A DNA stretch of 64,000 nt from Acidobacteriota bacterium. Lineage in GTDB: Bacteria; Acidobacteriota; Blastocatellia; Pyrinomonadales; Pyrinomonadaceae. The position numbers were made by a program, and so were the translations under genes. Of the stretch, positions 1 through 64,000 are shown piece by piece. The notes below the pieces were generated by a model. The model had not been told where the DNA came from and searched no databases. It was given only the letters and a program-made list of their open reading frames with translations. Position 1 is the stretch's first letter; the number at the start of each line of letters is the position of its first letter. The stretch is taken from contig JAFDVK010000012.1 in the NCBI GenBank assembly GCA_018269005.1, positions 558,001 through 622,000 of the forward strand, written 5' to 3'.

Positions 1-1
1 G

Positions 2-979
2 ATCGTCGAGAAAGTCTCGGGCCAGCCGTGGGCGGATTTTATTAAGAGCCGAATTTTAACGCCGCTCGGAATGACGCGGACGAATCTGAGCGTTCGCGAT
101 CTAAAGGAAAATTACGCGATGCCGCATAACGAATCGGGCGGAAAGCTGCGTGCCTTGCCGCCGGGATTCCTGGATCACGCGATCGGAGCCGTCCGCCTTA
201 ACGCGTCCGTTCACGATCTCTCGAAATGGATACGCCTGCAGCTCGGACGCGGAACATTCGAGGGGAAAAAGATCTTTTCAAAAGAACAGAGTTGGGAAAT
301 GTGGTCGCCGAATACGCTCCAACCGCTCTCGGAGCGTGCTGTTGAGAATCTTCCCGGGCGTCATTTTTCAGCCTACGCGATGGGCTGGGGCACTTATGAT
401 TATTACGGCCGCAAGATCATCAATCACAGCGGCGGGCTCGACGGAATGCTCTCATACACCGTTCTGATTCCCGAGGAAAATATCGGCTTCGTTGTCCTGA
501 CGAACAGTGAATCGCCCGGTTTTTCGATAATGATGTCCAAGATGCGGGATCTATTCGTCAACGCTCCGGACCGCGATTGGAATGCAGAGGCCGTTCGACG
601 CGTCGCCGCGCAAAAAGCAGACAACGCCAAGGAGACAGCAAAGATCGATGCCGAACGCATCCCGAACACAAAACCTTCACTGCCGCTTTCGGGTTACGCC
701 GGCACGTACACAAGCCGAATGTATGGCGATGTTACGGTCGCGGAAGAGAACGGCAAACTCGTGATGCGGCTAGTGCCGGCACCGAACTTCGTCGCCGACC
801 TCGAACACTGGCATCTCGACACGTGGCAGATACATTGGCGGCCGAGCGTTCACTACAATTTTCCGCGAGGTTTTGTAACATTTACGATCGACGAACACGC
901 AAAGACCGACCAACTGAAGATCGATCAGCCGAACAACGATTTCTGGTTCTACGAACTAGACCTGCACAGGGCAAAATAA
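2..979 (+). CDS. Serine hydrolase, class C beta-lactamase-like (5' truncated by window)
   Basis: The frame is open from the second base, so the N-terminus and the SxxK nucleophile motif lie upstream of the window. The visible start reads IVEKVSGQPW and then a PLGMTRT turn, typical of the class C beta-lactamase/penicillin-binding-like family of secreted or periplasmic hydrolases. An INHSGGLDGM segment (bases about 418-447) matches the family's third active-site HxG motif. The last 110 residues or so, around YAGTYTS, look like the DUF3471 beta-barrel often fused to these enzymes. The substrate cannot be told; peptides and esters are usual. The family call is firm and the role is open. Confidence 0.85.
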   Translation: MVEKVSGQPWADFIKSRILTPLGMTRTNLSVRDLKENYAMPHNESGGKLRALPPGFLDHAIGAVRLNASVHDLSKWIRLQLGRGTFEGKKIFSKEQSWEMWSPNTLQPLSERAVENLPGRHFSAYAMGWGTYDYYGRKIINHSGGLDGMLSYTVLIPEENIGFVVLTNSESPGFSIMMSKMRDLFVNAPDRDWNAEAVRRVAAQKADNAKETAKIDAERIPNTKPSLPLSGYAGTYTSRMYGDVTVAEENGKLVMRLVPAPNFVADLEHWHLDTWQIHWRPSVHYNFPRGFVTFTIDEHAKTDQLKIDQPNNDFWFYELDLHRAK

Positions 980-987
980 AGGCCTTT

Positions 988-996
988 TGCTATACT
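988..996 (+). promoter_or_regulatory. Extended -10 element before the HicB-like gene
   Basis: TGC followed by TATACT gives a good extended -10 hexamer ending 11 bases before the ATG at 1008. No convincing -35 is seen. The expected transcript would carry almost no 5' leader. Confidence 0.4.
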
Positions 997-1007
997 GGTA
1001 GCTGATT

Positions 1008-1193
1008 ATGAACATCAAGGTAATCGTCGAAATTGGTGAGGACGGGTTTTATGTTGCCCGTGTTCCGGCACTAAAAGGCTGTTGGTCGCAAGGGAAAACC
1101 AGGGAACAGGCGTTGGTGAATATTCGAGAAGCGATAGATCTTTATCTTGACCCGGAACCAGCGGACTTTCTGCCTTACGAGATGCCGAAATAG
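1008..1193 (+). CDS. HicB-like antitoxin domain protein, no HicA partner
   Basis: This 61-residue protein has the HicB/UPF0150 N-terminal fold signature: an IVEIGEDGFYVARVPALKGCWSQG strand pair followed by an ALVNIREAIDLYL helix. HicB proteins normally neutralise HicA mRNA interferases and bind their own promoter through a C-terminal DNA-binding domain. Here that domain is absent and no HicA-sized frame flanks the gene. It may be an orphan antitoxin, a relic, or a small HicB-like protein with another job. Confidence 0.75.
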   Translation: MNIKVIVEIGEDGFYVARVPALKGCWSQGKTREQALVNIREAIDLYLDPEPADFLPYEMPK

Positions 1194-1292
1194 ATACGGT
1201 TGATTTTGTCGCCGCCCTCCGATGATTCGACAAGGAGCCGTTGATGTGTCAGAATCTCGCTTCTACTCTTGTTTAGGAGATATTGTTGTTAG

Positions 1293-1493
1293 ATGTCAGA
1301 AGAAGCAGTTCAGCAGGCTGAGGCCGCACCCGAAACACCTTCGAACCCGGATGATGTTCATTATCAGGCGGTCGAAAAAGAGGGTACGGTAACGGCCATC
1401 TGGGAAATGGAAGGGCAAAAGCACCTTCGTACGATCGATCCTCGGTCGAACGAAGGCAAGCAGATCCTTGCACTGTTCGAAACCGCCGCCTAA
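1293..1493 (+). CDS. Small acidic protein of unknown function
   Basis: A 66-residue frame begins at ATG 1293 behind an AGGAGA ribosome-binding site at about 1277-1282. The N-terminal third is rich in Ala, Glu and Pro and probably disordered. The rest (from DVHYQAVEKE to ALFETAA) looks like a small beta-rich unit. I recognise no family. It stands alone between the HicB-like gene and a repeat-bearing gap. The ribosome-binding site and the codon use argue that it is real. Confidence 0.55.
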   Translation: MSEEAVQQAEAAPETPSNPDDVHYQAVEKEGTVTAIWEMEGQKHLRTIDPRSNEGKQILALFETAA

Positions 1494-1637
1494 AGAGGCT
1501 CGGTTCGTTCCCGAAGATCAATAAATAGAAGACGTAAAAAGCGCCTCCACCCGCTCTCAAAATTTGCTCGACGAGAGCCGATTTAACGCGCCAATCGACC
1601 TCTGCGCGTGTGAAACACGCGATCAAATGTCATTGTC

Positions 1638-1752
1638 GCGGCTCTGCCGCTCTATTTGCGGAACGGTTCCGGTAAGCCGGAACCGCACCGCAAATAGACG
1701 GGCAAAGCCCGAAAGAGCAAACTTCCGCGCAAATAGAGCGGCACAACCGCTG
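1638..1752. repeat. Nested inverted repeat (REP/MITE-like)
   Basis: An inner hairpin has 21-base arms at 1652-1672 and 1677-1697, with a 4-base loop and two mismatches. The outer part of its left arm (from 1638) pairs again with 1730-1752, which carries the same CGCAAATAGAGCGGC core in inverse orientation. Three related copies in about 115 bp suggest a REP-type or mobile palindromic element. Confidence 0.7.
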
Positions 1753-1951
1753 TCGCCCCATCTCACTCACCTCGGCCCTCGACGCAAATATGGTGGCGAT
1801 TCTTGTGTGTGTGCTAGGTCTTGACACGTATGCTATACTTGTAGATGTGTGTGCAACATACGTTGCGTTACGTTGTTCTTTGAAAAAAAAGCTTAACTTT
1901 CAAGGCGTCCCAGGTTTCTAATGCCGTAATTGTTGAAACCATTGGACTTGC

Positions 1952-2084
1952 TTGTCCCAATGCATTGTCCCGAATTTGGAATGTTTTTTTTCAATTTTTT
2001 CGTGAAAAATCACTGTAAATGCTGACAGGAATGGACTTATTTGTCCCACAAGGGGCGTGGGACAAGGTTGGGACAGTGGGACAA
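1952..2084. repeat. Cluster of TTGTCCCA octamers
   Basis: TTGTCCC(A) occurs at 1952-1959, 1965-1971 and 2041-2048. The reverse complement occurs at 2058-2065, 2069-2075 and 2077-2084. A second cluster with the same 14-mer ACTTATTTGTCCCA lies at 55701-55792. Confidence 0.7.
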
Positions 2085-2092
2085 AGACGAAA

Positions 2093-2122
2093 GTGCCCCT
2101 ACTAAACGTGCGGGCTTGCGGC
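2093..2122 (+). repeat. Dispersed ~30-nt repeat, copy A
   Basis: The core CGTGCGGGCTT is preceded by a GTGCCCCTACT-type block. Related copies lie at 53804-53832 (with an inverted partner at 53727-53748) and at 55913-55941. This copy abuts the TTGTCCCA cluster. Confidence 0.6.
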
Positions 2123-2164
2123 AGCGTCTGATGTTCTTAAAGCTGTCCGAGACGATCGAGATCG

Positions 2165-2893
2165 CTAGGCGATCAATAATGCGCTGATCGGATGGTCTGC
2201 GGGCGTGAATGTTCTTTCCGCGAGCGAGGCGGCTTGGGTGATGCCGATGCCGGCGGAGGTGAGAAAGACCGCGTCGGCGGATAAAAGATCGTCGATCTCG
2301 GCCGACACTTCGCGGACATCGAAATTGTCGAGGATGAATTCACGCGTCGTTCCGGCGAGGCAGCCCGTCGAGAGTGCTGGCGTCAAGAGCGCATCGCCTT
2401 TGAGCCAAAAGACGTTCGCAAAGCACGCGCTCGTAACTTCGCCGCGTTCGTTCACGCGAACGGCCTCGTCAAAACCTGCGTTCTTCGCCGCTTCAAAACA
2501 AAGAGTCGGTTCGAGGTAGTTCGTGGTCTTAAGGCCCGCGAGAGGCGAGCGGGAATTAACGGGAAATGGCGAGATGCCGACCCGAAAGCTGTCCGGAAGC
2601 TTACGCGGCGGGCCGGTCACGATCGAGAGCGACGTGTTCGCCGAAGCTGATCGAGAGGCGGGCCAGAGCGCGCTCGGCCTTTCGTCGGTGAACGTGATCT
2701 TCGCACGGCCTTGCACGACGCCGTCTTGAGAGAGTCTCTCGGCGAGCAAAGAAAGCACGTCGTCCTCGCGGAACTCGCCGAGGTCGATCGACAGCTTTTC
2801 TGCCGCGTGAATGAGACGTGACCAGTGCTTCTCCCAAAGGAAAGGCTTGCCGTCTCGGATCGCGATCGTCGTAAATATCCCGCGTCCGCTCAT
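2165..2893 (-). CDS. Class IV PLP aminotransferase / aminodeoxychorismate lyase-like
   Basis: This 242-residue protein belongs to fold-type IV PLP enzymes, which include branched-chain aminotransferase, D-amino-acid aminotransferase and 4-amino-4-deoxychorismate lyase (PabC). It shows the family order: an N-terminal GIFTTIAIRDGKPF strand, the catalytic-lysine region LKTTNYLE, then EAVRVNERGEVTSACFANVF and the phosphate-binding CLAGTTREFIL loop. The short length and start favour a PabC-like lyase in folate synthesis, but substrate cannot be fixed from sequence. The start codon overlaps the stop of truB by 4 bases, so the two are probably translationally coupled. Confidence 0.85.
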   Translation of the reverse strand: MSGRGIFTTIAIRDGKPFLWEKHWSRLIHAAEKLSIDLGEFREDDVLSLLAERLSQDGVVQGRAKITFTDERPSALWPASRSASANTSLSIVTGPPRKLPDSFRVGISPFPVNSRSPLAGLKTTNYLEPTLCFEAAKNAGFDEAVRVNERGEVTSACFANVFWLKGDALLTPALSTGCLAGTTREFILDNFDVREVSAEIDDLLSADAVFLTSAGIGITQAASLAERTFTPADHPISALLIA

Positions 2894-3783
2894 TTGCTTC
2901 CTCCGAGTACGAGCGTCGGGCGGATCGAATTCTCATCCGCGTGGTATGTTCCTACGGCAACGAGTTTGTCTTTTGGCGAGAACATCGCGACCGTCTCGGC
3001 AGCATCGAACGTTCGATCAAAGACGCGTGTTGACATTCCGTCGAGGGTTTTTTGTACGCGGTCTTGCGTCAAGACGAAACGCGGAAGGTGCTCGACGAGC
3101 ATCTCGACCGGAAGCATATATTCGGACGGCTCGCCTGCTTCCGAGAGGGCATCGAGAGTAACGCTCTGTACAAGGGAGAACTGTCCCGACGCGGTCCGTC
3201 GCAATTCGGTGAGATGTGCCGCGGTGCCGAGAGCCTTCGCGATGTCTTCGGCGAGAGTGCGTATGTATGTTCCGGCCGAGCAGCGGACACGCAGGCGTTG
3301 AATTCCGCTCGGCTCGTGCCCTCCGGAGATGACCTCGATCTTGCGGATCGTAACGGGAACGGCAGGCCGTTCGATCTCTTCGCCGCGGCGAGCGAGTTCG
3401 TATAGCTTTTTACCATCGACCTTTTTTGCGGAATACATCGGCGGCACCTGCATTATCTCGCCGTGAAAACGGTCGAGCACATTGTCGATCTCGGCCGCAG
3501 TAATGTTGTGCCGCTGCGGTTCACCGACAGGTTCACCGGTCAGATCGCCCGTATCGGTCGCAAGGCCGAAACGCAAAGCCGCCTCGTATTCTTTTACGTC
3601 CTTATCGACAAATCGTGCGAGGCGTGTTGCCTTGCCGACAAGCACGGTCATAACGCCCGTAGCGAACGGATCGAGCGTGCCGGTGTGGCCGACCTTTCGC
3701 GTGTTGAATATTCGACGCACGTGTGCCACCACGTCGTGCGATGTCGGCCCGGCTGGTTTGTCGATGATGAGAACGCCATCCAT
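2890..3783 (-). CDS. truB: tRNA pseudouridine(55) synthase TruB
   Basis: TruB makes pseudouridine 55 in the T-loop of tRNAs. The 297-residue length is normal. The N-terminus (GVLIIDKPAGPTSHDVV) and the motif GHTGTLDPFATG, with the catalytic Asp at about residue 38, are diagnostic. The C-terminal part carries the RCSAGTYIRTLAEDIAKALG signature and a PUA-like tail. It is the first gene of a two-gene minus-strand unit and is divergent from recX. Confidence 0.96.
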   Translation of the reverse strand: MDGVLIIDKPAGPTSHDVVAHVRRIFNTRKVGHTGTLDPFATGVMTVLVGKATRLARFVDKDVKEYEAALRFGLATDTGDLTGEPVGEPQRHNITAAEIDNVLDRFHGEIMQVPPMYSAKKVDGKKLYELARRGEEIERPAVPVTIRKIEVISGGHEPSGIQRLRVRCSAGTYIRTLAEDIAKALGTAAHLTELRRTASGQFSLVQSVTLDALSEAGEPSEYMLPVEMLVEHLPRFVLTQDRVQKTLDGMSTRVFDRTFDAAETVAMFSPKDKLVAVGTYHADENSIRPTLVLGGSK

Positions 3784-3815
3784 AATGAGAGACAGATTTT
3801 ATCAACTCGAACCTA

Positions 3816-4358
3816 ATGTGGCGAAAAAGGCGTTGCGAAATTCTCCCTGAGGAACGCACAGTAAAAGACGAGGACAAGGCGTATTCAAAGACGATGAAAC
3901 GCGCCGTGAACCTTCTCGCGGCGAAACCGCGTGCCGTCGAAGAACTGCGTACGAGGCTGCTTGAGAAGCCGTGGACGAACGATGATGTCGTCTCCCGCGT
4001 GATCGAAAAGCTCAGCGAATACGGCTATCTCGATGACGAGCAATATGCAAAGAACGCCGCACTCTCGGCAATACGTCAGCGTCCGCAAGGGCGGCACAAA
4101 CTTCGTCAGACGATGGCACGAAAACCGCTCGACCGTGAGACGAAAGAGAAAGCGATCGAACACGCATTCGAGCAAATGCCCGAGAGCGAATTGATCGACG
4201 CCGTGATCGAGAAGCGTCTGCGTCTTAAGGGAATTCCTGCGACGCCCGAAGACAATAAGAAGTTCTACGATCACCTGCTGCGAAAAGGTTTTGGCTATGA
4301 CCTGATCCGCGAAAAGGTCAAGGCCGTTCTGAATGGCGAGTTTGCGGCCGACGCGTAA
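3816..4358 (+). CDS. recX: RecX family regulator of RecA
   Basis: RecX binds RecA filaments and inhibits recombinase and co-protease activity. The 180-residue protein shows three-helix RecX repeats: AVNLLAAKPRAVEELRTRLLEK, then YGYLDDEQYAKNAALSAIRQRPQG, then KFYDHLLRKGFGYDLIREKVKAVL. The annotated ATG at 3816 has no clear ribosome-binding site. A second in-frame ATG at 3894 would remove a 26-residue basic, poorly conserved head, and either start could be right. recA itself is not in the window. Confidence 0.85.
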   Translation: MWRKRRCEILPEERTVKDEDKAYSKTMKRAVNLLAAKPRAVEELRTRLLEKPWTNDDVVSRVIEKLSEYGYLDDEQYAKNAALSAIRQRPQGRHKLRQTMARKPLDRETKEKAIEHAFEQMPESELIDAVIEKRLRLKGIPATPEDNKKFYDHLLRKGFGYDLIREKVKAVLNGEFAADA

Positions 4359-4371
4359 CTTCATTTTCCGC

Positions 4372-4389
4372 AGGAAAAATATTTTTCCT
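4372..4389. terminator. Perfect AT-rich palindrome after recX
   Basis: AGGAAAAAT is followed directly by ATTTTTCCT, a perfect 18-bp inverted repeat 13 bases after the recX stop. It could be a weak terminator or a protein-binding site. There is no G+C stem and no loop, so it is not a classical intrinsic terminator. Confidence 0.35.
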
Positions 4390-4476
4390 TTCATCCTGAA
4401 TCCATTTCCTCCACGCCGCTCGAATTCAGTGACGTAAAAGGCCGAGACACGGCTTTTTGAAAAACTGGAGGAAATT

Positions 4477-5025
4477 ATGAGAACAATTTTTGGAATGATC
4501 GCTCTATCGATCGCATTCGTTGTTGGAGCTTCTGCACAAGACAGCAACCCAATGGTCGGCGGAGCCGCGATGTTCAAGACGAAAAATATCGTCGAGAATG
4601 CCGTAAATTCAAAAGACCACACAACTCTCGTCGCGGCCGTCAAAGCTGCCGGATTAGTTGACACTTTGATGGGCAGCGGCCCGTTTACGGTCTTTGCTCC
4701 GACAAATGCTGCATTTGACATGCTGCCTGCCGGAACAGTCGATACTCTTTTGAAGCCTGAAAATAAGGCGATGCTCACGAAGGTGCTCACCTATCACGTC
4801 GTCGCTGGAAACTGGGATTCAAAAGCGATCGCAAAGATGATAAAGAAAGGCGGCGGGAAGGCCGAACTTCCGACGGTTTCGGGCGGCAAACTCTGGGCGT
4901 CGATGGATGGTGATAGTCTTGTCTTAACCGATGAAAAAGGCGGACGCTCGACCGTAACGATCGCCAACGTTCGGCAGTCGAACGGCATCATTCATGTTAT
5001 AAACTCGGTATTGATGCCGGAGTAA
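4477..5025 (+). CDS. Secreted fasciclin (FAS1) domain protein
   Basis: A signal peptide (residues 1-20, ending in GASAQ) is followed by one FAS1 domain. The first FAS1 box reads [25 protein letters not shown] and the second, near the C-terminus, reads [15 protein letters not shown]1 proteins act at the cell surface in adhesion or matrix contacts. A strong GGAGG ribosome-binding site precedes the ATG. The extra [18 protein letters not shown] stretch follows the H-box-like YHVVAG. It stands alone, ahead of the secreted msrB. Confidence 0.92.
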
Positions 5026-5102
5026 GCTTTTCCGTCGAAGCCAGACGAGCGGTCACGCATTTTGCCTGGCCGCCCGTTCGTCATTTTCGAAAGGAGTATT
5101 CT

Positions 5103-5675
5103 ATGCGATTTTTAATTTTATCATTGAGCGCCCTGATCGTCGGGACTGCGGCGTGCGTTTCAGGGATCAGCGGATCGAATGCAGCCGTGTCCGATGGTGC
5201 TGATCCGAGCGCCACGCCTCGGAGGACAAAGGCGGTTCGCGAGATCACATACACGGACGCTGAATTCGACGGTAAAGAGGTCCTGATGACCGATGCCGAA
5301 TGGAAAAAGATCCTTACGCCCATCGAGTACAGGATGATGCGTGAGGGCGGCACCGAAACGCCTTTCACCGGCGCCTACTACAAGAACCACGAGGACGGTG
5401 TTTACTACTGTGCCGCGTGCGGGCTGGTGCTCTTCCGGTCCGAGAACAAATTCGATTCGGGAACCGGCTGGCCGAGCTTCTATCAGCCGGCGTTCAAAAA
5501 GAACGTGATCGAGAAGGTTGACCGTTCGCTCGACGAGGTTCGAACCGAAGTGCTCTGCGCCCGCTGCCATGCGCATCTCGGCCACGTCTTTGACGACGGC
5601 CCGAAGCCGACAGGCCTTCGGTACTGCATAAATTCGCCGGCATTGAGATTCCAAAAGGCTGAAGCGCCGGAATAA
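5103..5675 (+). CDS. msrB: Peptide-methionine (R)-S-oxide reductase, exported
   Basis: MsrB reduces methionine-R-sulfoxide in proteins. The zinc-binding CAAC and CARC pairs, the [13 protein letters not shown] box, the [10 protein letters not shown] box and the catalytic Cys in RYCINSPAL are all visible. An added N-terminus has a hydrophobic signal segment ending in TAAC at residue 18, which may be a lipoprotein site although its -3 residue is atypical. About 30 linker residues follow. The enzyme therefore probably works in the periplasm, repairing exported proteins. Confidence 0.94.
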
Positions 5676-5702
5676 GGCGGCCTCGATCTTCCTATCACTT
5701 AA

Positions 5703-6599
<897 letters not shown>

Positions 6600-6611
6600 G
6601 AAAAGGCCATT

Positions 6612-7232
6612 GTGATCAACGTACTTATAATCGAACGTCAGCAGCTTGTCCGCCAGGGTATCGAGGCGGCGGTCTCGAACGGCGGGAAGTTCCATATTGC
6701 CGCCAGCACGGGCGACCCGATGGAAGGCTTCGAGCTTTTCAAACGAATACGGCCGGATGTGATCGTACTTGGGCTGAGGTTTGTCGATTCCTGCTCGATA
6801 GACGCCCTTCCTGCCTATTTTGAGATCGAACCCAGGGCAAAGGTCGTGATCCTTGCAGACAACGCAGGAGACGGCGAGATCGCAAAGGCCTTAAAACTCG
6901 GAGCATTCGGCTTTGTAACTAAAGACGATGGTACGGACGAGCTGCTGGCTGCCATCGAGGCCGCGTCACAGGGGAAAAAGTACCTTCCGAAGGAGATCGC
7001 AAAGATCCTCGCCGAGAATTTCGGCGCGGACGAGCTGACGCCGGCCGAGACCAACGTCCTGCGGTCGATCGTCGGCGGAATGTCGAACAAAGAGATCGCG
7101 TTCGCACTCGATGTTTCCGAGAATACCGTGAAGAGCCATATTCAGAACATTTTTTCCAAGATCGGGGTTTCGGATAGGACATCGGCCGCAACCGCGGCGA
7201 TAAAACGAGGCCTCGTCAGGGTGGATCTATGA
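6612..7232 (+). CDS. NarL-type LuxR regulator with degenerate receiver domain
   Basis: The protein has 206 residues and a GTG start 12 bases after the alaS fragment. Residues 1-120 fold like a receiver, and residues 141-205 hold a LuxR helix-turn-helix (LTPAETNVLRSIVGGMSNKEIAFAL, ENTVKSHIQNIFSKIGV). The receiver lacks its chemistry: Gly54 stands where the phosphorylated Asp should be (VIVLGLRF), Glu8-Arg9 replaces the acidic pair, and Ala82 replaces the Thr/Ser switch. Lys104 remains. It is probably a phosphorylation-independent regulator controlled by ligand, partner or abundance. Its stop overlaps the next start by 4 bases. Confidence 0.9.
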   Translation: MINVLIIERQQLVRQGIEAAVSNGGKFHIAASTGDPMEGFELFKRIRPDVIVLGLRFVDSCSIDALPAYFEIEPRAKVVILADNAGDGEIAKALKLGAFGFVTKDDGTDELLAAIEAASQGKKYLPKEIAKILAENFGADELTPAETNVLRSIVGGMSNKEIAFALDVSENTVKSHIQNIFSKIGVSDRTSAATAAIKRGLVRVDL

Positions 7233-7918
7233 TCAAGACCGCATTAACAGAATACGCCGAATCTTTCACCTCCGAGGAAAGCCAGGTTTTACGGGAGCTT
7301 CGTGAGTATTGCTATGCAAATTACAGTGATTACCCGATGCTCTCGGGCCACGTGCAGGGCCGTATCCTCGCACTCTTCTCAAAGATGATCCGCCCGAAGC
7401 TCGTTGTCGAAATAGGCACGTATCTTGGCTATTCGGCACTTTGCTTTGCAGAAGGCCTCGCGGATGGCGGAAAGGTAATTACATTGGATATACAAGAAGA
7501 AACGAATCGCGTCGCGCGCTCATATATTGAGCGAACCGAGTACAAAAATGCGATCGATCTTCGCCTCGGCGAGGCAAAAGATCTCATTCCGGAGATCAAA
7601 GACCCCATCGACCTCGTTTTCATCGACGCCGACAAGTCGAATTACTCGCTTTATTACGACCTCGTGTTCGATAAGGTCCGTCCCGGCGGCTTCATCATCG
7701 CCGACAACGTCCTCTGGAGCGCCCGCGTCCTCAACGAGGAAAAAGACGAGGATACGCAGGCACTGCACGACTTCAACCACAAAGTGCAGTCCGACCCTCG
7801 CGTCACGAACGCACTCTTCCCCATCCGCGACGGCCTGATGGTGGTGTGCAAGGATAGCTCGACGTTCTCTCAGAAAATCTGGACATCTATAATATTTGAT
7901 AGTATAGTATGCAAGTGA
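7229..7918 (+). CDS. SAM-dependent O-methyltransferase (family 3)
   Basis: This is a caffeoyl-CoA/catechol O-methyltransferase-like enzyme. It has the SAM-binding VVEIGTYLGYSALCFAEGL, VITLDIQ, the metal-binding DLVFIDADKSNY and GGFIIADNVLWSARV. The bacterial homologues methylate small aromatic hydroxyls, and the real substrate here is unknown. The core ends at GLMVVCK, after which an atypical 20-residue tail (DSSTFSQKIW...) runs into the higBA promoter and start. The start codon is coupled to the upstream regulator by ATGA. Confidence 0.88.
   Translation: MIKTALTEYAESFTSEESQVLRELREYCYANYSDYPMLSGHVQGRILALFSKMIRPKLVVEIGTYLGYSALCFAEGLADGGKVITLDIQEETNRVARSYIERTEYKNAIDLRLGEAKDLIPEIKDPIDLVFIDADKSNYSLYYDLVFDKVRPGGFIIADNVLWSARVLNEEKDEDTQALHDFNHKVQSDPRVTNALFPIRDGLMVVCKDSSTFSQKIWTSIIFDSIVCK
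7865..7893 (+). promoter_or_regulatory. Candidate higBA promoter inside the methyltransferase 3' end
   Basis: A perfect TATAAT at 7888-7893 lies 17 bases after a weak -35 (TTCTCT, 7865-7870) and 15 bases before the toxin ATG. It overlaps the atypical C-terminal tail codons of the methyltransferase. Confidence 0.45.
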
Positions 7919-8283
7919 AAGGTAAACTCCTCACGTTCATCGAGCTTCCGATGTTTGTGAAGAAAGTTGAGGAATTTGGAGGTGTTGACCTTTTGGCGGC
8001 AATCGAAAACGAATTGCTTGCCGATCCGGAGCGTGGCGTCGTGATTCAAGGAACGAACGGAGCCAGAAAGGCACGGATCGCTGACCCGTCAAAGAAGGGA
8101 GGTAAGAGCGGCGGATTACGCTACATCTATACGTATTTCGTTGCATATGATCGCATCTACCTGTTCTATCTTTATGCCAAGGGACAACAGGAAGATCTCA
8201 CCGGTACTCAAAAGAAAGCTCTCGGGCTGTTGATAAAGGAAACAAAGGACCAATTGAAAAACGATGGACGTCAAAACGTTTGA
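7909..8283 (+). CDS. higB: RelE/HigB-like type II toxin
   Basis: A 124-residue RelE-superfamily protein with the HigB2/YgjN pattern: a strand-rich core (LLADPERGVVIQGTNGARKARIAD, then GGLRYIYTYFVAYDRIYLFYLYAKG) and a C-terminal ALGLLIKETK helix. HigB toxins cut mRNA on the ribosome. The toxin comes first and the XRE antitoxin second, overlapping by 20 bases, which is the usual higBA order. It overlaps the end of the upstream methyltransferase by 10 bases. Confidence 0.85.
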   Translation: MQVKGKLLTFIELPMFVKKVEEFGGVDLLAAIENELLADPERGVVIQGTNGARKARIADPSKKGGKSGGLRYIYTYFVAYDRIYLFYLYAKGQQEDLTGTQKKALGLLIKETKDQLKNDGRQNV

Positions 8284-8572
8284 AGAATTGATGGAAGGGG
8301 CGAGACAGATGCGCGATCACGCCGCGGGAAAGAAGGTCGTCGGCGTTCGCGAGGTCGTTCGTGAGGTCAATCCGCCGAAGCCGATGGCGAAGAAAGATAT
8401 TATCGAGCTGCGCCGTCGGCTCAACGTATCTCAAAGCGCATTTGCGGTGCTTCTTAACACGTCTGCAGCGACAGTGAGAGCCTGGGAACAGGGCACGAAC
8501 AAGCCCAGCGGTGCTGCCTTGCGGCTGCTGGCGATCGCGCGAAGGAATCCAAAGGCACTGTTCCTTGACTAG
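8264..8572 (+). CDS. higA: XRE-family antitoxin HigA
   Basis: The 102-residue protein has a linker N-terminus and a C-terminal helix-turn-helix (IIELRRRLNVSQSAFAVLLNTSAATVRAWEQGTNKPSGAALRLL), the signature of YgiT/HigA-type antitoxins. Such antitoxins bind the toxin and repress their own operon. It overlaps higB by 20 bases, so production of the two is coupled. Confidence 0.88.
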   Translation: MDVKTFEELMEGARQMRDHAAGKKVVGVREVVREVNPPKPMAKKDIIELRRRLNVSQSAFAVLLNTSAATVRAWEQGTNKPSGAALRLLAIARRNPKALFLD

Positions 8573-8689
8573 TGGACGGGCGCTCATATCGCTAACACAA
8601 AGACACTTCCCTGGGAGCTGGATGCGAGTGGGTATTTTCAGGGCAACTATACCATTCGACGAGCAGTCCTCTTTGGAACTGCTGGAAGT

Positions 8690-9130
8690 TTGAGCATAAT
8701 TTTGCCGGTCCTGATGCTTCTGTTCCTTAACGCCCAAATATCACAGCATCCGGGACCATTTGACCAGCCTATTGACGAGATGATGGCGTACACGGAGTTC
8801 TTCCTGTTTATAACAGCTTCATACTTTTCTGCAGCGGTATTGGTTTGGAGGTTTCGAAATTCCTTTCAAAAGTACCTTGCCTCGTGGCTCGCGATCGCGA
8901 TCTTGGGTTCGGTGATATTTTCTGTCCTGCTTATTTCGCGACTTATGCTTTCCTCGGCCAATTCAGAGGTGAAAGGCGAGCTTGGACCATTTCTCGGTTT
9001 TATAGTCGCGGTGCTCTTTGTCACCGTAATTTGCGCGACGGCCGCCACTATCGCTTGCGGTCTTGCTTCCGCGCTCGTGCGTCGGAGAAAATCGGATGAG
9101 CCGCTTCAGCTTCTCACCCGAAAGTATTAG
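8690..9130 (+). CDS. Four-helix membrane protein of unknown function
   Basis: The frame predicts four hydrophobic helices (about residues 3-15, 35-52, 63-83 and 100-125) and a basic tail, with no family I recognise. The first canonical start is TTG 8690. However, the frame is open from directly after the higA stop (8573), and the upstream translation (for example GNYTIRRAVLFGTAGS) looks protein-like and would lengthen the first helix. The true start may therefore be a non-standard codon, or the gene may be damaged at its 5' end. Confidence 0.5.
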   Translation: MSIILPVLMLLFLNAQISQHPGPFDQPIDEMMAYTEFFLFITASYFSAAVLVWRFRNSFQKYLASWLAIAILGSVIFSVLLISRLMLSSANSEVKGELGPFLGFIVAVLFVTVICATAATIACGLASALVRRRKSDEPLQLLTRKY

Positions 9131-9215
9131 TTCCTGCTCGCCGCAATTGATGGTTACATTCATCCCTTAAGGCGATAGACTTATTGTAATAGCTTTTCGG
9201 CGTTGGGAGACAAAG

Positions 9216-9277
9216 ATTTCCCGCAAAGACGCAGAGGGAAGACTAGATTTCCCGCAGAGACGCAGAGACGCAGAGAC
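9216..9277. repeat. GCAAAGACGCAGAG-type simple repeats
   Basis: ATTTCCCGCAAAGACGCAGAG (9216-9236) recurs with one change at 9247-9267, followed by another ACGCAGAG unit. This is a common intergenic repeat style. Similar CCGCAAAG arrays occur at 55208-55424. Confidence 0.65.
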
Positions 9278-9290
9278 AAGGAGGAATGAG

Positions 9291-10187
9291 ATGACAGCGA
9301 CATCAAAACAGGAAAGAGCGATGAGGACAGTAGAGAAGGTCGTGGCGCCGCCGCCGGCACATTGGGTCGGCGATGGGTTTCACGTGCACGGATTTTTCCC
9401 GCACGGGCCGCTTTCGGCGACGCGGATGAGTCCATTCTTTTTGCTTGATTACAACGCGCCGACGAGCTTTCCGCCGCGCGAGGAGCCGTACGGTGTTGGG
9501 CCGCATCCGCACCGCGGGTTTGAGACGGTGACGATCGCGTATAAGGGCAAGGTCGAGCATCACGATTCGCACGGCGGAGGAGGCGTGATCGAGGAAGGTG
9601 ACGTTCAATGGATGACGGCGGGCAGCGGTTTACTTCACAAGGAGTTTCACGAGCAAGAGCGAAGTCGTCAGGGCGGGCTTTTCCAGATGGTGCAGCTATG
9701 GGTGAACTTGCCCGCAAAGTACAAGATGACGCCGCCGAAATACCAGGCGATCACGAACGCCGAGATGGGCCGCGTCGCGTTGCCGGAGGACGGTGAGGTC
9801 GAGATCATCGCGGGCGAATTCAACGGTGCGAAAGGCCCGGGGACGACGTTCACTCCTGTCAATATGCTGAACGTGAGGCCTAAGAAAGGAGAAGCGGTGG
9901 AGCTTGAGTTCCCGGCGAATTTTACGACCTTCGTGCTCGCGATCGAAGGTTCCGGCCGCATCAACGGTTCGCAAGAGCTAAAGACCGATCACCTTGCGTT
10001 ACTGGCGACGGACGGCGAGCGGTTCACTATCGAGGCGACTCAAGAGAATTCGACGTTCCTCGTCCTAAGCGGCGAGCCGCTGAACGAACCGATCGCAAGT
10101 TACGGCCCGTTCCTGATGAACACTCAGGCAGAGCTCGCACAGGCGATCGATGACTTCAATTCGGGCAAATTCGGCTATCTCGAATAA
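9291..10187 (+). CDS. Pirin family protein
   Basis: This is a 298-residue bicupin of the pirin family. Metal ligands are expected at His72, His74, His116 and Glu118 (GPHPHRGFETVTIAYKG ... QWMTAGSGLLHKEF), all present. Bacterial pirins may act as quercetin 2,3-dioxygenases or as iron-dependent regulatory proteins, so the reaction cannot be settled here. A GGAGG ribosome-binding site precedes the ATG. A slightly earlier in-frame start is unlikely. Confidence 0.93.
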   Translation: MTATSKQERAMRTVEKVVAPPPAHWVGDGFHVHGFFPHGPLSATRMSPFFLLDYNAPTSFPPREEPYGVGPHPHRGFETVTIAYKGKVEHHDSHGGGGVIEEGDVQWMTAGSGLLHKEFHEQERSRQGGLFQMVQLWVNLPAKYKMTPPKYQAITNAEMGRVALPEDGEVEIIAGEFNGAKGPGTTFTPVNMLNVRPKKGEAVELEFPANFTTFVLAIEGSGRINGSQELKTDHLALLATDGERFTIEATQENSTFLVLSGEPLNEPIASYGPFLMNTQAELAQAIDDFNSGKFGYLE

Positions 10188-10251
10188 GCGGATCGAGGGC
10201 AATTCTCCCACATTGCCCTCAATTCTTTCGCCCACCTCTTTACAAACTTGC

Positions 10252-10257
10252 TAAACT
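10252..10257 (+). promoter_or_regulatory. Extended -10 element before clpA
   Basis: TTGC followed by TAAACT ends 6 bases before the GTG start of clpA, which suggests a leaderless transcript. No good -35 is seen. Confidence 0.35.
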
Positions 10258-10263
10258 AGAGGC

Positions 10264-12516
10264 GTGTTAACTCGCGAGCTTGAAGCAACATTAAGCACGG
10301 CGGTCGATGAGGCCGTCAAATACCGGCATGAGTATGTAACCCTCGAGCATTTGCTCCACGCGTTGATCGAAGACGAGACCGCTCGCGATATCCTCATAAA
10401 CTGCGGCGCGGACCTCAAGGAACTCGATCGAGCCCTCGGCGACTATTTCTCGACGGTGCTCGAAAAAGTTCCCGACAACGTAAATCCTTCGATGCCGGAG
10501 CTTACGACGGCCTTCCAATCAACGATCTCCTACGCAGTTCTCCAAGCCGAAGGCAGCGGCCAGCGTTCCGTCGATACGGGCAATATCCTTGCCGCGATCT
10601 ATCAGGCGCAGCAGGCATATGCTGTATATTTGCTCCTGCAGCAAGGCGTTACGCGGCTCGACATCCTGAATTACATTTCCCACGGCATCTCGAAGATCGA
10701 GACGCTCGGCGAAAGGTTCGACGGAGATGCCGAACCCGAAGGCGAGCTCGCGGAAGGGCAGAGCGTGCAGAAAAAAGATCCGCTCGAGAGCTTTACCGTC
10801 GAGCTTGTCGCAAAGGCTGCAGCCGGCGAGATAGATCCGATCATCGGCCGCTCGGAAGAGATCGATCGCACAATTCAAGTTCTTTGCCGCCGGAAGAAGA
10901 ACAATCCGCTCTACGTAGGCGAACCGGGCGTCGGCAAAACCGCACTCGCCGAAGGCCTTGCGCTGAAGATCAGCGAAGGTGACGTGCCCGAGGTCCTGGC
11001 GGACGCGAAAGTCTTTGCTCTTGATATGGGCGCCGTTCTTGCGGGCACCCGCTATCGCGGCGACTTCGAGCAGCGGTTCAAGGCGATCATCAAAGAGCTT
11101 CAGAAGCAGGAGAATGCCATTCTCTTTATAGACGAGATCCACACGATCGTCGGTGCAGGTTCGGTTTCGGGCGGTTCGATGGATGCGTCGAACATCTTGA
11201 AGCCTGCTTTGGCGGCAGGTCAGCTTCGCTGTATCGGTTCGACGACACACGCCGAATACAAAGCCGCGTTCGACCGCGACCGTGCCCTCGCAAGACGTTT
11301 TCAGCGGATCGATATCAACGAGCCGACGGTAGCTGAAACCTACGAGATCTTGAAAGGCCTACGAAAGTATTACGAGGATCATCACGGCGTAAAATATACC
11401 GACGATTCGCTCCGCACGGCCGCCGAACTTGCCGGAAAGTACATAAACGACCGCTTCCTGCCTGACAAAGCGATCGACGTCATCGACGAGGTCGGCGCTG
11501 CCGTCAAATTGCGGCCTGCGACAAAGCGCCCGAAGCGAATTTCGACCAATATGGTCGAAAAGGCCATCGCTAGAATGGCGAAAATTCCGCCGCGTTCCGT
11601 TGTCGCGAATGAAAAAGAGCGTTTGAAGACGCTGCGCGACGACCTGAAGAAACACATCTTCGGGCAAGACGCAGCTATCGACGCGCTTGTCGATTCCATT
11701 CAGATCTCGCGTGCGGGGATCGGGCACGAGACAAAACCTGTCGGTTCATTCCTTTTTTCAGGCCCGACAGGTGTTGGAAAGACCGAAGTCTCAAAGCAGC
11801 TTGCGGAGGTTCTCGGCATCGAGTTCATATGCTTCGATATGAGCGAATACGCAGAGCCGCACACCGTTTCGCGGCTCATCGGAGCGCCGCCGGGTTACGT
11901 CGGTTTCGACCAGGGCGGCCTCTTGACCGAGGCGATAATGCGTACACCGCACGCCGTGCTCGTGCTCGACGAGATCGAAAAGGCACACCCGAATCTTTTC
12001 AATCTTTTGCTGCAGGTGATGGATTCTGCGACCCTGACCGACAACAACGGCAAACGAGCCGACTTTCGCAACGTGATTCTGATAATGACGACGAACGCCG
12101 GTGCTCGGGAGCTTTCGTCGGGCGGCGTTGGATTCAGGAATTCGTCGGAGACAAAGGGAAGCGCAAAGGGCGCCATCGAGCGGACGTTCACACCGGAATT
12201 TCGAAATCGCCTCGACGCCTGGATCGCATTTAAGCCGCTCGATATCGAGGTGATCAAGCTCGTCGTCGATAAGTTCATACGTGAGCTGAACGGCCAACTC
12301 GCCGAAAAACGCGTGAATGTCGTCCTCAGCGAAGACGCCCGCGAATGGCTTGCAAAACACGGTTTCGATTCGCGATACGGCGCACGTCCGATGTCGCGGC
12401 TCATCCACGATAAGATCAAGCAGCCGCTCGCAAACGAGATCCTCTTCGGCAAGCTCGCGAGTGGCGGTACCGTCCAGGTCGGGACCGGCGAGGACGGCCT
12501 GAGTTTAAACACATAG
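10264..12516 (+). CDS. clpA: ATP-dependent Clp protease ATP-binding subunit ClpA
   Basis: ClpA is the AAA+ unfoldase that feeds substrates, including N-degrons via ClpS, to ClpP. The 750-residue protein has an N-terminal ClpN double repeat (about 1-150), AAA module 1 with Walker [14 protein letters not shown] and [15 protein letters not shown], and AAA module 2 with [13 protein letters not shown] and a C-terminal D2 small domain ([14 protein letters not shown]). The missing middle coiled coil and the length separate it from ClpB/ClpC. The start is GTG. Neither clpS nor clpP is adjacent. An Ate1-like N-degron transferase lies about 8 kb downstream. Confidence 0.95.
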
Positions 12517-12523
12517 GATATTT

Positions 12524-13105
12524 ATGGGCAAGAATCTTGTAACCGTTCTTCTCGCAGCTCTTATCGTCGGAGCAGCGGTTTGGTTCGGGTTCCGTTTTTT
12601 CGCGCCTGACGGAGCTTCGGACACCGCTTCCAAATCCACATCCTCAACACCGCCCGCCGCTCCCGTAGACGTTCCGGAGATACACGCTGCGGATATTTCT
12701 GCGATCGAGCTCACGACCAGCTATCCGGGATATTTTGATGACAAGGCGGAGTGCGGAAAAGCGGGGGCCTGTCAGATCCGTATAAGGGTTGACCGTGCAT
12801 TGGCGGCCGAGCGTGTGCTCTCTATCGGAAAGGGCAACGAGGCAAAGGAGACCACTTCGAGGGCAAAGCTTTCGCCCGAACAATTTGCAAGTCTTTCCGA
12901 CGTGGTCGCGGCCAACGGTGCCGTCAAGCATTGGCCCGAAGGCATGGCGATGGCGGTGAGCAACAGTTCGGTCCGCATCGAATACGGTGGGTCGAAATCG
13001 CGGACCGTCCCGAGCAATGTCGATGAAAAGGCAAGTGCCTATCTGCCGATGATCGAGGCTTTCAAGCAGCTCGATCGAGAACTGAATTGGTCGGCCTCAA
13101 AATAA
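12524..13105 (+). CDS. Membrane-anchored periplasmic protein of unknown function
   Basis: A single N-terminal membrane helix (residues 4-26) leads to a Ser/Thr/Pro-rich linker and a globular part of about 140 residues. That part has a Cys pair (AECGKAGACQIRI), which could form a disulfide, and a repetitive strand pattern (ISAIELTTSYPGYF, SSVRIEYGGSKSRTV). No family is recognised. It follows clpA by 7 bases and precedes the monooxygenase by 7 bases, so the three may be cotranscribed. Confidence 0.6.
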   Translation: MGKNLVTVLLAALIVGAAVWFGFRFFAPDGASDTASKSTSSTPPAAPVDVPEIHAADISAIELTTSYPGYFDDKAECGKAGACQIRIRVDRALAAERVLSIGKGNEAKETTSRAKLSPEQFASLSDVVAANGAVKHWPEGMAMAVSNSSVRIEYGGSKSRTVPSNVDEKASAYLPMIEAFKQLDRELNWSASK

Positions 13106-13112
13106 TTCGTTT

Positions 13113-14651
13113 ATGCAGGAAACAGATGTGCTGATCGTTGGCGCAGGGCCGACCGGTCTTGCCCTCGCGGTGCAGCTGATCAGATATGGCGTTGACTTTG
13201 TCATAGTTGACACCAAAGAGACGACGACGCCGTTCTCCCGCGCGATCGGCGTCCAAGCCCGCACGCTTGAGATCTACGACCAGATCGGGCTTGCCGACGA
13301 CCTTATTTCGCTCGGGCACGCCGCCGAAAAGGTTAAGTTTCTCAAGGACGGCGTCGTTCGCGGCGAAGCGAATTTGAGCGAACTTGGCACGGGCTTAAGT
13401 CCATTTCCATTTGTCCTGCTCGTAGAGCAAGGGCTGCACGAAGAGGTTTTATATCAGTACATTGCGGATCATGGACACGATGTCCTGTGGCGGCACGAAA
13501 TGCTCTCATTCTCGGACGACGGCGACGGTGTCACGGCGGAGATCAGAAACGCTGGCGGCTCGGAATTCTCCATCCGAGCAAAGTATCTCGTCGGCTGCGA
13601 CGGTGCAAAAAGCCCTGTGCGGCACGAGCTCGGGCTGACGTTCGAGGGCGACACGGTCGAGCGGCTTTTTTACGTTGCAGATGTTGAACTTGATTGGCCC
13701 TTCGGACACGACGCCCTGCAAATAAACTTGGGCGAGGACAACCTCACGGCATTCTTTCCGCTAAAGGGCGAGAACCGCTGGCGCATCGTCGGCACCTTTC
13801 CCGAAGGCCACAAAAAGGACGAGACCGAAATTCTCTTTGAAGAGATCGACGCGCAGATCGAACACGATATGAGCGTCAAACTCGACATCAAAACGGTCAA
13901 TTGGTTCTCGGTCTATAACGTACATTCGCGGGCGGTCAATGCGTTTTCAAAAGGACGATGTTTTGTCGCGGGCGATTCTGCTCACATACACACGCCTGCA
14001 GGTGCGCAAGGAATGAACACCGGCATTCAGGACGGCTACAACCTCGCGTGGAAACTTGCGATTGTACTGAAAGGAGCGGCGAACGAGAAACTGCTTGCGA
14101 CCTACAACGAAGAGCGTTCGCGTAACGCAAAGAATCTGCTTTCGACGACCGACCGCTTCTTTGAATTTGCGGCAAGCGATGAGTGGCTGATCTCGTTCGT
14201 GAGGAACAATATCTTTCCGTATGTTTTTGGCACGGCGCTTAGCTTTGACATCGTAAAGAGCAAGCTTTTTTCGATAGTTTCGCAGATCGGGATCAGCTAT
14301 GAAGACCAGTCACTGAGCGCGGAGGCGGGCGGCTTTAGCGTTAAGGCCGGCGATCGCATGCCGTGGTTCAGTATGGATGGAAAGAGCATCTACGAGAGCT
14401 TGAACCAGCCGTCCTTCCACCTGTTGACCTTTGGTGCCGACATCGACGCCTCCGACAAACTGCCCGAAGCTGTGCGTAGTAAGTTTCAGGCCGCCTGCGA
14501 CACCCACGCGTTCGATCTGGATAAGGCCGCAAGCACGGCTTTCGGCTGCGACGAGCCCTTTGTCGTGCTTTTGCGGCCAGACAATTACATCGGCTACTTA
14601 TCCCGTGACCTCTCCGCAATAAAACTCGAAGAATATCTCACACGTTACTAA
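13113..14651 (+). CDS. FAD-dependent aromatic monooxygenase (PheA/TfdB-like)
   Basis: This is a class A flavoprotein hydroxylase of 512 residues. It has the GxGxxG FAD fold VLIVGAGPTGLALAVQL, the DG motif YLVGCDGAKSPVRHELG, and the GD motif RCFVAGDSAHIHTPAGAQGMNTGIQDGYNLAWKLA. The family adds one oxygen to phenols, polyketides or antibiotics using NAD(P)H, and the substrate is not predictable. The C-terminal thioredoxin-like extension typical of phenol hydroxylase-type members is short. The 3' end overlaps the convergent metalloprotease gene by 4 bases. Confidence 0.88.
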   Translation: MQETDVLIVGAGPTGLALAVQLIRYGVDFVIVDTKETTTPFSRAIGVQARTLEIYDQIGLADDLISLGHAAEKVKFLKDGVVRGEANLSELGTGLSPFPFVLLVEQGLHEEVLYQYIADHGHDVLWRHEMLSFSDDGDGVTAEIRNAGGSEFSIRAKYLVGCDGAKSPVRHELGLTFEGDTVERLFYVADVELDWPFGHDALQINLGEDNLTAFFPLKGENRWRIVGTFPEGHKKDETEILFEEIDAQIEHDMSVKLDIKTVNWFSVYNVHSRAVNAFSKGRCFVAGDSAHIHTPAGAQGMNTGIQDGYNLAWKLAIVLKGAANEKLLATYNEERSRNAKNLLSTTDRFFEFAASDEWLISFVRNNIFPYVFGTALSFDIVKSKLFSIVSQIGISYEDQSLSAEAGGFSVKAGDRMPWFSMDGKSIYESLNQPSFHLLTFGADIDASDKLPEAVRSKFQAACDTHAFDLDKAASTAFGCDEPFVVLLRPDNYIGYLSRDLSAIKLEEYLTRY

Positions 14652-17146
14652 TTCCCGATCGGGTCGCCGGGCGGTGTCGCAAGCGGCGGCGTTCGTTTCG
14701 TCGGTTCGTATGGCCGCGAGAGGAAGCGCTCGATATCCTCGACGGTCGAGCGATCGTGCGCCGCGGCATCTCCGATCGAACGCCTGCGTTTTAATGATGC
14801 GGCAAGCGAACGCAGGGCATCGCTGGCGACGGCACGCACTTGCGGCCGAGCATCGGCATCGGCAGCGAGTTCCATCAAGCGCGTAACTACGAGGCTTTCG
14901 ATTCCGCGTTCGATCTCCGCTTCGCGGGCGTTTGCAGGAGCGGCCGATCCCCAAGTTGCTTTGATCAAAGCATCGACAACTTCACGAAAACCGGGGCTTG
15001 CCTTGTCCGCAGCGTTCTGATCGAGAGTTCTTGCGGCGCGATCCTGCTGGAGCAGGCCGCTCACCGTCAGATCGGCCGCGATCTCAGCGGCACCGACCGG
15101 ATCGAAGATCGGTGACGTGCGTTTCGTGAAAAGCTCCGAACGGCCGGAACGATAGCCACTTGCGACCGGCGGCATCAATTCAAGTACATTCTCGGGAATC
15201 ACGAGTTCTTTTGCGTTTATCGTCGAAAGAACAAGGGCGAGAGCCTTTCGCTGACGCATCGCGGGCACGGGCGAGGCAATCGTCTTTGGCGAGGGCCCGT
15301 CCGTTTCGCGCACTGAGAACGTGTAGTAAACGCCGCCGATCTCTCGGATCGCCGCTGATAGTTGGTAGCGGTGATGCAGAAAGAGCGGCATAAATTTGTT
15401 CTCAAGTTCAGACATCGGCGTCCCGACCGGGATGTTCTTTATCCCGAAATTGTTCAGCCCGATGCGGCGAACTTCCATTTCGTGTTCGAGCATCGCGATC
15501 GGGTCAGGGCCGTTGTCCCAAAGATTCGCAAGCGGGTCGGCAGCATTCGCCGGGCGAGCTTCCGAGTCCGACAAGTACAACATTCCCTTGCTCACACCGT
15601 CTTTCACGATCGCATTGAGAGCGGCGTCTTCGTCGGTTCCCGGGGCAAATTGGGCATAAGAATATGTGACCGCGAACTTGTCGAACGCGCCGATGCCGAC
15701 GGCATACGCGTCCGAAAAGTCGAGCTTGCCGTTCGAGATCTTGACCATCGGTGCCGGATAATCCATCACAGACGCACGGCCATAGGTGCTCGCCGCGAAG
15801 TTGTGCGAGAAGCCGAGCGTGTGGCCGACCTCATGGGCCGAAAGCTGCCTGATACGCGCGTAAGACATTGCCGTCGCCTCCCGTGCGGAATCATCCGGCA
15901 AGAGATAGCCGGCGTCGGGCAACGCACCGAAGTCACAGGCGAAACTGCCGTTAACGTATTGCGGCATCATGCCGGTCGCGAGTAAGAAGTCCTGGCGTGC
16001 GCGTTGCGAATCGAGCGTTACGTCGCCTTTTAGGATCTCGCCCGTACGCGGATCGACAACGCTGTCGCCGATCGACCAACCGCGTGTCGAGCGGTGAACC
16101 CAATTGATCACGTTGTAACGCAGATCCATCGGGTCGGCGTCCGCGGGAAGCACCTTGACCTGAAATGCGTTCTTGAAACCCGCGGCCTCGAAAGCCTGAT
16201 TCCACCAGCTTGCGCCCTCGATCAGCGCATCCTGTATCGCCTTCGGTGCGCCGTTATCTACGTAATAGATGATGGGTTTTACGGGTTCGCTCACTGCCGC
16301 GTTCGGGTCTTTCTTCTCAAGGCGATGGCGTATGATCCATCGCTTTTCGAGGTCTTGGTTTATGTCCGTACCGTAATCGTAAAAGCTGATATTCAAGGCT
16401 CCGGTCCGCGGATCGTAACGGCGTGGAGTGTACTTATCATCCGGGAGCTGGACGAACGACTGACGCTCGCGAACCGTAACGTGTTTGCCCATCGGCGCGA
16501 CCTGATTGATCAAAAACTTTGGCGAAGAGCTTGAAGAGACCGTTACCGTCGCCTCGACCTCGGTGTTGAGCGGAAAGCCTTTCGTGTTCGGCAGGTAGAG
16601 CGCGCTGCGGCTTTCGTCAAAGCTGTAATTTCCTTGCTGTGCCCCATTCAAACGGTCGGCAACGCCATGTGCGTCGCGGATAAGAAAGCTCGTCGCATCG
16701 ACCAACACCTTGCCGTTCTCTTCGGCCTCGATCTTGAAGCCCCAAACGACCGAACGGGCGAACGATTCTTCAACGGATCTCTTCTGCTTCTCGTCACCTG
16801 TTGCGCGATAGTCGTAATTCGGCTGGACGAGCAGTATCTTGTTCCCCGCACGCTCGAAGAAAACGACGCGCGTCGAGCCGAGCTGGCCGCGGTCAAGCCC
16901 AAGCGGGTTTGAGCCGACGCCGGTCGGCAAGCTCACGAGATAGAGGAATTCCTTGTTGAACCGCGTGACCTCCATAAAGACCTTGCCGTTCTCGCGATCG
17001 ATGTAGAGCGGGATGAAGCCGTCGATCTTCTGCGTTTTTTCGACGGCCGAGGCAAAGGTCTTCTTCGGTTTCTCAGGCTTTTCCTGCGCAAAGGAAGGGA
17101 AGACGAATAGTGCGGTCGCGCACACGAGAAGGAATATGCGTTTCAT
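14648..17146 (-). CDS. Secreted zinc metalloprotease, DUF5117/DUF4953 type
   Basis: A signal peptide (1-20, ending SFAQ) precedes an 832-residue protein. The metzincin-like zinc motif HEVGHTLGFSH has ligands at His438, His442 and His448 and the base Glu439. The N-terminal DUF5117-like part contains FNKEFLYLVSLPTGVGSN and the later part has DGPSPKTIASPVPAMRQRKAL. These large exported proteases are frequent in Bacteroidota and Acidobacteriota and lack a studied substrate. The gene is monocistronic, convergent with the monooxygenase and followed upstream by the glycosidase gene. Confidence 0.92.
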   Translation of the reverse strand: MKRIFLLVCATALFVFPSFAQEKPEKPKKTFASAVEKTQKIDGFIPLYIDRENGKVFMEVTRFNKEFLYLVSLPTGVGSNPLGLDRGQLGSTRVVFFERAGNKILLVQPNYDYRATGDEKQKRSVEESFARSVVWGFKIEAEENGKVLVDATSFLIRDAHGVADRLNGAQQGNYSFDESRSALYLPNTKGFPLNTEVEATVTVSSSSSPKFLINQVAPMGKHVTVRERQSFVQLPDDKYTPRRYDPRTGALNISFYDYGTDINQDLEKRWIIRHRLEKKDPNAAVSEPVKPIIYYVDNGAPKAIQDALIEGASWWNQAFEAAGFKNAFQVKVLPADADPMDLRYNVINWVHRSTRGWSIGDSVVDPRTGEILKGDVTLDSQRARQDFLLATGMMPQYVNGSFACDFGALPDAGYLLPDDSAREATAMSYARIRQLSAHEVGHTLGFSHNFAASTYGRASVMDYPAPMVKISNGKLDFSDAYAVGIGAFDKFAVTYSYAQFAPGTDEDAALNAIVKDGVSKGMLYLSDSEARPANAADPLANLWDNGPDPIAMLEHEMEVRRIGLNNFGIKNIPVGTPMSELENKFMPLFLHHRYQLSAAIREIGGVYYTFSVRETDGPSPKTIASPVPAMRQRKALALVLSTINAKELVIPENVLELMPPVASGYRSGRSELFTKRTSPIFDPVGAAEIAADLTVSGLLQQDRAARTLDQNAADKASPGFREVVDALIKATWGSAAPANAREAEIERGIESLVVTRLMELAADADARPQVRAVASDALRSLAASLKRRRSIGDAAAHDRSTVEDIERFLSRPYEPTKRTPPLATPPGDPIGN

Positions 17147-17233
17147 TGGCTTCTAGAAAAGAGCTAAGTTATCCGATTTGATAGAAGAAATCTAACACCT
17201 TTTACGCGGCAAATGCGAAATAGGTTCTTCAAT

Positions 17234-18364
17234 TTACTTGCGGAGCGTGACGATCAGGGCGTCGCCGATCTTGCGTTCGCCGCCCTTGTCCGAAGGGTGA
17301 TTCACGACCTTGTCGTCAAGCACCATCGTAGTCGAGCCGCCGCCGTCAAGGTTCAACGCATCGACCGCACCAAGTTCCAGCAGAAAGTCTGCGAGATCGT
17401 AAAGATCGATGCCGGCACTCGCTTCGCTCCTGCCGTCTGCGGTAAGCATCAAGAATTTACCGTCCTTCAAATTCGCGACGGCCGTTCGCGGATGCCGCGT
17501 CTCAACGAAATCCTTCGACGCTTTCTCCTCTTTCCACGTAATGTCGATCTTCCCGTCCCGAATGAGTAGCGGAACGCCAGCGACAGCGTCTTCAATCCTA
17601 TAAGCAGGATATGCATTATTCTTTGAGACGATGTCCCAAACTGTTTGGACTCTATCCCCGGTCTTCAACTGTTTAAGAATGTTCGATCTGGCTCCATTGC
17701 CAACAAGAACGAAACCATTTTTCGGGATCTCACACGTGTCGAGACATTCCCCGACGACCCGACCTTTGCGGATAACAAGGCGAACATCGCCAGTTCGAGG
17801 AGCGAGCGTTCCGAACGCCGGAGTATATGCAACGACCTCATCGCCATTGATCTCTCTGTTGAGTCCCATTAGCACATCGGGACGATCACCTGACTTTAGG
17901 CGCAAATATCCTGCAAACCTCCATCGATCAAGAAAGACTTCCGTCTTCTTCCGTCGGTTAATGATCCCGATCGCACCGCGTTCCATTGTCGGCTCGCTCC
18001 ACACATAACCGTCGATAGTCAAATAGCCAACATTGTCACCGGCGAAGATGCTGTTGTCGAGGCGGAAGAAGCCGGCGTTTATGGCGGCGACGGCGTTGTG
18101 ACGCTTTGCGAGCGAGGACGTCGTCTCGGTGCCGATCGCGGAATCCATCGCGTGAACGACGTCGAGGCGCACTTTCTTGAGGTCGAGCCGCAGAAGGTTA
18201 AAATTCACATTCTTGCCGTCGATCACACGGGAAACTCGCGCATACTCGACGCCGGGATGAACCTCTCGATACTCCTGCGCCGGGACCGCCTTGGCGAATA
18301 CCAGAGCGAGGGCAAAGATCAGGAGGATCGTTGTTCGGTTGCGGTTGTGCGTTATCATCGGCAT
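17234..18364 (-). CDS. Phosphodiester glycosidase (NAGPA-domain) family protein
   Basis: A signal peptide (about 1-29) is followed by a conserved NAGPA/DUF2233-like domain: AVAAINAGFFRLDNS, NGFVLVGNGA, ETRHPRTAVANLKDGKFLMLTADGR, LGAVDALNLDGGGSTTMV. The human member removes GlcNAc from phosphodiesters, and bacterial ones are thought to act on envelope polymers. All the Asp and Asn residues of the NLDGGGSTTM active-site loop are kept. It is probably periplasmic or secreted and transcribed alone. Confidence 0.9.
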   Translation of the reverse strand: MPMITHNRNRTTILLIFALALVFAKAVPAQEYREVHPGVEYARVSRVIDGKNVNFNLLRLDLKKVRLDVVHAMDSAIGTETTSSLAKRHNAVAAINAGFFRLDNSIFAGDNVGYLTIDGYVWSEPTMERGAIGIINRRKKTEVFLDRWRFAGYLRLKSGDRPDVLMGLNREINGDEVVAYTPAFGTLAPRTGDVRLVIRKGRVVGECLDTCEIPKNGFVLVGNGARSNILKQLKTGDRVQTVWDIVSKNNAYPAYRIEDAVAGVPLLIRDGKIDITWKEEKASKDFVETRHPRTAVANLKDGKFLMLTADGRSEASAGIDLYDLADFLLELGAVDALNLDGGGSTTMVLDDKVVNHPSDKGGERKIGDALIVTLRK

Positions 18365-18513
18365 CTTATTCTGTTTCTATTCTTAGGTTTGCATTGGCGG
18401 CCGGACCCCTTGTCTTCAGCCTACTTATCTTAAGACACTGAACATGAAACATTTTAGCTCGTTTCGTTGTAATATCTTCATTCCGGATCTCGGAAAAGGG
18501 GAGCTTTCTTTAT

Positions 18514-20538
18514 ATGACATCATTCTCCAAGTTCATGGCGACCGTCCTCATGATCTTTTCTTTTGTTCTTGCTTCGATGGCGCAAAGTTCGGGTTTTGAC
18601 GTTAGCCGTATGGACAGGACCACGGATGCGTGCGTCGATTTTTATCAGTTCGCCAACGGCAATTGGCTGCGTTCTACAAAGATCCCTGCTGAATACCCGA
18701 GCTGGAACAGCTTTTTGATCGTCTATGAGAATAACCAGAATATTCTCAAAAAGGTTGTCGAGGATGCGGCTAAGACAGCGAATGCCCCGAAGGGCAGCGA
18801 CACTCAGCTAGTAGGGGATTATTATTCGTCGTGCATGGACGAGGCCGCGATCGAAAAAGCGGGCATCTCCCCGCTCGCGCCGTATTTCGCTAAGATCGCG
18901 AAGCTCGAAACCCGGACAGACCTTCAGAAGGAGCTAGCAGAACTGCACAACCTTGGGTTTGGAGGCCTTTTCCGCTTTTATATCGGGCCGGATGATAAGA
19001 ACAGCAGCGTTTACCTTGCCTCCGCGCATCAAGGAGGGTTTGGTTTGCCGACGCGGGATTATTGGTTCAAGGACGACGCAAAGTCGGTGGAAACGCGTGC
19101 GAAGTATAAAGAGTTCGTAACAAAGGTCTTCGAACTTGCGGGTGATGATGCAAAAGCGGCTGCGGAGAATATGGAGACGGTAACGGCGATACAGAAGCGA
19201 TTTGCCGGTGCGGCCCGCAGCCCTGTCGAGCTTCGCGATTCTGAGAAGAACTACAACAAACGGTCGCTTGCCGACCTCGCAAAACTCACGCCGAACTTCT
19301 CGTGGAACAACTATCTGAAAGCCCGCGGCGTTCAGAAGGCCGAAGAGATCAATATCGGCCAGCCTGAATATTTTCAGGAATTGAACAAGATGCTCGTCGA
19401 AGTACCGGTCACTCAGTGGAAGACCTATCTTCGATGGGTTGTCATCTCGGGATCGACAGGCTCGCTGACAAAGGCGTTCCGCGATGCCTCGTTCGATTTC
19501 TACGGAAAGTATCTTTCGGGACAGCAGGAACAGCAGGCTCGCTGGAAGACCTGTACGCAGGATGTCGATAGTTCGATCGGCGAATCGCTCGGGCAGGAAT
19601 TCGTAAAGGCAACATTCTCTCCCCAGGCGAAGGCTCGTATGAATGAGCTGATCGACAATCTATTTGCGGCTTACAAGGAACGGATACAGAAGCTCGACTG
19701 GATGAGTGAAGCCACGAAAAAGCGGGCACTCGAGAAGCTTGCCGCCTTTTCGCGGAAGATCGGCTACCCGGACAAGCTCAAAGGCTACAAAGGCCTAGAA
19801 ATCAGCCGCGAAGGCTTTTTCGAGAATTCGATCAATGCAACCCGTTTCGAGATAAAGCGGAATATGGAGAAGTCGGGGAAGCCCGTCGATCGTACCGAAT
19901 GGGGAATGACGCCGCCGACCGTCAATGCCTATAACGATTCGACCCTGAATGAGATCGTCTTCCCTGCGGGCATACTCCAACCGCCCTTCTATTCTGCAAA
20001 TGCGGACGACGCCCTGAATTACGGCGGTATCGGAGCCGTGATCGGGCACGAGATCACGCACGGCTTCGATGACGAAGGAAGCAAGTACGACGCTCAGGGC
20101 AACTTGAAGTCTTGGTGGACAGACGCCGACCGAAAGGCCTTTGACGCCAGAAATGAGTGCGTCGTCAAGCAATTCGACGGCTACAAGACCGCGCATGGTA
20201 CGCCGCTGAACGGCAAGCTTACCTTGGGTGAGAATTCAGCCGATCTCGGCGGTCTAACGATGGCGTTCCTGGCAATGGAAAATTCGATGAAGGGCAAGCC
20301 ACGGCCGGCTAGTATCGATGGTTTTACACCCGAGCAGCGCTTCTTCCTCGGCTGGGCCCAGGTTTGGGCCGAGGTCGCAACACCGCAGGTCGAGGCGACT
20401 CAGGCGCAGACCGACCCGCACGCGATCGCTCGCTTTCGGGTAAATGGGCCGCTTTCGAATATGCCCGAATTCGCCGCCGCCTTCTCTTGCAAGAAGGATA
20501 ACCCAATGGTCAGAAAGGACGTCTGTATGATCTGGTAG
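18514..20538 (+). CDS. pepO: Secreted M13 family endopeptidase (neprilysin/PepO-like)
   Basis: This is a 674-residue M13 zinc peptidase with a signal peptide (1-23). The zinc site is HEITH (His512, Glu513, His516) with the third ligand Glu573 and Asp577 in ENSADLGGL. NAYYDPxxNEI-type contacts appear as VNAYNDSTLNEIVFPAGILQPPF, and the C-terminal CxxW ending is DVCMIW. The family cuts oligopeptides outside the cytoplasm. The gene is flanked by the divergent glycosidase gene and the convergent Ate1-like gene. Confidence 0.95.
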   Translation: MTSFSKFMATVLMIFSFVLASMAQSSGFDVSRMDRTTDACVDFYQFANGNWLRSTKIPAEYPSWNSFLIVYENNQNILKKVVEDAAKTANAPKGSDTQLVGDYYSSCMDEAAIEKAGISPLAPYFAKIAKLETRTDLQKELAELHNLGFGGLFRFYIGPDDKNSSVYLASAHQGGFGLPTRDYWFKDDAKSVETRAKYKEFVTKVFELAGDDAKAAAENMETVTAIQKRFAGAARSPVELRDSEKNYNKRSLADLAKLTPNFSWNNYLKARGVQKAEEINIGQPEYFQELNKMLVEVPVTQWKTYLRWVVISGSTGSLTKAFRDASFDFYGKYLSGQQEQQARWKTCTQDVDSSIGESLGQEFVKATFSPQAKARMNELIDNLFAAYKERIQKLDWMSEATKKRALEKLAAFSRKIGYPDKLKGYKGLEISREGFFENSINATRFEIKRNMEKSGKPVDRTEWGMTPPTVNAYNDSTLNEIVFPAGILQPPFYSANADDALNYGGIGAVIGHEITHGFDDEGSKYDAQGNLKSWWTDADRKAFDARNECVVKQFDGYKTAHGTPLNGKLTLGENSADLGGLTMAFLAMENSMKGKPRPASIDGFTPEQRFFLGWAQVWAEVATPQVEATQAQTDPHAIARFRVNGPLSNMPEFAAAFSCKKDNPMVRKDVCMIW

Positions 20539-20573
20539 ACAGCCCCGACGGAATGGCCGCGTGCCGCCCTTAT

Positions 20574-21275
20574 TTATTGAGGGACGCCCGGCCTTTCGTC
20601 ATTCTGGTGGTACGGCAGCCAATGCCCTTGCCAATCGAAGACTTCGAGTGCGCGAAAGCGTTTCTTGTAGTCGTAGAACGATTCGCCCTCGTAGGCAAAA
20701 CCCGGATAGTAAAAACTGCGGCCGGTCCCGATCGAATATTCGATCTCCTTGAGCATCGTGAAGATGCCGAGACGGCGTTCAGCGACTTCCGGGTCGAACG
20801 CGGCGTAGATGCCGGACGTTGCCTTGATGCCTTCGTCAAAATAGCTGATCGCGACGAGTCTATCGCCGTCGTAAACAGCAAGTTCGCTTGCGGGAGCGGG
20901 CTCGACGGCCGGTTCCGACGAGAGGAAACAATAGATCGAATCGGGGATAGCGTGGGTAAAGCGGACGCGATGCCGATGGAATAGGTCGTTCGTCTCCTCA
21001 GTGATCCGAATTGGACCCACCACGCAGCGAAGGTCGGCATTTCGCCGCAAGGTCCTCCGCTGGCTTTTTGAGAAAGTGAAATTCTTCAGGCGGATCCGAA
21101 GTGGCAGCACGCGGCGAACGTCCTCTTCATAAAGGCTGAGGCTGTACCGGTAAAAATAATTCCCGAAATGGCGCCAAGCTCTAGCGAGCAGTATGTCCAT
21201 CTTGCTGCGAGAGATCGAGTCCGAATAGAACGACTCGTTAATAAAGATGATCTCAGAGGCCCGAGTACCAGTCAT
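20574..21275 (-). CDS. Arginyl/leucyl-tRNA-protein transferase-like (Ate1/Bpt)
   Basis: This 233-residue protein has the C-terminal Ate1/Bpt acyltransferase domain: LPLRIRLKNFTFSKSQRRTLRRNADL, GPIRITEETNDLFHRHR, then ISYFDEGIKATSGIYAAFDPEVAERRLGIFTMLKEIE and a YYPGFAYEGE strand. The usual N-terminal zinc-like Cys cluster is absent and only a short lead remains. The family puts Leu or Arg on N-degron substrates that ClpA/ClpS/ClpP then degrades. It starts inside the end of the molybdenum oxidoreductase gene (23-base overlap). A shorter start at Met26 (base 21200) is possible. Confidence 0.8.
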   Translation of the reverse strand: MTGTRASEIIFINESFYSDSISRSKMDILLARAWRHFGNYFYRYSLSLYEEDVRRVLPLRIRLKNFTFSKSQRRTLRRNADLRCVVGPIRITEETNDLFHRHRVRFTHAIPDSIYCFLSSEPAVEPAPASELAVYDGDRLVAISYFDEGIKATSGIYAAFDPEVAERRLGIFTMLKEIEYSIGTGRSFYYPGFAYEGESFYDYKKRFRALEVFDWQGHWLPYHQNDERPGVPQ

Positions 21276-22089
21276 AGCCTTCGTTCGCCCAGTAATCTTC
21301 CGGCCGCTCGTTCATAAAGTCTATCCGGCCGATGCGTTTCAGCTGTTTGATGCCGTATTTGGTCGGGGAGGCCAAACGCAAAGGCGCACCATGATTCGAA
21401 GTTAACACTTCGCCGTTCATCTCGTAAACGAGCAGCGTCTGCGGATGCATTATTGACGGCGTATCCCAGCCGACAAAATACCCACCATCGGGTGTTGCAA
21501 GCGATACGTATGGCGGCATCTCTTCGGGGTCCTTCCAAGGCGTAAAAGCTGCGACGAGGTCTGAGAATCTCGTGCCTGTCCATTGGACGACCGTTGACCA
21601 ACCCTCGATGCACTTGAACTCGGTGATGTGCTCGGCTCTCGGCAAACTGCGAATGTCGTCCATCGTGAGCACGAGATCGCTCGCTCGTCCGGGAATGCCG
21701 CCTATATTCAGACGCCACACTGCAAGATCGACCTCGCTTTCGATGCCTAGCATGCCGTTGACACGCGCCGGACGCGTTATGTTATCGGCAGAAAATTCTG
21801 TTGCGAGATGCGTCGGTCGGTAGAACGCCGACGTGAGATTCTCGTTAAAGCGGAAGATCTTTTGAAGGAAGCCGACCTTCGTTTCGTCCGGTAGCCAACG
21901 CCACCCAAAGACGCCTACGATCGCCGCGGCACCGCCGAGAAGAAAACCTCTGCGCGATCTCGAGATGAGCACTTTTTGTGCGTCCGCCTCAGGCAATTCG
22001 TCGGAAAGCGAACGGCGCTCATTCAGCACATTTGCCGAATTCTCATCCTCGCCCCGCCATTTGTCGTTGCGGTCGCCGCCCTCCCTCAT
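21253..22089 (-). CDS. Periplasmic molybdopterin oxidoreductase, MsrP/YedY-like
   Basis: This protein has the sulfite-oxidase fold, with the molybdenum-binding Cys160 in EFKCIEGWS and the family's TSNHGAPLRL and YGIKQLKRI motifs. A twin-arginine signal (SRRGFLLGGAA, residues 45-55) sends it folded to the periplasm. I place the start at ATG 22089, because the longer frame back to 22236 is not conserved-looking and ATG 22089 overlaps the cytochrome b stop by 4 bases. In MsrP the reaction is reduction of methionine sulfoxide; other members oxidise sulfite. With the cytochrome b next to it, a quinone-linked reductase is likely. It is 278 residues, somewhat short. Confidence 0.88.
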   Translation of the reverse strand: MREGGDRNDKWRGEDENSANVLNERRSLSDELPEADAQKVLISRSRRGFLLGGAAAIVGVFGWRWLPDETKVGFLQKIFRFNENLTSAFYRPTHLATEFSADNITRPARVNGMLGIESEVDLAVWRLNIGGIPGRASDLVLTMDDIRSLPRAEHITEFKCIEGWSTVVQWTGTRFSDLVAAFTPWKDPEEMPPYVSLATPDGGYFVGWDTPSIMHPQTLLVYEMNGEVLTSNHGAPLRLASPTKYGIKQLKRIGRIDFMNERPEDYWANEGYDWYSGL

Positions 22090-22757
22090 TTCGAGCTCTC
22101 CTCGGCAGCCACGACCTCGACACCCGTAATCATCGATTGAAAATTCTTCCAGCCTGCGAGCACGACCTGGACGACATGCACACAGAAAAATGCCGCAAAA
22201 AGGATCATCAGCCAGAAATGCTCCCAGCGTGCCCATTCGTAGCCGCCGAGAAGCGAAGTAAAAAAGGATGCCTGAAGCGGTTTGTATATCGCGACACCGG
22301 TCACTATCGATCCTGCACCCATCAGGATCACAAGCGTGTAAACGATCCGCTGCGCGTCGTTATACTTTCCCTGCGGCGGCTTCTTTTTAGAGATGTGCAG
22401 TTCGTAGAGAGCTACGCGAAATGCGCGTCCGAATGAACCAAATGTTGGAATCAAGCTGCGATACTCGCCCGAGAAGATCAGAAAAGCGACGTAGGCGACA
22501 CCGTTCGCCGCAAACAGCCACATAAAGAAGAAATGGAGCTGCATCCCTTCGGCGAGGCGATAGGGAATGCCGAGAAAGCTGTAAAAGCCTTGCGGAAAGA
22601 AATAGAAGACCTCGTGTCCGAAGAGCCGGAGCGCATAGACGGGATTCGCCCAGTAGATCAGCAACCCGCTCCACATCATCATCGCGAGGAGCGGAAAATT
22701 GACCCAATGCATCCAGCGGATCGGCGCCCGATGTTTTTCTTCAACGCGTGCAGACAT
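22086..22757 (-). CDS. Cytochrome b561-type membrane subunit
   Basis: This protein has four or five membrane helices with His residues placed as heme b ligands: His17 (IRWMHWVNF), and His residues in GMQLHFFFMW, ARWEHFWLM and FFCVHVVQVVL. The family couples quinols to periplasmic oxidoreductases. It is coupled to the molybdenum oxidoreductase by an ATGA overlap, so the pair probably forms one two-component enzyme that passes electrons to the Tat-exported subunit. It stands where MsrQ would in MsrPQ but is not MsrQ-like. Confidence 0.85.
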   Translation of the reverse strand: MSARVEEKHRAPIRWMHWVNFPLLAMMMWSGLLIYWANPVYALRLFGHEVFYFFPQGFYSFLGIPYRLAEGMQLHFFFMWLFAANGVAYVAFLIFSGEYRSLIPTFGSFGRAFRVALYELHISKKKPPQGKYNDAQRIVYTLVILMGAGSIVTGVAIYKPLQASFFTSLLGGYEWARWEHFWLMILFAAFFCVHVVQVVLAGWKNFQSMITGVEVVAAEESSK

Positions 22758-22854
22758 AATCGTTCAGCAAGCGGAATGCGAAGTGCCTGCTCAAGACATC
22801 ATTTCGTCAGAAACAGGCAAAACGGATGCGGGAGGCACGCCTTTTTTCGGCAAG

Positions 22855-23151
22855 CTACCAGGAAACGTTCCCTTCTTTTGACGTATCGATCTGCGTCAGT
22901 TCGACGCCTTCGTCAAAAAAGAAGATCTTCATATTGTCGAAAAGCATCTGCTGCGAGTCGGGGTTCGAAACATCGAGCCCAAAATGATTGATGAGCTGCA
23001 TCTGTTTTCGCTGCCACTCTTTCCAGCAATTCTGACAGATCTCTCTTGCAACGCGCTCGCCGTCCTCGTTCGGGAACGGCGCATATCCGAGCGGTTCGCC
23101 CTTTTGCCCGCACTTTGTGCACTTGAACTTGTCGTTTCCAAAAATAGCCAT
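22855..23151 (-). CDS. YggX-like Fe(II)-trafficking domain with zinc-ribbon Cys pairs
   Basis: The second half (REICQNCWKEWQRKQMQLINHFGLDVSNPDSQQMLFDNMKIFFF) matches the YggX oxidative-damage-protection fold, where the family has KEAWQEWLKHQTMLINE. Unlike classic YggX, the protein has CTKC near the start and CQNC before the Trp, which together could bind one zinc or an iron-sulfur centre. YggX protects [Fe-S] enzymes and moves iron. Length 98 is slightly over the usual 90. It is separate from the neighbouring redox genes. Confidence 0.75.
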   Translation of the reverse strand: MAIFGNDKFKCTKCGQKGEPLGYAPFPNEDGERVAREICQNCWKEWQRKQMQLINHFGLDVSNPDSQQMLFDNMKIFFFDEGVELTQIDTSKEGNVSW

Positions 23152-23184
23152 AGGAAAAATTCACTCCGTATGACTTTATTTATA

Positions 23185-23820
23185 TCAATTTGAGAGAGCC
23201 TTTGCAGTACGCGAGAAGGTTCTCCCAACGGCCACAAAGACGATACCGAGGACAAAGAAGCTTGCGAGCACGAGGCCTGCATTCCTCAAGCCGACCGCGT
23301 AACCGAGCGCTTTCATATCGGCAAAGTTGTACGGGTACCAATTCGTATAAGCACCGTGAATGAGTGAATATGCGAAGTAAAGGATCGGATATACGAGCCA
23401 TTTCGCAGCATCTGCCCATTTAAGGCCGGCCTTCGGCGTGCAGAGGAACCAAAAGATAACGAAGGCTATAGGGATCACATCGTGCACGGCGTGATTCGCT
23501 ACGGCCCAAAGGCCTGTCAGGCTCTCGCGAAGTAAAAGGCTGTACACTACACCAACGATCGTTATATACACGGCTATCGCAGTCTCGACCGTTGGCCGTG
23601 AAAAGAATTTGCCGAAGCGGGACTGCGGAAAGAATGCGATGGCTGTCGTCGCAATGGCAACGAGCAAATTCGTCAGGATCGTAAAGTAGCTGAAGAATCG
23701 AATGATCCTGTCGGTCGGAGCGACACCTTCAACACGCGGCCTTGCAAGCGTAAGGTAGAACTCAAGTCCGATGGCAAGCCAACCGACAATCGCGATCAAA
23801 CCGGCGAATCCGCGTTTCAT
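23185..23820 (-). CDS. Pr6Pr family membrane protein
   Basis: A six-helix integral membrane protein of 211 residues with the Pr6Pr/FAR-17a-like signature: RFFSYFTILTNLLVAIA near helix 2, then VANHAVHDVIPIAFVIFWFLC and YPILYFAYSLIHGAYTNWYPYNF. Function is unknown, although the fold is shared with androgen-induced hydrolase AIG1-type proteins. It ends 7 bases before the peroxiredoxin stop region on the same strand, so cotranscription is likely. Confidence 0.85.
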   Translation of the reverse strand: MKRGFAGLIAIVGWLAIGLEFYLTLARPRVEGVAPTDRIIRFFSYFTILTNLLVAIATTAIAFFPQSRFGKFFSRPTVETAIAVYITIVGVVYSLLLRESLTGLWAVANHAVHDVIPIAFVIFWFLCTPKAGLKWADAAKWLVYPILYFAYSLIHGAYTNWYPYNFADMKALGYAVGLRNAGLVLASFFVLGIVFVAVGRTFSRTAKALSN

Positions 23821-23826
23821 ATTTTC

Positions 23827-24276
23827 TTACCCTGCCTTGCGTATGGCTTCGAGAACATCTTCGTCAGCGGGCCTGAAGATCGACAGCACCTGAACCTTTT
23901 GATAGGCGACCTTTCCGTCTCGGTTGATCACAATGACGCCGCGAGCCGAACGGCCGGGCAGCCAACTCTTCATTCCGTAAGCCTCGGAGACCTTTCGCTC
24001 TGTATCTGCGAGCAGCCGAAGCGGCAGGTCATGTTCTTCGGCAAAACTCTTGTGCGAGGCAACTGAGTCGGTCGAGATCCCGACAACTTCGGCTCCCGTC
24101 AACTGATATTCGCCCCAATGATCTCGCACAGAGCAAAGCTGGCGTGTGCAGACCGGCGTATTGTCTCCCGGATAGAAAAGAAGTACGACGACCTGCCCGC
24201 GATGATCACTGAGCGTCCAATCGCTGCCATCGCCGTCTTTCAAAGTAAAGTCTGGTGCCGTGTCAAGTATGTTCAT
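23827..24276 (-). CDS. bcp: Bcp/PrxQ-type thiol peroxidase
   Basis: This is a 149-residue peroxiredoxin of the Bcp/PrxQ group. The active-site run FYPGDNTPVCTRQLC has peroxidatic Cys43 and resolving Cys48 five residues later, as in the atypical two-Cys type. It removes H2O2 and organic peroxides using thioredoxin. The gene overlaps the upstream HEHFH protein by 4 bases (ATGA), so the two are translationally linked. Confidence 0.95.
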   Translation of the reverse strand: MNILDTAPDFTLKDGDGSDWTLSDHRGQVVVLLFYPGDNTPVCTRQLCSVRDHWGEYQLTGAEVVGISTDSVASHKSFAEEHDLPLRLLADTERKVSEAYGMKSWLPGRSARGVIVINRDGKVAYQKVQVLSIFRPADEDVLEAIRKAG

Positions 24277-25319
24277 TTTCGTCGGGTGCGGTCATAAGCG
24301 GTTTCCAAAGCAAACTTTTGCTCTAAATACTGCTGTTGCCAGTTCGGGTTCACTTTGTCGAGCAAGAGTCCTTCACTCGCACCGAATGGATAGAATACCA
24401 CCCGTTCCCATTCCGCAAGGTCAAGATGGCCCATCTCCTCGTCAATGACCGTCAGCAGACGAGCAGCTTCCAGGTCGAACGGCGTAAAATCTTTCAAGGA
24501 GCGAAATGCCTTGCTCGGCTTGAGCTTCCGGCCCGCAAGCTCTGCGATCTTGTATTGTGTGTAACGCGCGATTCCTTCTTGCCAAAGCTGAAACGAGAAA
24601 TACTTACGATCATCGGCTGCAAGCGAGGCGGTAAAAGCCGCACGAGCAGCAAGGTACGCCTTTAGGCGGACACTCCGTTCGTTGTCGTCCTTTGCGGCAT
24701 TTGCGGCGGAAAGCAGATCGGTAAGTTGGCGGAAACTCTCAACGAACCTCTTTTCTTTGTAGGGAAAGGCATAGTTGATCTGCCACATTCCGGTCGTGTC
24801 GCCGCGGGCAAGATCGAGCGCGTTCACGCTATCGAAATAGTCCGGCCGCGAATACTGAAACTGGTGAAAATGCTCATGCAGCACGACAAAAAGCCATCTT
24901 GTCGATGTCTTATCCGTCGTGTTCTCAGGCTTGCCGACGACGATAACGGGCGTCGAGCCAAATGCGTTGAGCGTAGCGAGAAAGGTTTTTGGGAATTTGC
25001 GTTCCCGCCAAAACACTTCGCTCTTTAGCAGCTTGTCATAACCGAGTGAGTGAAATTCTTCGGACGGTTTCTCATGCCGGATCAGAAACTCATGGTCGTT
25101 CGTGACAAAAAGCATCGCGAATGGCGCTGTGCTCCAACCGAGCCAAACCTGATCCTGCACCTTGTCGGCAACACGGAAAGCTTCGGCAATTCGAACCCGA
25201 TCGATCTCTTCGATCGACGGCGCCGCGTGTACCTTAACAACAGTTAAAAGCAGGAGAAAAGCAAAGAGGGCGACGAGTTGGGTACTCGCCCCTACTCTTG
25301 AGATCCGCGTGATTTCCAT
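24273..25319 (-). CDS. Putative exported gluzincin-like metallopeptidase
   Basis: A hydrophobic N-terminus (about 12-33) exports the protein. It has the zinc-peptidase motif HEHFH (His148, Glu149, His152) inside TRWLFVVLHEHFHQFQ, and a Glu at 248 in LWQEGIARYTQYK about 100 residues later, in a place suitable for the third ligand of a gluzincin. The long helical middle (ESFRQLTDLLSAANAA) fits such folds. I know no named family that covers it. It is coupled to the downstream peroxiredoxin and overlaps the membrane protein gene upstream by 28 bases. Confidence 0.7.
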   Translation of the reverse strand: MEITRISRVGASTQLVALFAFLLLLTVVKVHAAPSIEEIDRVRIAEAFRVADKVQDQVWLGWSTAPFAMLFVTNDHEFLIRHEKPSEEFHSLGYDKLLKSEVFWRERKFPKTFLATLNAFGSTPVIVVGKPENTTDKTSTRWLFVVLHEHFHQFQYSRPDYFDSVNALDLARGDTTGMWQINYAFPYKEKRFVESFRQLTDLLSAANAAKDDNERSVRLKAYLAARAAFTASLAADDRKYFSFQLWQEGIARYTQYKIAELAGRKLKPSKAFRSLKDFTPFDLEAARLLTVIDEEMGHLDLAEWERVVFYPFGASEGLLLDKVNPNWQQQYLEQKFALETAYDRTRRK

Positions 25320-25678
25320 ATTTCGACCATGACAAAAGCTGCAAAGAGTAAGAAAGGAACGGCTGAGAGCAGAATAGCAATATCTGGCGCAAATATCCCG
25401 ATCAGAAACATAAGAACCAACAGCATTCCAATGCAGATTAGGCCGATCAGCGAAAGCAGCCGGCTCGGCCGCCGTTGAAACAAGGTAAAGAGAAGGAAAA
25501 TCTGGCCAAGAAGCGGCAGTACGGTAAACGGATGCAGAACGGCCGTTGGCTCGGTAAGCAAACGCTTCAAGACCTCTGCTTCGGCCTCGGCAAGGAACGC
25601 CGTGTTATTCCCGCCCCATTTCAGATAGCCGATCAGCGAGGTCAAGACGAGGCCGAGATTTAAGAGCTTGAGTTTCAT
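25292..25678 (-). CDS. Small multi-helix membrane protein, unknown
   Basis: The 128-residue protein has four predicted helices (about 3-17, 47-64, 73-93 and 97-117) with Leu/Ile-rich sequence and short polar links. No family is recognised. The gene overlaps the start of the HEHFH peptidase gene by 28 bases and follows the parE stop directly, so it may belong to the same operon as the peptidase and peroxiredoxin. Confidence 0.65.
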   Translation of the reverse strand: MKLKLLNLGLVLTSLIGYLKWGGNNTAFLAEAEAEVLKRLLTEPTAVLHPFTVLPLLGQIFLLFTLFQRRPSRLLSLIGLICIGMLLVLMFLIGIFAPDIAILLSAVPFLLFAAFVMVEIWKSRGSQE

Positions 25679-25969
25679 TTAGCTGACGATCTCGTCAAAA
25701 TCACGTGCGCCGTGGAGGACACGAGAGATGCTTACTCGATTCGCCCAACCTCGATAGAAGATCAAATAGCTGCCTATAGGAAAACTTCGCAGGCCATGTT
25801 CAAGCTCTGAGCGCTCGCGGCCTGCACCCGGATTCTCGGCTAACATTTTGAAGATATCGACAAACTGGCCATACAATTCGACCGAGGCTTCAAAGTTATC
25901 TATCGAAATGAAAGCAAGGATATCGTCAATGTCGTCCTCCGCCTCGCAGGTAACGATGAAATCAGCCAT
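25679..25969 (-). CDS. parE: ParE-family type II toxin
   Basis: The 96-residue protein has the ParE/RelE pattern: AEDDIDDILAFISIDNFEASVELYGQFVDIFKMLAENPGAGRERSEL, followed by LRSFPIGSYLIFYRGW and a VSISRVLHGARDFDEIV tail. ParE proteins poison DNA gyrase. It overlaps its antitoxin gene by 8 bases, and the order is antitoxin then toxin. Confidence 0.9.
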   Translation of the reverse strand: MADFIVTCEAEDDIDDILAFISIDNFEASVELYGQFVDIFKMLAENPGAGRERSELEHGLRSFPIGSYLIFYRGWANRVSISRVLHGARDFDEIVS

Positions 25970-26228
25970 GTTTTGGCCTTCTTGCTAGCAAGCGTTCCTT
26001 TATGTCGGCCATTGCTTGCGCACCATCTTTGTAGCGTCCAGCTTCCAGATCAGCCGTGCCCTTCTTTATCTCAGCTCGCAGGGCGTTCAGCTTCGCTTCG
26101 CGGATCTCGTCCCGTTGCTGCAAAAGCCTCAGGCCTTCGCGAACGACCTCGCTCGCGGAACTATACATCCCGTCCTTAACCTTCTGCTCGATCAAAGTTT
26201 CAAGCTCGCGCGTAAGAGAAACATTCAT
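25962..26228 (-). CDS. parD: ParD-family antitoxin
   Basis: This is an 88-residue ribbon-helix-helix antitoxin: N-terminal MNVSLTRELETLIEQKV, then SSASEVVREGLRLLQQRDE, and a flexible C-terminal tail that would wrap around ParE. ParD represses its own promoter; a perfect candidate operator lies 10 bases upstream of the ATG. The gene overlaps parE by 8 bases. Confidence 0.92.
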   Translation of the reverse strand: MNVSLTRELETLIEQKVKDGMYSSASEVVREGLRLLQQRDEIREAKLNALRAEIKKGTADLEAGRYKDGAQAMADIKERLLARRPKHG

Positions 26229-26237
26229 AGAAAGAGG

Positions 26238-26273
26238 ATAACAAAGACTGTTATTAATAACAATCTTTGTTAT
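26238..26273. promoter_or_regulatory. Long palindrome, probable ParD operator
   Basis: This is a 36-bp palindrome with one mismatched pair: ATAACAAAGACTGTTATT and its inverse partner. It is centred at 26255/26256, just upstream of parD. Ribbon-helix-helix autorepressors bind such sites. It probably overlaps the parDE promoter. Confidence 0.7.
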
Positions 26274-26285
26274 TTCTATCGCTCT

Positions 26286-27344
26286 CTACCGTTGGCGGCC
26301 TTTTTCAAAGTCCCTTACATCCTTGAACGGGTTGTCTCTATCCTCAAAATCCGGGCGGTAGTAATGCGAAGCCGATTCGTATTCCTGCATAAAGCCTTCC
26401 TCCATTCCGAGATCGTCGAGCAGGGAAACGGCCTCGAACCATTCGCCTTCGGAAATGCGGCGAGAGAGCAGGATGTAGCGTTCATCCGTTGCCGCCTTGT
26501 TGGTCGCGTAATATTGGGCCATCAGCGAGATCGCGGTCTTAGCCGATAGTTCGTCGCGTATCCATCGAAGGTTCGCTTCGAGGTCGGCGATATCGTTCGG
26601 CAGAACGAGCAGGCGAATGAGAAGGCCGCGCTTCAAGAGAGGAGAAGATGCGGACGAGGGCGTCCGCGTTCCGAAAACAAGATTGCTGCCCATCTGGCGG
26701 TGCATTTCCTTGATCGCAAGGCGGGCAAAATGGGCATAATCGCGCACTTTTGAATACGTGAATCCGGCGGCCGAATCTGCGTATTTCAGGTCAGGGAGAT
26801 AGATATCGACAAGGCCTTCGAGGAGCGTGAGAACCTCGACGGAATCATATGCGTTCGTGTTGTAAACAACGGGAAGATCAAGGCCTTGCTCGGTCGCAAG
26901 CAGTATGGCGCGTGCCATCTGCGGAGCGAAATGCGTAGGCGAGACAAAGCCGATATTGTGGCAGCCGCGTTGCTCGAGTTCGAGCATCATCTCGGCCAGA
27001 CGCTCGACGGTGATCTCGTTCTTCCGCTGAGTTTTCCACGTCTGCGAGATCTGATAGTTCTGGCAATAAACGCAGCGAAGGTTGCAGTTGCCGAAAAAGA
27101 TATTTCCCGCCCCACGCGTGCCGCTTAGGCAGGGCTCTTCGCCGAAATGCGCCGTATAGCTCGAGACGATCGGCAAACGTCCCGAATAACATGCGGCGAT
27201 CTCATCCTTTAGACGGTCGTTGCCGCAATCTTTAGGGCAGACCGTGCAGGATCCAAGCAAGCGCTCAAGCGCGTGGACCTGGTTCTCGAGTCTGTTCTTG
27301 TTCGAGAGTTTCCGCAACCTTACGCCTGAGTCTGCGTTTTCCAT
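26286..27344 (-). CDS. Radical SAM protein related to pyruvate-formate-lyase activase
   Basis: This is a radical SAM enzyme with CxxxCxxC in GNCNLRCVYCQNYQISQ and extra Cys pairs at the N-terminus (CTVCPKDCG), as in the PflA-like group that includes YfkAB-related proteins. It also has GCHNIGFVSPTHF and VYNTNAYDSVEVL. The role is unknown; AmmeMemoRadiSam-type and glycyl-radical activases are relatives. ATG 27344 overlaps DUF2721 by 80 bases, so a later start such as TTG could be real. About residue 225, the frame includes a GTRTPSSASSP segment that matches an intergenic repeat (bases 26647-26673). Confidence 0.85.
   Translation of the reverse strand: MENADSGVRLRKLSNKNRLENQVHALERLLGSCTVCPKDCGNDRLKDEIAACYSGRLPIVSSYTAHFGEEPCLSGTRGAGNIFFGNCNLRCVYCQNYQISQTWKTQRKNEITVERLAEMMLELEQRGCHNIGFVSPTHFAPQMARAILLATEQGLDLPVVYNTNAYDSVEVLTLLEGLVDIYLPDLKYADSAAGFTYSKVRDYAHFARLAIKEMHRQMGSNLVFGTRTPSSASSPLLKRGLLIRLLVLPNDIADLEANLRWIRDELSAKTAISLMAQYYATNKAATDERYILLSRRISEGEWFEAVSLLDDLGMEEGFMQEYESASHYYRPDFEDRDNPFKDVRDFEKGRQR
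26647..26673. repeat. GCGGACG-palindrome repeat inside the radical SAM gene
   Basis: The 27-nt block GATGCGGACGAGGGCGTCCGC plus GTTCCG recurs at 56047-56073 with one change. Its core CGGACG...CGTCCG is palindromic. It lies within coding DNA and translates as FGTRTPSSAS without breaking the frame. Confidence 0.7.
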
Positions 27345-27915
27345 GAGCGTTGTAAATATACTTGTTGATGATCTCTTTCGGCGCGACGTAGTTGGCAAGC
27401 GTCCACGTAAAATCCATCTCGGCATTTACGGTCGCCGTCGCCATTCTTGTTTCCAAGAGCATCAGGATGCTGCCCCAAAACAGGAATAAAATCCCGACGA
27501 TCCCGACCGGGATCGGCACCCAGCGATATGTATTAAAGAAGGCGGCAGCGGCGATCGTTACGCTCGTCAGCACGAAGAAGCCAAGCCCGTAATAGAAAGT
27601 CACCATCGCCCGCTGAAGAAGACGCGCGCGGCTCGTTACTTTATCGAGGAGGCCAACGACGGTGTCGATGCGGAGTTCATAAAGAGCGATAGCGGATTTG
27701 TCGTCGCTCGTAATAAGGTCGCTCAAGCGTTTCTCGAGTTCGCGAACGCGATCGACCACGCGGCCGAGCCTCGTCGAGGTCGAGAGCACTAGCGAGCCGG
27801 TTGCCGAGATCAGCAACGTCGGCGTGACCATCGCCGTAAGAAACTCGATGGTCGAATTAAGAGCGTCCGGGTTTACGGAAACAAGATCTCCGCCAGCCAT
27901 AAAAGTCGAATCCAA
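27265..27915 (-). CDS. DUF2721 family membrane protein
   Basis: This 216-residue protein has a DUF2721-like layout: an N-terminal helix (FLTAMVTPTLLISATGSLVLS), a charged VDRVRELEKRLSDL region that may form a coiled coil, then two helices (FYYGLGFFVLTSVTIAAAAF and VPIPVGIVGILFLFWGSILML) and a basic tail. The family function is unknown. The C-terminus overlaps the radical SAM gene's chosen start by 80 bases, which is unusual and hints that one boundary is misplaced. Confidence 0.8.
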   Translation of the reverse strand: MDSTFMAGGDLVSVNPDALNSTIEFLTAMVTPTLLISATGSLVLSTSTRLGRVVDRVRELEKRLSDLITSDDKSAIALYELRIDTVVGLLDKVTSRARLLQRAMVTFYYGLGFFVLTSVTIAAAAFFNTYRWVPIPVGIVGILFLFWGSILMLLETRMATATVNAEMDFTWTLANYVAPKEIINKYIYNAHGKRRLRRKVAETLEQEQTREPGPRA

Positions 27916-27968
27916 AATGTTAGTCGTGTCGCATCACAAGCGCAAATCTCGCGCGATCCGATGTCAGG

Positions 27969-28517
27969 CTAGGCCGCTGAGTGCCGTGCGTTATGAGTTC
28001 GAAGACGGAGCGAGAGAGCGACCATCGTTACTCCGAACAGAACGGCATAAATACCAATGATGAATCCGACGGCGAAGGCTCCGCCAATCGGGTCTGCTGC
28101 GACCAGTACGCCGAAAAGGATCGAAAATATGCCGCCAAGGATCATCCAGAATTCGCCAACGATGAGCTTCCGCAACTGGATCGCGGTTACGATCTTGAAA
28201 ACGCCGCTGACGAATGCCCAGATCGCGATGATGAGGATCATTGCCTGTGCCATCGACGCAGGTTGTATCAGCGTGATGAGGCCGACAACGATGCCGAGCA
28301 GGCCTTCAAGAATGATCCACCACCAATTCTCGGTCCTCGCCTCTGATCTAAAGGCTGAGATGAGGGCAAAGATGCCGTCAACCAACGCGAAAGCTCCGAA
28401 GATCAGCACAAGTGACAGAAATGCAGAAGCCGGGAAAGATATCGCAGCTATGCCAAAGACAAGTGCAAAGACACCGCGGAGCAAGAATACCCACCAATTT
28501 CTCGCTAAGAACATCAT
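27969..28517 (-). CDS. HdeD family membrane protein
   Basis: Six hydrophobic helices with HdeD-type repeats: NWWVFLLRGVFALVFGIAAISFP, FGAFALVDGIFALISAFR, WWWIILEGLLGIVVGLITLIQP, and FWMILGGIFSILFGVLVAADP. In E. coli HdeD takes part in acid resistance at high cell density, but the many other homologues have no known role. Length 182 matches the family. It is transcribed alone, with 53 bases between it and DUF2721. Confidence 0.92.
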   Translation of the reverse strand: MMFLARNWWVFLLRGVFALVFGIAAISFPASAFLSLVLIFGAFALVDGIFALISAFRSEARTENWWWIILEGLLGIVVGLITLIQPASMAQAMILIIAIWAFVSGVFKIVTAIQLRKLIVGEFWMILGGIFSILFGVLVAADPIGGAFAVGFIIGIYAVLFGVTMVALSLRLRTHNARHSAA

Positions 28518-28582
28518 AAGACGCCTCCCGATCAGTATTTGTTATTTCAAGGATGAGTATAGCTGAAAATTCTGCGGGACAG

Positions 28583-28912
28583 TTAGGAGTTTTTTGCCTT
28601 TTCGATACGGGCAAATTCCCGAGACATGCGGCCTGTTAGCATCAGCCATATCATCTTAAAATCACTGATAAATGACCAAAGAGGGTATTTGAAGGTCGCC
28701 GGGCGGTTCTTTTCAACAAAGAAGTGTGCCGACCAAGCGAACGCATAGCCGACAACGAAGAAAAGCGGAAAGTAATACCATCGGCCGGTTGCGACAAAAT
28801 AAACGAGGAGAGCGATGCCAAGCATCGTACCGGCGAAATGCAGCAAACGTGTTAGCGGCTTACTGTGTTCCGAAAGGTAAGACTCCCAAAACTCTGCGTA
28901 TGTCTTGATCAT
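28583..28912 (-). CDS. DUF962/Mpo1-like membrane protein
   Basis: MIKTYAEFWESYLSEHSKPLTRLLHFAGT is the N-terminal DUF962 signature. It is followed by two hydrophobic hairpins (MLGIALLVYFVATGRWYYFPLFFVVGYAFAWSAHF) and the basic FKYPLWSFISDFKMIW strand. Yeast Mpo1 is a dioxygenase that shortens 2-hydroxy fatty acids, and bacterial members are unstudied. I chose the internal ATG at 28912, because it leaves only 4 bases after the upstream stop and starts exactly at the conserved sequence; a longer start at 28969 is unlikely. Confidence 0.85.
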   Translation of the reverse strand: MIKTYAEFWESYLSEHSKPLTRLLHFAGTMLGIALLVYFVATGRWYYFPLFFVVGYAFAWSAHFFVEKNRPATFKYPLWSFISDFKMIWLMLTGRMSREFARIEKAKNS

Positions 28913-28916
28913 TGCC

Positions 28917-30011
28917 TTATTCTGCAAAAAGCTGTTCGATCGGCTTGCCTGCCTTTGGATTCTGCTCACTATAATCCAAGTTCAAGTAGCGGCAAAGCGT
29001 TGCCGGTACCTGGTTAAGATAGATGGTCCGGGCGTCTTTCCACTCGCCGCGAAGCTTCACATCGGGCGAAAAGAATGCCATCCAGATATTCTGAGCTTCC
29101 GCAACATCTGCCCCGTGGTCGTGCCAATCGTTTGCGGTCTTTCCACGGCCATGGTCGGTGGTGATGATGATCGCCGTTTTGCCCTTGTATGCCGGATCAT
29201 TTTGCACGAGATCCAATATCTCCTTGAGAAAGCGGTCGGTCATATTCAATGTTTGGAGGACGCGCTCGTAATTCTTTTCGTGTGCCCAATCATCCGATTC
29301 GTCAAACCCGATGTGGATGACGCGCGGATGGTGCTGCCTCATATGCGAGAGCGCAAATCGAAAGGTGTAATAGTCGAATCGAGCACCATTCCATGCAGGA
29401 AGCGTCGCCGATTGAGCACGGCTCAAAGCAGCGATCTCTCTGTCGGAGCTCTCGTACGGCATAAAGCCTGCATTGATCAAAAACGATCCTGGATTGTTGG
29501 TCGAGATTCTTTCGAAGGCATCCCAAGATGAAAAGTCTGCGACCTGATCTTTATTCAACTTCAGCTTCTTTTGCAGAAAATCGAGCACCGAAGGGTAAGG
29601 ATTTTGCGGGTGGCTGTTGCTCTTTATCACATCGTCGTGAGCCTCGCCCGTAAGCATCTCCGAATAGCCTGGATACGAGAAGAAGAGCTGATTCGTCGTC
29701 TGCACGGAGCTGTGCAGCTCACGGTTGCCCGCGATCGAACCTTGCGAGACGAGCATGGTCTTCCAGAAGAATGGCATCAGCTTCTCGCGGCGATCTTTTG
29801 GGGTTTCGGCCCAAAAACGTTTGTAGGCCCACGTCTTCTGATAATTTTTGTTCGTCGAAGCAAAGATCTCCTGATCGAGACCGCCGAAGATCTCTTGCGT
29901 ACGTGCTCCGTCCAAGGTGATAAGGATCACGTTCCGGGTCCGCTGCTGTGCGTAGAGCGAACCGGCAGCTGCGCATATGGCGAGAAAGACGGCGACGATG
30001 GATCTTTGCAT
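28917..30011 (-). CDS. Secreted alkaline-phosphatase-superfamily protein
   Basis: A signal peptide (1-21) leads into an alkaline phosphatase/sulfatase fold. Metal ligands can be placed at Asp34 (ILITLDGARTQEI), in IGFDESDDWAHEK and in TTDHGRGKTAND, with a nucleophile Ser/Thr candidate in FSYPGYSEMLTG. The family cleaves phosphate or sulfate mono- and diesters, and the substrate is not clear. It is 364 residues and stands upstream of the DUF962 gene with a 4-base gap. Confidence 0.83.
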   Translation of the reverse strand: MQRSIVAVFLAICAAAGSLYAQQRTRNVILITLDGARTQEIFGGLDQEIFASTNKNYQKTWAYKRFWAETPKDRREKLMPFFWKTMLVSQGSIAGNRELHSSVQTTNQLFFSYPGYSEMLTGEAHDDVIKSNSHPQNPYPSVLDFLQKKLKLNKDQVADFSSWDAFERISTNNPGSFLINAGFMPYESSDREIAALSRAQSATLPAWNGARFDYYTFRFALSHMRQHHPRVIHIGFDESDDWAHEKNYERVLQTLNMTDRFLKEILDLVQNDPAYKGKTAIIITTDHGRGKTANDWHDHGADVAEAQNIWMAFFSPDVKLRGEWKDARTIYLNQVPATLCRYLNLDYSEQNPKAGKPIEQLFAE

Positions 30012-30172
30012 ACAAGCCTCTCGGAAAGCGTCTAATGGCCGTGGAATCTCGGCCTAAGGTTCGAATGTCTTGGTCTCGGAGACTAGATTATCACGGAGTT
30101 GATCGACAGGCATCTCTTGGTTCGCGACCGGCATCAATTGACCAATAGTCGTTCCCGCAGAGAGGTAAAGAT

Positions 30173-30712
30173 ATGAGAAAACATGTCCTTTTCGCAGCCA
30201 TTCTACTCGCCGCATTTGCGATCGCCGTCAACGCACAACAGGCGAGCGGGCTCTATAACCCGTCGATAGATATGGACGGCTTTCTGAAGGTATCACAGGA
30301 CGCCGCAAAGCACCGCTCGACGCGGCGGCTGACAGAAGAGCAGTTCATTGCCGCGAGCAAAGAACCGGGCGCTGTGATCCTTGATGCCCGGAGCAGCGAA
30401 AAATTCGACGAACTGCATATTGCGGGAGCGATAAACTTGAGCTTTCCCGACATCACGGTCGAAAGTCTCGCGAAAGATCTGCCCGACAAGGCGACCAAGA
30501 TCTTGATCTATTGCAACAATAACTTCGAGAACGAGCCGAGCGCGTTCCCGACCAAGGTCGCACCCGCGTCGCTCAATCTCTCAACGTACATCTCGCTCTA
30601 CACCTACGGCTACCGGAACGTTTACGAGCTCGGCCCGCTTCTTAACGCAAAGACGACGAGGCTGAAACTGATTTCTTCGAAGGATGAAGCGAAGAGAGTC
30701 GGCGTTCGCTGA
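30173..30712 (+). CDS. Exported rhodanese-domain protein
   Basis: A signal peptide (1-21, NAQQ) is followed by one rhodanese domain: AVILDARSSEKFDELHIAGAINLSFPDI and the active-site loop ILIYCNNNFENEP with Cys in the usual position. The loop after the Cys is longer than in simple sulfurtransferases. Rhodaneses pass sulfane sulfur; an exported one may work on periplasmic thiols or just bind substrate. Its promoter is not obvious, and it is divergent from the phosphatase gene. Confidence 0.88.
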   Translation: MRKHVLFAAILLAAFAIAVNAQQASGLYNPSIDMDGFLKVSQDAAKHRSTRRLTEEQFIAASKEPGAVILDARSSEKFDELHIAGAINLSFPDITVESLAKDLPDKATKILIYCNNNFENEPSAFPTKVAPASLNLSTYISLYTYGYRNVYELGPLLNAKTTRLKLISSKDEAKRVGVR

Positions 30713-30741
30713 GTCGCCGGCTCAGGAAGATCTGTGGGCGT

Positions 30742-31125
30742 TCAACCGGCCCGGATGATTTCGGCGACGCCGATGCCGACGAGCGCAGAGACGACCTTTA
30801 GGAAAGCTCCCAAAACGGAGCCTACAACAGTAGAAAGGAGAGCGGCAGGAACCGAGCCGCGGCTCCGCTTCACTAGACGACCGGTCAGCAAGAAACCGAC
30901 CGCCGCCATCGACATAGTGACGATCAAGGCCAAGATCACAAACGCCCCAAGCCCGTAACTCGCCACCCGTTCGCTATAACCGTTCATCGCGACCAGGAGA
31001 AAAAAGAACACGAGCACACCGACGACCGCGTTGATTCCCGCAATAATGATCGCTGCAATGATCTTCGGTGTCATTCTACTTACCGTGTTTTTTCGCTCGC
31101 TGGCAGGCACCGAGTCTTCTGCCAA
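30742..31125 (-). CDS. Membrane protein of unknown function (127 aa)
   Basis: Three predicted helices (about 20-46, 56-80 and 95-125) with Gly/Ala/Val-rich sequence and a charged N-terminus. No family is recognised. It faces the rhodanese gene tail to tail and precedes another unknown membrane protein on the same strand with a 21-base gap, so the two may be co-expressed. Confidence 0.6.
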   Translation of the reverse strand: MAEDSVPASERKNTVSRMTPKIIAAIIIAGINAVVGVLVFFFLLVAMNGYSERVASYGLGAFVILALIVTMSMAAVGFLLTGRLVKRSRGSVPAALLSTVVGSVLGAFLKVVSALVGIGVAEIIRAG

Positions 31126-31146
31126 GGGCCTAAGGATTAAAACCCG

Positions 31147-31650
31147 CTAAGACAAGTGGATGCCACTATCAGTTACTCTGGTTTGCCAAGCGGCAAACGT
31201 AAGCGACGAAACCCCCACCGAGAGAGCACTTATTACACAGCATGCAAACAAAGCCGAAAGCATCACCGAGGCGAAGCTTGGCGGTTCGAGGAGAAATGGA
31301 TCGCCTGCTGAGTATCGTGATTGCGCGACCCAGTAGAGGTAACACCAACTCGAAACTGTGAAAAAGACGGCTGAACCTATCGGTATGAGAAGGTATGATG
31401 GCACAAACCGCATGAAAAAGGATCTCAGAAGGTAAGCGACCGCTGCAACAATGACCGCTGCCGTTATGCACCACACTGAAGTGTAAAGAAGATCAGAGTT
31501 AGCGAAAGATGCTCCGTGGGAATAATGATCGACCGTCGAGAAAAACTGCCAAAAATAGAACATGACCGCAAGGATCATTACCCCGCAACTCGATACGGCG
31601 ACAACCACTACACCGTCGATCGAGTATGATCCATTGGCGCTTATATCCAC
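31147..31650 (-). CDS. Membrane protein of unknown function (167 aa)
   Basis: Four hydrophobic helices (about 14-36, 55-75, 88-106 and 126-147). Several Cys residues and aromatic-rich links give no family signal to me. It lies between the neighbouring small membrane protein gene and the PIN-domain toxin gene. The frame is uninterrupted and the composition fits neighbouring genes. Confidence 0.55.
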   Translation of the reverse strand: MDISANGSYSIDGVVVVAVSSCGVMILAVMFYFWQFFSTVDHYSHGASFANSDLLYTSVWCITAAVIVAAVAYLLRSFFMRFVPSYLLIPIGSAVFFTVSSWCYLYWVAQSRYSAGDPFLLEPPSFASVMLSALFACCVISALSVGVSSLTFAAWQTRVTDSGIHLS

Positions 31651-31693
31651 TATTTGCGATTCCTAAGAGCGATGTTCCATCTTATCCTACTGA

Positions 31694-32095
31694 TCATTTC
31701 CATAGCAGCTTCAAGCCGTATTTCTTGAACCGAGCAAATTCGGCATCACCGCTCACCAGCGTGAGCCTACGCGATATCGCCTGCCAAATAAGCAACCGGT
31801 CAAAAGGGTCGGAATGGGTGTTTTCGGCAAGCTCACCCATTGTCGCGGTTTCGTCAGGTAGAATTCCGATCGGCACAAAACCCATGTCAACTGCACGCAA
31901 AGGCAGTTCGCCTGGCCTTACCTTACCTATATCCAATTTCCCGGCTCTGACCTTGATAGCGATCTCCCAAAATGTAGCGGCACTGACAAATACCTCGTTA
32001 TCGGTATCTCTGATGGTTTCGGCAACTGTATTTGGCAAACGCCTCGATTCGCCGGTTACCCAGAGAAAAATATGGGTATCAAGGAGCAATTTCAT
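31694..32095 (-). CDS. vapC: PIN-domain toxin (VapC-like)
   Basis: This is a 133-residue PIN-domain ribonuclease with the four acidic positions: LLLDTHIFLW (Asp6), SAATFWEIAIK, the C-terminal SDPFDRLLIWQA and LVSGDAEFA. VapC-type toxins cut tRNA or rRNA and pair with a small DNA-binding antitoxin. The Phd-type partner gene lies directly upstream with a 4-base overlap (ATGA). No other genes separate the pair. Confidence 0.9.
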   Translation of the reverse strand: MKLLLDTHIFLWVTGESRRLPNTVAETIRDTDNEVFVSAATFWEIAIKVRAGKLDIGKVRPGELPLRAVDMGFVPIGILPDETATMGELAENTHSDPFDRLLIWQAISRRLTLVSGDAEFARFKKYGLKLLWK

Positions 32096-32346
32096 ATCTT
32101 GAGGTTAATTAACTCCTCATCCGTCATTTTGAAATCGTCCGAATATACGACTTTCATCTTGCCATCGAGAATGCCGAGTTTGCGTTTCTTTTTCTTCGAC
32201 TTAGATTTGTTATCGCTGATAGGCACGAGACGGGCGACCGGCTTCTTCTTTTTTCCATAGACGATCTCTATCGTTTCGCCCTGCTGCACCTTTTCAAGCA
32301 CCTCAGAAAATTGAGCTTTTAATTCGCCAACTGGAAGACTCTTCAT
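32092..32346 (-). CDS. Phd/YefM-family antitoxin
   Basis: The 84-residue protein begins with the Phd fold: SLPVGELKAQFSEVLEKVQQGETIEIVYGKKKKPVARLVPI. The tail is very basic (Lys-rich, KSKSKKKKRKLG) and then acidic, as in antitoxins that unfold when free. It pairs with the PIN toxin by a 4-base overlap. It differs from classic VapB (AbrB-like) and so forms a Phd-PIN combination, a common variation. Confidence 0.88.
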   Translation of the reverse strand: MKSLPVGELKAQFSEVLEKVQQGETIEIVYGKKKKPVARLVPISDNKSKSKKKKRKLGILDGKMKVVYSDDFKMTDEELINLKI

Positions 32347-32474
32347 TCTTCGATTCTACACCGTTCGTGACAAGTTGACAAGAAAAAGCTGATTCCTATC
32401 TCGAGGATCTGAAGCTCTTCCTCATCAAACTGCATTTTGTTCTTTTCCATGACAGATACTCACTCGTTTGAAGG

Positions 32475-33668
32475 TCAATCCGCGAAGGCGACGGTGAGTT
32501 GTTTGAGTTTCATTGAGTCGCTTTTGTCGATAGCGTCGATATCGTCGCGGTTGACATGGTTGTAGAGGATGTCGCGTTGTTGGGGCGTGTAGCCGGCTTC
32601 GCGGATCTGGTAGCGGAGTTCTTTCTCGTTGGCGTCGGTGTTCGCGCCGGCGGCCGAGACGACATTTTCCTCGATCATTATCGAGCCCATATCGTCTGCA
32701 CCGAAGCGAAGTGCGGCCTGCCCGATCTTCAGTCCTTGGGTGAGCCATGACGCCTGTATGTGCTGAATATTGTCGAGGAAAAGCCGTGAGACAGCGAGCA
32801 TCGTGAGGTAATCGATGCCGGTCGGTTCTTCTGTGATCTTGCGTCCGAGGGCCGTGTTCTCGCGTTGGAACGTCCACGGGATGAACGCTGTGAATTGCCC
32901 GCCAACGCCCGTCTCATTGACGCGTGCGAGAGATTCGTCCTGCAGCCGGCGCACGAGATCGAGGTGCCGCACGCGGTGCTCGATGCGATCGCCGATGCCG
33001 AACATCATCGTCGCGGTCGAGATCAGTCCGGCTTTGTGAACGGCACGCATTACATCGAGCCATTCCTGCGTGGTGCATTTGGTCGAAACACGCTTTCGCA
33101 CTTCGTCATCGAGTATCTCCGCTCCACCGCCGGGAAGCGAATTCAACCCCGCGGCCTTCAAGCGTTCAACGATCGTGTCGTAATCGAGCTTCGATATGAG
33201 CGAAATATTGTGTATCTCGGGCGGCGAAAAGCAGTGGAGCTGGAACTGCGGATACTTTGCGTGCAGCGTGCGAAGAAGGTCTTCGTACCACTCGATATTG
33301 AAGTCGGGGTGAAGCCCGCCCTGCATCAGAACGCCCGTGCCGCCGAGTTCGATCGTCTCTTCGATACGCTTCTCGATCTCTTCCATCGAATGGACGTACG
33401 TGTCGGGTTTTCCCGGCCTTCTGTAGAAGGCGCAGAAAGTGCAGACGACGTTGCAGACGTTCGTATAGTTGATATTGCGGTCGATGATGTACGTTACGAC
33501 CTCATTACCGTTCTTGCGTTGGCGGATCTCGTCGGCCGCGAGGCCGATACGCAGAATGTCTTTCGATTCGAGAAGCGCGGTGCAATCGTCGGTCGAAAGG
33601 CGTTCGCCCGCGAGGGCTTTGTCCAGGATTGGCTGTATTGAAGATTTCACGCAATCTGATTTTACCAA
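32475..33668 (-). CDS. mqnC: Cyclic dehypoxanthinyl futalosine synthase MqnC
   Basis: MqnC is a radical SAM enzyme of the futalosine menaquinone pathway; it forms cyclic dehypoxanthinylfutalosine. The 397-residue protein carries the radical SAM motif VCNVVCTFCAF (Cys72, Cys76, Cys79). Other conserved segments are HCFSPPEIHNIS, LNSLPGGGAEILDDEVR and QASWLTQGLKIGQAALRFGADDMGS. Together with mqnA 900 bases away it supports menaquinone synthesis by this route. MqnB, MqnD and MqnE are not in the window. Confidence 0.95.
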   Translation of the reverse strand: MVKSDCVKSSIQPILDKALAGERLSTDDCTALLESKDILRIGLAADEIRQRKNGNEVVTYIIDRNINYTNVCNVVCTFCAFYRRPGKPDTYVHSMEEIEKRIEETIELGGTGVLMQGGLHPDFNIEWYEDLLRTLHAKYPQFQLHCFSPPEIHNISLISKLDYDTIVERLKAAGLNSLPGGGAEILDDEVRKRVSTKCTTQEWLDVMRAVHKAGLISTATMMFGIGDRIEHRVRHLDLVRRLQDESLARVNETGVGGQFTAFIPWTFQRENTALGRKITEEPTGIDYLTMLAVSRLFLDNIQHIQASWLTQGLKIGQAALRFGADDMGSIMIEENVVSAAGANTDANEKELRYQIREAGYTPQQRDILYNHVNRDDIDAIDKSDSMKLKQLTVAFAD

Positions 33669-33682
33669 AGAATTTGAAAATA

Positions 33683-33716
33683 CAGCTTACAGCTATAAGC
33701 TGATAGCTGTAAGCTG
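33683..33716. repeat. Perfect hairpin in the mqnC/YdeI divergent gap
   Basis: The 14-base arm CAGCTTACAGCTAT (33683-33696), loop AAGCTG, and perfect inverse partner (33703-33716) sit between the divergent starts of mqnC (33668) and the YdeI-like gene (33724). It may be a REP-type element or an operator. Confidence 0.6.
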
Positions 33717-33723
33717 CTTTTTA

Positions 33724-34239
33724 ATGCCAAAGATGATCAAAATAAAAGCTCTGTTGGATCATGCCCCCGAGACATCGGGTTGGCACTTCCTCGTAATCGA
33801 GAAGCGAGTGGCCGACAAGCTTTCGTTCAAGGATCAGTACAAACGTGTGGTCTGCACGATCAACGGCGGCGAGCCGTTCCAATGTGCCCTGTTGCCGTCA
33901 CGGGGTAAGTTCTACATCATTGTCAATAAGAAGAAGCGTGAGGCGCTCGGCATCGTCGCCGGCGACACCGTCAAGGTCAACCTCGCGATCGACGAAAGTC
34001 GATACGGTCTGCCGATGCCGGAGGAATTTCGCGAGGTACTCGACCAGGATCCCGACGGCGACAAACTCTTTCACACGCTCACGCCCGGCAAACAGCGCTC
34101 GATCCTTTACTACCTCGGCAACATCAAGGACATCGACCAGCGAATTCACTACGCACTCTTGATCGTCGATCACATAAAAGAACACGGCAAGGTCATCGAT
34201 AAGCTCTTGTATCAGGAACTAAAGCGGCCACACCGGTGA
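33724..34239 (+). CDS. DUF1905 + YdeI/OmdA-like protein
   Basis: Start is ATG 33724 (MPKMIKIKALLDH). A DUF1905 beta-barrel domain (GWHFLVIEKRVADKLSF, VVCTINGGEPFQCALLPSRGKFYIIVNKK, GDTVKVNLAIDES) occupies residues 1-100. A helical YdeI/OmdA-type domain (LTPGKQRSILYYLGNIKDIDQRI) follows. Members have been linked to bacteriocin resistance, but biochemical function is unknown. Length 171 fits. Upstream of this ATG the frame runs through mqnC's antisense and is not coding. Confidence 0.85.
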   Translation: MPKMIKIKALLDHAPETSGWHFLVIEKRVADKLSFKDQYKRVVCTINGGEPFQCALLPSRGKFYIIVNKKKREALGIVAGDTVKVNLAIDESRYGLPMPEEFREVLDQDPDGDKLFHTLTPGKQRSILYYLGNIKDIDQRIHYALLIVDHIKEHGKVIDKLLYQELKRPHR

Positions 34240-34272
34240 GCCGCCGGCCAACGGCCAGTCAGATCGCTCATC

Positions 34273-34512
34273 TTATTTTTTTGAAGTGGGAGAGTTGTTA
34301 TCGGTCTTCCACAAGAGGAACAAGAGCGGAAAAAAAATGAGCGTGCCAATAAAGAATGCCAGAATGGCTTGCCATTCGGTCGGCGCTTCAGTGCCGTTGG
34401 CCCCGAAGTGCGTCCCGAATAGGCGATTTATCACGGATTCGATAAAACCAAGTCCACACCCTAGAGCCAAACCGAGAACGAGTAAATTGAGCAGACCTCG
34501 AAGCCAATACAC
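34273..34512 (-). CDS. Small two-helix membrane protein
   Basis: A 79-residue frame with two hydrophobic helices (about 4-25 and 47-67) and a polar C-terminus. It starts 27 bases after the mqnA stop on the same strand and faces the YdeI-like gene. No family is recognised. Co-expression with mqnA is possible. Confidence 0.55.
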   Translation of the reverse strand: MYWLRGLLNLLVLGLALGCGLGFIESVINRLFGTHFGANGTEAPTEWQAILAFFIGTLIFFPLLFLLWKTDNNSPTSKK

Positions 34513-34539
34513 CCTAGACGCCTCCTCGACTAAATGTCT

Positions 34540-35346
34540 CTATAGGAACAGTAATTCTTTTTGTTCTCGGAATAAACCATGTTGTTCTCCTAGCTTGAAA
34601 TACAGTTCGAGGCCCGCAAACATTTCGTCCGATACTGAATAAGAGATACTGCGGCCGAGATAATCGGTCAGATCCGCGGTGTCGAGTCCGATCTCGTCGG
34701 TGTAATTCGCGGCGATCTCGTCGATGTGGGCGACCCCTTCGTCGCGGGCGGCGGCAAGATCGAGCGGACATTTATCCAGACGTGTCATCCACATCGCAAA
34801 GACGAACCCGAGGCCTGTGTTGGCACGCCAAACTTCGGCGAGGTCGAATTTTCTATACGGCACGGCGTCGCTCGGCGAGTCCGGGATCCGAAGCGCAGGA
34901 TCGCCGATGACCAACGCGCAGTCGGCCGTCGAGAGCATTTCGTCGATATTCGGAGCGGCGTCGCGCCACTTTGGTTCGCGGCCGATAAATTCGCGAAAAA
35001 TTATCTTCGTGAGCGCAGCGGACGTGCGTGACGATACGTCGAGCGCAACGTTTTTCGCGTCCGCCAGCTCCATTCCTTTTGTGACCAGACAGACGCTTTG
35101 CACGCGTTCTTTCGCGCCGACGCAGACATCTGCGACGAGTTTTACGTCCGGAATTGATTGATAGGAAAAGACCGGCACCAACGCGGCATCGACGCGGCCG
35201 CTAGCAAGAAGTTCGGCCGAGCGGGCCGGTGCCGTGTCCATTATCAGTTCGGCGGAACCGCGAAGCGAGCCGTAGAGGAAGCTCCAGACGAGCGGAGCGG
35301 TGTTCGAATAGCTTGAAGCCGCGATGCGCGGAACAGAGAGCTGCAT
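34540..35346 (-). CDS. mqnA: Chorismate dehydratase MqnA
   Basis: MqnA dehydrates chorismate, the first step of futalosine-route menaquinone synthesis. It has the periplasmic-binding-like fold: RIAASSYSNTAPLVWSFL near the N-terminus, SAELLASGRVDAALVPVFSYQ, and LVIGDPALRIPDSPSDAVPYRKFDLAEVWRANTGLGFVFAMWM. Length 268 is normal. With mqnC nearby and on the same strand, this argues that the organism makes menaquinone without the classic men genes. Confidence 0.93.
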   Translation of the reverse strand: MQLSVPRIAASSYSNTAPLVWSFLYGSLRGSAELIMDTAPARSAELLASGRVDAALVPVFSYQSIPDVKLVADVCVGAKERVQSVCLVTKGMELADAKNVALDVSSRTSAALTKIIFREFIGREPKWRDAAPNIDEMLSTADCALVIGDPALRIPDSPSDAVPYRKFDLAEVWRANTGLGFVFAMWMTRLDKCPLDLAAARDEGVAHIDEIAANYTDEIGLDTADLTDYLGRSISYSVSDEMFAGLELYFKLGEQHGLFREQKELLFL

Positions 35347-35522
35347 ACTGCAATTATCTTATCCACCCATTGCGGCCTCAATCAAAAGCAGGTCCTTGGT
35401 TCGCTCCCGATCCTTGAACAGAAGGCCGGGTTTCCCGGAGATCGCCTTCTTTTGCGGCTCGTCGCATCTCCGTGCGGGTTAGGTTGTTGTTGAAACGCAC
35501 CGCAATCGTCTAATCTAAAGCT

Positions 35523-36245
35523 ATGAACATTAGGCATATTTCGACCGTGTCTCTGACCTTGCTTCTTTTGACCGCGGGTGCGTTCGCCCAACGCGTCGTC
35601 ATCCATGACCCGACAGCTCCGCTGACAAGGAGGGATGCTCCGGAAGATCCGCCGCGTGCAATTGCGAAGATCTATGAGAAGAGTATTCTCGCGCCCGTCC
35701 GAAAGAAACTCGTGTCGGACGGCTGCTCGGATTCTCCGACCTATACGGGATCGGTCAGCGGTTCATTTACGAAGGCAGGTGCCAAACAGACCGCAGTCTT
35801 TTACCAGTTCTGCGAAACCGGAAACGGCCTTGGATGGGTCGGGCTTGCGGTCATCGAAAAGGGAAAGGTCGTCGCGAATTTCGTACAGGATTCGGGCTGG
35901 GCGTTCGCCATCGGGAAGGTCGCAGATGTGAACCGCAATGGGCTTGACGAAATAACTCTGGAGTTCGGCGGCGGAATGCATCAGGGCGAGGGCGGTACGG
36001 GTGTTTCGATCTACGAATTCAAGGACAATAAGCCGATAGAGCTTGGTTGGTATCAGTCATCAAAGCTTACGGATACAGAAGCGACGACATCGTGGGTGTT
36101 GACCGCAAAACCCGGAAAGAAGCCCGTTTTCTATAGTCAAAAGTATGTACTAGGTCGTAGAGAAAAATGGATAAGGTCAGGCGCGAATAAGGTCTATCGG
36201 CTCAAGAAACTCGATGGCGGCAACTCTTTTGAGGAAGTGAAATGA
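35523..36245 (+). CDS. Secreted protein of unknown function
   Basis: A signal peptide (1-22, GAFAQ) precedes a soluble domain of about 200 residues, with a repeat-like VADVNRNGLDEITLEFGGG segment resembling FG-GAP/VCBS calcium-site loops, and Cys residues 68 and 99 or so. No named family fits. The stop overlaps the cyclase-family start by 4 bases, so these two are translationally coupled. Confidence 0.65.
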   Translation: MNIRHISTVSLTLLLLTAGAFAQRVVIHDPTAPLTRRDAPEDPPRAIAKIYEKSILAPVRKKLVSDGCSDSPTYTGSVSGSFTKAGAKQTAVFYQFCETGNGLGWVGLAVIEKGKVVANFVQDSGWAFAIGKVADVNRNGLDEITLEFGGGMHQGEGGTGVSIYEFKDNKPIELGWYQSSKLTDTEATTSWVLTAKPGKKPVFYSQKYVLGRREKWIRSGANKVYRLKKLDGGNSFEEVK

Positions 36246-36880
36246 GCGAGCTAATTGACATTACCGTAGGCATTTCGCCCGATATGCCGATATACAAAGG
36301 CGACCCGGACGTTGAGGTGAATTCTTTCAAGTCGATCGCGTCAGGTTCGTCTGCGAATGTCTCGCAGATCTCCTTCGGTGTTCATTCCGGGACACACGTC
36401 GATGCTCCGAACCATTTCATTGATGGCGCAAGACGCGTCGATGCTCTCGACCCCGAAAAGTTGATGGGCCGATGCCGCGTCATTGGCGTGCCCGAAGATG
36501 TTGTTGCCATCGAGCCGCAGCACGTAGGCGAACTCGGCGGTATCGAGCGTGTGCTTTTCAGGAGCCGAAATTCCGAATTTTGGAATACGCCGGAGGATGG
36601 GTTTCGGTCGGATTTCAGCTATCTCGTACCTGACACTGCGAAATTGCTCGTCGAGAAGGGCGTCGTGCTCGTCGGCATCGACTATCTTTCGATCGAAAAG
36701 AGCGGTTCGCCCGGCCATCCCGTGCACGTCGAACTTTTAAGCAACGAGGTCGTCATTCTCGAAGGCGTTGACCTGCGAAAGGTCGAGCCCGGCGATTATG
36801 ACATTATCTGTCTGCCGCTGAAATATCGCGGCGGCAACGGCGACGGCTCTCCCGCTCGCACATTTTTAGTGAGGAAATAA
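36242..36880 (+). CDS. Cyclase/arylformamidase-like metal hydrolase
   Basis: This protein belongs to the cyclase family (PF04199) with the metal-binding HSGTHVDAPNHF signature at about 48-59 and a later HPVHVELL strand. Members include kynurenine formamidase (KynB), which cleaves N-formylkynurenine, and other amide hydrolases. The general fit to KynB is reasonable, but no kynurenine genes are nearby. Length 212 is normal. Confidence 0.85.
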   Translation: MSELIDITVGISPDMPIYKGDPDVEVNSFKSIASGSSANVSQISFGVHSGTHVDAPNHFIDGARRVDALDPEKLMGRCRVIGVPEDVVAIEPQHVGELGGIERVLFRSRNSEFWNTPEDGFRSDFSYLVPDTAKLLVEKGVVLVGIDYLSIEKSGSPGHPVHVELLSNEVVILEGVDLRKVEPGDYDIICLPLKYRGGNGDGSPARTFLVRK

Positions 36881-36888
36881 TTTAGAAC

Positions 36889-37392
36889 ATGCGAACTCCC
36901 AAAATCATAGGTATTGCTCTAGTCCTTCTCATATCTTCGATCACCCTAACGGCGCAAACCCAGAAGCCGATACGCGACTTCGTTGTGACGGTTGAAAATG
37001 GGAAGACGGTTAATATCAACGCAGAGGCCTTTACGAAGTTTCCTCGGACGGAGCTAAAGGTCAAGGATCACGATGGTAAAGAAGCTACATTTTCCGGCGT
37101 GGACCTGCGCGACGTATTGAAGTCAGCCGGTGCAAAGTTCGGCGAGGCATTGCGAGGTCCGATGATCGGACAGTTTCTTGTCGTCGGTGCTGCTGATGGC
37201 TATCGGGCGGTCTATTCGCTCACCGAGCTTGATCCTGCCTTCTCGGATAAGACCGTTATCATCGCCGATATGAAGGACGGCAAACCTTTGGATGTGAAGA
37301 ACGGTCCCTGGCAGGTAATCGCATCTAACGAGAAGAAACACGCCCGTTGGGTGCGTCAGGTGACAACTCTCAGAGTTGAACTCGCAAAATAG
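36889..37392 (+). CDS. Exported sulfite-oxidase-fold protein without cofactor cysteine
   Basis: A signal peptide (1-23) is followed by a molybdopterin oxidoreductase-like domain: ATFSGVDLRDVLKSAGAKFGEALRG, VVGAADGYRAVYSLTELDPAF and DGKPLDVKNGPWQVIAS. It has no Cys anywhere, so it cannot bind the molybdenum cofactor in the usual way. Such short secreted members probably serve as binding or structural modules. It follows the cyclase gene by 8 bases and ends where the alkyltransferase-like gene begins. Confidence 0.75.
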   Translation: MRTPKIIGIALVLLISSITLTAQTQKPIRDFVVTVENGKTVNINAEAFTKFPRTELKVKDHDGKEATFSGVDLRDVLKSAGAKFGEALRGPMIGQFLVVGAADGYRAVYSLTELDPAFSDKTVIIADMKDGKPLDVKNGPWQVIASNEKKHARWVRQVTTLRVELAK

Positions 37393-37758
37393 ATGCAGGC
37401 GGTCAACGAAAAGAACTATCGCGAACGTGTCTATGCGATCGTTCGCGAGATCCCGAGCGGTCGCGTGATGACGTACGGCCAGCTGGCGATCATTCTCGGC
37501 GAAGGCTATACGGCCCGGACGGTCGGGTTTGTGATGCACGGAGCCGACACGGATAATGTGCCGTGGCAGCGTGTTATCAACTCACAAGGGAAATGCTCGA
37601 CCGGCAAACTGACCATTCCCGTCAACCTCCAGCAAGAGCTCCTCGAGGCGGAAGGCATTGAATTCAATGCTGCGGGCAAATGCGACCTAGGGCTTTACCA
37701 GTGGTTTCCTGATGGGTTGGAAACAGGCGACGAAGAGCAAGCGACGCTGTTCGATTAG
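37393..37758 (+). CDS. Alkyltransferase-like protein (ATL), MGMT fold
   Basis: A 121-residue MGMT-family protein (YRERVYAIVREIPSGRVMTYGQLA, then RTVGFVMHG). The active-site PCHR is replaced by PWQR (Trp58, Gln59), so it cannot accept alkyl groups. ATL proteins bind O6-alkylguanine and hand the lesion to nucleotide excision repair. The start codon follows the upstream stop directly. The end overlaps the convergent nadK by 4 bases. Confidence 0.9.
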   Translation: MQAVNEKNYRERVYAIVREIPSGRVMTYGQLAIILGEGYTARTVGFVMHGADTDNVPWQRVINSQGKCSTGKLTIPVNLQQELLEAEGIEFNAAGKCDLGLYQWFPDGLETGDEEQATLFD

Positions 37759-38582
37759 CGGCCCCACTGCAGTTTCTTTCGAAGGACGTCGAAATAGTTG
37801 CGGTTCTCAGGCTGAACGAGATTGAGCGTTGTACGGCTCTTTCGGATGCGGACGATATCTCCGACAACGAGTGGAAATCCGGTCTGCCCATCAAGGCTCA
37901 AGATAACGCCTTCACTGCCGCTTTCAAGTTTCAATTCGATTTGAGCGTCATCGGGTATTACGATCGGCCTGTTCGTAAGGGTAAACGGGCAGATGGGCGT
38001 CAGGACCACGGCATTCATTGACGGATAGACGATCGGGCCGCCGGCAGAAAGGTTGTAGGCCGTAGAGCCTGTCGGAGTTGCCACGATCAGGCCGTCAGAG
38101 CGGAAGGAGTTCACAAAAAGCCCGTTCAGGCGAACTTCGATGGCGATTATGCGGGCTAGGGCGGCTTTGTTGATAACAACATCGTTCAAAACGCGGCCGC
38201 CGGCAATACTCTCACCGTTCCGGATCAATTCGGTGCGCAGCATAACTCGATGGTCGGTCTCGAACTTGCCGCTTACAACTGACTCGACCGCGGTGTGCAG
38301 TTCTTCGATACGAAAGTCCGTCAAATACCCAAGACTGCCGTAATTTATGCCAAGGACCGGCACTTCCGCTTCCCCTATCATACGGGCGGCGGCGATCATC
38401 GTTCCGTCACCGCCGAGTACGACGACCAATCCGCAGCCGGAAAGGTCAGCCTCAGCGTGATCTGCCGGGAAGGTTCCGACGAGCTTGATATCACGGGCAG
38501 AGAACCAGCTTGAAAGCTCTAGCGCGGTCGCTTTTGCTTCCGCGTGGCCCGGTTTTATGACGATTGCAGCGGTTTCGATCAT
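37755..38582 (-). CDS. nadK: NAD kinase
   Basis: NadK phosphorylates NAD to NADP. The GGDGT motif (LVVVLGGDGTMIAAAR; Asp59 catalytic) and the NE/D motif (LNDVVINKAALARI), with the SDGLIVATPTGSTAYNLSAGGPIV loop, are clear. Length 275 is normal. It is transcribed as a single gene toward the ATL gene. Confidence 0.95.
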   Translation of the reverse strand: MIETAAIVIKPGHAEAKATALELSSWFSARDIKLVGTFPADHAEADLSGCGLVVVLGGDGTMIAAARMIGEAEVPVLGINYGSLGYLTDFRIEELHTAVESVVSGKFETDHRVMLRTELIRNGESIAGGRVLNDVVINKAALARIIAIEVRLNGLFVNSFRSDGLIVATPTGSTAYNLSAGGPIVYPSMNAVVLTPICPFTLTNRPIVIPDDAQIELKLESGSEGVILSLDGQTGFPLVVGDIVRIRKSRTTLNLVQPENRNYFDVLRKKLQWGR

Positions 38583-38657
38583 CGTTCAGAGATATATTCG
38601 GCCAAAACGGCATCAAACTGCAAACGAGGCAACTTTTCCTGCATGCCGCTCTTCTAT

Positions 38658-38686
38658 TGGATTTTACAGGGTGCTTTGCTAGAATC
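38658..38686 (+). promoter_or_regulatory. Promoter for the PpiD-like gene
   Basis: TTGGAT (38658-38663), a 17-base spacer and the extended -10 TGC-TAGAAT (38678-38686) fit a housekeeping promoter. The transcript would start about 50 bases before ATG 38744. Confidence 0.6.
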
Positions 38687-38743
38687 GCAGTTTGTCTCTA
38701 TCCAACTATCCGAGTGAACTCTCGAAATATAGGTGTTTTGTAA

Positions 38744-40717
38744 ATGTTAAGGTTTTTTACCCGTCTTGAAAAGACACGCAACCTCGTCCTTTTTGTTTTC
38801 GCTATCCTGATGGCCGGATCGCTGATCTTTTTCTATACGCCCGCACGCAACACGTTTGAGACCAGCGACTTGAGCCAGAGCCAGGAAGTTGCAGCAAGAG
38901 TTGCCGGCGAACCGATCACCGTGGCCGACATTATTCGCGAAAGGGAAAAATTCAGCCAATTCAGCCGCGGTACGTTCCCGGCGAAGATGGTTCTCGATTC
39001 CTTGATCAATCGCCGCATCATGCGTGTCGAGGCCGCTCGCCTTGGCCTTACGGCGACGGATCGGGAAGTCGCTGACGAGATACGTAAGCAGAGCGCAAAT
39101 CCGGACGGCACGCCTTTTGACCAAAAGAAATACGAGGAAGCGGTTATCGGCCAGTACGGCACCATCGCGGCATTCGAGCAAAGTGTTCGGGATGACATTA
39201 GCGCCCGCAAGCTGCAGGCCTACATAACGGCGGGTGTGACAGTTTCGGAGGCTGAAGTGCTCAATGAGTACCAGAAGCGGAACGCGAAATTCAACATTTC
39301 CTACGTTTCGCTGAATCCGACCGAGATCGCCAAGACCTTGAAGCCGTCGGATGATGAGCTCAAAGCATATTTTGAAAAGAACAAGGCTTCGTATTACATC
39401 AACGAACCCCAGAAGAAGATCAAGTATGTCTTCATCAATACCGAAAAGATCGGGCAGAAGCTTGCGATCTCAGATGCCGACCTAAAGGCAGAGTGGGACG
39501 CTCTGGCACCCGACAAGAAGACGATGGGCGTCGATGGACAGGAGATCGTGCTTCGCGTTCCGAAACCGGATGATGAGACACAGATCCAAGGAAAGGCCAC
39601 CGAGCTTGTAACACAGCTTCGTGCAAAGGGCGGGCCGATAACAGAAGAGGCTTTTGCGGCACTTGCCAAGGGCCAGTCAGAAAATCCGGCGACCGCGGGC
39701 AATGGCGGAAAGCTTTCAGGCCCGGTTCGTGAGAATCCCGCAAAGCCCGATGATCCGTATCAGCAGCTTCTCAAACTCGAACCTGGACAGATCACCGATC
39801 CGATCCTTTATCAGGGCCGATATTTCATCCTGAGACGCGGCGAGACCGTTCCGAAGACCTTCGAACAGGCAAAGAAGGAACTCGAAGTATCCCTTCGAAA
39901 CAGAAAGGCTTATGCGGCGGCTCTCGAATTCGCAAAGAAGGTCGATGATGCTCTGAAGCAGTCAAAAGATCCTGCAAAGACCGCTGCGGACTTCGCTTCT
40001 CAGGCAAATATGACGGCCGGCGAAATGGTCAAGGAGACCGGCTACGTCAAGCCCGGCGACGATATTCCGGATATTGGTATTTCGTCCCAGTTCGAAGAAG
40101 GCATCAAGGGGCTTGAGAATGTCAACGATGTCGGTGATGTCGTGCCTGTCCAAAATGGCTTTGCACTTCCGATGCTCGTTGACAAGAAAGAACCGCGGGA
40201 TGCTGAGTTTGCGGAAGTCCGCGCACAGGTCGAGTCGGCTTACAAGCTGGAGAAAGCCCAGTCGCAGGTCGAAGAGATCGCAAAAGCTATTTCGTCCGGT
40301 GCGAAGGATGCGGCTTCTTTAGCGGCCGCCGCGACATCAAAGGGCGTTACCGCAAAAACCAAGGACGATTATGTTATCGGGACGCCTGTCGGGGAAGGCG
40401 CGTCGGCCGCAAGCGGCCAAGCTCTCTCGGATGCGATCTTTGCCCTTGGCAACGGCCAGGTGATGAAAGAGCCTCTGAAGGTGGGCGACAACTGGGTGAT
40501 CGTCGGAGTGACACAGCGTAAGGAAGCGGATTCGAATGCATTTGCTACGCAACGCAGTTCGCTGATGGAGCAGATGCTCGGTATGAAGCGGAGTAACGTG
40601 TTCGGCGATTACATAGCCGCCGCAAAGCAGCGTCTTGAGGCTGCCGGAAAGATCGATATCAACAAGGCCATCCTTGAAAAGATCGATTCCCCGACCGCTC
40701 GGGACCTTACCGAATAG
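38744..40717 (+). CDS. PpiD/SurA-like periplasmic foldase
   Basis: A membrane helix at residues 15-33 anchors a 657-residue protein. It has a SurA N-terminal-type region (ARVAGEPITVADIIREREKFSQ, KMVLDSLINRRIMRVEAARLGL), at least one parvulin-like segment (GPVRENPAKPDDPYQQLLKLEPGQITDPILYQGRYFILR) and a coiled C-terminal part. This layout matches PpiD and related chaperones that help outer-membrane proteins fold. Whether the parvulin core has isomerase activity cannot be judged. A strong terminator follows. Confidence 0.88.
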   Translation: MLRFFTRLEKTRNLVLFVFAILMAGSLIFFYTPARNTFETSDLSQSQEVAARVAGEPITVADIIREREKFSQFSRGTFPAKMVLDSLINRRIMRVEAARLGLTATDREVADEIRKQSANPDGTPFDQKKYEEAVIGQYGTIAAFEQSVRDDISARKLQAYITAGVTVSEAEVLNEYQKRNAKFNISYVSLNPTEIAKTLKPSDDELKAYFEKNKASYYINEPQKKIKYVFINTEKIGQKLAISDADLKAEWDALAPDKKTMGVDGQEIVLRVPKPDDETQIQGKATELVTQLRAKGGPITEEAFAALAKGQSENPATAGNGGKLSGPVRENPAKPDDPYQQLLKLEPGQITDPILYQGRYFILRRGETVPKTFEQAKKELEVSLRNRKAYAAALEFAKKVDDALKQSKDPAKTAADFASQANMTAGEMVKETGYVKPGDDIPDIGISSQFEEGIKGLENVNDVGDVVPVQNGFALPMLVDKKEPRDAEFAEVRAQVESAYKLEKAQSQVEEIAKAISSGAKDAASLAAAATSKGVTAKTKDDYVIGTPVGEGASAASGQALSDAIFALGNGQVMKEPLKVGDNWVIVGVTQRKEADSNAFATQRSSLMEQMLGMKRSNVFGDYIAAAKQRLEAAGKIDINKAILEKIDSPTARDLTE

Positions 40718-40740
40718 ACCCGTCGAGAAGGAAAGAAAAG

Positions 40741-40774
40741 AAGGCCGCGAAGTTGAACGCTTCGCGGCCTTTTT
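40741..40774 (+). terminator. Intrinsic terminator
   Basis: A perfect 12-bp stem (AAGGCCGCGAAG and its inverse), a 7-base loop and a run of five T residues follow 20 bases after the stop. It probably serves both the foldase gene and, in inverse orientation, the permease gene that ends at 40799. Confidence 0.8.
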
Positions 40775-40798
40775 GGTACATGACACTCGGTCAGTTCA

Positions 40799-42661
40799 TC
40801 AATGCACTTTGTCGTGAATGTGCTGGAAGTACCAGTACGTGACGAAGCCCCACAGGACGATGTTGACCACAGACAGGAGCAGACCGATAGACTTGACCGA
40901 AGAGCTCCGTGCGGCGGACGCTCCTCGCTTGCTGTACATGATCATATACACGAGAGCACCTGTCAGCACCCAAGCAAACAATCGGATCGCCAAATTAAGA
41001 GCGATATTGTCCGCAGCCTTTTCATCGGGTTTGAGTCCAAGGCCAAGTCCGCTCGAAGGAGCCATAACCTGATATATGGTCAAGGCGATCACGAGAACAA
41101 TGCCAAGCATTGCGGCGATCGGCGGGCTATAATTCGCAGGCAATTCATCGGCGGCGATATTTTCGCTGGCGAGCTTGCTGTGCGTATAGCTGTAGCCGAA
41201 ATAGACGAGCAGGCCGATAGCCATCCAGTCGATCAGCCGGATCCACGTATCAAGCGGAAGGCTGTTCATCAGGAATGCGGCCGAGATGACCGCACCGAGC
41301 GGAATGAACGGCACGAAAGGCACCTTGAACGGGCGATTCAATGCCGGATTCGACGAACGCAGGATGATGATGCCTGTTCCGACGATCACGAATGCGAAGA
41401 GCGTTCCGATCGAGACGAGTTCGCCGAGAAGGCTGATCGGGACAAAGCCCGCGAGGATCGCAACGATCGTACCGGTGATCGCCGTAGTGATATGCGGCGT
41501 CTGGAACTTCGGATGGATCTTCGCGGCCCAGCTCGGGAGCAGTCCGTCTTTTGACATCGAATAGAAGACACGCGGCTGTCCCATCGTCATCACGACCATC
41601 GTCGAGCTGAGGCCAAGAACGGCACCGATCTTGATGATCCAGGACGAGAAGATAGCTAGGATCGTTCCCATCACGCCGGCCGTTGCTCCCTGGTTCGCTT
41701 TGAGGGCTTCGTCAATGGCCGTAGCAAGCGGTGCTGCCGCTTCCTTGAGTGCCTTGTAATCAACGAGGCCGACCATCACGCCCGAAACTAGGATGTAGAG
41801 TACGGTACAGATCGCGAGCGACCCGAGAATACCGCGGGGCATATCCCGCTGCGGATTCTTTGCTTCTTGAGCGGCCGTAGAAACAGCGTCAAAACCGATG
41901 TAGGCAAAGAAGATAACCGCCGCACCGGTGATGATGCCGCTGAATCCATAAGGCATGAACTCTGCGCAGCCGGGAGCTCCGACCGTGCAGCCGATGCCGA
42001 CGTTGTCGGTGTTTACGAATCCGATACCGGCGACGATGAACAGAACGACAACGATCACCTTGATGATCACGATGATCGAGTTGAAGCTCGCAGACTCTTT
42101 GATGCCGCGGATCAGGAGCAGCGTAACTGCGACCGCGATCAAAGCGGCAGGTAGATTGAATATCCCCTGCCCGATCACGTTTCCGGCCGTGTCTTTTATG
42201 GCTCCGGGCGGCGCGCTGAGCGAGAGCGGGAAGTTGATCCCCAGATTCTCGCGCATCAGGCTAACCGTGTAACCCGACCAGCCGACGGCGACCGTTGCGG
42301 CACCGAATGCGTATTCGAGTATCAGGTCCCAGCCTATGATCCAGGCGACAAATTCGCCTAAGGTGCCGTAACCGTATGCGTACGCCGAACCTGAGATCGG
42401 AACACTTGCCGCGAATTCTGAATAACAGAGAGCGGCAAAGGCGCTCACGATACCCGCAAGGATCATCGAAAGAACCACGGCCGGACCGGCATGTTTGCCG
42501 GCGGCCTGGCCCGTTAGAACGAAAATGCCCGTTCCGATAATGGCTCCAATACCAAGCATCGTGAGATCGAGCGCGCTGAGCGCCTTTTTAAGGGCGTGCT
42601 CGCCGGTCTCTTCAGCTTCGGCAATGATCCTCGAAATGGGTTTGGTCGCAAATAGTGACAT
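40799..42661 (-). CDS. APC-family amino acid permease
   Basis: This is a 620-residue transporter of the APC superfamily. The N-terminal LTMLGIGAIIGTGIFVLTGQAA is the conserved first helix; the rest has 12-14 hydrophobic helices, with QEAKNPQRDMPRGILGSL after helix 6. The start ATG 42661 has a GGAGG site and is preferred over a longer frame. It is 28 bases downstream of a second, paralogous permease. The neighbouring PLP decarboxylase suggests transport of aromatic or other decarboxylatable amino acids. Confidence 0.9.
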   Translation of the reverse strand: MSLFATKPISRIIAEAEETGEHALKKALSALDLTMLGIGAIIGTGIFVLTGQAAGKHAGPAVVLSMILAGIVSAFAALCYSEFAASVPISGSAYAYGYGTLGEFVAWIIGWDLILEYAFGAATVAVGWSGYTVSLMRENLGINFPLSLSAPPGAIKDTAGNVIGQGIFNLPAALIAVAVTLLLIRGIKESASFNSIIVIIKVIVVVLFIVAGIGFVNTDNVGIGCTVGAPGCAEFMPYGFSGIITGAAVIFFAYIGFDAVSTAAQEAKNPQRDMPRGILGSLAICTVLYILVSGVMVGLVDYKALKEAAAPLATAIDEALKANQGATAGVMGTILAIFSSWIIKIGAVLGLSSTMVVMTMGQPRVFYSMSKDGLLPSWAAKIHPKFQTPHITTAITGTIVAILAGFVPISLLGELVSIGTLFAFVIVGTGIIILRSSNPALNRPFKVPFVPFIPLGAVISAAFLMNSLPLDTWIRLIDWMAIGLLVYFGYSYTHSKLASENIAADELPANYSPPIAAMLGIVLVIALTIYQVMAPSSGLGLGLKPDEKAADNIALNLAIRLFAWVLTGALVYMIMYSKRGASAARSSSVKSIGLLLSVVNIVLWGFVTYWYFQHIHDKVH

Positions 42662-42689
42662 CGAAACCTCCAGAAATAGTGATTTAGCC

Positions 42690-44225
42690 TTAGGACGCCG
42701 GCTCGCGGGCCGCCGACCTTTTCCAAATGAAATACACCGGTACACCCGTTAAAACAATGAGCAGGCCGGGCCACGTCGCCGTGGTTTGATAGATGAACAG
42801 AATCGCAAGAATGACCGCGGCGCCGACGCAGTAGAGTGCCGGAATGACGGGGTATCCAAATGCTTTATACGGACGTTCTGCCTCAGGTTGTTTCACTCGG
42901 AGCACGAAAACGGCCGCGATCGCCAGGATATAAAATATCAGTGCCGATGAGATCACATACGTCAGCAGGTCGCCGTAGAGGTTTCCGTAAGAGACAGTGC
43001 CGTCCGCATTGGTCTTGACGGTCCGCGGCAGAACGTAAAACGCGGACCAGATGCCCTGCACAACGATGCCCCAGGCAGGTACATGAAATTTGTTCAGCCG
43101 AGCGACCGCCTGAAAGAACAGCCCGTCCTTGGCCATTGCGTAATACGCCCGAGGGCCGGCAAGTATCAACCCGTTGTTGCACCCGAAGGTCGAGATCATG
43201 ATCGCGACGGCCATGATCGTTGCTCCGAAGCCGGGAAAGATAACATCCGCGGCAGCAGAACCGATCCGGCTGCTGTGGTTAATGGATATGTCCTGGATCG
43301 TGTCAAAGCGAAGCGTAACCAGATATGCGATGTTCGCCAGCAGATATAGGACAATTACGCCGCCTGCCCCAAAAAGCAGAGATAGCGGCAAGTTGCGCTT
43401 CGGGTCTCTGACTTCGCCTGCGGTGAAAGTCACGTTATGCCATGCATCAGCGGAAAAGAGCGAATTTGTTTGAGCTACGCAAATACCGACAAAAAGCCCG
43501 AAAGCGGCCACTGCGGTCAGGCTGCCTTCATCAACATTCGCGAGCGAGCCTCGAACCGTCCACAGATCCCCGAAATTCGCCGCCGCGATCTCGGGGTAGG
43601 ATACGAGTCCGACAATTATCCCCAGCACGATCAGGGCTATCAGTGAGCCTGTTTTCGCGAACGTGAAGACGTTCTGCACAAGCTTGCCCAGCTTGAGTCC
43701 GCGCGTGTTCAGCCAGGTCAGGAATACGATCATCACGATCCCGACCAATTGCGCGGTCGAAAGCGACAATGCGTAGCTCGATGATCCGATACGGACAGGT
43801 TCGATAAGATAGTTGGTTTCAGAGATCGACGGGATAAGGATGCCGGTAAAGCGGGCGAATGCGACGGCAACGGCTGCGATCGTTGCGGTGCCTATCACGA
43901 GAAAATGGGTCCATCCATAAAGGAAACCCCATAAAGGGGCGTAAGCCTCCTTAAGGTAGATGTACATACCGCCGGCTCGAGGCATCATCGCCGCAAGCTC
44001 GCCGTACGATAGTGCTGCACCGACGGTTAAAAAGCCCGTAATAAGCCAAACGACCAACAGCCAGCCTGGCGAGCCGACCTGTCGAGCGATGTCGGCGGAA
44101 ACGATGAAAATGCCCGAACCGATCATCGAACCGGCAACTATCATCGTCGAGTCGAGAAGGCCAAGCCCTCGAATAAAGCCTTCTCTGGTCTCGTGTTCCG
44201 TTTCGGATGTCGTCATATTCGTCAA
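42690..44225 (-). CDS. APC-family amino acid permease (second paralogue)
   Basis: This 511-residue protein has 12 helices and the APC signature LLDSTMIVAGSMIGSGIFIVSADI at the N-terminus, DPKRNLPLSLLFG after helix 6 and a STFGCNNGLILAGPRAYYAMAKDG loop. It resembles LAT/YjeH-type exchangers. The gene lies just upstream of the other permease on the same strand. It is divergent from the PLP decarboxylase, 254 bases away. Met1 or Met4 may be the actual start. Confidence 0.9.
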   Translation of the reverse strand: MTNMTTSETEHETREGFIRGLGLLDSTMIVAGSMIGSGIFIVSADIARQVGSPGWLLVVWLITGFLTVGAALSYGELAAMMPRAGGMYIYLKEAYAPLWGFLYGWTHFLVIGTATIAAVAVAFARFTGILIPSISETNYLIEPVRIGSSSYALSLSTAQLVGIVMIVFLTWLNTRGLKLGKLVQNVFTFAKTGSLIALIVLGIIVGLVSYPEIAAANFGDLWTVRGSLANVDEGSLTAVAAFGLFVGICVAQTNSLFSADAWHNVTFTAGEVRDPKRNLPLSLLFGAGGVIVLYLLANIAYLVTLRFDTIQDISINHSSRIGSAAADVIFPGFGATIMAVAIMISTFGCNNGLILAGPRAYYAMAKDGLFFQAVARLNKFHVPAWGIVVQGIWSAFYVLPRTVKTNADGTVSYGNLYGDLLTYVISSALIFYILAIAAVFVLRVKQPEAERPYKAFGYPVIPALYCVGAAVILAILFIYQTTATWPGLLIVLTGVPVYFIWKRSAAREPAS

Positions 44226-44365
44226 AAGTTTTCGGCAAAGCCTTAAGGCCCTAGGCGAGGTGGCTTTTCTTCTTTGTCGTCTCTCTACTTTCCTACCCGT
44301 TCGAGTTTCCTTTCACGGGAAACAGAGCGTTTTTCGTAGCTGGTAAATTCTTTCTTCTTAGAACG

Positions 44366-44393
44366 TTGGCGAGATATTCGTAGGTGATATTAT
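44366..44393 (+). promoter_or_regulatory. Candidate promoter for the PLP decarboxylase
   Basis: TTGGCG (44366-44371), a 16-base gap and TATTAT (44388-44393). It lies 87 bases before ATG 44480, in the divergent gap with the permease operon. Confidence 0.4.
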
Positions 44394-44479
44394 ACGAGTA
44401 TTACACGTACTGTCGAGCGAAAAGGGCGTTTTTTACAGTTTTTCTTGTCCTTCCTGCACGTGGTCACAAAGGGTTTGTT

Positions 44480-45904
44480 ATGGGAAAAACACGGCAATTC
44501 GGCGATATGCCGACGGATGATTTTCGGCGCTACGGCTACGAGATCGTAGATCGGCTTGCAGATTACTTCGAGCGGATCGAAGAATTCCCGGTGCTCGCTA
44601 AAGTTGAGCCGGACGCCGTAAAGAACGCTCTTCCCTCTACCGCGCCTGAATTTGGCGAGCCTTTTGATGAGGTCCTTAGCGATGTTGACAGCATCATCCT
44701 GCCGGCCGTAACACATTGGAATCACCCTAATTTTCACGGCCTTTTCTCGACCTCGACAAGCTCGGTCGGCGTCTTTGCCGAGATGTTCGCGGCGGCGTTC
44801 GATATGAAGGCGATGCTCTGGCGAACGGCTCCGGCCTCAACGGAACTCGAAGACGTCGTCCTCGATTGGCTCCGGCAGATGACGGGCTTGCCTGAGACCT
44901 TCGAAGGTATCATTTACGACACGGCGTCCGTTTCGACGATGCATGCGATAGCCGCCGCACGCGAGCGTGCCGATCCGAATTCGAGGAGCCTCGGCCTTGG
45001 ACGGACAGATTCGCCTCAGATGCGCGTCTATGTTTCGGAGCACGTTCACTCTTCGATCGACAAGAGCGTGATCACGCTCGGGCTCGGCCTCGAAAGTTTA
45101 CGCAAGATCGAAACCAATGAACGCTTTGAGATGGTCCCGGAAAAACTCAAAGAAGCGATCGACGCGGATCTAGCCGCGGGCTTCCTTCCGATCTGCGTGA
45201 TCCCAACGATCGGTACGACCTCTACGACAAGTATCGATCCGGTCGCGGCCGTCGCCGACATTTGCGAGGCATACGGAATTTGGATGCATGTCGATGCCGC
45301 GTACTCCGGTTCGGCCGCGATCTTACCGGAACTTCGACCGCTTTTTACCGGCTGGGAACGTGCGGATTCCATTGTGATGAATCCGCACAAATGGTTTTTC
45401 ACGCCATTCGATCTTTCGGTGCTCTATTGTCGCGACCTCGACGATCTAAAGAAGGCGTTCTCACTCGTCCCCGAATACCTAAAGACCGACGATGCCGCCC
45501 GCGTAAAGAACGGGATGGATTACGGTATACAGCTTGGCCGCCGTTTCCGCTCGCTGAAACTGTGGTTCGTGATGCGCTACTTCGGACGCGAAGGCCTAAT
45601 TGCCCGCATCCGCGAACATTGCCGGCTCGCACGGCTTTTCGCAAGCTGGGTCGAAGAATCGGAGAACTTCGAGTTGATGGCACCGGTGCCGTTCGCGTTG
45701 GTCTGCTTTCGTGCGAGACCGGCCGGTGCGGCCGATCTTGATATCCTGAATGAGCAATTGATGAACGCGATCAACTCATCAGGCGAAGCCTATCTTTCAC
45801 ACACGAAGCTGAACGGACAATTCACCCTTCGGCTGTCGGTCGGGAGTATTCGAGTTGAAGAACGACACTTGAAGAAGGTTTGGGATCTATTGGATTTGTC
45901 GTAG
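44480..45904 (+). CDS. Group II PLP-dependent amino acid decarboxylase
   Basis: A 474-residue enzyme close to aromatic L-amino acid decarboxylase. It has HPNFHGLFSTSTSSVG, WLRQMTGLP, HVDAAYSGSAAILPE and the PLP lysine in NPHKWFF (Lys304). The family produces amines such as tryptamine, tyramine or phenylethylamine from the amino acids; substrate choice is not clear. I chose ATG 44480 (MGKTRQFGD) rather than an upstream ATG, as it starts at the conserved sequence. The two permease genes on the other strand may supply substrate and export product. Confidence 0.92.
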   Translation: MGKTRQFGDMPTDDFRRYGYEIVDRLADYFERIEEFPVLAKVEPDAVKNALPSTAPEFGEPFDEVLSDVDSIILPAVTHWNHPNFHGLFSTSTSSVGVFAEMFAAAFDMKAMLWRTAPASTELEDVVLDWLRQMTGLPETFEGIIYDTASVSTMHAIAAARERADPNSRSLGLGRTDSPQMRVYVSEHVHSSIDKSVITLGLGLESLRKIETNERFEMVPEKLKEAIDADLAAGFLPICVIPTIGTTSTTSIDPVAAVADICEAYGIWMHVDAAYSGSAAILPELRPLFTGWERADSIVMNPHKWFFTPFDLSVLYCRDLDDLKKAFSLVPEYLKTDDAARVKNGMDYGIQLGRRFRSLKLWFVMRYFGREGLIARIREHCRLARLFASWVEESENFELMAPVPFALVCFRARPAGAADLDILNEQLMNAINSSGEAYLSHTKLNGQFTLRLSVGSIRVEERHLKKVWDLLDLS

Positions 45905-45915
45905 TAATTTTGTTA

Positions 45916-45950
45916 GATCAAGAAAAAAATAGTTGCTTTTTTGTTTGATC
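45916..45950. terminator. Imperfect AT-rich inverted repeat
   Basis: GATCAAGAAAAAA pairs with TTTTTTGTTTGATC 11 bases after the decarboxylase stop. It could end that transcript or mark an operator for the DGQHR gene. Confidence 0.4.
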
Positions 45951-46055
45951 GGTGATAGTCTATATTTGCTTTTGAGAAAAGCGCTCTTGAAACAGACACC
46001 AGGCGGATCAGCCAAAACGCAGATTTCGAGAGGCAGGAAAAGCAAGGAGATTACA

Positions 46056-47222
46056 ATGATTAATACAGCATCAAGTAAAGAAAAGACCATTACTCTTCCC
46101 GCAATTGAAATTCGACAAGACGGCACCCGCCTTCTGTTAACGAAAATGCGGGCAGGTGACTTGGCTGACTTCACGCAATTGGAGCATTTCGACAATGCAA
46201 GAGCATTCGACGACCCCGAGCAAGGTTATCAACGACCGGCCGAAGCGCCGAGGGTAAAGAAATTCGCAAATTGGCTGAAGCATGAAGCTGAAAATGGCGG
46301 CCAAGTAAGAATGCCGACATCACTGTTACTCAGTGCGCGAACCGCTCCGGTTGTTTTTTCACCAAACGGAACCATTACTTTAACGTCTCGCAAGAAGCTT
46401 GCTTTGGTCGATGGCCAGCATCGCACGCGCGGTTTTGAATTTGCAATTTTTGAAAAGGGCTTGACCCAATTCGCTGACTTCGAAATCCCGGTTGTAATTA
46501 TGCAGGACATCGATAAGTTAGGAGAAATGAAACAGTTTCGAACAGTAAATGGGGAACAAAAATCCGTGCGGACCGATTTGGTGAATATGATTCTCACCCA
46601 GTTAGTTGAGCAGGAAGGAGAAGCCGCCATCAAGGAAACGGAACTATGGAAGGTGGTTGCGACACATGTGGTTAAGCGACTGAACCAGGACGAAACGGGA
46701 CCTTGGTTTGACCGTATTGTGATGCCGGACCAACGTACGTACTCAAAGGAGGAAGTGCTGGACGACCCAAAGTTACAGCATCGTCGCGTGGCCCGAGCGA
46801 CTAGCTTCATTACGGCACTAAAGCCTGTCGAGAAATACGTGCTTGATGTAACAGCAGGCAGGCCCTCGGTTGAAGAAAGGTCACAAAGACTTTTTGAGGC
46901 GGTAGATGGCTTCTGGCGTGCTGTACGAGAGTTAAGTCCCGAGTGCTTCGAAAACGCAGACGAATTCGTCATGTTGAAGACGCCCGGAATCTTTGCGTTG
47001 AGTCGTCTAATGCTTTCCGTAATGAAGGACATGTATGTTGGCCGCCGTGATTGGAACCAAGGCGAATTCAAATATATGCTGGATGAGTGCTCTGAACTTT
47101 CAAAGCCGGAATATTGGGCCGTAGGCACGGGTGAAGGTGACCGCGGCGACGGTGCAAAGTACGGAAGCATGAAAGGCTTCGCAGAGCTAGCCGACCTTTT
47201 GTACGAAAGTATGAAAGCGTAG
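46056..47222 (+). CDS. DGQHR-domain protein (DndB-like), solitary
   Basis: This 388-residue protein carries the family-naming DGQHR motif at residues 119-123 (LALVDGQHRTRGFEFA) and the later FRTVNGEQKSVRTDLV segment. The DGQHR/DndB group belongs to a ParB-like nuclease superfamily; DndB regulates DNA phosphorothioation and other members appear in defence islands. Here no Dnd, Dpd, Ssp or restriction genes are present, so its role is open. I place the start at ATG 46056 behind AAGGAG. The DNA is visibly richer in A+T and in rare-style codons than its neighbours, which suggests transfer. A strong terminator follows. Confidence 0.88.
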   Translation: MINTASSKEKTITLPAIEIRQDGTRLLLTKMRAGDLADFTQLEHFDNARAFDDPEQGYQRPAEAPRVKKFANWLKHEAENGGQVRMPTSLLLSARTAPVVFSPNGTITLTSRKKLALVDGQHRTRGFEFAIFEKGLTQFADFEIPVVIMQDIDKLGEMKQFRTVNGEQKSVRTDLVNMILTQLVEQEGEAAIKETELWKVVATHVVKRLNQDETGPWFDRIVMPDQRTYSKEEVLDDPKLQHRRVARATSFITALKPVEKYVLDVTAGRPSVEERSQRLFEAVDGFWRAVRELSPECFENADEFVMLKTPGIFALSRLMLSVMKDMYVGRRDWNQGEFKYMLDECSELSKPEYWAVGTGEGDRGDGAKYGSMKGFAELADLLYESMKA

Positions 47223-47240
47223 GGGCTGTGTTGACGGTTA

Positions 47241-47277
47241 AAGAGGCTGGCTTGATTCTGCCAGCCTCTTTTTTTCT
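47241..47277 (+). terminator. Intrinsic terminator
   Basis: An 11-bp stem (AAGAGGCTGGC and its inverse), 8-base loop and a run of seven T residues. It ends the DGQHR gene and, on the other strand, lies against the MFS gene's stop. Confidence 0.85.
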
Positions 47278-48788
47278 TATGACTTTCCAACCTCTTCCCA
47301 GATCTTATGGCCGCGGGTTTCTTTTAGGAAGATCGAGCCGACGATGAATGTGATCCCGGCGATTATCATCGGATAGTAAAGCCCGGCGTAGATGTCGCCG
47401 GTTTCGGCAATGATCGAAACACCGATGACCGGGAGTAGGCCGCCAAAAACGCCGTTGCCGATGTGATAGGGCAAAGAGAGAGCGGTGTATCGTATCTTGG
47501 CCGGAAAGGCCTCGACGAGATATGCGGCGATCGGGCCATAGACCATCGTCACCCAAACGACCTGTACAAAGACGAGAAGGATCAGCATCCAAGCCGTCGC
47601 GTTGGAGATGAAGTTACCGAATGTTGAATAGGCAAGGACTTTCGGCGCCGGGACGAGTGTGCCGTCCGCAGCACGGGACAATGGCGTCAGCGCCTTTTCG
47701 CCTGTCGCCGGATTGGTCTTTGACGTCGCCGTTTCAACATTCGAACCGGCCGCGGCCTGCATAGAGTGATAGAGCGGAATATAGGTGAGAACGGCCAGCA
47801 GACAACCGGCCATAATTATCTTCTTTCGCCCGACACGATCGCTCAGCGCGCCGAAGAAAACGAACAGCGGCATCCCGAGCAGCAGCGCCACCGCGATAAT
47901 GTAGTTTGAGGACGTTGCGTCCACATTCAGGATCTTCTGAAGATAGAACAGCGCGTAGAACTGCCCCGTGTACCAAACAACACCCTGGCCGGCCGTTGCT
48001 CCGAACAGGGAAATGAGCACGACCTTCAGATTCTCCCATTTCGTGAATGCCTCGATCAATGGGTTGGCCGAGGTCATTCCAGAGCTCTTGATCTGGCTGA
48101 AGATCGGGGACTCTTTCATCTTTAGCCGAATATAGAGCGATATTCCGACGAGGACGATCGAGATAAGGAACGGCACGCGCCAGCCGCTGATCGCACCGGT
48201 CTTGCCGGCGAATTGCTCGGCAGACATTGCGTTCTGCACGATGAGGATGACCGCAAGCGAAACGAACAAACCAAGTGTTGCCGTGATCTGTATGAACGAC
48301 GTGTAAAAACCGCGCTTCTCATCCGGAACGTGTTCGGCAACATAAACGGCAGCCCCGCCATATTCGCCGCCGAGCGCAAGCCCTTGCAAAATGCGTATGA
48401 CAAGCAACGCGATCGGGGCTGCGATGCCGATCTGCGAGTATGTCGGCAGGAACCCGATCACGGCCGTCGCACCGCCCATGATCAAGAGCGTCACGAGGAA
48501 CGCATACTTTCGTCCGACAAGGTCGCCGATCCGGCCGAAGAACAGGGCCCCGAACGGCCGCACCACAAAGCCGACGGCAAATGTCGCCAGGTAAGCTATG
48601 TAAGCGAACGTATCATTGCCCGGCGGGTAAAAGAGCGGTGCGATTATCCCGGCAAGACTGCCGAAGATGTAGAAATCGTACCATTCGACCATCGTGCCGA
48701 CGGACGATGCACCGATTACCTGCCATATCTTTGCCTTTGAGATCTCGTCGGTTGACAACGGTCCAAGGTTGTTCGGGTCTTCTGCCAT
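47277..48788 (-). CDS. MFS transporter, metabolite:H+ symporter (MHS) family
   Basis: This carrier has 12 helices and 503 residues. The MHS signatures are GTMVEWYDFYIFGSLAGIIAPLF, VRPFGALFFGRIGDLVGRKYAFL, RILQGLALGGEYGGAAVYVAEHVP and a final KETRGHKIWEEV. Relatives carry proline/betaine, shikimate, citrate and alpha-ketoglutarate. A long polar insert (about 345-385) is unusual. Substrate cannot be stated. Confidence 0.93.
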   Translation of the reverse strand: MAEDPNNLGPLSTDEISKAKIWQVIGASSVGTMVEWYDFYIFGSLAGIIAPLFYPPGNDTFAYIAYLATFAVGFVVRPFGALFFGRIGDLVGRKYAFLVTLLIMGGATAVIGFLPTYSQIGIAAPIALLVIRILQGLALGGEYGGAAVYVAEHVPDEKRGFYTSFIQITATLGLFVSLAVILIVQNAMSAEQFAGKTGAISGWRVPFLISIVLVGISLYIRLKMKESPIFSQIKSSGMTSANPLIEAFTKWENLKVVLISLFGATAGQGVVWYTGQFYALFYLQKILNVDATSSNYIIAVALLLGMPLFVFFGALSDRVGRKKIIMAGCLLAVLTYIPLYHSMQAAAGSNVETATSKTNPATGEKALTPLSRAADGTLVPAPKVLAYSTFGNFISNATAWMLILLVFVQVVWVTMVYGPIAAYLVEAFPAKIRYTALSLPYHIGNGVFGGLLPVIGVSIIAETGDIYAGLYYPMIIAGITFIVGSIFLKETRGHKIWEEVGKS

Positions 48789-48990
48789 AATTTCGCTTCT
48801 GTACCGATCCGGCCGCAGATGGTACAGGCCGAAACTATGTAAAATGATCTAGAGCCGGATGAGGAAAATTTTTGTTATTAGAACAGGTTGAGTCTTTAGT
48901 TTCAACCATCGGCGGCCGAATGCAGGGTTGTTCCTGAGCTGTGCTATCGTAGCGTCGGCGTACAATTCGTTTAGGAGCCAAGGGCGAGGA

Positions 48991-49770
48991 ATGAGGAAGA
49001 AGGTCGGCATCGCACTTTCAGGCGGCGGTGGGCGCGGGTTCGCTCACATCGGCGCGCTGAAGGTACTGATCGATAATGAGGTTCCGATCGATCTGATCGC
49101 GGGTACGTCCGCCGGCTCCATAGTCGGAGCGGCCATCGCCGCCGGAGTAACTCCGAAAGAACTGGAAGGGCTCGCCGCGAAACTTCGCTATTCGATGGTC
49201 GTTGCTCCAACGGTCTCGCGCTATGGACTTTTATCGAACTACCGGCTTGGAAAATTCGTCCGAAATGAATTCGGCGTGGCCGACTTCCGCGATCTGAAGA
49301 TACCGCTTTTTGTTACGGCATACGACCTCATCAAGAACGAAGGCGTTATTCTATCGAGCGGTGATGTCGCAAAAGCGGTTCGGGCGAGCTCTGCCGTTCC
49401 CAGGCTTTTTACCCCTGTTCGTATCGACGGCAAGATGCTTATCGATGGCGGCACATTCTCGCCATTGCCGGCAAAAACCGCTCGAGAAATGGGTGCCGAT
49501 ATCGTTATCGGCGTCGATCTGACGGCATGCGGTGCCACGTTCCCAAAGCCGCCAAGATCATCACTTGGCATTCTCGTTCGCTCTTCGCTTTCCATCCTAA
49601 AGACGGCTTCCACAGGCCAGCATATCGATGCTGATGTCGTCATTTCTCCCGTGGTCGCAGAGTTCAGTATGTTCAATATCAGCTCGTTCCGAGAGGTGAT
49701 CGAGCGCGGTGAGGCCGCGGCCCGCGGACAGCTCGGAGCGATCAAAGCCTTGCTTGCGGATGCAGATTGA
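48991..49770 (+). CDS. Patatin-like phospholipase (RssA/YchK-like)
   Basis: This is a 259-residue patatin-domain lipid hydrolase. It has the oxyanion loop SGGGGRGFAHIGAL, nucleophile Ser40 in GTSAGS, and the dyad Asp152 in MLIDGGTFSPLP. The start ATG 48991 has a good GGAGCCAAGGGCGAGGA leader. Homologues such as RssA are cytoplasmic and of uncertain substrate. Its upstream frame (from 48928) is not conserved-looking. Confidence 0.92.
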   Translation: MRKKVGIALSGGGGRGFAHIGALKVLIDNEVPIDLIAGTSAGSIVGAAIAAGVTPKELEGLAAKLRYSMVVAPTVSRYGLLSNYRLGKFVRNEFGVADFRDLKIPLFVTAYDLIKNEGVILSSGDVAKAVRASSAVPRLFTPVRIDGKMLIDGGTFSPLPAKTAREMGADIVIGVDLTACGATFPKPPRSSLGILVRSSLSILKTASTGQHIDADVVISPVVAEFSMFNISSFREVIERGEAAARGQLGAIKALLADAD

Positions 49771-50090
49771 CGAAAAATCGTCTTTTGCGACTTGCCGACC
49801 GGCCAACGAACAAGGATTATTAACCTATTAGTCCTGCCTTTTGTGCACCGCGCGTAAAGCGTTCGCATCGGTTGCTAGGGATTTTTGATCGGCTGAGATA
49901 ATTCAGCTTTACGAAAATGTCGAGGGTTGGTTGTAGTTGGGTTAGAAGTTGATAAGTTCTTGAGGGCCTCGAAGTTTTCGATCTTTGCTGTATTTTGGCA
50001 TCGCCTCTCTAGTGTCTAGTATTTCCTAAAGGAAAAGACTTCTGTTAGATCGCTCGCGGTAAAATAGACGCGGGCTTAAATGATTTTTTT
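49771..50090. other. Non-coding gap before the RRM gene
   Basis: This is a 320-bp region without a gene. A TAAAAT hexamer at 50060-50065 could be the -10 of the RRM gene. I found no clear RNA structure or repeat. Confidence 0.5.
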
Positions 50091-50396
50091 ATGTCAATGA
50101 AACTGTACGTAGGTAACCTTTCGTTCCAGACCTCGAGCCTTGATCTCGAGGACCTTTTTGCTTCGGCCGGCGCTGTTGAATCAGCAAGCGTCATCGAAGA
50201 CCGTGAGACCGGCCGTTCGCGTGGCTTCGGCTTTGTCGAAATGGCCAACGCTGAAGACGGCAAGAAGGCCATCGAAGAATTCGACGGCAAAGAGGTGCAG
50301 GGACGCAACATTAAGGTCAACGAAGCAAAGCCCCGTGAAGATCGCCCGCGTGGCGGCGGCGGTTATGGCGGCGGCGGTGGCCGCGGCCGTTGGTAA
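50091..50396 (+). CDS. RRM RNA-binding protein with glycine-rich tail
   Basis: This is a 101-residue single RRM of the cyanobacterial/Acidobacteria type. RNP2 is LYVGNLSF, and RNP1 is RGFGFVEM near residue 44. The tail (PRGGGGYGGGGGRGRW) is Gly/Arg-rich, as in cold-shock RNA-binding proteins. The long upstream non-coding region is typical of cold-regulated genes but I cannot show regulation from it. Confidence 0.93.
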   Translation: MSMKLYVGNLSFQTSSLDLEDLFASAGAVESASVIEDRETGRSRGFGFVEMANAEDGKKAIEEFDGKEVQGRNIKVNEAKPREDRPRGGGGYGGGGGRGRW

Positions 50397-50417
50397 GACT
50401 TTTGATGAAGGTTTTGG

Positions 50418-50453
50418 AGAAAGCGGTGCGGGCGAAGGCCCGTACCGCTTTCT
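50418..50453 (+). terminator. Stem-loop after the RRM gene
   Basis: A 16-bp stem with one G-U type pair (AGAAAGCGGTGCGGGC, loop GAAG), 21 bases after the stop. The T run is short, so termination strength is uncertain. Confidence 0.6.
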
Positions 50454-50464
50454 GGTTTCTCGAG

Positions 50465-51112
50465 CTATTTCTTTTCGAGGAGAAAGCCCGTCTTCGACCA
50501 GGAGATCGGCCGGGTGATCGGAAAGTCATAACTCCCAACGATGCGAAAGTTCTCCTTTACGGACTCTAGGACGGCCTCGATCGGGTGGATCTTGAAGTTA
50601 TATAGCAACTCAAGGACTGAACCGACGATCGACGGCTTTACCGGGAGCAACACAAGCTGCGAGCCCTTCTTCATTACCCTTGCGGCTTCTGCAAGGCCCT
50701 CGCTGAGCGGCACGTATTCGAGCACGCCGCACATCAGCACTAGATCGAACGTTCGATCTGCGAACGGCATATTTAGCACATTCGCTTGGACGAAATTTAC
50801 TAGGGATGGTTTTTTCCGCAGGCTTGCGAACTCATCACGAGCGACCGTGAGTGAATTGCGTGAAAGATCTAGTCCGGTCAGTGTTTCGCACTTGATATTC
50901 GCGTCCCGAAAGGCAAGCGAGACGAGCCCCGTTCCGCATCCAGCGTCAAGAATGTGCGAAGTCTGATCCGTCTTGAGGTCGAGCTGCCGCAGATACTTCT
51001 TGACCGAATCCCGATAGCCGTTAAGCTTCATCGCAAGATTCTGTACATCGGCGATGCGGTCATAGAGTCCGCGAGTACGATTCGGTTTCAGCCTTTTGGC
51101 AGCTGTCACCAT
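50465..51112 (-). CDS. Class I SAM-dependent methyltransferase
   Basis: A Rossmann-fold methyltransferase of 215 residues: ILDAGCGTGLVSLAF (motif I), LTGLDLSRNSL, ANVLNMPFADRTFDLVLMCGVLEYV and ARVMKKGSQLVLLP. The substrate is unknown; ubiquinone/menaquinone-type and small-molecule enzymes share this pattern. It starts 12 bases after the TlpA-like gene's stop and is probably cotranscribed with it. Confidence 0.86.
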   Translation of the reverse strand: MVTAAKRLKPNRTRGLYDRIADVQNLAMKLNGYRDSVKKYLRQLDLKTDQTSHILDAGCGTGLVSLAFRDANIKCETLTGLDLSRNSLTVARDEFASLRKKPSLVNFVQANVLNMPFADRTFDLVLMCGVLEYVPLSEGLAEAARVMKKGSQLVLLPVKPSIVGSVLELLYNFKIHPIEAVLESVKENFRIVGSYDFPITRPISWSKTGFLLEKK

Positions 51113-51124
51113 CTCAACCTTGTC

Positions 51125-52531
51125 TTATTTCTCCTCAAGAAGTTTTTTGATCGCAGCCTCGATCTGCGCGAGACGCTGCGGGCTCGTGCCGGATTCAACG
51201 AATCGTACGACTCCTTTTCGATCGAGAATGACGGCGGTCGGGAGCCGTGTCGCACCGTAAGCGAGTTGATTTCGCTGATCGACCGCCACCGCAAAATCGT
51301 ATGGAGCCTTGTATTTCTCACGGAATGCTTTGATCAAAGCAAGCTCATCCTTTTTATTCGCGGGCAGGCCCTCAGGCTCGCCGTAATATCGTGTGATCCC
51401 GATGATCTCAAACCCGTCTTTGCTGAAAAGTTCGTGCCACTCTTTCAGGTCAGGCATCGCCTCGATACAAGGCACACACCAAACGGCCCAAAAATCGAGC
51501 AGCACGACCTTGCCTTTGAGCGACGCGAGCGGCACTTGCCGCCCCGGAAACCAAACATCCAACCCGACGAATTCCGGAGCCTTTTCGCCGAGGATATTGT
51601 ACTGATCGCGGCGCACCTTGAACCTTCGCCGCACGTCCTCGCGGATCGATACGATCTTCACCTCGCGATTTATCGTGGCGTCGATATCTTCGTAGAACCT
51701 CATCGCTTCAGGCTTGCGGCCCGTGTCGATCAGATACTTGATCTTTTGATCGCCTGCGTAGTAGTAAAAGCCGGCTGAGTTCGCCTTTGCCGCGGTGAGC
51801 CGCATATCGTCCAACGCCCTTTCGGCTGCTGTCGTATCCTTTGCATCACGATACGCTTCGAAGACGAGCATTCCGGCGTCCAACAGCTCATCAAGTCCGC
51901 GTTGACGATAACTTGGGTCGTCGAGCATCGACTTCGAAGTTTCATACGCCGCGACCGCGAACGGCGTCATCTTCTCGAAATCTTTTGACGACTGGAATGC
52001 TTTTGCGATCTCTGCCGACATTCGAGCGATGTCCGTGGGTTTTACGGGTTCGAGTTTCTTGTATTCATCAAGGATCTTAGCTGCCTCCTCAGGCTTCGCT
52101 TGCTTCGCAAGAACGACCGCAACGATAGAACGTGCGGTTTGTGCCTTTACCGGATTTTCGGGGGAATCGGCAAGGTAGCTTGTGAGCGATCCTCGTGCGC
52201 CGTCAAAGTTCTGCGCGAGCCAATGAAGCATTCCGAGATAATAGAGATCGTCTTCTTCGGGGGCGTTTATCTTCGCAAAGCGAAGAGCGTTGTGAGCGGC
52301 AAGGGCCTTTTGCTGCGAGAGCAGAACCTCGAGCCGGTCGGCGCTGAACGGCACGTTCTTCTTTGCGTATTCATCGGCCTTTACGCGGACGTATGACGAT
52401 GCTTCCTCGTAAAGCTCTTTTGCCGTCGCGGTGTTTGTTTCCGGTGTCGGCGAAGGAGTCGCCCGGCCGGATTGCGCTGCCGCAAATGCCGAAAGGAGTA
52501 AGAGTAACAAAAAACTTGATAAAACCTTCAT
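51125..52531 (-). CDS. Exported TPR-like/TlpA thioredoxin-domain protein
   Basis: A signal peptide (1-20) is followed by about 300 residues of helical repeat-like sequence (ELYEEASSYVRVKADEYAKK, HNALRFAKINAPEEDDLYYLGMLHWLAQN) and a C-terminal TlpA-like domain with LASLKGKVVLLDFWAVWCVPCIEAMP. WCVPC at 351-355 is the redox pair. TlpA-type proteins reduce periplasmic disulfides, often for cytochrome maturation. ATG 52531 is chosen because it gives the signal peptide; the longer frame overlaps the next gene. Confidence 0.88.
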   Translation of the reverse strand: MKVLSSFLLLLLLSAFAAAQSGRATPSPTPETNTATAKELYEEASSYVRVKADEYAKKNVPFSADRLEVLLSQQKALAAHNALRFAKINAPEEDDLYYLGMLHWLAQNFDGARGSLTSYLADSPENPVKAQTARSIVAVVLAKQAKPEEAAKILDEYKKLEPVKPTDIARMSAEIAKAFQSSKDFEKMTPFAVAAYETSKSMLDDPSYRQRGLDELLDAGMLVFEAYRDAKDTTAAERALDDMRLTAAKANSAGFYYYAGDQKIKYLIDTGRKPEAMRFYEDIDATINREVKIVSIREDVRRRFKVRRDQYNILGEKAPEFVGLDVWFPGRQVPLASLKGKVVLLDFWAVWCVPCIEAMPDLKEWHELFSKDGFEIIGITRYYGEPEGLPANKKDELALIKAFREKYKAPYDFAVAVDQRNQLAYGATRLPTAVILDRKGVVRFVESGTSPQRLAQIEAAIKKLLEEK

Positions 52532-52541
52532 TCTAAACGTC

Positions 52542-53657
52542 TTATGAACCCATTGCCGCCGAGTAAAATCGCGAAGGTGCAAATTCCGTCGGCACAGCGT
52601 CGATGCCTCGCACCTCGTCCGCGATCAACTTTGCGGTGACCGGTGACAGCAAAATACCGTTGCGGAAATGCCCAAGGGCAAGAAGCAAATTCTCGGCATT
52701 GGGAACGCGGCCGAAAACGGGCATACGATCCGGGGCAAATGGACGAAACCCGGTCCACGCCTCCTGAATTTTCAACGAGCCAAGACTCGGGGAGATCTCG
52801 CTAGTGCTTTCGATGAGATGCTCGGTCGCTTCGTTGGTCACGGAAGCATCAAACCCGGCGTCATCCATAGTTGCACCCGCAAGGACGCGTCCATCGCCTC
52901 GCGGCACGATGTAGCCCCGCGGCCCGACAATTACGTGGGTGAACAATCTCTTGGCCGTACGAAACTGAAGTATTTGCCCACGCATCGGCCTGATGGTGAA
53001 TGGCAGGTCAAAGCCCGCATTGATCTCCGTTCCCCAGGCACCGGCGGCGAGCACCACCTTGTCGGCCGAGAATGCCAATTCCCCGGAAAACACACCGACG
53101 ACCTTACCATTATCGATAGCAAGCCGATCGACCGTGGTCTCCTCAAAAAATTTGACACCGCGCAATTCACAGGACCTTTGAAGAGCATGAACGAGTTTGC
53201 GATTGTCGATCTGGCCGTCCGCCGGCAGATAAAAGCCGCCGAGAACATCGGTTGAAATAAAAGGTTCTTCGCGGCGAATTTCCGCCGCAGAAAGCTGCTC
53301 GATCTCGAATCCTGCGGCCTTTTGCCACGCAAACCGTTCGCGTCTTGCGGAGATATCAGCCTCCGAAAAGCTCAAAAGCAGAGTGCCCGCCCGATCCAGC
53401 CCGACGTCAATGCCTGTCTCTTCAAGAAGCGATGCGGCAAGTTCGGGAAACATCTTTCTCGAATCGACGCACAGCCTGAAAAAGGCATCGTCGCCGTAGG
53501 CCTCGGCCTGTGCTCCCAACATTCCTGCGGCCGCTGATGAGGCTTCGCCGCCGCAACGGCCGCGTTCAACGACCGTTACGCTGTGGTCGATAGCAAGCTC
53601 GCGGGCCATACTCAGCCCGATCACGCCGCCGCCGATAATAAGTACATCCGTCGTCAT
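52542..53657 (-). CDS. thiO: Glycine oxidase-like FAD oxidoreductase (ThiO)
   Basis: This 371-residue FAD enzyme of the DAO family starts with TDVLIIGGGVIGLSMARELA and contains GGEASSAAAGMLGAQAE. The C-terminal FRPFAPDRMPVFGR and LALGHFRNGILLSPVTAKLIAD are hallmarks of ThiO, which oxidises glycine to iminoacetate for thiazole synthesis. No other thi gene is nearby. The start is ATG 53657; upstream is repeat DNA. Confidence 0.85.
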   Translation of the reverse strand: MTTDVLIIGGGVIGLSMARELAIDHSVTVVERGRCGGEASSAAAGMLGAQAEAYGDDAFFRLCVDSRKMFPELAASLLEETGIDVGLDRAGTLLLSFSEADISARRERFAWQKAAGFEIEQLSAAEIRREEPFISTDVLGGFYLPADGQIDNRKLVHALQRSCELRGVKFFEETTVDRLAIDNGKVVGVFSGELAFSADKVVLAAGAWGTEINAGFDLPFTIRPMRGQILQFRTAKRLFTHVIVGPRGYIVPRGDGRVLAGATMDDAGFDASVTNEATEHLIESTSEISPSLGSLKIQEAWTGFRPFAPDRMPVFGRVPNAENLLLALGHFRNGILLSPVTAKLIADEVRGIDAVPTEFAPSRFYSAAMGS

Positions 53658-53693
53658 CTCTGTCACTATTTCAATGCTATTACAGAGGCTTGT

Positions 53694-53879
53694 AGTTACG
53701 AAGTTACGAAGTTCCGAAGTTACGGGAGCCCGCAAGGAATAAGGGCACCCAGGGTCATTGCGAAGGTACGAGGAGGCGGTCCGGGCTTAGTGGATGATAT
53801 CGAGTGCCCTTACTCCGTGCGGGCTTCTGCAACTTGACTCTGTAACTCTGTAACTCTGTGACTCTGTAACTTCGTAACT
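53694..53879. repeat. Inverted-repeat element with 8-bp tandem ends
   Basis: The left end has four tandem 8-mers (AGTTACGA type, 53694-53725) and the right end has five (CTGTAACT/TCGTAACT type, 53840-53879), the latter ending with the inverse of the former. Inside, 53727-53748 and 53804-53825 form a 22-base inverted repeat with two mismatches. The arrangement is like a small non-autonomous mobile element (MITE), about 186 bp. Confidence 0.65.
53804..53832 (+). repeat. Dispersed ~30-nt repeat, copy B
   Basis: GTGCCCTTACTCCGTGCGGG plus CTTCTGCAA, shared with 2093-2122 and 55913-55941. It is also the right arm of the inverted-repeat element here. Confidence 0.65.
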
Positions 53880-53917
53880 TTCCTCTCGATGTGCCAATAT
53901 TGTGTTTATATTTGCTT

Positions 53918-54937
53918 ATGAAACACACGATCACATTAATCCCCGGCGACGGCATCGGCCCGGAGATAGTTGCGGCGACGGTCCGCGTAATCGAGGCGAC
54001 AGGCGTTGATATCGAATGGGAAACACAGATCCTTGGAGCACAGGCTCAGGAAAAATTCGGGACGACGCTTCCGGAAGCGACCATCGAGTCGATAAAACGC
54101 AATAAGGTCGCGCTCAAGGGCCCGCAGATGACGCCGATCGGCAAGGGCTTTACGTCCGTGAATGTCGGCCTTAGGAAGGCTCTCGACCTTTACGCGAATG
54201 TCCGCCCCGTAAAGGCCTTACCGAATATTCCGTGCCGCAATCCCGAGCTAGACCTTGTGATCGTTCGCGAGAACACCGAGGATCTTTACGCCGGTCTCGA
54301 ACATATCGTTGTCCCCGGTGTCGTCGAAAGTCTGAAGATCATCACCGAAAAGGCATCGACGCGCATCGCACGCTATGCGTTCGAATATGCAAAGGCGAAT
54401 GGCCGAAAGAAAGTAACGGCCGTTCATAAGGCCAACATCATGAAGCTCTCGGACGGGCTTTTTCTCGAATGTTTTTATAACGTGGCCAAGGAATTCCCTG
54501 ACATTGAGGCCGATGACAAGATCATCGACAACTGCTGTATGCAGCTTGTGATGCGGCCGGAACAGTTCGACGTGATGGTGCTCGAAAACCTCTACGGCGA
54601 TATCGTTTCGGACCTTTGCGCCGGTTTGATCGGCGGTCTTGGCCTCGCTCCCGGAGCAAATATCGGCGAGCTTGGCGCCGTCTTTGAAGCCGTGCACGGT
54701 TCGGCGCCCGATATTGCCGGCCAGGGCATCGCAAATCCGACCGCATTGATGCTCTCGGCCGTCCAGATGCTCCACCACATCGGCGAAAAGGAGGCGGCAG
54801 ATCGTATGAAGAATGCGATACTCGCCGTCTTTGTCGACGGCAAGCACCTCACACGAGACCTCGGCGGCGAGGCAAAGACCAACGAATTCGCCCGTGCCAT
54901 CGAAGAGAAAATAAAAGCCGAAGCAATGGCCGCGTAA
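53918..54937 (+). CDS. NAD(P)-dependent isocitrate/isopropylmalate dehydrogenase family
   Basis: A 339-residue beta-decarboxylating dehydrogenase. It has TITLIPGDGIGPEIV, the substrate segment NVRPVKALPNI, VRENTEDLYAGLEHIV, KVTAVHKANIMKLSDGLFLE, and DNCCMQLVMRPEQFDVMVLENLYGDIVSD. NTEDLYAG and the length fit NAD-dependent isocitrate dehydrogenase of the short type better than LeuB. The upstream GTG/ATG starts within repeat DNA are unlikely, so ATG 53918 is used. Confidence 0.88.
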   Translation: MKHTITLIPGDGIGPEIVAATVRVIEATGVDIEWETQILGAQAQEKFGTTLPEATIESIKRNKVALKGPQMTPIGKGFTSVNVGLRKALDLYANVRPVKALPNIPCRNPELDLVIVRENTEDLYAGLEHIVVPGVVESLKIITEKASTRIARYAFEYAKANGRKKVTAVHKANIMKLSDGLFLECFYNVAKEFPDIEADDKIIDNCCMQLVMRPEQFDVMVLENLYGDIVSDLCAGLIGGLGLAPGANIGELGAVFEAVHGSAPDIAGQGIANPTALMLSAVQMLHHIGEKEAADRMKNAILAVFVDGKHLTRDLGGEAKTNEFARAIEEKIKAEAMAA

Positions 54938-55106
54938 GAAACGGCCGCGTTCGTGCAAATCGTGCAAATCGTGCAATTTGATACATTCTGTGCGGAATGT
55001 GCTTCAAACGGATGTGGCGTTTGGCTATGATGACAACACGGTCGAAACGACCGTTTGGTCTTTGAAAAAATGTAAATGGTGAGTGGTGAAAGGCGGAGCT
55101 AAAGCT

Positions 55107-55127
55107 CCCCTCCTTACGAAGGAGGGG
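55107..55127. repeat. Hairpin CCCCTCCTT/AAGGAGGGG
   Basis: Perfect 9-base arms with loop ACG, then a second small hairpin (AGCCG-CCT-CGGCT, 55132-55144). The combination resembles the intergenic palindromes common in Acidobacteriota and Planctomycetes. Confidence 0.6.
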
Positions 55128-55346
55128 TGGCAGCCGCCTCGGCTGACGGGGTGGTTCTCTTTTTCGGGAATTTCGTCCTTCACGGCTACACCAAAGAGAA
55201 AACGAAAAGGCCGCAAAGCAAAACCCCGCAAAGGCCGCAAAGGTACGGGATTCTGAACCTCAAATTCGAAATTTGAAATTTGAAATTGAGAGCGATTAGA
55301 TTCGTGCATTCGTGGCGGCTTTCCTCCTTCGCGAACTCTGCGTCGC

Positions 55347-55398
55347 CTTTGCGTTCTTTGCGTTTAAATTCCGGTTTGGAAACGCAAAGGCCGCAAAG
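55347..55398. repeat. GCAAAG inverted repeat
   Basis: CTTTGCGTTCTTTGCGTTT (55347-55365) pairs with the inverse at 55380-55398 with two mismatches; both sides continue into CCGCAAAG-type tandem copies. Confidence 0.6.
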
Positions 55399-55700
55399 CG
55401 AAACCCCGCAAAGACCGCAAAGATCTTAGTCCCCGAAGGGGACAAAGAATATAGCCCAGGGTAAGGCCGCCTCGGCCGCCACCCTGGGAATCCGTCGCAA
55501 AACGAACCCCGGAGCTCCGTTAGGAGCGACAGGATCTTGTCGGCGGCCGAGCCGCCTGCGGGAATTCATTTGCCGTCGTCACCCACGCCGTAAACGACGT
55601 GGCTATGCGAAGCCGTTGTCGACGGCAAGCCGCCTCCAAGAGAACAGAAAACGGAGAATTGAGAATGGAAAATGCGGTTTGATACTTTTTTGCGAAATTT

Positions 55701-55792
55701 TGGGACAGATCGCGTAAGCTGTTGATAACACATCACTTATTTGTCCCAAGAGCTGTCCCAGAGTTGTCCCACGAGCGTTTTGGATGGGACAA
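55701..55792. repeat. Second TTGTCCCA octamer cluster
   Basis: TGGGACA (55701-55707), TTGTCCCA (55741-55748), TGTCCCA (55754-55760), TTGTCCCA (55764-55771) and TGGGACAA (55785-55792). The 14-mer ACTTATTTGTCCCA at 55735-55748 also occurs at 2035-2048. Confidence 0.7.
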
Positions 55793-55912
55793 AAGGCGGC
55801 CATTGGCGGCGGCCGAGCCGCCTCCGAGGTTGGTTTTGGGGCACGGTTCCACGGCATAAATGCCGTGGCAATTCGGCGGGAAGTTGCGTTGAATGTTACG
55901 CCCTTACTCTTA

Positions 55913-55941
55913 CGCCCTTACTGACGTGCGGGCTTCTGCAA
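55913..55941 (+). repeat. Dispersed ~30-nt repeat, copy C
   Basis: CGCCCTTACTGACGTGCGGG plus CTTCTGCAA. A partial copy of its left half (TACGCCCTTACT) precedes it at about 55897. Confidence 0.65.
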
Positions 55942-55943
55942 TG

Positions 55944-56123
55944 CTGACCGCCCGCTCACGCAGGCGGTACTGACAGGACTGACCGCCCGCTCACGCAGGC
56001 GGTACTGACAGGACTGACCGCCCGCTCACGCAGGCGGTTCTGACATGATGCGGACGGGGGCGTCCGCGTTCCGGCAGGCGGTGTTGGCAAGACCGCCCGC
56101 TCACGCAGGTGGTACTGACAAAG
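55944..56123 (+). repeat. 35-bp tandem hairpin units
   Basis: Three full units (55944-55978, 55979-56013, 56014-56048) and a further partial unit (56091-56123) of CTGACCGCCCGCTCACGCAG plus 15 bases. Each unit can fold as ACCGCCCGC-TCAC-GCAGGCGGT with one mismatch. Between the third and fourth lies the GCGGACG palindrome copy (56047-56073). Confidence 0.85.
56047..56073. repeat. GCGGACG-palindrome repeat, intergenic copy
   Basis: 26 of 27 bases match the copy at 26647-26673 within the radical SAM gene. The core CGGACG...CGTCCG is palindromic. Confidence 0.7.
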
Positions 56124-56169
56124 CCTGCTTTGGCGGAAATCACGCCGAGAGCGTCACTCTAAAGGGCAG

Positions 56170-57240
56170 CTAGAGTTCGGGGTTTTCTTCGACGAAGGCG
56201 ATGAGGTTCTCGACATAATCGGGGAAGCGTGGACATTTGATGCTGTGTTTTTCAAGGAGCTTGTCCGTGTCGGACGTGTCATATTCCTGCTCGATGAAGA
56301 AGTACGGCACGCCGTAATGCGGCAGGCCCGTGATCTTTGGGGAGATCGAGGTGTTCAGGAACCATTTTGTGATGGCGACCGAGGGTGCGAACTCGGATCT
56401 TCGGCCCGTAAGCGCATACGCGATCGCATCGAACAGTTCGCCGGTCGTCAACGGGTCAGGATCGGCGATCGCGAGCGTCTTGCCTTTCGCTGCATCGTCT
56501 TCTGACAAGGCGGCGATCGCTTCGACAACGAAATCGACCGGGACGAGATTCAGCTTCACGCGTTTATTTCCGACATTCAGTATGCGGAGGATGATCGCGG
56601 CCTTTCGAAGATATTGGATCAGATAATAGATCCCGTCGTATTTTGCCGTCTCGCCGGTCTTTGAATCGCCGACAACGACCGACGGGCGAAAGATCGTGAC
56701 CGGGAGAGTTTCTTTGAGCCGTTCGACCTCGAGCTCGGCAAGGTATTTGCTCTCTTCGTAGTGATTCTTGAATCCGGCAGAATGTTCGAGTTCGGTTTCG
56801 AGGATGCGGCCCCTGCGTTCGCCGGCGACATAGCACGTCGAGATGTAGTTATATCGCCGAAGGTTCGCGATCTGGCCGACAAGATCGTTCACGTTGTGTG
56901 TGCCTTCGACGTTCACGCTAAAGGCCGTTTCCTTGTCGATCCCGAGGTCATAGACGGCGGCGAAATGAAATACCGAGGTCACTTCGCGTCGAATGGCATC
57001 GAGGTCTTCCTCGTCGGCTCCAAGGTTGGGTTCGCGAATATCGCCCTCGATGATCGAGAAACATTCGAGCGGGGTCGCTGTCTCTTCCGATATCGCCTGC
57101 ACTTCTTCCATAGCCTGTTCGACGAACTTCGGCTGCACCAGAAGAAAGAACTGAACCTCGGTACGTGCAAGCCGTTCGACGAGACGGGTCGCCAAAAAGC
57201 CGGGAAATCCTGTTATGAAGATCGTTTCGCGAAAAAGCAC
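56170..57240 (-). CDS. Extended SDR / thioester-reductase-like NAD-binding protein
   Basis: A 356-residue extended SDR protein: N-terminal TIFITGFPGFLATRLVERLA, VFHFAAVYDLGIDKETAFSVNVEGTHNV, YISTCYVAGERRG and the catalytic YEESKYLAELEVERL (Tyr and Lys). The NAD-binding-4 family includes fatty acyl reductases and thioester reductases. No adenylation partner is nearby. The GTG start at 57240 lies 10 bases after a TAATAT-type -10, so the message may be leaderless. Confidence 0.87.
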   Translation of the reverse strand: MLFRETIFITGFPGFLATRLVERLARTEVQFFLLVQPKFVEQAMEEVQAISEETATPLECFSIIEGDIREPNLGADEEDLDAIRREVTSVFHFAAVYDLGIDKETAFSVNVEGTHNVNDLVGQIANLRRYNYISTCYVAGERRGRILETELEHSAGFKNHYEESKYLAELEVERLKETLPVTIFRPSVVVGDSKTGETAKYDGIYYLIQYLRKAAIILRILNVGNKRVKLNLVPVDFVVEAIAALSEDDAAKGKTLAIADPDPLTTGELFDAIAYALTGRRSEFAPSVAITKWFLNTSISPKITGLPHYGVPYFFIEQEYDTSDTDKLLEKHSIKCPRFPDYVENLIAFVEENPEL

Positions 57241-57254
57241 GTCAATATATTATC

Positions 57255-57270
57255 AACTCTTGCAAGAGTT
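57255..57270. promoter_or_regulatory. Perfect 16-bp palindrome between SDR and CBS-Hsp20-Lon operons
   Basis: AACTCTTGCAAGAGTT, a perfect dyad in the divergent promoter gap, 15 bases before the SDR start and 84 bases before the CBS gene. It does not match CIRCE (TTAGCACTC) or HAIR. It is a candidate operator for an unknown regulator. Confidence 0.5.
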
Positions 57271-57310
57271 TTGGCAGTCAGGCCGCATTTCGAGGTTACA
57301 TGGAACTATC

Positions 57311-57339
57311 TTGTCTTTTTGTCGCATTGCGAACACAAT
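57311..57339 (+). promoter_or_regulatory. Candidate promoter for the CBS-Hsp20-Lon operon
   Basis: TTGTCT (57311-57316), a 17-base gap and CACAAT (57334-57339), 15 bases before ATG 57354. The -10 is weak. Confidence 0.3.
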
Positions 57340-57353
57340 AGATAGAAGGAGAT

Positions 57354-57827
57354 ATGATGATGACAAATGAGGAAAGAGCGGCTTACGCGCGCAAGAAATG
57401 CCGCGAAATAATGACGACCAAATTAAAGACGGCCGTGCGCTCGACCTCGCTCAAGGAAGCGGCCCTGATGATGCTCGATGGCGATATGGGTGCGGTTCCG
57501 GTCGTTGATGAAGGCAAGCTGATCGGGATCGTGACAGATCGCGATATCGTTGTTCGCGGCGTTGCGGACGGTGTCGGGCCGGAGACGAACCTAGGCGATG
57601 TGATGACCACGGAGCTCTTTACGATAGGGCCGGACAGCTATGTTTTTGAAGCCGTCAGGCTGATGGGCGAGAAAAAGGTCCGCCGCGTTCCCGTTGTAGA
57701 GTCAGACGGGAAACTTGCAGGGATCATCGCAATGGCAGACATCGCCCTTCAAAGTGAGGATGAGCAGGCGATCGCCGAAACGTTGGAAGAGATCTCATCC
57801 GGTGCAGGGTTTTGGCAGAATAAATAG
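57354..57827 (+). CDS. CBS-domain pair protein
   Basis: Two CBS motifs (CREIMTTKLKTAVRSTSLKEAALMMLDGDMGAVPVVDEGKLIGIVTDRDIVVRG and LGDVMTTELFTIGPDSYVFEAVRLMGEKKVRRVPVVESDGKLAGIIAMADIA) form a Bateman module of 157 residues. These bind adenine nucleotides and act as sensors. It heads a unit with Hsp20 (12-base gap) and lon, with a GAAGGAGATATG leader, so it may serve as an energy-state sensor for the proteostasis operon. Confidence 0.92.
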   Translation: MMMTNEERAAYARKKCREIMTTKLKTAVRSTSLKEAALMMLDGDMGAVPVVDEGKLIGIVTDRDIVVRGVADGVGPETNLGDVMTTELFTIGPDSYVFEAVRLMGEKKVRRVPVVESDGKLAGIIAMADIALQSEDEQAIAETLEEISSGAGFWQNK

Positions 57828-57839
57828 CCTGATTTCTAT

Positions 57840-58205
57840 ATGGCAAAGTCCATAAATCGTCATTTCCAGTTCATTTCGTCTTCCCGCAACGTCCGCTCGG
57901 GCAACCTTTGGTATCCTGCCGCGGATGTCTATCAAACAAGCGAAGGCTGGATCGTCAAGGTCGAACTCGCGGGCGTTTCCCCCGAAGATATCGTGATCGA
58001 GGTGCATGGCAAAACGCTTTATATCTCCGGCACTCGTCGGGATCGCTCGTGCGGCGTCGGAGCGAATTACCACCAAATGGAGATCACGTACAGCAATTTC
58101 GAAAAAACACTGAATTTCCCTGCTTCTATTGAAGGAGCGCGTGTCGAGCATAATTTTGACAACGGCCTTCTAATGATCCACTTAAGGAAAGGTGCAAATG
58201 GCTGA
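57840..58205 (+). CDS. Hsp20/alpha-crystallin small heat-shock protein
   Basis: A 121-residue small heat-shock protein. The alpha-crystallin domain runs from PAADVYQTSEGWIVKVELAGVSPEDIVIEV to LNFPASIEGARVEHNFDNGLLMIHLRK; the A-x-x-x-n-G-L motif is VEHNFDNGLLMI. The N-terminal arm is short and the C-terminal IxI tail is absent, so large oligomers may be weak. It overlaps the start of lon by up to 8 bases, so the two are translationally coupled. Confidence 0.92.
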   Translation: MAKSINRHFQFISSSRNVRSGNLWYPAADVYQTSEGWIVKVELAGVSPEDIVIEVHGKTLYISGTRRDRSCGVGANYHQMEITYSNFEKTLNFPASIEGARVEHNFDNGLLMIHLRKGANG

Positions 58206-60651
58206 TAATACCCCCGAAAGCGAAAACGAAAGGCCGGCCGATGCGTTACCGGAAGAACTAGAGATACCGGTCCTGCCGCTGCAGAATACGACGCTTTTTC
58301 CCGAAACCGTAGTGCCGCTTGCCGTCGGCCGCGAACGCTCGACGCGTGCGGTCGAAGCGGCGCTTGCCACCGAAGAAAAGCTGATCGCCTGCGTTACGAC
58401 AAAGACCGAAAATGTAACTGGCGATGATGCAGCCCCAAAAGACCTTTATCAGATCGGCACTGTCGTAAACATCAAGCGAATGATGCGGAACGAGGGCGTG
58501 ATGCAATTGATCGTTCAGGGTATCGAGCGCTTCGAGGTCATCGAGTGGGTGAGCGAGCAGCCGTATATGCGCGCGAAGGTGCGTGTGCAGTCCGAGCTGC
58601 GCGTCATCGACAATGAAGAGGTCGAGGCACTCAAACGCAATATCCAGGGGATGATACAGCAGGCCCTTGCCCTGCTGCCGAATGTTCCGCCCGAGATCCG
58701 AATGGCGATAATGTCGCAGCAGGATCCCGTTCAGCTTGCATACTTTCTCGCCAGCGTACTTGATCTCGGGACCGAGACAGAGCAGAAGATGCTCGAATCG
58801 AGCACGGTTGACGGGCTGTTGACACTCACGCATGCCGCACTCGCTCGCGAGCTGGAAATAATGGAGATCCGTTCGAAGATCGCCACGGAAGCGCAGCACG
58901 AGATGGACAAATCTCAGCGCGATTATGTGCTTCGTCAGCAGATGAAGGCGATCCAGAAAGAGCTTGGCGATGAAGATTCGGGCGAGAAGGCAGAGGCCGA
59001 ACAGCTTCGCGAAAGGCTCGAAAAGGCCGACCTTCCGGACGATGTAAGGAAGGAGGCGACACGCGAACTCAAGCGAATGGAGCAGCTCCCGCAATCCGCT
59101 CCGGATTACCACGTGATCCGCACATATCTCGAATACGTCCTGGAGCTTCCGTGGCGGAAATCGAGCGAGGAGAAACTCGATCTCGTCGAAGCACGAAAGA
59201 TCCTCGATGAAGATCATTACGGCCTCGAAGATATAAAGGAGCGGATCCTCGAATCGCTTGCGGTCGTAAAACTTCGGCCCGACAGCAAGAGTCCGATCCT
59301 GCTTTTTGTTGGGCCGCCGGGAGTCGGAAAAACGAGTTTGGGACGCTCGATCGCAAGGGCGTTGGGTCGTGAATTCGACCGAATGAGCTTGGGCGGTATG
59401 CGTGATGAGGCAGAGCTTCGCGGGCATAGACGCACGTATATCGGTGCGATGCCGGGCCGGATAATCCAATCGCTCCGACGCGTCGGTGTCAACAATCCGG
59501 TCCTGATGCTCGATGAGATCGACAAGCTCGGCAACGATTTTCGCGGCGACCCGGCCTCGGCATTGCTAGAGATACTCGATCCGGCGCAGAACAACACGTT
59601 TCGCGACAATTATCTCGACCTGCCGTTCGATCTCTCTAAGGTCTTCTTTATAGCGACGGCAAATCAGCTTTCGCCGATCCCGATGCCGCTTCGCGACAGG
59701 ATGGAGATAATCCAGCTTGCGGGTTACAGCGATCGCGAAAAACTTGAGATTGCCAAACAATATCTAATTCCCCGGCAGATAAAGGAAACGGGCCTTACGC
59801 CTGAACAACTCGAGATCAGAGACGATGCGGTCAATCTGCTTACGACGCGATACACGCGCGAAGCCGGTGTTCGCCAGCTTGAGCGTTCGATCGGGAACAT
59901 CGCAAGGAAGGTCGCGTTGAAGGTAGCACAGGGTTCGACCGACAAGGTCGTTGTGTCTGCGGAAGAAGTTCGCGGTTATCTCGGCGCTCCGCGTGTGTTC
60001 CCGGAAGAAGCAAGGAAAGAACTTCCGCCCGGCGTTGCGACCGGAATGGCCTGGACGGAGATGGGCGGCGAAGTTCTCTTTATCGAGGCGACGCTCTTGC
60101 CGGGCGGCGGCGGACTCACGCTGACAGGCCAGCTTGGCGATGTGATGAAGGAATCGGCGCAGGCCGCGCGCAGTTACCTTTGGTCGCACGCTGCAGATTT
60201 CGGCATCGACACCGAGTTGATAAAGCACAACGGAATTCACATACACGTTCCGGCAGGTTCGATCCCAAAAGATGGCCCTTCGGCGGGCGTGACGATGGCT
60301 TCGGCGATGGCATCGCTCTATACGGGCCGAAAGGTCCGCTCGGACACGTCAATGACAGGCGAGATCACGCTTTCGGGGCTCGTTTTTCCGGTCGGCGGCG
60401 TAAAAGAAAAAGTTATGGCCGCGCATCGTGCGGGAATTCGCAGAATTATCCTGCCGGATAGGAACGAGCCTGACACCGACGAAATTCCGGAAGATGTGAA
60501 GAAGGAACTTGAGTTCATTCCCGTGAAATATATTTCGGAAGTGCTGAAGGCCGCCCTCGAACCGACGGGAACGCCGCCGAAGGTCGATGAATTTCCACCT
60601 CGCGAACGCGACGATCATCCTGCGGCGAGCGGCGAGCAGCCGGGAGCTTAG
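58198..60651 (+). CDS. lon: ATP-dependent Lon protease
   Basis: Lon is the cytoplasmic AAA+ serine protease that degrades misfolded and regulatory proteins. Domains are the N-terminal LON substrate domain (residues 20-210), the AAA module with GPPGVGKTSLG (about 371-381) and GMRDEAELRGHRRTYIGAMPG, and the protease domain with Ser695 (DGPSAGVTMA) and Lys738 (GGVKEKVMAAH). The ATG 58198 has an AAGGAAAGG site; a GTG at 58192 is less likely. It closes the operon with Hsp20. The extreme 3' end overlaps the convergent polyferredoxin gene by 4 bases. Confidence 0.96.
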   Translation: MADNTPESENERPADALPEELEIPVLPLQNTTLFPETVVPLAVGRERSTRAVEAALATEEKLIACVTTKTENVTGDDAAPKDLYQIGTVVNIKRMMRNEGVMQLIVQGIERFEVIEWVSEQPYMRAKVRVQSELRVIDNEEVEALKRNIQGMIQQALALLPNVPPEIRMAIMSQQDPVQLAYFLASVLDLGTETEQKMLESSTVDGLLTLTHAALARELEIMEIRSKIATEAQHEMDKSQRDYVLRQQMKAIQKELGDEDSGEKAEAEQLRERLEKADLPDDVRKEATRELKRMEQLPQSAPDYHVIRTYLEYVLELPWRKSSEEKLDLVEARKILDEDHYGLEDIKERILESLAVVKLRPDSKSPILLFVGPPGVGKTSLGRSIARALGREFDRMSLGGMRDEAELRGHRRTYIGAMPGRIIQSLRRVGVNNPVLMLDEIDKLGNDFRGDPASALLEILDPAQNNTFRDNYLDLPFDLSKVFFIATANQLSPIPMPLRDRMEIIQLAGYSDREKLEIAKQYLIPRQIKETGLTPEQLEIRDDAVNLLTTRYTREAGVRQLERSIGNIARKVALKVAQGSTDKVVVSAEEVRGYLGAPRVFPEEARKELPPGVATGMAWTEMGGEVLFIEATLLPGGGGLTLTGQLGDVMKESAQAARSYLWSHAADFGIDTELIKHNGIHIHVPAGSIPKDGPSAGVTMASAMASLYTGRKVRSDTSMTGEITLSGLVFPVGGVKEKVMAAHRAGIRRIILPDRNEPDTDEIPEDVKKELEFIPVKYISEVLKAALEPTGTPPKVDEFPPRERDDHPAASGEQPGA

Positions 60652-62537
60652 GATCTTTTTGCGGCCTTGAATCGCGGATTCATCTCGATCGCTCGAGCGA
60701 AATGCTGATCGGCGAGGTCGTCCATTCCGGCGGCCTTTAGCCGCATTCCCAACATAAAATGAAAGAGCGGATCGTTCGGAGTAAGCTGATCGGCTCGTGC
60801 TTGAAAGTTCGCGGCCAGAGCATCGTCGCCTGCGGCTTTGGCGGCACCGGCGAGGAACGACGTCGCAAGCGGAAGGTTCGGATTCTCACGCACGGCCTGC
60901 GACCACGCGTCGAACGCGTCCTTTTGTCGCCCGAGGCTCCATAGTGCTTCGCCTTTTTGTTCGAGAGCAAGCGTCAGGTCGGGACGTTCTTTAAGTGCGG
61001 CATCGAGGCTCGCGATCGCTTCGGCGTGTTTTCCGGTCCGATTCAGGATGGCACCGCGATAATAATCTGCAAGAGCTTTTGCCGCACCATGCTCGTGGGC
61101 AGAAGCGTCCGCAAGCGTATCCGTCGCTTTGCCTGCATCGCCTCCCAAATATTCAAGCCAGGCGAGTTTCGAGAGTGCCTGGACATTCGTGAAGAGGCCG
61201 TTGTTCCGCGCGGTCGAAAAATGCGTACGGCCGGCGGCGATGTTCTGCTTATCTGCGGGTGAAAGCCATTGGACGGGATTTGCCTGTGCGAGTGCGACCT
61301 CATCGGGCAAGTGTATCGCTTCGAAGGCGTTCGCACCCTGCCATTCGTGATAGCGTATCCAACCGCTGTGCGCCGTTAGGCCGAGCCAGACGAGCGAAAG
61401 TACGAGAAAGATCGAACCCGCACGGGTGACCTTGCCGCCGTTCTTTAGGTTGAATTGATAGAGCGAAAGGTCGTTTGAAACGAAGAGGCGATACGTACGC
61501 CATGCAACAAATGTCGTGATGCCGGCGAGTGCAAGGGCGAGCAGCATCGGGATGAGCTGGTATGTATCCCAAACCGCGTAAAGGCTTAGAAGGAAGAAGA
61601 CGGCAGCACCGATCTCTTCCGGCCAAGTAAGCGAAAAGGTCTTCTTTACTTTGTTTGCGGTACCGAGCGACGGCTTGCCGAAACCATAGTAAAGCGCGTT
61701 GGTCGGACAGACGCTGACGCAGTCCATACACTTCATGCAGCCGGGATCGACTACCATTCCGTGCTCGCGGACCTCGGCATGCACGATCACATTCGATGTA
61801 CAGGTGGCCGTGCAGAATCCGCACTGATCGCATGCATCGGTAACGCGGATGCGTCCCACAGCGACCTTGTCGGCCACGGCAAAAAAGCCGCCATACGGAC
61901 AGGCATACGTGCAGAAGCCCTTTGAACCAAGGAAATAGACCGTTACGAAGCCGCAGATAAAGAGGAACGGGATCGCAACGGCAAGTGTCGGGAATGTGCT
62001 CCAAAAATCCTGAGTGACGATGTGGTTCGTAAATTGCGGGATCACGCCTTCGCCCCGAGGCGGAGCGAGAACGCGGTTCAGCACAGGCAGCCCGAACATA
62101 TAAAGTGCAGCAAGCAGCGGCACCCACATTAAAAGGCGCGAACGGAAAGGCCGCGGTTTAATGCCGACCTTCTTGAGCATCCAGGCCGCAAGATCTTGAA
62201 GCGCGACCACGTGGCATGCCCATCCGCAGATCCAGCGGCCGAGGACCAGAGTTGAAAGTATCGCAAGAGCAAAGAAGATAAAGCCGGCATTGATGGCACC
62301 GCGACTCAAGGTCTGCATTGCCTCGGACGGTTCTATAGGCGATACGGTAGAGCCGGAGATCTGCCACTGGATAAAATGGGCTACCATCAAAGCCGTCAAA
62401 AGGATAAGCGCGCCGGCGCGCCAGCGGCTGATCCTTGAATGCGGGATTTTCGCGGCGTTTTTTTCGGTGTTTGGGAGGACGGGCAGAGCCGTTGATCGCC
62501 GGCCTTCGCCCGTCTCGCCTGTGCAGCTGCTACTCAT
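60648..62537 (-). CDS. Membrane polyferredoxin (NosR/NapH/CcoG-like) fused to TPR domain
   Basis: The first 380 residues contain five or six membrane helices and a polyferredoxin: GRWICGWACHVVALQD, then CTYACPYGGF, then two 4Fe-4S motifs CDQCGFCTATC and CMKCMDCVSVCP. This resembles the NapH/NosR/CcoG group that passes electrons across the membrane. The last 200 residues are TPR repeats (GKATDTLADASAHEHGAAKALADYYRGA, KHAEAIASLDAALKERPDL, RQKDAFDAWSQAVRENPNL, LADQHFARAIEMNPRF). That fusion is not usual. It may serve as an electron carrier docking to a periplasmic partner. Its operon partners are not visible. Confidence 0.85.
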   Translation of the reverse strand: MSSSCTGETGEGRRSTALPVLPNTEKNAAKIPHSRISRWRAGALILLTALMVAHFIQWQISGSTVSPIEPSEAMQTLSRGAINAGFIFFALAILSTLVLGRWICGWACHVVALQDLAAWMLKKVGIKPRPFRSRLLMWVPLLAALYMFGLPVLNRVLAPPRGEGVIPQFTNHIVTQDFWSTFPTLAVAIPFLFICGFVTVYFLGSKGFCTYACPYGGFFAVADKVAVGRIRVTDACDQCGFCTATCTSNVIVHAEVREHGMVVDPGCMKCMDCVSVCPTNALYYGFGKPSLGTANKVKKTFSLTWPEEIGAAVFFLLSLYAVWDTYQLIPMLLALALAGITTFVAWRTYRLFVSNDLSLYQFNLKNGGKVTRAGSIFLVLSLVWLGLTAHSGWIRYHEWQGANAFEAIHLPDEVALAQANPVQWLSPADKQNIAAGRTHFSTARNNGLFTNVQALSKLAWLEYLGGDAGKATDTLADASAHEHGAAKALADYYRGAILNRTGKHAEAIASLDAALKERPDLTLALEQKGEALWSLGRQKDAFDAWSQAVRENPNLPLATSFLAGAAKAAGDDALAANFQARADQLTPNDPLFHFMLGMRLKAAGMDDLADQHFARAIEMNPRFKAAKRS

Positions 62538-62616
62538 ACTTAAACAACACGATGGTTAGCACGTTGGCCTTCTATGCGGATGATTTAAAGAAAATTCTAC
62601 ACAAAAGACTTGCTAT

Positions 62617-62636
62617 TTGCACCCGAACGGGTGTAA
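62617..62636. promoter_or_regulatory. Palindrome TTGCACCCG-AA-CGGGTGTAA
   Basis: A 20-bp inverted repeat with one mismatch in the divergent gap (62538-62733) between the polyferredoxin gene and the secreted-protein gene. A second small dyad (TTAACC...GGTTAA, 62696-62712) follows. These are candidate regulator sites. Confidence 0.45.
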
Positions 62637-62733
62637 AAAGTAGGATACGTCTCCAAGACACAACTCAAGACTAACCAAGACGGGTAAAGACCGCGTTAAC
62701 CACCTAGGTTAATTGTAATCAAGAAAAAAGACT

Positions 62734-64000
62734 ATGTTGAAGCCAATTCTAATTGCTTTGCTCCCATTCCTGTTTTTATTTAACAGTGGATCGAATGCCC
62801 TGCTTTCGGGTGTGAATCCAAAACCCGATGGCTATTCAGGAACCTTGGACAAAATGCTTGTTGAGAGCGGCACCGTCTCGATGAGGGTCGATATGTTCAA
62901 GATGAACGCGAAAGCGGGAATCGTACAGATCGATATGCCGATCAAGGCGAATTCGTTCTTTACGATACTGGTGTTCAATGACGAGCTTCGCGGGCCGAAT
63001 CCGGGCTCGATGGACCTTGAGGGCAGTTTCTCGGGCGGCACCGGCCGCTCGGCGCTGAGCTTCAACGACCTTGCACTAGAGAATCAGGCGTGGGAAGAAG
63101 GCGGCGATCTTGTCGTCCGAAGCGCACGAACGGGCACGGTCTATTTCCGGGTCGAGGGCCAGGAATATACCTACAACCCGATGATCCGCGGGCTTGTCGT
63201 TTCCGACGGCCGCTTGGTCGTTGCTGATGCTTTCGCTGCTTCGCTCGGACGCAAAGACCTCGCCGGCACCACCGTCGGTACGATCGGAGTGGACGCGAGG
63301 ATGCGGACGATCGAATCTTCGCAGATCGTTGATGGCGAGGTGAAGTCGGAAAATATGCCTGCGATGGCCCCGTCGGCCGGCACCGTTCCGGGTCCCGACG
63401 TTATAGTAGGTGACCTTTCCGGCCTTGCCCAATTCGGTCAAAGTTCGGGTACGCAGGTCGGCTTGGCCGTCGCGACGGACTCATGCAACTTCGGTACTGA
63501 AAATCTGCACTGGCAGGCAAATCCGAGCAATGACCACCCGGTCATTCCACAGAATCTGTACCGGATGTCGGCAAACGGCGATCGAATGGAGCAGATCGGC
63601 CAATCGAGCGTGAAGCACGCGTTCACGGCTCTTACCAACAACATTTGCGGCCTTGGCTGTAACGGCGTCGGCGGTTCGAATCTCGGTTCCGGCTGTTCGG
63701 ATCCTTATTCCGCAAGCTTGAATTCCGGTCCGAATCTCGGTTCACGTGCATGGATCAATCCGTTTACGGGTGATTTTCCGCGTGGTGATTCGGCTACGCC
63801 GAACAATTCGCACACCGGCCATTCGCACACCGGCACATCGCATCGCATTCTTGTTGAGATCAACGACCTTAATACGTCGATGAACGCCGGTGCGACCTAT
63901 TTTGCCGAAGGACAGTACATCACGCGCCATGAATATGACTGGTGTGCGACGCATCCGGGCCAGTGCAATATGTACAATAACGTGTCCTATCGTCAGTATT
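62734..64000 (+). CDS. Large secreted protein of unknown function (3' truncated by window)
   Basis: An open frame starts at ATG 62734 and continues to the end of the window (422 codons) without a stop. The first 23 residues look like a signal peptide (LKPILIALLPFLFLFNSGS). The following 215 residues are Ser/Gly/Thr-rich beta-type sequence with no family known to me. From about residue 240 (GTQVGLAVATDSCNFGTENLHWQ) the chain is rich in conserved Cys, His and Asn, with NSHTGHSHTGTSHRILVEINDLN and HPGQCNMYNNVSYRQY. I believe this block is a conserved uncharacterised extracellular domain seen in other environmental bacteria, but cannot verify that here. Confidence 0.75.
   Translation, partial: MLKPILIALLPFLFLFNSGSNALLSGVNPKPDGYSGTLDKMLVESGTVSMRVDMFKMNAKAGIVQIDMPIKANSFFTILVFNDELRGPNPGSMDLEGSFSGGTGRSALSFNDLALENQAWEEGGDLVVRSARTGTVYFRVEGQEYTYNPMIRGLVVSDGRLVVADAFAASLGRKDLAGTTVGTIGVDARMRTIESSQIVDGEVKSENMPAMAPSAGTVPGPDVIVGDLSGLAQFGQSSGTQVGLAVATDSCNFGTENLHWQANPSNDHPVIPQNLYRMSANGDRMEQIGQSSVKHAFTALTNNICGLGCNGVGGSNLGSGCSDPYSASLNSGPNLGSRAWINPFTGDFPRGDSATPNNSHTGHSHTGTSHRILVEINDLNTSMNAGATYFAEGQYITRHEYDWCATHPGQCNMYNNVSYRQY

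Follow-up and report, generated by a model that had tools for sequence, protein, structure and literature searches.

Mobile elements usually avoid genes or destroy them. In the window, by which we mean the whole 64,000-nucleotide stretch of DNA analyzed here, a gene for a radical SAM enzyme contains a palindromic 27-mer in frame, raising the questions of what this repeat is, how it came to lie there and how the reading frame survives it. The best overall explanation, to which we assign a probability of about 85%, is that a REP element sits in a variable loop of the radical SAM enzyme and that its cognate RAYT transposase resides, also in frame, within host genes.

The insert in the radical SAM gene

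The first-pass annotation had reported a palindromic repeat in this gene and a near-identical intergenic copy, and both are present where it placed them (Table 1), differing at a single position (26/27 identical). On the minus strand, the protein reads ...SNLVF-GTRTPSSASSP-LLKRGLLIR..., compared with SELVF-DDAG-LLQRGL in the closest relative, G017. At the DNA level, 33 nt stand in place of 12 nt (GATGACGCGGGC in G017), a net in-frame gain of 21 nt or seven residues, which excludes a simple 27-nt insertion. Conservation suggests that the real start of the gene lies later than the first ATG, at ~27326.

Radical SAM orthologues or homologues occur in 47 of the 60 genomes searched. Relatives had been said to have a short loop at FGTRTPSSAS, and alignment bears this out: all 30 aligned relatives have a four-residue stretch at this place (DDAG, GEDG, DENG and others), none of them, including the near-identical G017, carries the REP there, and no repeat-free homologue among them has the same residues. 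The GTRTPSSASSP segment is thus an insertion relative to close homologues. Its position in a loop is read from the alignment; a sequence search of the PDB returned no homologue of the radical SAM protein, and a single-sequence AlphaFold model of it was discarded (pLDDT ~39). Could the segment be ordinary variation in loop length that matches a repeat by coincidence? Loop sequence does vary among relatives, but the short length is constant in all 30, the segment is 26/27 identical to a genome-wide family, 100 dinucleotide shuffles yielded no match to the 27-mer, and the peptide GTRTPSSA recurs in the PurM and acetyl-CoA-synthetase-like (ACS) proteins of this genome, with GTRTPPSA in GT9. Coincidence is therefore scarcely credible.

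Table 1 Features of the window that bear on the radical SAM insert.
Feature	Position	Strand	Remarks
Radical SAM gene (PF04055) carrying the insert	26286..27425	-	379 aa counted from first ATG
Patch of clustered substitutions around the REP, in an otherwise nearly identical tract	26600..26720		~100 bp, limits approximate
33-nt segment GTRTPSSASSP replacing 12 nt of relatives (DDAG in G017)	26640..26672	-	limits approximate, to a few bases
REP element, CGGAAC-GCGGACG-CCCT-CGTCCGC-ATC on the minus strand	26647..26673	-	in frame in the radical SAM gene; encodes GTRTPSSA
Second REP copy	56047..56073	-	intergenic; within an array of another repeat

The repeat family

The 27-mer is a REP element, a small hairpin repeat of the kind that moves together with a single-strand (HuH/Y1) RAYT transposase. 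As in other REPs, which are palindromes of 20-50 nt, there is a short conserved tag, here GGAAC, on one side, and the copy at the radical SAM site is computed to fold into a hairpin with a 7-bp stem and a 4-nt loop (z ~ -3.4). The genome-wide search that had been proposed as a check finds 42 copies with at most three mismatches in this Pyrinomonadaceae-like genome (G000), versus none with a reversed control; ~27 are extragenic and ~15 genic. Many of them form inverted pairs ~50-110 bp apart, as in BIMEs or REPINs (at C3:205.9k, C9:117.2k, C24:13.9k, C25:138.7k, C25:374.1k and C31:69.6k). The family is present in 21 of 41 genomes of the genus, and public named records that contain it come mainly from Pyrinomonadaceae and other Blastocatellia. 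A few exact matches come from Verrucomicrobia, Spirochaetes and mislabelled MAGs, and of those inspected, none lies clearly within a conserved gene.

The REP core contains no stop codon in any of its six frames, which read ADEGVRVP, CGRGRPRS, RTRASAFR, RNADALVR, TERGRPRP and GTRTPSSA. Insertions into loops could therefore survive, given a length change that is a multiple of three and a harmless peptide.

The window also contains other repeats. The array that encloses the intergenic copy (55944-56123) consists of four copies of CTGACCGCCCGCTCACGCAGGCGGTACTGACAGGA, initially at 35-nt spacing, and similar CTGACCGCCCGCT.ACGCAGGCGGT stretches adjoin many REP copies elsewhere in the genome. A lysine-rich repeat (AAACG.AAAGGCCGCAAAGC...) at 55200-55422 has two copies of 43 nt, 180 nt apart.

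Arrival of the radical SAM copy

The ~2.7 kb around the radical SAM gene (25800-28500) are ~98.4% identical to G017, whereas both flanks are only ~60-80% identical; given this difference, the tract was probably exchanged recently, by recombination, between two species-level lineages. Within it, the ~50 nt of codons adjoining the REP carry ~12 substitutions relative to G017, most of them synonymous. Because the REP lies in this mosaic patch, it probably arrived or persisted via short-tract recombination rather than by fresh transposition. In the strongest form of this route, there was no transposition into the radical SAM gene, and short-tract homologous recombination either imported a REP-bearing allele from a diverged lineage or left an older native allele in place. 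The change in identity at the tract borders and the substitutions clustered beside the REP speak for such a history, although no REP-carrying donor was found among the relatives searched and the cluster may instead come from repair at insertion. On balance, we lean towards recombination, which concerns only the route and not the identity of the element.

At 25680-26275 on the minus strand, a small gene pair resembling a toxin-antitoxin module of the ParE/ParD type follows a long inverted repeat (AACAAAGA.TGTTATTAATAACAATCTTTGTT).

REPs in frame in other genes

In G000, ~15 REP copies lie in frame in 11 genes, which encode a GH92 alpha-mannosidase-like protein, PurM, a methyltransferase, the radical SAM enzyme, GT9 (in its tail), the ACS, an M20 peptidase, DapB, MetH, a MOSC protein and a GlcD-like oxidase; of these names, radical SAM and ACS were checked against Pfam and the others are our reading of the sequences. 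Empty sites occur in relatives, most of whose genomes are MAGs: for PurM in G013 and G033, for MetH in G013, for the M20 peptidase in G017 and G013, and for the MOSC protein in G022 and G013. Other relatives have different elements within the same loops.

Across the genus, coding sequence runs on the same strand on either side of 78 copies, and in 73 of these the reading frame stays open, a frequency that reflects survivorship and not necessarily insertion preference, and one to which related copies contribute non-independently. Frame calls were made on 207 distinct copies. Besides these 73, 5 have coding in a different frame of the same strand, 3 have coding on opposite strands and 1 is interrupted by a stop; the caller, based on codon usage, is 97% accurate on its own training genes and gave at least one false N-terminal case (L109, where the repeat is located before the start codon). 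Two further candidates were set aside, L023 as an ORF that is probably no real gene and L009 as affecting a C-terminal tail only. The in-frame copies fall into 23 host-gene clusters. Counting each frame once per cluster gives 14 for ADEGVRVP, 12 for GTRTPSSA, 9 for RNADALVR and 3 for all others, so that three frames out of six make up 35 of the 38 frame-by-host-gene counts. The likeliest cause of this bias is selection against arginine- and cysteine-rich readings, with a contribution from paired elements, in which two frames are fixed together.

Are these palindromes kept within genes for a positive role, for example because they form an RNA hairpin or encode a beneficial peptide? Of the 11 genic sites in G000, eight have an insert in G017 too, and the same loops are occupied repeatedly across different species, as such a role would predict. 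Against it, sequence, orientation, frame and length vary between species at the same site, as for tolerated insertions, and an Rfam search at the radical SAM copy gave no match. We regard a positive role as improbable and tolerated insertion as the better reading.

A transposase nested in host genes

G000 has 14 Y1_Tnp genes, one of which, at C24:14106-14381, is bracketed by three exact REP copies (C24:13920, 13993 and 14643). This RAYT lies in frame inside a 901-codon ORF, the rest of which consists of ACAS_N, AMP-binding and AMP-binding_C domains, and the ACAS_N profile match is itself interrupted by the RAYT insert. The same ACS-RAYT arrangement is found in G017, G022 and G036 (cut by a contig end in G036), and G009, G023, G026, G035 and G061 carry an in-frame RAYT at a second site in the ACS gene. 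In an alignment with the acetate-CoA ligase 8rpk, the ACS insertion sites fall at gaps or in loops. In G003 and G032, a RAYT interrupts PriA in frame, separating its 3'-binding domain from the helicase. The phenomenon is thus larger than the in-frame repeat first proposed, because the transposase gene itself, in related soil bacteria too, also lies in frame inside host genes.

The RAYTs in ACS and PriA form one clade (98/95 support), separate from the stand-alone RAYTs of the genus. The closest solved structure, and best PDB match, is TnpA-REP (4er8), and the HxH and YI..NP catalytic motifs are conserved in all nested RAYTs tested. Where tested, the nested RAYTs are under purifying selection, with dN 0.093 and dS 1.09 for the G000-G017 pair and dN 0.078 and dS 2.03 for the PriA pair.

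Is the transposase made as part of its host protein? We considered that the RAYTs in ACS and PriA might be translated separately, from an internal start or by re-initiation, or that their hosts are dying pseudogenes. Some copies at the second ACS site and in PriA do have an in-frame ATG in the REP-encoded stretch, but in G000 and G017 the RAYT domain has no nearby ATG, unlike the stand-alone RAYTs checked, in which one lies ~7-9 codons upstream, and the nested copies share no start with a ribosome site. With respect to decay, G000 has a separate, intact Acs, and the ACS that carries the RAYT therefore need not be essential. Host ACS genes nevertheless show dN/dS of ~0.03, the insert-bearing PriA is the only PriA in G003 and G032, and ~900-1060 codons run without stops in several genomes. 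Both alternatives are thus unlikely, and the RAYT is probably produced within the host protein, as an internal domain.

Outside the genus, RAYTs are nested in frame in a DUF1156 methylase (G050, in a nearly closed assembly of two contigs, and G054), an Eco57I-type methylase (G046) and an N6_N4 methylase (G039), and lie in frame N-terminal to an aminotransferase in G045 and G157. The methylase-nested RAYTs elsewhere in the class are less related to those in ACS and PriA. Two candidates suggested by reported ORF length (G061:C1 and G025:C23) were dropped as stand-alone ORFs of ~210 aa, and an AlphaFold model of the G017 ACS-RAYT fusion, built from seven sequences, was discarded (pLDDT ~39).

Two side observations concern the host genes. 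The ACS genes of G061 and G009 (L314 and L312) have in-frame repeat inserts in three separate loops, of which the third is close to the C-terminal domain, making this gene a repeated landing site. An Eco57I-type methylase ORF of 1811 codons (L361:3060-8492) contains a ~78-nt unit in in-frame tandem (VEQTFLSVSSPEQTQAEMPAPHSQHQ) beside its nested RAYT.

A model for in-frame persistence

We propose that the REP occupies a variable loop of the radical SAM enzyme, adding seven residues net without breaking the frame, and that this copy entered, or was kept, in a short recombination tract. Selection would remove REP insertions that break the frame or yield a harmful peptide, leaving those whose peptide the host protein can tolerate. 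The cognate RAYT would follow the same in-frame strategy inside the ACS-like gene, with flanking REPs, and its relatives would do so inside PriA. The adjacency of REPs and RAYT suggests that the nested transposase mobilizes the repeats, presumably while being translated as a fusion.

More broadly, we tend to favor the view that this REP-RAYT lineage of the Blastocatellia lives as translated in-frame inserts. The transposase would have lost its own start and be produced solely inside host enzymes (the ACS-like protein at either of two sites, PriA and, as a separate case, DNA methylases) as an internal domain, and the REPs would be accepted as loop peptides in essential proteins, an intein-like lifestyle without splicing. 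By remaining in frame and readable, the whole transposase-plus-repeat system seems to persist in both essential and metabolic genes. Such inserts constitute a natural library of tolerated protein insertions and suggest a route by which new loops or domains could enter enzymes. It can now be tested whether a transposase is able to function from within a metabolic enzyme or replication helicase.

Relation to known systems

The first-pass annotation had likened the repeat to Rickettsia palindromic elements. The comparison holds for behavior, as both are palindromic repeats that lie in frame in many unrelated genes and encode short peptides (PMC10969869), here in a loop of a gene that stays open, but fails for membership: the Rickettsia elements are ~150 bp long, whereas the unit here is ~24-27 nt (pairs roughly 75-130 nt), has its own GGAAC tag, adjoins a RAYT gene and is found in Pyrinomonadaceae/Blastocatellia. 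Intragenic in-frame REPs, including RPE-4 and RPE-6, have been described before (Di Nocera et al. 2013, PMC3733652). The GTAG/CGTC REPs of that study are likewise small palindromes, single or in inverted dimers, that lie within coding genes of several species, and GTAG REPs are RAYT-linked; they are defined by an unpaired terminal GTAG or CGTC tag, whereas the tag here is GGAAC and the host belongs to the Acidobacteriota (Blastocatellia).

RAYTs nested in frame in host genes were not found in that paper, nor was a description of them found in our literature search of open-licence papers. The nested RAYTs share with RAYT/TnpA-REP and REPIN systems (PMC3116915, PMC8266576, PMC6006769) a Y1/HuH transposase with HxH and YI..NP motifs and flanking cognate REPs, but those studies treat RAYTs as stand-alone genes, and one set unexpectedly long RAYT-like proteins aside, treating them as fusions or misannotations (PMC6006769). 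IStrons, which combine a group I intron with an IS (PMC4227781), and inteins are also mobile elements that reside in genes without destroying them. In contrast to both, no splicing is evident here, and the protein appears to retain the insert.
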